21,086 nt of DNA. Origin: a virus. Shown here in pieces: positions 1-21,086 of the stretch. Position 1 is the first letter of the stretch; the number at the start of each line of letters is the position of its first letter. The notes beneath the pieces were generated by a model. It saw only the letters and a program-made list of their open reading frames with translations. It was not told the origin of the DNA and did no database searches. The position numbers were made by a program, and so were the translations under genes. The stretch lies in IMG/VR virus record IMGVR_UViG_3300008113_001092, positions 1 to 21,086 of that record. One strand, given 5' to 3'.

Positions 1-1
1 C

Positions 2-904
2 GTGCGACCGATAGGTGCGCGGCGTGACAAGCAGTATCAGATAGTGCGACTCGGTGCAGATACAGAACCTTACTCCTACGCTGCTAGGCTTTGGGAAACG
101 AACGTCATCACGTTCCATCCTGACAACACTATCGTCATCGAGCATGGCGGGTGGGCAACAGCACTAACGATGGCGTTCATCCAATCGGTGCTGGGCATCA
201 AGGCGTACCGTACCCGAGGTGCTTGCGTGTACGAGGTCAACGGCATCAAGTATTCCATCAAGGGCAAGGACAGCAAGCTAGTGCTGCAAGCCGAGGAGGG
301 TAGGTTTTTGGCGGGATACAACGTCAAGCAAGCCCAGACCCACAAGCAGTGGGCGGTCAACAGGACTGCGGCTAACAACGTAAGGGGAAGGGTGAAGGGG
401 TTCCGAGACTATTTCCGTGGCTTCATTAGTCTGCGGGAAGAGATCGTGCCGACTAGGTGGCGAGGAGACATGGTGATGATCAAGGTAGGTGTCGATGAGC
501 TATGCGACCAGCTAGGCACACACCAAAGTCCCAACGGTGCGACATTCATTACCACCGATCCGTTCTACCGGATAGATCAGAAGGGGACTGACCGCCACCT
601 GCAAAAGCTGGATGCGTTCTATAACTTAGTCCGCAACGACCAGCCCGAGGAGACACGGCTAGCTAACTATTACAAAGCAGCACTAGGGCTGCTGACAGGG
701 TCACGCCCCATGATACCCATCGACGGCGTAACAACCGACGTATTTGAGTTCGAGAGTCAGGGGTTGATAGCTTACTTCGACGAGGTGCTGTTCAAGTACT
801 TCTCGGATGAGGTGTTCGTGCTGAAGGATGTACCCGAGGGGCAAGTGCCGAGCAACAAGTACGACACGTGGGTCAACATGCCTAAGTCATTGGGCAACGA
901 CTAA
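2..904 (+). CDS. Phage protein of unknown function, probably 5'-truncated by the window edge
   Basis: The reading frame opens at a GTG on base 2 with no room for a ribosome-binding site, so the true start probably lies to the left and the 300 visible residues are a minimum. The N-terminal part, with a WETNVITFHPDNTIVI stretch followed by a GGW motif (about residues 31-51), resembles a domain I recall from phage proteins of unknown function (pattern: tDVVtf...G.i.l.sGGWrT). No catalytic motif, signal peptide or membrane segment is visible; the C-terminal third is acidic and aromatic. It ends two bases before a promoter-containing intergenic region, so it probably closes an upstream transcription unit. 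Coding status is secure; function is unknown. Confidence 0.85.
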   Translation: MRPIGARRDKQYQIVRLGADTEPYSYAARLWETNVITFHPDNTIVIEHGGWATALTMAFIQSVLGIKAYRTRGACVYEVNGIKYSIKGKDSKLVLQAEEGRFLAGYNVKQAQTHKQWAVNRTAANNVRGRVKGFRDYFRGFISLREEIVPTRWRGDMVMIKVGVDELCDQLGTHQSPNGATFITTDPFYRIDQKGTDRHLQKLDAFYNLVRNDQPEETRLANYYKAALGLLTGSRPMIPIDGVTTDVFEFESQGLIAYFDEVLFKYFSDEVFVLKDVPEGQVPSNKYDTWVNMPKSLGND

Positions 905-927
905 AGGTGGAAGTAAACGTAACATTG

Positions 928-941
928 TGGTATAATATAAT
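928..941 (+). promoter_or_regulatory. Candidate sigma70 promoter, extended -10 with two overlapping TATAAT boxes
   Basis: TGG precedes TATAAT at 931-936, giving an extended -10 (TGnTATAAT). A second TATAAT overlaps it at 936-941. No good TTGACA-like -35 is visible 15-19 bases upstream, which is tolerable for an extended -10 promoter. It lies just after the stop of the first gene and about 240 bases before the MoxR-type ATPase gene, so it would drive the MoxR locus with a long leader. Confidence 0.55.
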
Positions 942-944
942 AGT

Positions 945-1127
945 GGGGAATCACCTGAGTCGTGGCAGGTATAGCCCACGAACCCTAGCGACAGGGAGCG
1001 TAAGTGGAAAGCAAACTTATAGCGAGGATGAGCCGGTGCTTGACCATTGCGAGCCGGTAAGGAATGCGCAGCACGGTAATGGCGGTGCTTAAACTAAGTG
1101 ATCGACGCACCATGATCACACCAAGCC
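945..1127 (+). ncRNA. Candidate structured 5' leader or small RNA upstream of the MoxR gene
   Basis: About 180 bases lie between the candidate promoter and the palindrome before the ATPase gene, with no convincing gene. Several short stems can be drawn by eye: CGTGG (961-965) with CCACG (976-980), CCCT (983-986) with AGGG (993-996), and AGCAC (1070-1074) with GTGCT (1085-1089). GAGCCGGT occurs twice, at 1030 and 1051. I do not recognise an Rfam family. The evidence is possible pairing only; covariation is needed. A 61-codon frame through this stretch starts upstream of the promoter boxes and has no ribosome-binding site, so I treat the region as non-coding. Confidence 0.35.
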
Positions 1128-1145
1128 GCCTAACAAATGTTAGGC
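1128..1145 (+). promoter_or_regulatory. Palindrome site 1 (possible operator), 5' of the MoxR gene
   Basis: GCCTAACA-AA-TGTTAGGC is a perfect 8-bp inverted repeat with a 2-bp centre. It lies 36 bases before the ATPase start codon. Related palindromes occur at 2251, 4771, 7857 and, less perfectly, at 7943. The short centre favours a binding site for a dimeric DNA-binding protein over an RNA hairpin. Confidence 0.6.
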
Positions 1146-1181
1146 ATAACAACGTAAGTCCATTAACAGAAGGAGCTAAAC

Positions 1182-2246
1182 ATGGCTGAAGTACAGTTCG
1201 GTAAGACGGTCACACTCGACCAAGCCGAGACCCTTATTCGTACCAACCCACAAACGCGGTTCATGCTGCGTGGTGAGCCGGGCATCGGCAAGAGCTGGAT
1301 GCTGCAAGTTATTGCCGAGAAGCTGGGCTATGACTATGCCTACATTGACGTGCCCAACCTAGACTTGGGTGACGTGGCTATGCCGGTCATCGACCATGAG
1401 ACCAAGACTACCCGCTACTACCCTAATGCTAGGTTCGGGCTACATACCGGCAAGCCGATGGTCATCATGTTGGATGAGTTCTCGAAGGGTGCTGACCCCA
1501 TCAAGAACATGCTGCACCCCATGCTGGAGAAGGCTAACCCGCGACTGGGTGACGTGCCGATCCACAAGAACAACATCATCTTCCTGACTGGTAACTTGGC
1601 AACCGACGGTGTGGGCGATACATTAAAAGCGCACACACTAAACCGTATTGTGCCGGTGACAGTCCAGAAGCCTGATGCGGATCAGTGGGTGGCGTGGGCT
1701 ATGAACAATGACGTGGAAGCGGAGGTCATTGCTTGGGTGTCTAGGTATCCGCACGTATTGGCAAGCTATACCGACCCGAGCCAAGCGGACAACCCGTACA
1801 TCTTCAACCCGAAGCGACCGCAGATGGCGTTCGTCTCGCCGCGCTCGTTGGTGACTGCATCGGACATCATCAAGTCCCGTTCCCAGAACCATACGGATGC
1901 GGTGATAGCTGCATTGACCGGTGCTATCGGTGAAGCGGGTGCGCGTGACATGCAAGCCTACTTGGAGTTCTCGGATCAGTTGCCGACGTGGGAGCAGACC
2001 ATCGAGCATCCGACCACCACCAAGATACCGACCGACCCCGGCGCGTGTGCAATCGTGGTGTTCGGTGCTATTGCGCGGATAACCAAAGAGACCATCACAC
2101 CATTCATGACGTATCTGGATCGGATGCAACCCGAGTGGCAAGCGGTGTTCGCCATCAACCTGTCCAAAGCCCATGCTAAGCAACAGGTAGCGTTCAGCAG
2201 CAGGGCGTTCTCTGACTGGGTGGCTAAGAATCAGGACTTGCTGTAA
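1182..2246 (+). CDS. MoxR-type AAA+ ATPase
   Basis: A 354-residue ATPase of the MoxR type of AAA+ proteins, which typically act as chaperones that remodel or activate partner proteins carrying VWA domains. Walker A is GEPGIGKS (residues 31-38), Walker B is VIMLDE (94-99), sensor 1 is TGN (136-138), and R155 in HTLNRIVPV is a candidate arginine finger. The C-terminal half is helical and unassigned. The start is well supported: AAGGAG, 6 bases, ATG. The next recognisable partner is the metallopeptidase/VWA gene at 2491-3646, the classical MoxR association. The palindrome at 1128 and the promoter at 928 are its visible control elements. The family assignment is firm; the phage role is unknown, with candidate roles in host takeover, virion maturation or defence. 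Confidence 0.92.
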   Translation: MAEVQFGKTVTLDQAETLIRTNPQTRFMLRGEPGIGKSWMLQVIAEKLGYDYAYIDVPNLDLGDVAMPVIDHETKTTRYYPNARFGLHTGKPMVIMLDEFSKGADPIKNMLHPMLEKANPRLGDVPIHKNNIIFLTGNLATDGVGDTLKAHTLNRIVPVTVQKPDADQWVAWAMNNDVEAEVIAWVSRYPHVLASYTDPSQADNPYIFNPKRPQMAFVSPRSLVTASDIIKSRSQNHTDAVIAALTGAIGEAGARDMQAYLEFSDQLPTWEQTIEHPTTTKIPTDPGACAIVVFGAIARITKETITPFMTYLDRMQPEWQAVFAINLSKAHAKQQVAFSSRAFSDWVAKNQDLL

Positions 2247-2250
2247 GGGG

Positions 2251-2264
2251 CTAACAATTGTTAG
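2251..2264 (+). promoter_or_regulatory. Palindrome site 2 (possible operator)
   Basis: CTAACAATTGTTAG is a perfect 14-bp palindrome in the 38-base gap after the ATPase gene. The 24 bases from 2252 match those from 4771 at 22 positions, so sequence beyond the palindrome (GGTGA...GAGA) is conserved too. It lies immediately 5' of the Shine-Dalgarno sequence of the next gene. Confidence 0.6.
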
Positions 2265-2284
2265 GTGAATCGAGAAGGATTGAG

Positions 2285-2488
2285 ATGATCTCATACGACC
2301 CAATCGAGCGGGAGTGGATGGGCAACGCCATACTGAAGAACGCAGTGTGGGATGCGGGGTACAGGATGGTGCGCTTCCCGCACACCGACAAGTACGGACT
2401 GATGCGTGACGGTGAGTTCGTAGCATCGGACTTAGACGTAGAGCAGTTCAACAACTACATCAAACTATTAGTAGATGAAAGGGGCTAG
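2285..2488 (+). CDS. Small protein of unknown function in the MoxR locus
   Basis: A 67-residue protein if it starts at ATG 2285, which has AAGGA at 2275-2279 and a 5-base spacer. The frame is open upstream to a TTG at 2258, but that codon lies inside the palindrome and has no ribosome-binding site, so I reject it. The protein begins MISYDPIERE and is mixed alpha/beta with a basic-aromatic centre (RMVRFPHTDKYGLMRDGEF). This may be a small beta-rich fold recognising a peptide or nucleic acid; that is only an impression. It sits between the ATPase and its probable VWA partner, 2 bases before the latter, so translational coupling is likely. I do not recognise the family. Confidence 0.75.
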   Translation: MISYDPIEREWMGNAILKNAVWDAGYRMVRFPHTDKYGLMRDGEFVASDLDVEQFNNYIKLLVDERG

Positions 2489-2490
2489 CT

Positions 2491-3315
2491 ATGCAAGAAG
2501 AGCGTAGGTTGCAGAAGGCAAAGATCAGCCTGATGCGTAACGAGAAGTTCGCGCTGTTCGCTGGTGTGCTGATGGTAGGTAGAACATTCGTGAAGGATGA
2601 CGTGCCGACTGCATGCACCAATGGGCGCGACGAGCTGTATGGGCGGGAGTTCGTCAAGAAGCTACGTGACAACGAGCTTGCATTCGTGGTGCTGCACGAA
2701 GCAATGCACAAAGCGTATCGACACTTGACTACGTGGAAGAAGTTACATGATGAGAACCACATGCTAGCCAACGCTGCTTGTGACTACGTTATTAACTTGG
2801 AACTGCGAGACCTTGACCCAGAGGGTAAGTTCATTAGCATGCCGGTGTTTCGTGAGGGGGAGAATCGCGGCAAGGTGATGGGCTTGATCGATGAGAAGTA
2901 TCGCGGTCTGAATTCAAAGCAAGTGTTCGACCTACTGAAAGAGGAGTATGGCAACGACGGTGGTGACGTAGGCGATGGCTTCGATGAGCACGACTGGGAT
3001 GGGGCGCAGAACTTATCCGAGGAAGAGAAGGAGAAGTTAGCGCGTGACATTGACCAAGCTATGCGGCAGGGGCTAATGGCGCAGCAGAAGATAGCAGGAC
3101 AAGGAACTGGTGGGATGTCCCGCGATCTTGCCGAGTTGATGCAGCCAAAAATCGATTGGCGTGAAGTGCTGCGTGAGTTCGTCAAGACAACGTGCCGCGC
3201 GAGGGATGCGTCATCGTGGCGTAGAGTCAACCGGCGGTTCCTATCGGGTGACACGTACATGCCGAGTCTGATCGGGATCGGTAGGTGTGAACGAGCTGAA
3301 GGAGTTCTTATCTGA
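2491..3315 (+). pseudogene. DUF2201-type metallopeptidase-like domain, N-terminal half of a broken metallopeptidase/VWA gene
   Basis: The 274-residue frame begins at ATG 2491 after an AAAGGGG ribosome-binding site. It has a zinc-protease-like HEAMH (69-73) and a downstream AACDYVIN whose D98 is a plausible third ligand, as in the N-terminal domain of DUF2201 proteins. An acidic, Lys/Glu-rich linker follows, then the conserved DWREVLREFV...SW.R.NRR segment that leads into the VWA domain. At about 3270 the frame leaves the family pattern: after MPSLIG it reads a short non-homologous tail and stops. The rest of the VWA domain continues in another frame from about 3272. The family usually forms one polypeptide with both domains. 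A free metallopeptidase half could still be made, but not an intact VWA protein. Confidence 0.75.
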
Positions 3316-3646
3316 GGTGAAGGGTATCGCGGAGGAAGTCAACCCAGAGAAGGTGGACTTGCTGTACTGGGACAGTTCGATAGCGGGGCATGAGGAGTAT
3401 ACCGACACCAATGTATCCAACATCATCGCATCGACCAAGCCGAAGGGCGGTGGTGGCACTTCGCCTTCCTGCATCACGAAGTATCTGGAAGAGAAGCACA
3501 TCGAGCCGGAGTGCTGCATCGTGCTGACCGATGGGTATGTGGGTGATGACTGGGGTGGCAATTGGCCTTCGCCTGTGCTGTGGGTGATCGTCGGTGGCAA
3601 CGACGTGATGGCGGCTAAGGGCAAGACTGTCCACGTGAAGGACTGA
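3272..3646 (+). pseudogene. VWA domain, C-terminal half of the broken DUF2201-type gene
   Basis: This frame encodes most of a VWA domain. From 3272 it reads SGSVGVNELKEF, where SGS is the end of the DxSGS MIDAS metal-binding motif; the preceding codons that should give the aspartate are missing and a TGA occupies 3269-3271. Later MIDAS elements are intact: the GGGGT threonine (KPKGGGGTSPS) and the aspartate of LTDGYVGD. The only usable start is GTG 3287, with at best a weak AGG upstream, so independent translation looks poor. The likely history is one gene that lost roughly a dozen or so codons plus frame, possibly between short ATCGG repeats. A sequencing or assembly error is the alternative. 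Confidence 0.75.
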
Positions 3647-3647
3647 C

Positions 3648-3902
3648 ATGGGCATCGTGACTAGGAAGCAACTGTTAAGAGAGTTGTTGCCGGGGCTTAA
3701 CAAGTTATTCGGTGTGCAGTATGTGGTTACCGAGTACCACGCTAGGCGTACCAACCACGACCCCACACTGTGGAAGGTGGTGGAAGTGAAGAGGGAAGGG
3801 AGAGAAGTAATTGAAACGAAAGAGCTTGCAACCGACTTGAAGCGTAATCGGGCGCAAGCATTTGTGAAGTTGTTACGAAGCAATCAAAACTATGGGAGCT
3901 AA
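3648..3902 (+). CDS. Small basic protein of unknown function
   Basis: An 84-residue protein starting at ATG 3648, one base after the VWA stop codon. The AAGGA at 3638-3642 lies inside the end of the VWA frame, so its translation is probably coupled to that frame. It is rich in Lys and Arg, begins with an amphipathic helix (RKQLLRELLPGLNKLFGVQY) and has a C-terminal KRNRAQAFVKLLRS stretch. A compact nucleic-acid-binding protein or small adaptor is possible but nothing proves it. I do not recognise the family. Confidence 0.75.
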   Translation: MGIVTRKQLLRELLPGLNKLFGVQYVVTEYHARRTNHDPTLWKVVEVKREGREVIETKELATDLKRNRAQAFVKLLRSNQNYGS

Positions 3903-3904
3903 TT

Positions 3905-4768
3905 ATGAGCATAGCAAGTAGCGCAGTATTGGTAGAACTGAACATCTCTGTGTGGCCTGCGTCGAAGGTGGACAAGGAGATCACCGAGCAAGTCAACCAC
4001 GATGCGGGTGCGGTGTATGGCGCAGCGCAGACCAAGAAGAACCTATTCGCTGGTACTAGCATGCGTAAGGACATCGAGAAGTTCGCTGCACGAGTCCGAC
4101 TGTTTCACAACCAGCACACATTACCGTGGGCTGACAAGGGTGAGCGGCTACTACCGACTGCATTGTTTATGGACTACAAGCAGACGATGGACAACTACGC
4201 GCAGACGTTCACCATCATGTGCGACAACTTCTTTACTGCGTACCCAACGCTTGTGCAACAGGCGCAGTCTAATCTCGGGTCTATGTACAAGGCGGATGAC
4301 TATCCTGCTATTGACGTAGTGCGAGAGAAGTTCGGGTTCCGCCGAGCAGTCAACCCACTACCAGAAGCGGGGGACTTCCGACTGGATGTGAACATCGCCG
4401 ACTTGGAGGAGATCAAGTATGAGTACTCGCGCAAGTTCGACGAGCGGCTAGCTGAAGCAATGAGAGCACCGTGGGAGCGGCTGCACAAGATATTGCAAGA
4501 CACCAGCAGCAAGCTGACCGACGAGGTGGACACCAACGGTGAGGTAGCCAAGAAGCGGTATCACGAGACGTTGATTACCAACGCACAAGAACTCTGCGAC
4601 TTGCTGACCAAGCTGAACGTCACCAAAGACCCCAAGCTGGAGCAAGCACGTCGGGAGCTTGAGACTACGATGCTAGGCGCAGACATCGAGAGCATCAAAG
4701 AGAGTGCCGAGGTACGCAGCGACTTGAAGCATCGAGTCGATGACATCCTGAAGCGGTTCGACTGGTGA
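3905..4768 (+). CDS. MoxR-locus protein of unknown function (possibly DUF3150-like)
   Basis: A 287-residue, mostly helical protein. The start at ATG 3905 has GGAG at 3895-3898 in a GGAGCTAATT leader whose TAA is the stop of the previous gene. The N-terminus (LVELNISVWPASKVDKEITEQVN) followed by long charged helices reminds me of DUF3150 proteins, which I recall beside MoxR/VWA pairs on phages and integrative elements. That match is from memory and not confirmed. The C-terminal 120 residues look like an extended coiled coil. Its position as the last long gene of the MoxR block suggests a partner or substrate of the ATPase/VWA pair. There is no membrane segment or catalytic motif. Confidence 0.82.
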   Translation: MSIASSAVLVELNISVWPASKVDKEITEQVNHDAGAVYGAAQTKKNLFAGTSMRKDIEKFAARVRLFHNQHTLPWADKGERLLPTALFMDYKQTMDNYAQTFTIMCDNFFTAYPTLVQQAQSNLGSMYKADDYPAIDVVREKFGFRRAVNPLPEAGDFRLDVNIADLEEIKYEYSRKFDERLAEAMRAPWERLHKILQDTSSKLTDEVDTNGEVAKKRYHETLITNAQELCDLLTKLNVTKDPKLEQARRELETTMLGADIESIKESAEVRSDLKHRVDDILKRFDW

Positions 4769-4770
4769 CA

Positions 4771-4782
4771 TAACAATTGTTA
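4771..4782 (+). promoter_or_regulatory. Palindrome site 3 (possible operator)
   Basis: TAACAATTGTTA is a perfect 12-bp palindrome just after the stop of the 287-aa gene, extended rightwards by GGTGA as at site 2. It sits directly 5' of the GGAG ribosome-binding site of the 4800 gene. Confidence 0.6.
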
Positions 4783-4799
4783 GGTGATTGGAGATAACG

Positions 4800-5177
4800 A
4801 TGGGATACCGGAGCGATTTAGTGGCGACGTTCTACGTGAAAGATGCGAAGCACTTTCCTGTAGTCAAGCTGTGGTTAGACGAGAACTTCCCGATGGAGCA
4901 GCTAGGCGACTGCGTACGCTGGTTCGACAGGGGTATGGTGTTCGAAGCGCAAAGCGTCAAGTGGTACGACGATTACAACGATGTCAAAGCGTTCAATGCG
5001 GCAGTGGATAGGTACCTAGAGTTAGTGAACGCTGATCGAGCTAACGACGATACGCCTACATTTCTCTACGAGTTCGTGCGGCTAGGTGAGAACTACGAGG
5101 ACATTATCACTGAGTATCAAGGGTTTGCTTGCGAATGCTTGCTTAGTGTCAACCGAGAAATAATTTGTGAAGTATAG
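4800..5177 (+). CDS. 'MGYRSD' conserved phage protein of unknown function
   Basis: A 125-residue protein beginning MGYRSDLVATFYV, an N-terminus I recall from hypothetical proteins of phages and bacteria. The start at ATG 4800 is chosen because GGAG at 4790-4793 precedes it by 6 bases; the frame is open to TTG 4788, which lies inside that ribosome-binding site. It is acidic and aromatic (VRWFDRGMVFEAQSVKWYDDY) with no known catalytic signature. It shares the palindromic leader type of the 2285 gene, so the two may be co-regulated. The last codons overlap the start of the AGGAGG that serves the next gene. Confidence 0.85.
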   Translation: MGYRSDLVATFYVKDAKHFPVVKLWLDENFPMEQLGDCVRWFDRGMVFEAQSVKWYDDYNDVKAFNAAVDRYLELVNADRANDDTPTFLYEFVRLGENYEDIITEYQGFACECLLSVNREIICEV

Positions 5178-5189
5178 GAGGATTAGAAG

Positions 5190-5345
5190 ATGAGCATGCA
5201 AGACATTATGAAGTTGTCCAATGTGACCTTGGCAACGAGAATTAGAGATCAGTTGAATGCGCCCGTGACTGAGTACCGTGGGCAATTAAACTTTACCGAC
5301 GCTGTGTGGGTGGCGATAATGCGGTCGCCATTACGAGCCGACTGA
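5190..5345 (+). CDS. Short protein of unknown function, or 5' part of a frameshifted gene
   Basis: The frame encodes 51 residues (MSMQDIMKLSNVTLATRIRD...). It has one of the best ribosome-binding sites in the window, AGGAGG at 5176-5181 with a spacer of about 8 bases, so translation almost certainly starts here. The 3' end overlaps by 40 bases a 199-codon frame that has no good start of its own. The likely explanations are a translationally coupled overlapping gene pair or one gene of about 238 codons split by a frameshift near 5306-5345. No domain is recognised. Confidence 0.6.
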   Translation: MSMQDIMKLSNVTLATRIRDQLNAPVTEYRGQLNFTDAVWVAIMRSPLRAD

Positions 5346-5905
5346 TAAAACATAAGATAAGCAGGGGCGATACGCAATACACTAAGAATGCGGTGACGGC
5401 GGTATCGATTGCCAAGAAGATGTTCGCCAAGCGTACGCAGTCCGAGCAGCTAGAGGAAGCGTGGAAAGCAGCATCGATGACGTTCAGTAATTCAGATTAC
5501 AGAAGCGGCACTGACGTTAAAGATACGCTAGCAAAGATAAACAAAACGCTTTGCGAGTTTGTGTTTCAGCAGAAGATGCGGGAGTTCCGAGAGTATTTGC
5601 AGATGCTACCAAGCGGTGCAACACTTACAACTACGCTAGATAAATACTTGGAACAGAAGGCTAGCTATGATGTTATCAAGGAAGTTACAACACGTTTCCG
5701 TGCTGGCAACAGTTGCTTAGTTCTGATGAATGATGGTATATACACTGTCCAATTTAAAGACAAGTCACCTGAGACATACGATGATGCTACGCTACCTATG
5801 GAGTATCGCGGCAAGATCGGCCTACTGAAGCTGGTGGATGATGGGCAGATGGTAGCTGACAACGGCTGCCGTATTAGTCGCAACACTTTTGTGCTTGTAT
5901 TTTGA
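5306..5905 (+). CDS. Protein of unknown function; start uncertain (overlaps preceding short frame)
   Basis: The frame is open for 199 codons from a GTG at 5306 that has no Shine-Dalgarno sequence; in-frame extension upstream stops at a TGA at 5270-5272. The sequence is lysine-rich and helical in its first half (TAVSIAKKMFAKRTQSEQLEEAW) and turns beta-rich near the C-terminus, with VLMNDGIYTVQFKD and a final NGCRISRNTFVLVF. I do not recognise the family. The body is clearly coding; the real N-terminus may be supplied by the 5190 frame through a frameshift, or the gene is translated by coupling to it. The stop lies just before the GAGGAG of the next gene. Confidence 0.7.
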   Translation: MGGDNAVAITSRLIKHKISRGDTQYTKNAVTAVSIAKKMFAKRTQSEQLEEAWKAASMTFSNSDYRSGTDVKDTLAKINKTLCEFVFQQKMREFREYLQMLPSGATLTTTLDKYLEQKASYDVIKEVTTRFRAGNSCLVLMNDGIYTVQFKDKSPETYDDATLPMEYRGKIGLLKLVDDGQMVADNGCRISRNTFVLVF

Positions 5906-5919
5906 TTGAGGAGATCACG

Positions 5920-6102
5920 ATGCTACGCGATGGACAATTCATTAAAGAAGAGCTACCTAAGATCGGTAAGTTCTACACCCCTCAGACGAAAGAGGAAGAT
6001 CGTACGCCCGAGGAACATTTCATGCAGAACCTACTACTTGGGTATCGGGATGAGCGACATTCGTTCTTGTCGAAAATCTTTGGCTTTATCTTGAGGGTGT
6101 AG
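5920..6102 (+). CDS. Small protein of unknown function
   Basis: A 60-residue protein. ATG 5920 is preferred because GAGGAG at 5908-5913 lies 6 bases upstream; the frame also opens at TTG 5902, in front of that site. The sequence is charged (DGQFIKEELPKIGKFYTPQTKEED) with a hydrophobic C-terminal tail (SKIFGFILRV) that is too short for a membrane span. No family recognised. It is followed within 10 bases by the zinc-ribbon gene. Confidence 0.65.
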   Translation: MLRDGQFIKEELPKIGKFYTPQTKEEDRTPEEHFMQNLLLGYRDERHSFLSKIFGFILRV

Positions 6103-6110
6103 GGGGGCTA

Positions 6111-6284
6111 GTGGATACTAAGTTTTGTACAAGTTGTCAGGCAACTCGTTCGGTAGAAGGTGGAGAGCGCAAGATTACACGTGGCGTATCACGTTGGGTC
6201 TGCCGAGCCTGTCTGGATCGCAAAGCGGTGAGCATATACAAGAGCTATAGAGCTGATGCAAGGAGGAGCGATGAACAGAGATGA
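6111..6284 (+). CDS. Small zinc-ribbon-like protein
   Basis: A 57-residue frame beginning GTG at 6111, with a G-rich AGGGGGG ribosome-binding site at 6101-6107. It carries two CxxC knuckles 22 residues apart: FCTSCQ (Cys 6 and 9) and VCRACL (Cys 31 and 34), the pattern of a small zinc ribbon like those of phage recombination-promoting or DNA-binding accessory proteins. Between and after the knuckles it is strongly basic, which fits nucleic-acid binding. It overlaps the next gene by 14 bases, and its last codons contain that gene's AGGAGG. Function beyond zinc binding is inference. Confidence 0.7.
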   Translation: MDTKFCTSCQATRSVEGGERKITRGVSRWVCRACLDRKAVSIYKSYRADARRSDEQR

Positions 6285-6486
6285 GATTAATCGAATTATC
6301 TACGACAACGGGCTATTTCACGGCACTATGGCGTTGGGCGTGGTGATGGATGCTGACCACTTAGAACGCTTTGTTAAGTTAATTGTAGAAGCGGAGCGCG
6401 AACGCATTTTAGATATGTGCAAAGAAGGTTTGTGGGATGGTGAAGGAATAAGGTTCCACCTTGAGAAGCAAGGGAGCGACCAATGA
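6271..6486 (+). CDS. Small 'MNRDEI' family phage protein
   Basis: A 71-residue protein starting at ATG 6271 behind AGGAGG (6261-6266). The frame also opens at ATG 6256, upstream of that ribosome-binding site and so less likely. The pattern MNRDEI.RI...LERFVKLIVEAERERI matches a small early-gene protein I recall from many proteobacterial phages (MNRDEIIRMA...LERFAALVAAAERE), whose function is unknown. Its first 19 bases are repeated exactly at 6680, where a shortened relative begins. It overlaps the following gene by 4 bases (ATGA). Confidence 0.75.
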   Translation: MNRDEINRIIYDNGLFHGTMALGVVMDADHLERFVKLIVEAERERILDMCKEGLWDGEGIRFHLEKQGSDQ

Positions 6487-6683
6487 GTTATTGCAGACTA
6501 AGTCCTGAGTGCGACATTTACTGCTACTACCACGTTGGCGGGTATTACGAAGTCTGGTCTGGCGCAGGAGAGCATCAGTTCAAAACAGCAAAAGAGACGG
6601 TGGCTTTTTTACGTGAGCGCAGGGAAGCAGGGGATAAAGTACCTGACTACGTATTTGAGAATTTAAGTGAGGAAAGAACATGA
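6483..6683 (+). CDS. 'MSYCRLS' small phage protein
   Basis: A 66-residue protein starting MSYCRLSPECDIYCYYHVGGYYEVW, an N-terminus typical of a small phage protein of unknown function. Three cysteines (4, 10 and 14) and a cluster of tyrosines suggest a compact, perhaps metal-binding, N-terminal fold; the C-terminal half is a charged helix (KETVAFLRERREAG). The start overlaps the previous stop (ATGA), and GGGAG lies about 8 bases upstream. The stop overlaps the ATG of the 6680 remnant. Confidence 0.8.
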   Translation: MSYCRLSPECDIYCYYHVGGYYEVWSGAGEHQFKTAKETVAFLRERREAGDKVPDYVFENLSEERT

Positions 6684-6870
6684 ACAGAGATGAGATTATC
6701 CGCATGGCGCAGCAGCGGAGCGCGAATGGCAAGGGCTGACGATGGAAGAAACAGAATTGCTTATTCGTGAAGCAGCGAAGTTTCGAAAAGGGTACATAAA
6801 TGCGGACTTCTTAAACTTTGCCAAGCTTGTTGCTGAAGTAGAGCAATTATTAAAGGAGAAGAACAGCTAA
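6680..6870 (+). pseudogene. Probable remnant of a second MNRDEI-family gene (two frames)
   Basis: ATG 6680 has a good GAGGAAA ribosome-binding site and starts MNRDEIIRMA, as in the 6271 gene, but the frame stops after 19 codons at 6737-6739. One frame over, the sequence reads AAAEREWQGLTMEETELLIREA, resembling the downstream part of the same family, and continues to a TAA at 6868-6870. The simplest reading is a second family copy that lost its middle and its frame. An ATG at 6742 could still yield a 42-residue helical protein ending in LVAEVEQLLKEKNS, though its ribosome-binding site is weak. The family comparison is from memory. Confidence 0.5.
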
Positions 6871-6898
6871 TGATAACTAAAGTATATGGAGAAGCACG

Positions 6899-7105
6899 AT
6901 GGTAGCAAGAAAGGCTGAGCGACTCGCAAATGCGTTGCTTGAGATGCCACGAGGTGAGAACGACATAGAGGCCGCAGCAGTACTGCGCCAACTAGCTAGG
7001 GTGTACGAGGTTGCACACGAGATGGTATGGGCAAAGACGCACGAGCAAAGTAAGAATGCCTACCTTGAGATGATTGACTTAATTAAGGGGAAGCCAAATG
7101 ACTGA
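6899..7105 (+). CDS. Small helical phage protein of unknown function
   Basis: A 68-residue protein at ATG 6899 with GGAGA 7-8 bases upstream. The composition is almost wholly helical (KAERLANALLEM...DIEAAAVLRQLARVYEVAHEMV), a type common among phage early genes (pattern: a.eLr.La.vn.el). It overlaps the next gene by 8 bases. No domain with known function. Coding is likely from the start context, the overlap pattern and the regular helical heptads. Confidence 0.75.
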   Translation: MVARKAERLANALLEMPRGENDIEAAAVLRQLARVYEVAHEMVWAKTHEQSKNAYLEMIDLIKGKPND

Positions 7106-7460
7106 AGAAGTCCCCACTAAACGCAAGGGGAGAGGGCTGGGCAAGCGACCAGCGTTATTTAACACAAGTGTAAGACTGCCTATTGAGGTAATGGATTACT
7201 TCAATGAGCACCATCCGTATTCCAAGCAAGCCATGATGCGGGAGGTGTTGATTGAGTACGTGCGTCGCAAGACGAACAAAGAAGTGCAAGTAGAAATAAC
7301 TAAACCTATTAACGAAGGAGCTAAACATGACTACGAAGAAACGAGGCCGACCCCGCAAGCAAGTCCAGATACCGACGAGTACGCCGGACTTAGCGAAGAA
7401 GAAATCGAAAGACTCGTCGCTGCGCGGTATCACGTCAAGTCGTGGGCGCCAACCCGATAA
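7098..7460 (+). CDS. Ribbon-helix-helix-like DNA-binding protein (tentative)
   Basis: A 120-residue protein from ATG 7098 with AGGGGA just upstream. After a basic N-terminus (TKRKGRGLGKRP), residues 18-58 (PALFNTSVRLPIEVMDYF...QAMMREVLIEYVRRK) read like a strand-helix-helix unit of ribbon-helix-helix or Arc-type DNA-binding proteins, though I cannot verify the fold. The last 45 codons overlap the next gene in another frame by 134 bases, yet still read sensibly (EYAGLSEEEIERLVAARY). As a small DNA-binding protein it is one candidate to recognise the palindromes of this window. Confidence 0.7.
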   Translation: MTEEVPTKRKGRGLGKRPALFNTSVRLPIEVMDYFNEHHPYSKQAMMREVLIEYVRRKTNKEVQVEITKPINEGAKHDYEETRPTPQASPDTDEYAGLSEEEIERLVAARYHVKSWAPTR

Positions 7461-7857
7461 GGCCGAGGTGATACGCAAGTACGCAGTAACTTTCCCCAAC
7501 ATGGGTGTGCGGGAGATTGCCGCCGCCACAGCATATAGCTATTCGTACATATCCAAAGTGCTCTCCGTCTGGCGGGCTAAGCAGCAGGGTGTGAAGGTAG
7601 TGAAGTACTTGAGTGAAGCGTTCGAGGGTGAGAAAGAGTTCGGCAACTCAAACGTCGATCTGGTCAACCACCCACCGCATTACACTACCGGTGGCATTGA
7701 GACTATCGATTTTATTGAAGCCAAGCAACTCTCTTACAACTTAGGTAATGTTGTTAAGTACATTACACGTGCCGACCACAAGGGCAACAGGAAGCAAGAC
7801 CTGATGAAAGCACGGTGGTATCTTGACCGAGAGATAACTAAAGCCGCAGCACCCTGA
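7327..7857 (+). CDS. AT-hook/HTH protein with C-terminal DUF3310 domain
   Basis: A 176-residue protein with three parts. Residues 3-11 (TKKRGRPRK) form an AT-hook-like basic motif. Residues about 46-83 (AEVIRKYAVTFPNMGVREIAAATAYSYSYISKVLSVWR) form a helix-turn-helix. Residues 114-170 match the DUF3310 pattern: NHPPHYT.GGIE.ID.I.AK, LGNVVKYI.R, DL.KARWYLDREI. DUF3310 proteins are often annotated in phages as nucleotide-kinase-like, and their function is not settled. ATG 7327 has AAGGAG in a leader (AAGGAGCTAAACATG) identical to that of the MoxR gene. It ends at palindrome site 4 and the terminator, so it is the last gene of its unit. Confidence 0.88.
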   Translation: MTTKKRGRPRKQVQIPTSTPDLAKKKSKDSSLRGITSSRGRQPDKAEVIRKYAVTFPNMGVREIAAATAYSYSYISKVLSVWRAKQQGVKVVKYLSEAFEGEKEFGNSNVDLVNHPPHYTTGGIETIDFIEAKQLSYNLGNVVKYITRADHKGNRKQDLMKARWYLDREITKAAAP

Positions 7858-7874
7858 CCTAACATTTGTTAGGT
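7857..7874 (+). promoter_or_regulatory. Palindrome site 4 (possible operator)
   Basis: ACCTAACA-TT-TGTTAGGT is a perfect 8-bp inverted repeat with a 2-bp centre, the same motif as site 1 with a complementary centre. Its first base is the last base of the stop codon of the DUF3310 gene. It lies about 35 bp upstream of the -35 box at 7910, while site 5 lies just downstream of the promoter, so the two could bracket it. Confidence 0.6.
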
Positions 7875-7882
7875 TGTAAGCC

Positions 7883-7905
7883 AGCCGCCTTCGGGCGGCT
7901 TTTTT
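7883..7905 (+). terminator. Rho-independent terminator
   Basis: AGCCGCC (7883-7889), TTCG tetraloop (7890-7893), GGCGGCT (7894-7900), then a run of T to 7905. This is a textbook intrinsic terminator, 26 bases after the DUF3310 stop codon, and it closes the accessory transcription unit. Confidence 0.93.
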
Positions 7906-7909
7906 ATTG

Positions 7910-7937
7910 TTGACAAAGTCTATTCTCGTGTTATATT
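7910..7937 (+). promoter_or_regulatory. Sigma70-type promoter for the replication unit
   Basis: TTGACA (7910-7915), a 16-base spacer and TATATT (7932-7937), directly behind the terminator. The same boxes with the same spacing recur at 12910. It lies about 30 bases upstream of the start codon of the 7968 gene and has palindrome sites on both sides. Confidence 0.8.
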
Positions 7938-7942
7938 GGTGG

Positions 7943-7960
7943 CCTGAACTATTTGTTAGG
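7943..7960 (+). promoter_or_regulatory. Palindrome site 5, imperfect (possible operator)
   Basis: CCTGAAC and TGTTAGG flank a short centre. The right half matches the other sites exactly; the left half carries one extra base compared with CCTAAC. It sits 6 bases past the -10 box and overlaps the TAGGAG ribosome-binding site of the 7968 gene, a position where a bound protein would block transcription. Confidence 0.45.
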
Positions 7961-7967
7961 AGCCATC

Positions 7968-8315
7968 ATGAAGAAAGAAGTTCGCGTTGATAACCTAAAT
8001 ACCGACCTCAGTAATTTGATTTGCCCTGCTTGCGATGAGCCTTACCTACATCAGGGTATCATCGAAGTCTACAACCGTCATGAAGATGACGAGCTTGTCC
8101 GTTGCACTGTCGTAGACCACGGCAACGTATTCTCCCAAACTACCCCCAACAAAACTTCCAACAACCCAAGTGCTCGTAGGCAAGGGCTTGTCATTCATTT
8201 CGAATGTGAGCATTGCGAAGACGTTGACTTGAAGTTACGTATCGCACAACATAAGGGTTACACATTCATGGACTGGGAGTACGACGATGGCAATGACACC
8301 GGAAGCAAAAGTTAA
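7968..8315 (+). CDS. Conserved zinc-finger-type protein of unknown function
   Basis: A 115-residue protein with two CxxC knuckles: CPAC (19-22) and CEHC (80-83). The second lies in a VIHFECEHCED...LRIAQHKGYTFMDWE segment I recall as the signature of small zinc proteins in actinobacteria and phages (pattern: C..CG...H...C..gH.....IaqHKG...W). The central loop contains NNPSARRQGL, also typical. ATG 7968 is chosen because TAGGAG precedes it by 5 bases; the frame is open to a TTG in palindrome site 5, which I reject. The 3' end overlaps the VRR-NUC gene by 29 bases. Being first after the promoter it is probably early-expressed; the function is unknown. Confidence 0.85.
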   Translation: MKKEVRVDNLNTDLSNLICPACDEPYLHQGIIEVYNRHEDDELVRCTVVDHGNVFSQTTPNKTSNNPSARRQGLVIHFECEHCEDVDLKLRIAQHKGYTFMDWEYDDGNDTGSKS

Positions 8316-8589
8316 AGCAGCAGTCGTGCGGATACTGAAGAAGCACGGCGTGTATTACTTCTCCCCCAACACACACGGCTACGGACGCTCAGGCGTACCG
8401 GACATCATATGCTGTCTGCATGGGGGGAAGTTTCTAGCCATAGAGTGCAAGGCTGGGAGGAACCAACCGACTGCGCTGCAAGAGCGAGAGATACGCGAGA
8501 TACAACTACGCAAGGGGTTAGCAATGATTGTGCGTGAAGATAGCGTTGAGTTAGTAGAGCAAGTCGTTTCAGAGAATAGCCGCGCATGA
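8287..8589 (+). CDS. VRR-NUC domain nuclease
   Basis: A 100-residue stand-alone VRR-NUC domain, a PD-(D/E)XK superfamily nuclease fold found in phages and in the DNA-repair enzyme FAN1. The diagnostic elements are in order: an N-terminal helix (EAKVKAAVVRILKKHGVYYF), GVPDI (36-40) with the metal-binding aspartate, FLAIECKAG (49-57) with the catalytic Glu/Lys pair, and the following PT.LQ..E helix. VRR-NUC proteins of this kind act as structure-specific nucleases, so Holliday-junction or flap processing during phage replication is plausible. The start at ATG 8287 has GGGAG upstream; ATG 8293 is an alternative. It overlaps the polymerase start by 4 bases. Confidence 0.93.
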   Translation: MAMTPEAKVKAAVVRILKKHGVYYFSPNTHGYGRSGVPDIICCLHGGKFLAIECKAGRNQPTALQEREIREIQLRKGLAMIVREDSVELVEQVVSENSRA

Positions 8590-10349
8590 AAGTAATTACG
8601 CTGGACTTTGAGACGTACTATGACCGTGACTTCAGCCTGTCGAAGCTGACCACGGAAGAGTATGTGCGCGGGGACAAGTTCGAAACGATTGGCGTGGGGA
8701 TCAAGGATGGTGACGCAGAAGCCGAGTGGTGCAGTGGTACAGCCGAAGAGGTCAAGGAGTTCTTGGACTCATTCAATATGGGCGAACATCTGGTGCTTGC
8801 TCATAACGCTATGTTTGATGCCGCTATTCTTACTTGGCATTTCGGCATTAAGCCTCGCGGCTGGCTTGACACGCTTAGCATGTCACGTGCACTACACACT
8901 ATCGAAGTGGGCGGTAGCCTTGCGGCGCTAGCTAAGTACTACGCACTAGGTGAGAAGGGCGATGAGTACTGTAAGAACGATGTCGAGCTGACCTACAAGC
9001 TGTTCAACCTTTTGTCCCACCAGTTCCCTGCTAAAGAGCTACGGCTAATTGACCTGACCATCCGCATGTTCTCGGAGCCAAAGCTTCGCGTGGAAGTGGA
9101 GGGGCTACGCCAGCATTTATTAGCGGTGCAGAACACCAAAACGAAGCTGCTCGAATCGGTAACGATGGTGGACAAAGATCAGCTGATGTCGAACGTCAAG
9201 TTCGCCGGAACGCTACGCGCATTCAATATTGAACCGCCAATGAAGATCAGTCCGACCACAGGCAAAGAGACTTACGCCTTCTCAAAGAACGACGAAGAGT
9301 TTAAGGCGTTGCTTGCGCATGAAAACATAAACGTACAGGCTGTCGTGGCGGCACGGCTTGGGGTGAAGTCAACGCTAGAAGAAACCCGCACTGAGCGCAT
9401 GATCAGTATCGGACAACGCGGCCCCTTACCGGTACCCCTACGTTACTACGCTGCGCATACTGGACGTTGGGGAGGTGACGACAAGCTGAACCTACAGAAC
9501 TTACCCCGCAAGTCACCCATCAAGAAAGCCATCATTGCCCCCGAGGGCTATATGGTGATCGACTCGGACTCTTCGCAGATCGAAGCACGTACGCTGGCAT
9601 GGCTAGCGGGGCAGAATGATTTGGTGGCTGCGTTCGATCGGGGCGAGGACGTGTACAAAATTATGGCTTCTGCCATCTACGGCATCTCTGAAGCGTCAGT
9701 CAACCCAGATCAACGGTTCGTTGGTAAGACCACGATTCTCGGTGCGGGGTACGGCATGGGTGCTGCTAAGTTCCAAGCCCAGCTAAAGACATTCAAAGTT
9801 GAAATCGAGCTTGATGAATGCAAACGGATTATTGATACCTATCGTCGTACCTACCCACGCATCCCTGAGCTTTGGAAGCAAGCGGGGGAAGCCCTGCATG
9901 CCATCATTGGTGACAGAGCCACGGAGTTGGGGCGTGATGGAGTGCTGAAGATTGAGGGCACCAAAGGCATCCGACTGCCCAACGGCTTGTACATCAAGTA
10001 CCCCAACCTGCGCTGGATAGAGCGGGAGCCGGGAGCCAAACCCGAGTATGTGTACGACACCAAGCGCGGCAAAGCCACGATACCCAACCGCATCTACGGT
10101 GGGAAGGTAATCGAGAACGTCTGCCAAGCCCTAGCTAGGATCATCATCGGCGACCAGATGCTAATGATTGCCAAAAAGTATCCGGTGGTTATGACGGTGC
10201 ACGATGCTGTTACTTGCCTAGTACCAGAAGATGAAGCTGAAACAGGGAAGGAGTTCGTCGAGCTATGCATGAGACTACGCCCTATGTGGGCATCCGAGCT
10301 TCCGTTAAACTGCGAGGCTGGATACGGAAGGAGTTACGGAGAATGCTAG
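8586..10349 (+). CDS. Family A DNA polymerase with 3'-5' exonuclease domain
   Basis: The replicative polymerase, 587 residues. The N-terminal DEDD proofreading exonuclease shows Exo I LDFET (D7, E9), Exo II AHNAMFD (D78) and Exo III YCKND (Y128, D132). The polymerase domain has the THGRW-like HTGRWGG (291-297), motif A DSSQIE (D328-E333), motif B R377...K381...YG (389-390) and motif C VHDA (538-541). Motif C has Ala where Pol I has Glu. The length is compact compared with bacterial Pol I, with no 5' nuclease domain, as usual for phages. The ATG overlaps the VRR-NUC stop (ATGA), so translation is probably coupled. It would copy phage DNA with the primase-helicase at 14797. Confidence 0.97.
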   Translation: MKVITLDFETYYDRDFSLSKLTTEEYVRGDKFETIGVGIKDGDAEAEWCSGTAEEVKEFLDSFNMGEHLVLAHNAMFDAAILTWHFGIKPRGWLDTLSMSRALHTIEVGGSLAALAKYYALGEKGDEYCKNDVELTYKLFNLLSHQFPAKELRLIDLTIRMFSEPKLRVEVEGLRQHLLAVQNTKTKLLESVTMVDKDQLMSNVKFAGTLRAFNIEPPMKISPTTGKETYAFSKNDEEFKALLAHENINVQAVVAARLGVKSTLEETRTERMISIGQRGPLPVPLRYYAAHTGRWGGDDKLNLQNLPRKSPIKKAIIAPEGYMVIDSDSSQIEARTLAWLAGQNDLVAAFDRGEDVYKIMASAIYGISEASVNPDQRFVGKTTILGAGYGMGAAKFQAQLKTFKVEIELDECKRIIDTYRRTYPRIPELWKQAGEALHAIIGDRATELGRDGVLKIEGTKGIRLPNGLYIKYPNLRWIEREPGAKPEYVYDTKRGKATIPNRIYGGKVIENVCQALARIIIGDQMLMIAKKYPVVMTVHDAVTCLVPEDEAETGKEFVELCMRLRPMWASELPLNCEAGYGRSYGEC

Positions 10350-10543
10350 AGCCAATTAATTTCAACAAGCTATGGGTCATCATCAACGCATGGTGGGCTA
10401 AGTCCATGGTTGCCATACTGCTATTTTTCTTGGGGCTGTTAATCGGCATGGTGAATACAGAGAGCCGCATCGCGTCCGACTGCAAGTTTGCTAATGCGTT
10501 CCGTGTGGACATCCAAGCGTTCAGCTGCCAGAGGAAACTATGA
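10343..10543 (+). CDS. Small single-span membrane protein
   Basis: A 66-residue protein from ATG 10343, with AAGGAG at 10328-10333, overlapping the end of the polymerase gene by 7 bases. The frame extends to an upstream ATG at 10265 inside the polymerase gene, but the extension looks like out-of-frame reading and lacks a ribosome-binding site. Residues about 19-36 (KSMVAILLFFLGLLIGMV) form one transmembrane helix, followed by a C-terminal region with two cysteines (DCKFANAFRVDIQAFSC) of a type I recall in small phage proteins near the polymerase. The topology and a host-membrane role are inference. Confidence 0.8.
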   Translation: MLEPINFNKLWVIINAWWAKSMVAILLFFLGLLIGMVNTESRIASDCKFANAFRVDIQAFSCQRKL

Positions 10544-11202
10544 GCATTGTCTGGTCATACAGCAGCCTGAAAACCTTCCAGCAGTGCCCGAGGAAGTACT
10601 ATCACACGAAGGTTGCCAAAGATGTAAGGGAGCCTGATACGAAGGCTACGCTGTATGGCAAGCTGATGCACACGGTAGCCGAGGAGTTCATCCGTGACGG
10701 TAAGCCGATCCCACCGGAGTTTGACTACCTTGAGCCTACGCTGCAAATGCTAGCGGCTATCCCCGGCGAGAAGCACTGCGAGGTGAAGCTGGGGCTGACC
10801 CGAGAGATGAAAGCCTGTGACTTCGATGCCCCTGACGTGTGGTGGCATGGTATTGCCGACTTGGTAATTATTAACGAAGAGAAAGGTCTGGCACATTCAG
10901 TTGACTACAAGACCAGTAAGAGCGCACGATATGCAGACATCAAGCAACTAGATTTAGTTGCGGCGGGTATCTTCGCCAAGTTCCCGCAGGTCAAGAAGAT
11001 CAAGTCCGCTTTGGTGTTTGTGGTTAGCAAAGAGTTTGTGAAGGCCGACCACGCTAAAGAACAAGAACTACAGTATGTAGCGCAGATGCTGCCCGACATT
11101 ACACGGATCGAGTCAGCACTAAAGACTAACGTATGGAACCCAGTCAGCGGACCGCTGTGCAAGTTCTGTGCTGTTAAAGACTGTGAATACAACAGGAGCT
11201 AA
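10540..11202 (+). CDS. Cas4/RecB-like PD-(D/E)XK exonuclease with iron-sulfur cluster cysteines
   Basis: A 220-residue nuclease of the Cas4/RecB-nuclease family. The start SYSSLKTFQQCPRKYY carries the first cluster cysteine (C16); C207, C210 and C215 near the end (CKFCAVKDC) complete a four-cysteine [4Fe-4S] set. Catalytic residues can be read in order: H44 (GKLMH), D107 (WWHGIADLVI), D122 and K124 (VDYKT), Q136 (KQLDL). There are no CRISPR genes nearby; in phages such proteins act as DNA end-processing exonucleases in replication or recombination. The ATG overlaps the previous stop by 4 bases, with AGAGGAA upstream. Family and catalytic competence look secure. Confidence 0.94.
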   Translation: MSIVWSYSSLKTFQQCPRKYYHTKVAKDVREPDTKATLYGKLMHTVAEEFIRDGKPIPPEFDYLEPTLQMLAAIPGEKHCEVKLGLTREMKACDFDAPDVWWHGIADLVIINEEKGLAHSVDYKTSKSARYADIKQLDLVAAGIFAKFPQVKKIKSALVFVVSKEFVKADHAKEQELQYVAQMLPDITRIESALKTNVWNPVSGPLCKFCAVKDCEYNRS

Positions 11203-11204
11203 TC

Positions 11205-11513
11205 ATGCCCTACGTCAACAAGCCCCGCCCATACAAGAAAGAATACCAGCAGCAGTTAGCCAGAGGCGAAACTGATGAGCGTCGTGAGCGTGAACGCGCA
11301 CGAGCCAAGATTGATAAGAAGTACCCCGACCGTAACGGCAACGGCAAAGCTGATGCACGTGAGGGCAAAGACGTTGCGCATACGAAAGCGCTGTCTAAGG
11401 GTGGATCGAATGGTGACGGGCTGCGTATTCAGACAGCAACCGCCAACAGATCATTCCGCAGAAATTCGAATCATAAGGTGGTATCAGAGGTCAGCAAAAA
11501 AGAACGTAAGTAA
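11205..11513 (+). CDS. HNH-like phage protein
   Basis: A 102-residue, very basic protein with an AGGAG leader (GGAGCTAATCATG). The N-terminal half is an Arg/Glu-rich helix (RGETDERRERERARAK) followed by a DRNGNGKADAREG turn. The C-terminal half, DVAHTKALSKGGSNGDGLRIQTATANRSF (H59, N69, N81), follows the layout of HNH proteins (DH..pLs.GGsN...l......N). The first His-His pair is reduced to one histidine and the final position is Asn. It may be a degenerate HNH nuclease, an inactive DNA-binding relative or a variant active form. The context between two recombination-type enzymes favours a DNA role. Confidence 0.72.
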   Translation: MPYVNKPRPYKKEYQQQLARGETDERRERERARAKIDKKYPDRNGNGKADAREGKDVAHTKALSKGGSNGDGLRIQTATANRSFRRNSNHKVVSEVSKKERK

Positions 11514-11527
11514 CCAGCGAGAATTAG

Positions 11528-12913
11528 ATGCTTTTAGAAGATTACGAATGGCCTAGGCCATTTGGGTTTGCTCCGTTCGCCCATCAAAAAGAAACGGCTA
11601 AGTTCCTAGTCAGCAACCGCAAGTCCTTCTGCTTCAATGAGCAGGGCACCGGTAAGACTGCGTCGGTCATTTGGGCAACCGACTATCTCATGAACAAGGG
11701 TGTGCTACGGCGGGTGCTGATTGTGTGCCCCCTGTCCGTGATGCGCTCCGCTTGGCAAGAAGATTTATTCAAGTTCGCTGTACACCGCACCGTTGCTATT
11801 GCGCACGGATCAGCAGACAAGCGCCGAGAAATAATTAACGGCAACGCTGAGTTCGTCATCATCAACTTCGATGGCGTGAAGATCGTCAAAGATCAGCTAG
11901 CCAAAGCTGGGTTCGACTTGGTTGTGGTTGATGAAGCCTCGGCGTACAAGAACGCGCAGACTGATCGTTGGAAAGCACTTCGCGATGTAGGCAAAGCAGT
12001 CAAGGGGCTGTGGATGCTGACCGGCACTCCCGCTGCGCAGTCACCACTAGATGCGTATGGGCTAGCCAAGCTGGTTAACCCACAAGGCGTCCCACCTTTC
12101 TTCGGGCAGTATCGCGACACCGTGATGACTAAGGTGAGCGAGTACACGTGGATACCCAAGCCGGGAGCGCAGCAGCTAGTCCACAAGATTCTGCAACCTG
12201 CCATTCGGTTCGAGAAAGCCGACTGCCTAGACTTACCCCCCGTGACGTTTGTTGATCGCGATGCGCCGATGACCCCGCAGCAGACCAAGTACTACATGGC
12301 GATGAAGAAACAGATGTTGATCGAAGCCGCAGGGGAAGAGATTAGTTCTATCAACGCAGCAGCTAAGCTCAACAAGCTCCTACAGATTGCTGGTGGCGCG
12401 GTGTACTCCGACAAAAAAGAAGTCGTTGAGTTCGACGTTAGCAACCGACTAAGAGTCGTGCATGAAGTTATTGAGGAAGCAAGCCACAAGGTGTTGGTGT
12501 TCGTGCCATACACGCACACTATTGCTTTACTGAAAGAATTTCTTGAAAGCAAGCATATCTCTTGCGAAGTAATTAATGGTTCTGTGCCGGTCAATCGCCG
12601 TGCTGAGCTTGTCAAAGAGTTCCAAAGCAAACCTAATCCGCACGTATTGCTAATCCAACCACAGGCAGCAAGTCACGGCTTGACACTAACCGCAGCAGAT
12701 ACGATCATTTGGTATGCACCGACTACGAGTGTAGAAACTTATCTACAAGCAAATGCTCGGATTGATCGCCCCGGTCAGCAGAACAACATGACCATTGTGC
12801 ATATCGTCGGAAGCCCAGTTGAGTCAAAGGTCTACTCAATGTTGCGCGGCAATATCGACAACCACGAAAAAATAATTGAGCTTTATCGCCAAGAGATGGA
12901 AATTAGCTCTTGA
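11528..12913 (+). CDS. SNF2-family superfamily 2 helicase/ATPase
   Basis: A 461-residue DNA-dependent ATPase. Motif I is EQGTGKT (38-44), Ia is VLIVCPLSV, motif II is DEAS (135-138), motif III is LTGTP (164-168), and the C-terminal lobe has ASHGLTLTAAD and QANARIDRPGQ (407-417), the SNF2-type motif VI. Phages carry short SNF2 proteins of this kind beside their replication genes; roles in replication restart, branch migration or displacing host proteins are plausible but unproven. The ribosome-binding site is modest (GCGAGA). The stop codon TGA is part of the TTGACA box of the next promoter. Confidence 0.94.
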   Translation: MLLEDYEWPRPFGFAPFAHQKETAKFLVSNRKSFCFNEQGTGKTASVIWATDYLMNKGVLRRVLIVCPLSVMRSAWQEDLFKFAVHRTVAIAHGSADKRREIINGNAEFVIINFDGVKIVKDQLAKAGFDLVVVDEASAYKNAQTDRWKALRDVGKAVKGLWMLTGTPAAQSPLDAYGLAKLVNPQGVPPFFGQYRDTVMTKVSEYTWIPKPGAQQLVHKILQPAIRFEKADCLDLPPVTFVDRDAPMTPQQTKYYMAMKKQMLIEAAGEEISSINAAAKLNKLLQIAGGAVYSDKKEVVEFDVSNRLRVVHEVIEEASHKVLVFVPYTHTIALLKEFLESKHISCEVINGSVPVNRRAELVKEFQSKPNPHVLLIQPQAASHGLTLTAADTIIWYAPTTSVETYLQANARIDRPGQQNNMTIVHIVGSPVESKVYSMLRGNIDNHEKIIELYRQEMEISS

Positions 12914-12937
12914 CATTGTCCAATGCTGTTGTATATT
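12910..12937 (+). promoter_or_regulatory. Sigma70-type promoter overlapping the helicase stop codon
   Basis: TTGACA (12910-12915), a 16-base spacer and TATATT (12932-12937), with the same boxes and spacing as at 7910. It would transcribe the following non-coding stretch and the SSB/primase unit. Confidence 0.78.
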
Positions 12938-12940
12938 AGA

Positions 12941-13150
12941 GGTTCGAAAGCCGCTGGTTTTGTCAGGGATAGATGAGGCAGCGGTAAGTAGTGACGCCCC
13001 GGAAAGACGGGGGGAGGTAATGCAACGAAGTGACCCAAGCTGTGTGTGGGGCAAATAACTACAGCGGCGGGGGCTGGGCTACAACCGTGGGTCTTAGTTT
13101 GCTTCTCCCCATAGGTCTCCTACTCAGTGACCCCGCATAATTAGCGTATT
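12941..13150 (+). ncRNA. Candidate structured RNA (leader or free small RNA)
   Basis: About 210 bases downstream of a strong promoter hold no convincing gene. Visible pairings are CCGCTG (12951-12956) with CAGCGG (12979-12984), and CCCCG (12997-13001), GAAAGA loop, CGGGG (13008-13012). GACCC occurs at 13032-13036 and again at 13129-13133, and the single GGGTC at 13089-13093 can pair with either copy, so two mutually exclusive folds are possible. The 3' end runs into the GGAGG of the 13160 gene. No known RNA family is recognised. It may be a cis-acting leader controlling the replication unit or a separate phage small RNA. Confidence 0.45.
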
Positions 13151-13159
13151 GGAGGAAAT

Positions 13160-13591
13160 ATGATTGAAGAATTAGATGCTACCGCTGAAGAGGAACAACC
13201 CTCTATTCCGTTAGACAAACTCACCGAGATATACATCAAGATTCGCGACACAAGGCAAGCGAAGGCACGTGCTTTCGATGCCGAGGATAAGCTTCTTGAA
13301 GAGCAGATGCAGATGATTGAAGGGCAAATGCTCGAAATCTGTAAGAGAAATAACGCAAGTAGCATCCGCACCGAAAACGGCACGGTCATTCGTCAAGTCA
13401 AGTCACGGTACTGGACTAATGACTGGGATTCAATGTATTCGTTTATCAAAGATAACAATGCATTTGGCCTATTGGAGAAGAGACTTCATCAGACACACAT
13501 GAAAGAGTTTCTATCCGAGAATCCAGACAAACTTCCGATGGGCTTAAACGTCGAGCGGGAGTACACCATAACTGTTAGACGTTCTTCGTGA
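13160..13591 (+). CDS. Conserved phage protein of unknown function
   Basis: A 143-residue acidic protein at ATG 13160, with GGAGG and a 4-base spacer. Residues about 20-64 form a long charged helix, probably a coiled coil (LTEIYIKIRDTRQAKARAFDAEDKLLEEQMQMIEGQML). A compact domain follows with SSIRTENGTVIRQVKSRYWTNDW and a C-terminal GLNVEREYTITVRRS. I recall this combination (RTe.Gtv.r..k.ryw..dw...GLnv..eyti.VrR) as a conserved protein in phage replication regions, with no proven function. It is the first gene after the structured leader and immediately precedes the SSB candidate. Confidence 0.85.
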   Translation: MIEELDATAEEEQPSIPLDKLTEIYIKIRDTRQAKARAFDAEDKLLEEQMQMIEGQMLEICKRNNASSIRTENGTVIRQVKSRYWTNDWDSMYSFIKDNNAFGLLEKRLHQTHMKEFLSENPDKLPMGLNVEREYTITVRRSS

Positions 13592-13598
13592 GGACCAT

Positions 13599-14495
13599 AT
13601 GAGTAACTTAACATTAGTGAACCAAGAGCTACCCGACTTCCTGCGTGATGCAGGTCTCAGTGAATTGACCAAACAACTTGCCGGTAAGTCTGGCAAGACC
13701 GGCGTAAAGCGTATCGTGCCAAAGAACGGCATCTTCCGCAAAATCGTCGGTGGTGAAGAGATGGGTAAGACCAGCAGCGCATTGAAAACAATCATCATCC
13801 ACGGTTCGCCGAATGTTGGTCGTATCTTCTATGCAAAAGCATGGTCGCCTGACGCTGAACCCGCTGCACCAGATTGCTTTTCGAACGACGGTCGTGCTCC
13901 TGATCCAAGTGTTCAAAACCCACCTGCTTCGCGTTGCGATAGCTGCCCTAACAATATCAAAGGTTCGGGTATGGGTAGTTCCAAAGCCTGTCGCTACTCG
14001 CGTCGTTTGGCTTTGATGTTGCTGGATGATTTTGGTACTGCGCTGGAAGGCGAGGTATATCAGATGAACCTAGCATCGAAGTCGCTGTTTGGTGACAACG
14101 TCGGTGATCGCTTCACCTTCGAGAACTATGCCAAGTACCTTGCTAATAACGGCAAGTCTGTTGACTGGTTCATCACCGAGATCAGCTTCAACGAGGACAA
14201 TGACAATCAGTCGGTTCTCTTTGAGCCGGTCGGTCATATCAACCGTGCTATCTACGACGTTACTCAACCTGCACAGGAGCGCGAGGAAGTTAAGAAGATG
14301 GTGGTTATGACACCGTACCAAGCAGATGTATCAGGTCGCGTACTTGGTATGACTAAGGCAGAAGCTGAAGAGCCGTTTGAAACGGTAGCCCCAGTAGCTG
14401 AACCAAAGAAGCGTGAGTCTAAAAAAGCTGCCGAAGCCCCACAACCCAAGCAAAGCCTTGATGCGGTGGTGAAAGCATGGAGCGACGAGGAGTAA
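13599..14495 (+). CDS. Probable zinc-containing single-stranded-DNA-binding protein
   Basis: A 298-residue protein I take to be the phage SSB. Four cysteines form a probable zinc site: C93, C113, C116 (CDSC) and C131 (KACRYSRRL), embedded in a folded core rich in strands. The C-terminal 70 residues are a low-complexity Ala/Lys/Glu/Pro linker ending in the acidic tail AWSDEE, the arrangement used by SSB proteins to recruit partners. It lies between replication genes. It does not resemble OB-fold bacterial SSB by sequence, so the assignment rests on architecture, position and memory of similar podovirus proteins. ATG 13599 has AGGA at a suitable distance. Confidence 0.6.
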   Translation: MSNLTLVNQELPDFLRDAGLSELTKQLAGKSGKTGVKRIVPKNGIFRKIVGGEEMGKTSSALKTIIIHGSPNVGRIFYAKAWSPDAEPAAPDCFSNDGRAPDPSVQNPPASRCDSCPNNIKGSGMGSSKACRYSRRLALMLLDDFGTALEGEVYQMNLASKSLFGDNVGDRFTFENYAKYLANNGKSVDWFITEISFNEDNDNQSVLFEPVGHINRAIYDVTQPAQEREEVKKMVVMTPYQADVSGRVLGMTKAEAEEPFETVAPVAEPKKRESKKAAEAPQPKQSLDAVVKAWSDEE

Positions 14496-14499
14496 GCGT

Positions 14500-14739
14500 A
14501 TGAGCTACGGATACAGTCAGCGATTAGTCGAAGCTAATCAACAGGCGGATACTGAATCGCTGGGTGTAGTTTTGGGCCGACGCTGTATCGAACTTGGCAT
14601 TTCGGTCAATCAAGTAGCGGATAAGCTGGGTGTTAGCCGCGCCACAGTTTACAACTGGTTTTGGGGTTCATCCGTGCCAGACCGCCAACGAAGTGAACGA
14701 ATTGCCAAGTTCATGCAAACACTAAAAAAGCGTAAGTAA
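14500..14739 (+). CDS. Cro/XRE-type helix-turn-helix protein
   Basis: A 79-residue DNA-binding protein. Residues about 22-73 form a five-helix XRE/Cro-type HTH: LGRRCIELGISVNQVADKLG as the first helices, VSRATVYNWFWG as recognition helix, then PDRQRSERIAKFM. It starts at ATG 14500 behind GAGGAG, and it ends in a basic tail (KKRK). Small phage proteins of this type act as repressors or regulators; it is a candidate to bind the repeated palindromes or the promoters at 7910 and 12910. A replication-initiation role is also possible because it lies directly before the primase-helicase. Confidence 0.88.
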   Translation: MSYGYSQRLVEANQQADTESLGVVLGRRCIELGISVNQVADKLGVSRATVYNWFWGSSVPDRQRSERIAKFMQTLKKRK

Positions 14740-14742
14740 TAC

Positions 14743-14767
14743 AAAAAGCGCGGGGAGCTTGCTCCCC
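14743..14767 (-). terminator. Hairpin reading as an intrinsic terminator on the minus strand
   Basis: GGGGAGC (14752-14758) and GCTCCCC (14761-14767) form a tight stem. On the plus strand no T-run follows directly. On the minus strand the stem is followed by GCGC and then five T (the A-run at 14743-14747), the layout of a terminator facing left. It would stop antisense transcripts. On the plus strand it may act as an RNA hairpin in the primase leader. Confidence 0.45.
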
Positions 14768-14796
14768 ATCGATGCCCTTTTCACCCCTAAAAATCT

Positions 14797-17643
14797 ATGC
14801 CTAACTTCGACTTGCTCGATCTGGTGCTGCCGACTGAAGGTCGGTATTGCATCATGGGGTTAGGTAAGTACCCAGACCAAAACTTTGCAGACACACGAGA
14901 AGAAGCGCTGGAGATTGCGCAGCGTCTCGCCAAACAAAAATTCAATGTGTACTTCGGTGCCGCCAAGTACGGCGCACTAAACAGACGGACGCAAGAGAAT
15001 GCTCAGCACTTCAAGGCGCTCTGGATAGACATTGATTGCGGCGCAGAGAAAGCCGAAAAAGGCGAGGGCTACATCGACCAAGCCACGGGGATGTCAGAGT
15101 TCAAGCGGTTCTGCAAAGCAGTCGGCTTACCTAAACCAATCCTAGTTAATTCAGGCAATGGGCTACATATGTACTGGCCTCTCACCGAGGTCATCAACAG
15201 ACAGCAGTGGGAGCCGTTGTCCAAGCGCCTACTTGAGCTTTGTGTAGCGCATAACCTAATTGTTGACCCAGCAGTTTTTGAGGCAGCGCGAATCATGCGC
15301 ATGCCAGACACGTACAACTACCGGTACGACCCGCCTAGCTGGGCACACATCATTAGCACCGACTGCCCTCCAGTCTCGTATGAGCAGATGAGAGAGTTGC
15401 TCGGTGCGCCCGAGCCGAAGCCAGAGCCGGAGAAGCCCGACTTCATTCCAGCAGGGCAGCTTAGCCCGATGATGGAAGCAATGATGGCGAACCAGATCAA
15501 GCGGTTCAAGACCATCATGATTAAGTCTGCTAACGGCGAAGGCTGTCAGCAGTTGCTACATTGCTACAACAACCAGACCGAGCTTGAAGAGCCACTGTGG
15601 AGAGCAGGGCTGTCGATTGCGTCATTCTGTGTTGATAGTGACCGTTCTGCGCACTTGCTATCCAACCAATACCCCGACTATGACCCAGCCGAGGTGGACA
15701 AAAAGGTGGCGTACATACAACGTACAGGCGGTCCGTACAAATGTGAGACGTTCGAAAAACTGAACCCCGGCGGCTGCGACGGATGCCCCAACAAGGGTTT
15801 GATCAAGTCGCCTATCGTACTGGGCATGGAGGTAGCCGAGGCCGAAGCGGATGAAGTTGAGGTAGTTGAGGAATCGGGGGTAGCCCAGCGGTACGTGATA
15901 CCTGAGTATCCGTTTCCGTTTTTCCGTGGGCAGTCGGGTGGAATTTATAAACGTCCGCCCAAAGATTCGGATGAGACTGAGCCGCAGCTTGTGTATGAGC
16001 ATGACCTGTACGTGCTCAAGCGGATGCATGACCCCGAGACAGGGGAGACATTGCTCTTCAGGCTGCACCTTCCAAGAGATGGAGTGCGTGAATTCTCGGT
16101 GCCGCTGGCAGCTGCCGTGGTCAAAGAGAAGCTCAGGGATGCGCTAGCCCCGCACGGTGTCGCGCCGACTGGCAAGCAGATTGAATCCCTGCTGTTCTAC
16201 GTCACTTCGTTTGTTAAAAACTTGCAGTACGCAAACAAGGCAGAAATCATGAGAACACAATTTGGGTGGGTGGATAAAGACAGTAAGTTCATCTTGGGTG
16301 ACCGTGAGATCACAAAAGACGGTGTGTTCTACAGCCCACCATCGACACTTACCAAAGACGAGGCGGCACTAATCTACGCGAAGGGTAGCCTTGAGAAGTG
16401 GAAAGAAGTATTCAACATGTACTCCCGCAAGGGGTTAGAGCCGCATGCATTTGCCGCACTTACTGCATTTGGGTCGCCGCTGCTGAAGTTCACAGGCTTG
16501 AGCGGAGCCATTATCAACGTCATCTACCCGCGCTCTGGGTCGGGTAAGTCCACAACCCTGTATGTCTGCAACAGCGTGTACGGTGAGCCGGTAAGGTTGG
16601 CGTCTATCTGGAAGGACACAGCCGCTGCAAAGATTCACCGACTGGGTGTGCTGAACAACCTGCCAAACACCATCGACGAGATCACCAACATCACCCCGCT
16701 GGAGTTCTCCGACTTGGCCTATAGCATCTCTCAGGGCAGGGGCAAGAACAAGATGCAAGCGCAGACCAACACGATGCGGGTAAACAATACTTCGTGGAAG
16801 GGCATCACACTATCATCTGCCAACGCCAGCTTCTACGAGAAACTCGGTGCCGCTAAAGATTCACCCGATGGTGAGTCGATGCGATTACTAGAGTACACCA
16901 TAGCCCCTAACGACGTTATTGACGTTGCCGAGGGTAAGCAGATGTTTGACCATCAGCTACAAGAAAACTTCGGTCACGCCGGAGAGATTTACATCCAGTG
17001 GCTGGTCAACAATCTAGAAGATGCACAGGGTTTGCTTGCCAAAGTTCAAGCCAAGATCGACAAGGAAGTGCAGTTCACAAGTCGAGAGCGGTTCTGGTCA
17101 GCAGTTGCAGCTTGTAATATCGCTGGTGGTCTGATTGCTAAGTCGCTCGGTCTCCACGACCTTGATATGGCAGCAGTCTACGAGTGGATGGTCAAGATGA
17201 TGAGCGAGATGCGGGAGGAAATTAAGCCGCCTCAATCCAACCCTGCGATTATTCTTGGTGAGTTCATCAACGCGCACATGACCAATGCGCTGGTAGTTAA
17301 CGGCGAGATTGATTCGCGCAGTAATCTGGAAGCACTACCGATATGGGAGCCGAGAGGGGAGTTACTGATACGGTACGAGCCAGATAACAAACATCTGTAC
17401 GTTGCTGCCAAGCAGTTCAAAGACTTCTGCGTTAAGCAGCAGATCAACTACAAAACGACTTTGAAAGAACTACATCAGGCGAACGTGTTCGTAGAGGCCA
17501 TGAACAAGCGCATGTCCAAAGGCATGAAGGTGGTATCCCCCGCAGTTCGGGTACTGAAGTTCGACGCTTCTACGTCAGAGTTTATCCAAATGGACGCAAT
17601 GCTGCTGACCAATGAAGATCGAAACGGTGACGTACAACATTGA
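14797..17643 (+). CDS. Bifunctional primase-helicase (RepB/AEP-type primase plus P-loop helicase)
   Basis: A 948-residue replication protein. Residues 1-180 are an archaeo-eukaryotic-type primase domain: LWIDIDCG (D78, D80), SGNGLHMYWPL (H124) and the ARIMRMPDTYNYR segment (164-176). A probable zinc site follows (C316, C327, C330 in GGCDGCPNKG). Residues 370-700 resemble DUF927-type helicase domains, with Walker A PRSGSGKST (578-586), Walker B TIDE (D627, E628) and a sensor-like TLSSAN. It would prime and unwind DNA for the family A polymerase. No Shine-Dalgarno sequence precedes ATG 14797, which is unusual here; the hairpin at 14752 lies in its leader. Confidence 0.93.
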   Translation: MPNFDLLDLVLPTEGRYCIMGLGKYPDQNFADTREEALEIAQRLAKQKFNVYFGAAKYGALNRRTQENAQHFKALWIDIDCGAEKAEKGEGYIDQATGMSEFKRFCKAVGLPKPILVNSGNGLHMYWPLTEVINRQQWEPLSKRLLELCVAHNLIVDPAVFEAARIMRMPDTYNYRYDPPSWAHIISTDCPPVSYEQMRELLGAPEPKPEPEKPDFIPAGQLSPMMEAMMANQIKRFKTIMIKSANGEGCQQLLHCYNNQTELEEPLWRAGLSIASFCVDSDRSAHLLSNQYPDYDPAEVDKKVAYIQRTGGPYKCETFEKLNPGGCDGCPNKGLIKSPIVLGMEVAEAEADEVEVVEESGVAQRYVIPEYPFPFFRGQSGGIYKRPPKDSDETEPQLVYEHDLYVLKRMHDPETGETLLFRLHLPRDGVREFSVPLAAAVVKEKLRDALAPHGVAPTGKQIESLLFYVTSFVKNLQYANKAEIMRTQFGWVDKDSKFILGDREITKDGVFYSPPSTLTKDEAALIYAKGSLEKWKEVFNMYSRKGLEPHAFAALTAFGSPLLKFTGLSGAIINVIYPRSGSGKSTTLYVCNSVYGEPVRLASIWKDTAAAKIHRLGVLNNLPNTIDEITNITPLEFSDLAYSISQGRGKNKMQAQTNTMRVNNTSWKGITLSSANASFYEKLGAAKDSPDGESMRLLEYTIAPNDVIDVAEGKQMFDHQLQENFGHAGEIYIQWLVNNLEDAQGLLAKVQAKIDKEVQFTSRERFWSAVAACNIAGGLIAKSLGLHDLDMAAVYEWMVKMMSEMREEIKPPQSNPAIILGEFINAHMTNALVVNGEIDSRSNLEALPIWEPRGELLIRYEPDNKHLYVAAKQFKDFCVKQQINYKTTLKELHQANVFVEAMNKRMSKGMKVVSPAVRVLKFDASTSEFIQMDAMLLTNEDRNGDVQH

Positions 17644-17806
17644 TTGGTCTAAGTTTCATCCGGGGCATTCAGTCTTTGTCCCGTGCATTGACCACAAAGC
17701 AGCGCTAGCCGAGGTACATCGCATTACCAAAAGGCTAAAGATAGATGTTGTTACCAAAGTTATTATTGAGGATGGGGTGAAGGGGCTGCGCATCTGGAGG
17801 GTTTAA
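17612..17806 (+). CDS. Small conserved phage protein of unknown function
   Basis: A 64-residue protein overlapping the primase-helicase gene by 32 bases, without a strong ribosome-binding site; it probably relies on coupled translation. The pattern YNIDWSKFHPGHSVFVPC...TKRL...VVTKVIIEDGVKGLRIWRV matches a small protein I recall from podovirus genomes, with an FVPC segment and a basic C-terminus. The fold looks like two strands, a helix and two strands, which would suit nucleic-acid binding, but the function is unknown. It is the last gene of the plus-strand unit. Confidence 0.8.
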   Translation: MKIETVTYNIDWSKFHPGHSVFVPCIDHKAALAEVHRITKRLKIDVVTKVIIEDGVKGLRIWRV

Positions 17807-17820
17807 GCTATACTGAAGCG

Positions 17821-17864
17821 GCTACTTCGCTGTAGCTCCCCTTAAGGAAGTCAGCTCCTTCCTT
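17821..17864 (+). other. Two tandem hairpins preceding the terminator
   Basis: GCTAC (17821-17825) pairs with GTAGC (17832-17836), and AAGGAAG (17844-17850) pairs with CTTCCTT (17858-17864). They lie between the last plus-strand gene and its terminator and could protect the transcript's 3' end. Confidence 0.5.
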
Positions 17865-17869
17865 GCTTC

Positions 17870-17900
17870 GCCCCCGCTTCTCCCCGGCGGGGGCTTTTTT
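17870..17900 (+). terminator. Rho-independent terminator of the plus-strand replication unit
   Basis: GCCCCCGC (17870-17877), 9-base loop, GCGGGGGC (17887-17894), then TTTTTT (17895-17900). The T-run overlaps the stop codon of the convergent gene (17899-17901). On the minus strand no T-run follows the stem, so it works well only rightward. Confidence 0.93.
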
Positions 17901-20900
17901 ATTTGCCTTCCTTATTACGGCGCTCCAGCACTTGCCTATTGCGCTCCTCAATTTTCTTAATTTTGTTCAGCGCAGCTTCTGCACCATAGGCTTCAAACTT
18001 CTCGTCTATCGGCATGCCGCCCCACGTTTCGATGTCGGCAATGGTTTGCTCTTTGCGCTCGATGGATGAATCCAAGCTTTCTTGATCTATCTCGTACTCA
18101 GGGTACTTGATGTTGAACTTATCAATCTTGTCCATCTGTTTGTCGTAGCCATCCCACTTGTTGCTACTCATGCCTTTGAAGAACTCACGGGTGGCATTGT
18201 TCATAAGCTTGGTGCGCTCAATCTCAATACGGTTCTTGTTTGCGCTTAACTTGAACGCAAGCTGCTGTGGTTCCGATAGGATGTCTGGACGGAAGCCGAT
18301 TGACTGTCCGATTAGCTCGCCTGTAGTGAAGCCGCCTTGCAAGATAAGCTCACTACCCTTAATGTCTTTAGCACCTTCAGTTGCGTATTTGTGCGTAAGA
18401 ATAAAGTTGCGGATGAGCGCAGGTGACATCTTCTCGATACCCTTCTGATAGTCTCCGTTACCAAACGCTTCGTATGCGTCGGCAATAGAAAGAATCATGT
18501 TGGCAGAAGGTCCAGCTTTCTCCATCGCAAAGGCCAGCACCGACTCACGAGCAGTCTTAGTTTCTTTGGTGTCGCGCATCCATAGGTCGTTCAAGCTTGT
18601 GCGCGATGCAATATCAAGCCCCGTGATCTGGTTAGCCACGCCACGCTCAACTAAGTCAGATAGCTTCACACCACCAACCTCAATATGACCTAGCGTTTCT
18701 GGGAGCCATACCGAGCGCCACCAAGTCTCGTAGTCCATATCTTTAAGCTCTTGCGGCTTATCTTCATCACGCCAGTACCAGCCAAGCATGCCCATGACAA
18801 TGCTAAACATCGGGAGACCCGCAGCACCTGCCAACACCATGGTCGTGCCGAGAGTGCCGAACATAATCTTGGTTGCTTCCCACTTACCTTCTTTATTCAG
18901 CAGGGGCAGCATGCGTTTGAAGTTACGCATCAGGAATAGCGTCACGTGCAGCGGATACATCGAGAACTGCAACGCTATCTTCCCAAGCCCCTTCTGCATA
19001 AATAGCGGGCGGTTGTACTGTCCGTAGTTACCAAGTGCTTCGTTGGTATCAATAACAGCTTGACCGACTGCTTCATTAAAGCCTTTGCCTGCTTGACGGT
19101 TCAAGCGATAAGAAGCCAAGAACACCATCTCACGGGACAGACGTTCCGTGGTGTGCATCAAGCCGCCGGTAGCCACAGCAAGTCCGCGCTTAGTTGTATC
19201 CAGCACCCCGCCCAACTGCGCAGTCGGCGTAGACTTGTAGCCAAACATCGCGCTGGCATAGGTAGACTGGAATACGTCGCGTCCTAATGCTTCACGGATA
19301 GCCCTGCGCTCATCATCTTTAAGCCCCTTAGCGTTTGACATACTGGGAGCTACAAACGACAGCGTGCCGTCCGGGTTCTTACGCCACACACCATAGGTGT
19401 CCCATAGCTTCAGGGTTCTAGCAAGTTCACGAGCGCCATTAATCTGCCCATAACGAGATAGCAGGATTGGCGTAGCGGTTTGGAACACACCGATTGGCTG
19501 TAACAACGCCGAGGACGCACCTGACAGATACCAGATAAACGCCGAGCGGTTGAGGAAGTCACCGACCCGGTCGGATGCGGTACGAGTGCCGGGATTGAGC
19601 TGCGCATTGATGCGAGCCTGCATCTCCGTAATGAACGGTTGTAGCTCTTCTCGACCTACGATGGAATCCTGAGCCGCCGAGATAGAGTTGCGCAGTAGTG
19701 GAGCGTACTTAATCTTGGACAACTGCGTCGCCATCTTGGTGCCGGTTGTAGAGATGTTGCGCAGCAGGTCGGTTGAGAAGCCCGTGATGTTCTTACGGTT
19801 GATGAACTGCCTGCGGAAACTTTGCTCCGGCATCGCTGTTAGGTACAGCTGGTAGACGGCATCTTTCAGTTCTTCCCGCACTGTCGGGTCGCTGTAGTCT
19901 TGGTTGTCAATGATGTCAAACAGACTCTTCAGGATGCCACTGGAATCAAACGATGCCCTGCGCAGCGATCCAATATCGTTGCCGAGCACGAAGTCCTGAT
20001 CTTCTTTCAACTGCTCTAGCGGTGTACGGCGCTCTTTTGCAAATGCTTCAGCAGCAGCATCTCGCTCTGCCGCCGACTCGAAAGTGAAGAACTGCCGATG
20101 CTTGCCGGAGCCAATAGCCAGCCAGAAGTCACCACGGCGCACCAATGGAACATAAGGTCTGATGCGCTGCCCAGTCTCATACATCTTGCGCACCAGCGCC
20201 ATGATCTGGTTCTGTGACTCTGTGGTCAGGCGGGCGTTGGCAATCTGATCATCCAACAACTGCGCGAAGTAGTCAGACATATCCTGATAGTGTTGCAGGA
20301 TGAGCTTAAATATAGCTTGCCCTTTAGCACCGAGGTCTCGGTACATGTCATCTAGCTTCTTGCTGCGCTCCGTAGCGTCAGGGTCAGTTGGGTCTACTTG
20401 CGCAAGTGTAGAGGCGTAGGACAAGTCCTCCAGCTTAGTGCGCAGTGTCTTATCTTCCTTGAACGCTTTGTGTATGGTCTGGGTGAGGATAGCCGTTGAG
20501 TTCAGCAGTTGCTGTGTCAGACCACCCATCTTTTCCAACAGCACGTTGGCGTTCAATAGCTCCGGTATATACGAGCCACCCCAGCGAGCAAGGAACTCAG
20601 TGGTCGGCATTTTGACCAGCAGCTGCCGCTGCGCGTAGGTCGCACCTTTCCACAACTGCCGCATGGCGGGCAGAATCTTGGTTGGGTCACGGAGTGCCTG
20701 AAGTAACTTGGACTGTTGCGCTAGCTCCTCGGCTTGTCTGCCGATACGTACTTTCTCCAGCGCAATATCAACTTCTGTGTTGATCTGCTTTTCAGTCCTT
20801 ACTGCTTCATCTTGCTCTCCAGCCTCCTCAGCTTTGCTAGTAGCTCCGGTACCGACGCCGACTTTTCCAGTACGTTGATAGCTCGGTTCAGCCCATCCGG

Positions 20901-21086
20901 ATAGGTCGGGTCCGGGTTCTTCTCCTGCATTGCGAGCGCCTTCCACTGTCCCAACAGTGCCATCATCTCTGGCTTGGTAGGAGCCAGCGTCTTGGAAGCG
21001 GTTTCCACGAGCGGTAAGATTTCCACTTGTAAACTCCTTATCTAGGAAGTCAAATATGTTGATGTACTTCTGAACGTGATTCGTTA
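17899..21086 (-). CDS. C-terminal part of a very large PLxRFG-type phage protein (5' end uncertain or outside the window)
   Basis: The only long minus-strand gene. From the stop at 17899 the frame is open leftwards on its own strand to the window edge, about 1061 codons; the first in-frame GTG within the window (20946) has no ribosome-binding site. The C-terminal part contains YNRPLFMQKGLGKIALQFSMYP, the region by which I recognise PLxRFG / large polyvalent phage proteins, then a hydrophobic segment (FGTLGTTMVLAGAAGLPMF and following, encoded around 18780-18870) that may span a membrane. The rest is helical. Such proteins are thought to be virion-internal or injected with the DNA. The region 20799-21026 also carries another plausible frame, so the true start remains open. 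Confidence 0.8.
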   Translation of the reverse strand, partial: TNHVQKYINIFDFLDKEFTSGNLTARGNRFQDAGSYQARDDGTVGTVEGARNAGEEPGPDLSGWAEPSYQRTGKVGVGTGATSKAEEAGEQDEAVRTEKQINTEVDIALEKVRIGRQAEELAQQSKLLQALRDPTKILPAMRQLWKGATYAQRQLLVKMPTTEFLARWGGSYIPELLNANVLLEKMGGLTQQLLNSTAILTQTIHKAFKEDKTLRTKLEDLSYASTLAQVDPTDPDATERSKKLDDMYRDLGAKGQAIFKLILQHYQDMSDYFAQLLDDQIANARLTTESQNQIMALVRKMYETGQRIRPYVPLVRRGDFWLAIGSGKHRQFFTFESAAERDAAAEAFAKERRTPLEQLKEDQDFVLGNDIGSLRRASFDSSGILKSLFDIIDNQDYSDPTVREELKDAVYQLYLTAMPEQSFRRQFINRKNITGFSTDLLRNISTTGTKMATQLSKIKYAPLLRNSISAAQDSIVGREELQPFITEMQARINAQLNPGTRTASDRVGDFLNRSAFIWYLSGASSALLQPIGVFQTATPILLSRYGQINGARELARTLKLWDTYGVWRKNPDGTLSFVAPSMSNAKGLKDDERRAIREALGRDVFQSTYASAMFGYKSTPTAQLGGVLDTTKRGLAVATGGLMHTTERLSREMVFLASYRLNRQAGKGFNEAVGQAVIDTNEALGNYGQYNRPLFMQKGLGKIALQFSMYPLHVTLFLMRNFKRMLPLLNKEGKWEATKIMFGTLGTTMVLAGAAGLPMFSIVMGMLGWYWRDEDKPQELKDMDYETWWRSVWLPETLGHIEVGGVKLSDLVERGVANQITGLDIASRTSLNDLWMRDTKETKTARESVLAFAMEKAGPSANMILSIADAYEAFGNGDYQKGIEKMSPALIRNFILTHKYATEGAKDIKGSELILQGGFTTGELIGQSIGFRPDILSEPQQLAFKLSANKNRIEIERTKLMNNATREFFKGMSSNKWDGYDKQMDKIDKFNIKYPEYEIDQESLDSSIERKEQTIADIETWGGMPIDEKFEAYGAEAALNKIKKIEERNRQVLERRNKEGK
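20799..21026 (-). CDS. 75-residue helical protein overlapping the large gene out of frame
   Basis: A GTG at 21026 is preceded by AAGGAG with a 7-base spacer, the best start signal at this end of the window. The 75-residue product (beginning MEILPLVETASKTLAPTKPEMMALLGQWKAL) is helical, natural in composition and mostly uses G or C in third positions like its neighbours. It ends in a TAA that the large gene reads in another frame. It may be the real gene here, with the large gene starting downstream by a mechanism I cannot see, or a chance frame. An AGGAGG near 20825 precedes an ATG in this frame, not in that of the large gene. Confidence 0.55.
   Translation of the reverse strand: MEILPLVETASKTLAPTKPEMMALLGQWKALAMQEKNPDPTYPDGLNRAINVLEKSASVPELLAKLRRLESKMKQ

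Follow-up and report, generated by a model that had tools for sequence, protein, structure and literature searches.

A MoxR-partner VWA gene that appears split in a single assembled viral record, probably through an artefact of that record

The window—the entire IMG/VR virus record IMGVR_UViG_3300008113_001092, 21,086 bp in length—carries a gene for a putative MoxR-like ATPase and, downstream of it, a partner gene that is spread over two reading frames. Does this represent a new kind of protein, the recent loss of a familiar one, or a fault in the assembled sequence? In its intact form the family is already known: a MoxR AAA+/DUF2201 pair (HExxH plus VWA) common in N4-like and other phages, where the protein encoded downstream of the MoxR-like ATPase gene (phrog_1314/DUF2201; PF13203 + PF09967) has the same two-domain architecture, as in gp031 of Vibrio phage SBP1 (Schitoviridae), a phage with its MoxR ATPase, HNH and metallopeptidase genes in a row. 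In the window, the match to phrog_1297 taken together with gene order points to a MoxR-clade AAA+ gene adjoining the VWA gene; SBP1 shows the same order, and its AAA gene bears the annotation MoxR-like. The arrangement also recalls NorQ/NorD, RavA/ViaA and other MoxR AAA+/VWA pairs, in which the AAA+ gene sits beside one encoding a VWA protein with a DxSxS...T...D ‘MIDAS’ motif; unlike partners of the NorD/ViaA type, however, the phage protein begins with an HExxH peptidase-like domain. The best fold match in the PDB to an AlphaFold2 model of an intact relative is the MIDAS domain of MDN1 (Foldseek), a search of the PDB by sequence returning no meaningful relative, and a search of the literature on MoxR/VWA function in N4-like phages found no study of the phage pair. 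We also observe that the metallopeptidase/VWA protein is annotated as ‘HNH endonuclease’ in many phage records (e.g. OZ195742 and NC_055784), a label that was probably transferred from the HNH gene next to it, as seen in SBP1 (gp030).

The best explanation of the locus is an ordinary MoxR AAA+/DUF2201 pair carried by a viral lineage, the second gene encoding a single protein of 398 aa, in which the VWA domain comes after an HExxH metallopeptidase-like domain. In the window, this second gene is recovered as two fragments (Table 1).

Table 1. Coordinates of the gene pair and of the other genes affected by deletions in the window.
Feature	Position	Strand	Details
Putative MoxR-like AAA+ ATPase	1182..2246	+	354 aa, intact; phrog_1297 ‘ATPase’ E 2.3e-47 over its length; AAA_5 E 5.8e-06
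N-terminal fragment, DUF2201_N putative metallopeptidase domain	2491..3315	+	274 aa; PF13203 E 1.8e-29, residues 3-260
C-terminal fragment, VWA domain without strand beta-1 and MIDAS aspartate	3272..3646	+	PF09967 E 2.3e-12 from model position 8; 95% identity to locus L082
Second broken gene, 285-aa ORF of G001/G002/G003	5190..5905	+	Split into 5190-5345 and 5306-5905
DNA polymerase A	8586..10349	+	66-nt in-frame deletion at 8962-8966; 4-nt homology TGAG

The N-terminal fragment contains the DUF2201_N domain with its HExxH motif (HEAMH, 2695-2709; residues 69-73) and is native up to residue 262 (PSLIG), with 97% identity to the corresponding protein of the closest record over residues 1-262, before ending in 12 residues foreign to the family, IGRCERAEGVLI. 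A TGA at 3269-3271 closes the +1 frame, which then reads SGSVGVNELKEF... from 3272 and stays open for 124 codons to a stop at 3644-3646, with a possible, non-conserved GTG start at 3287. Because the match to PF09967 (VWA-like DUF2201) begins only part-way into the model, the first strand of the VWA domain is absent; the fragment retains GGGGT (T at 3458-3460) and LTDG (D at 3530-3532), yet its MIDAS motif is without the aspartate and threonine of DTSGS. Both halves match phrog_1314 (positions 10-261 and 273-391), the VWA domain lying in the +1 frame in the window and in a single frame with DUF2201_N in the closest record. The whole 21-kb record, which may be a fragment, gives one DUF2201_N match, with no second intact copy.

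The closest record, IMGVR_UViG_3300011116_000388 (G001; locus L002), has 93% DNA identity over the gene and encodes a single 398-aa ORF containing ...PSLIGERVGHLVVAVDTSGSVGVNEL...; aligned against it, the window is missing 41 nt after position 3274 or 3275 (1-nt ambiguity; 41 mod 3 = 2). The deletion thus shifts the frame and removes both strand β1 and the MIDAS aspartate (ERVGHLVVAVDTSG). In an AlphaFold2 model of the intact protein (mean pLDDT 76) the segment ERVGHLVVAVDTSG, encoded by the missing 41 nt, is placed on strand beta-1 of the VWA domain (267-273) and the loop that follows; D273, T274, S275, G276 and S277, like the full MIDAS motif, do not vary among 15 aligned relatives. The ‘SGS’ still legible in the window is itself a composite, its first serine coming from the left flank of the junction and only the glycine and last serine of the original loop from the right. 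Two parts of the first-pass annotation are borne out by these comparisons: the PF13203 and PF09967 matches and the alignment agree with its description of a DUF2201 frame with a non-homologous tail followed, after a TGA, by a VWA domain in a second frame, and direct alignment to intact relatives confirms its proposal that a small deletion splits the gene and takes away the MIDAS aspartate. Its suggestion that the deletion arose between ATCGG direct repeats, on the other hand, has to be given up: G001 has two copies of GATCGG, 47 nt apart, such that slippage between them would have cost 47 nt and one of the copies, whereas 41 nt are gone from the window and both copies survive (CTGATCGG-GATCGGTAGG), with just 1 nt of homology at the junction.

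The split is not shared. All related loci that span the gene are single ORFs, except for those of the window and of one further record (G005, below), and none is split at the site seen in the window; the exact junction sequence occurs in no other viral contig, and an intact version at this level of identity is found only in G001. We found no near DNA relatives among isolated phages, whose versions of the protein are under 60% identical, but 582 of 787 matching isolate records cover at least 80% of it in one place; set against phrog_1314 as a whole, it is the gene of the window that is split by a deletion and left without its MIDAS aspartate. The neighbouring genes are unbroken: frame breaks are absent from the AAA gene in all 93 related records, and from the adjacent 287-aa gene in all 102.

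Two further conserved genes of the window carry deletions. That in the polymerase removes 22 conserved residues just before the ExoIII YCKND motif of the 3'-5' exonuclease domain; the 66 nt concerned are present in G001 and in the related records G003 and G004, as well as in the closest polymerase relative (L113), and no comparable gap was found there in any other polymerase locus. The 285-aa gene (function unassigned) has a 142-nt out-of-frame deletion after position 5309 (5309/5310), with 0 nt of homology at the junction, and is intact in G001, G002 and G003. Junction homologies of 1, 4 and 0 nt (VWA gene, polymerase and 285-aa gene, respectively) are inconsistent with each other and so do not indicate one slippage mechanism. 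None of the three deletions (41, 66 and 142 nt) was found in the relatives examined. Small ORFs present at ~6.1-6.3 kb of G001 are likewise missing from the window, a record that contains no Ns.

The other broken copy belongs to IMGVR_UViG_3300008107_002616 (G005; locus L111), where a 65-nt deletion interrupts the VWA gene a few codons downstream of DTSGS (L111 around 3283). As in the window, a second conserved gene is broken too, here the DNA polymerase, which is out of frame (L111 around 8090). G005 differs from the window in the position of the break, in lineage, in keeping DTSGS and in holding a 30-N scaffold gap (L111 5232-5261); several other stretches are missing only on its side of a comparison with its 94-98% relative, G011. 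It looks like a poorly joined scaffold.

If such breaks belong to records rather than to genes, they should cluster, and this is the test that we applied. All loci were surveyed for nine conserved genes of G001, and those sharing an identical 200-mer were merged, for a yield of 117 non-redundant viral clusters and 386 full-span gene instances. Deletion frame-breaks were found in 4 of the 386, all of them in two records: the window (VWA and 285-aa genes) and G005 (VWA and DNA polymerase genes). By random draw, four broken instances would fall into two or fewer clusters with p≈0.0005, in a control that counts gene instances as equal while the genes present vary with the length of the contig. One locus also shows a lesion of another type, a DNA polymerase (L187 803-2617) with a single internal stop in a frame that is otherwise full-length.

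Divergence between the window and G001 gives dN/dS values of 0.12 for the N-terminal half of the split gene and 0.16 for the VWA half, alongside 0.08 for the AAA gene, 0.02 for the helicase and 0.10 for the 287-aa gene. Polarised with G002, the changes on the window lineage in the VWA half comprise 3 nonsynonymous and 6 synonymous (binomial p 0.008 against neutrality), showing that the separated half is still under purifying selection. From these low ratios and the 3:6 split of changes it follows that nearly all of the divergence predates the break, leaving no time for decay; as expected for an event that is either technical or very recent.

Taken together, we favour the view, with a probability of roughly 0.6, that the split is a record-level artefact of the assembled sequence and not a new kind of protein, the technical cause being one that we infer. 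On this view three conserved genes in the interval from 3.2 to 9 kb would each have lost a short stretch (of 41, 66 and 142 nt), probably because of mis-joins or chimeric templates introduced at the amplification, sequencing or assembly stage. With the broken genes concentrated in two records, a record-level cause is the best explanation; and, among the options raised by the first-pass annotation, assembly error is preferred over real inactivation, its main rival, because the same contig holds two more gene-damaging deletions and the only other split copy, in G005, shows the same syndrome. Counting in the same direction are the presence of three deletions, two of them out of frame, when this one 21-kb record is set against G001, the unbroken state of the AAA and 287-aa neighbours, and a junction private to the window. 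Counting against it are the absence of Ns from the window, and a polymerase deletion that keeps the frame, as selection would demand; real illegitimate deletions, moreover, also show 0-4 nt of homology. More generally, the case illustrates how one assembled viral record may hint at a separation of domains or a lost gene for which its relatives offer no support.

The main rival, which we regard as possible but distinctly less probable, is that a 41-nt deletion, real, very recent and due to illegitimate recombination or an error of replication, knocked out the VWA domain of the virus or of a dominant population variant; the MoxR ATPase would then be left without a MIDAS-bearing partner, and the gene would be on its way to loss. 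The event is a clean one, with 1 nt of homology and intact flanks, and the C-terminal frame is still open over its full length, as it should be soon after such an event. Two products would result, a peptidase domain ending in a short foreign tail and a VWA fragment lacking its first strand and MIDAS aspartate, such that MIDAS-dependent target binding would be lost. In NorD, changes to T534 or D562 of the MIDAS abolished activity of the target enzyme, while NorQ still co-purified (PMC9976466); by analogy, loss of the MIDAS makes a plausible null allele, and a protein without it would be expected to lose its target, though not necessarily its ATPase. The question would then become what role a MoxR ATPase and a peptidase domain have in the absence of a MIDAS-bearing VWA domain. 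Against a real deletion, the two others in conserved genes of the record would all need to be recent and real as well, and, G005 aside, all other full-span relatives keep the family unbroken, indicating strong retention. As the closest relatives are 93-94% identical, with no sibling above ~94%, comparison alone cannot tell a private real deletion from an artefact.

We think it improbable that the window derives from a genuinely degenerate or defective phage or prophage with genes decaying by deletion. Three damaging deletions and the small ORFs missing relative to G001 would fit such a history, but dN/dS is low in every gene tested, and the helicase and AAA genes showed no nonsense mutation or frame break, whereas decay would leave point lesions too. 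Harder still to credit is a scenario in which the deletions are real and linked: a lineage whose polymerase is short of part of its proofreading domain would accumulate deletions, and would only now have given up the MIDAS function of its MoxR partner, so that the metallopeptidase domain stands free. Least credible of all is a deliberate separation of the peptidase and VWA domains into two proteins, the second made from GTG 3287 or by frameshifting: both halves do have open frames under purifying selection, but a restarted or programmed-frameshift product would still want strand beta-1 and the MIDAS aspartate, the codons aligned to GTG 3287 are not starts in two related loci (L003 and L004), and no relative has a two-gene arrangement with a conserved VWA start.

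Returning to the putative MoxR-like ATPase that the artefact reading leaves with an ordinary partner, we observe a 160-nt intergenic insertion upstream of its gene (954-1113) that is absent from G001 and G002. Two further copies occur in phages only ~60% identical in protein: one in L037, with ~92% identity to the element and immediately preceding the AAA gene, and one in L212, where it precedes the AAA gene by ~0.8 kb. It has no match in Rfam (nor has the window as a whole), phage records, plasmids or bacterial genomes, and its folding is unremarkable (z -0.79). A small mobile or regulatory element is one possibility. At the far end of the window, the minus strand of 17899-21084 encodes a protein of at least 1061 aa, open at the end of the record, that matches DarB-like antirestriction and polyvalent-protein families (phrog_10089, E 4.6e-62; LPD39).
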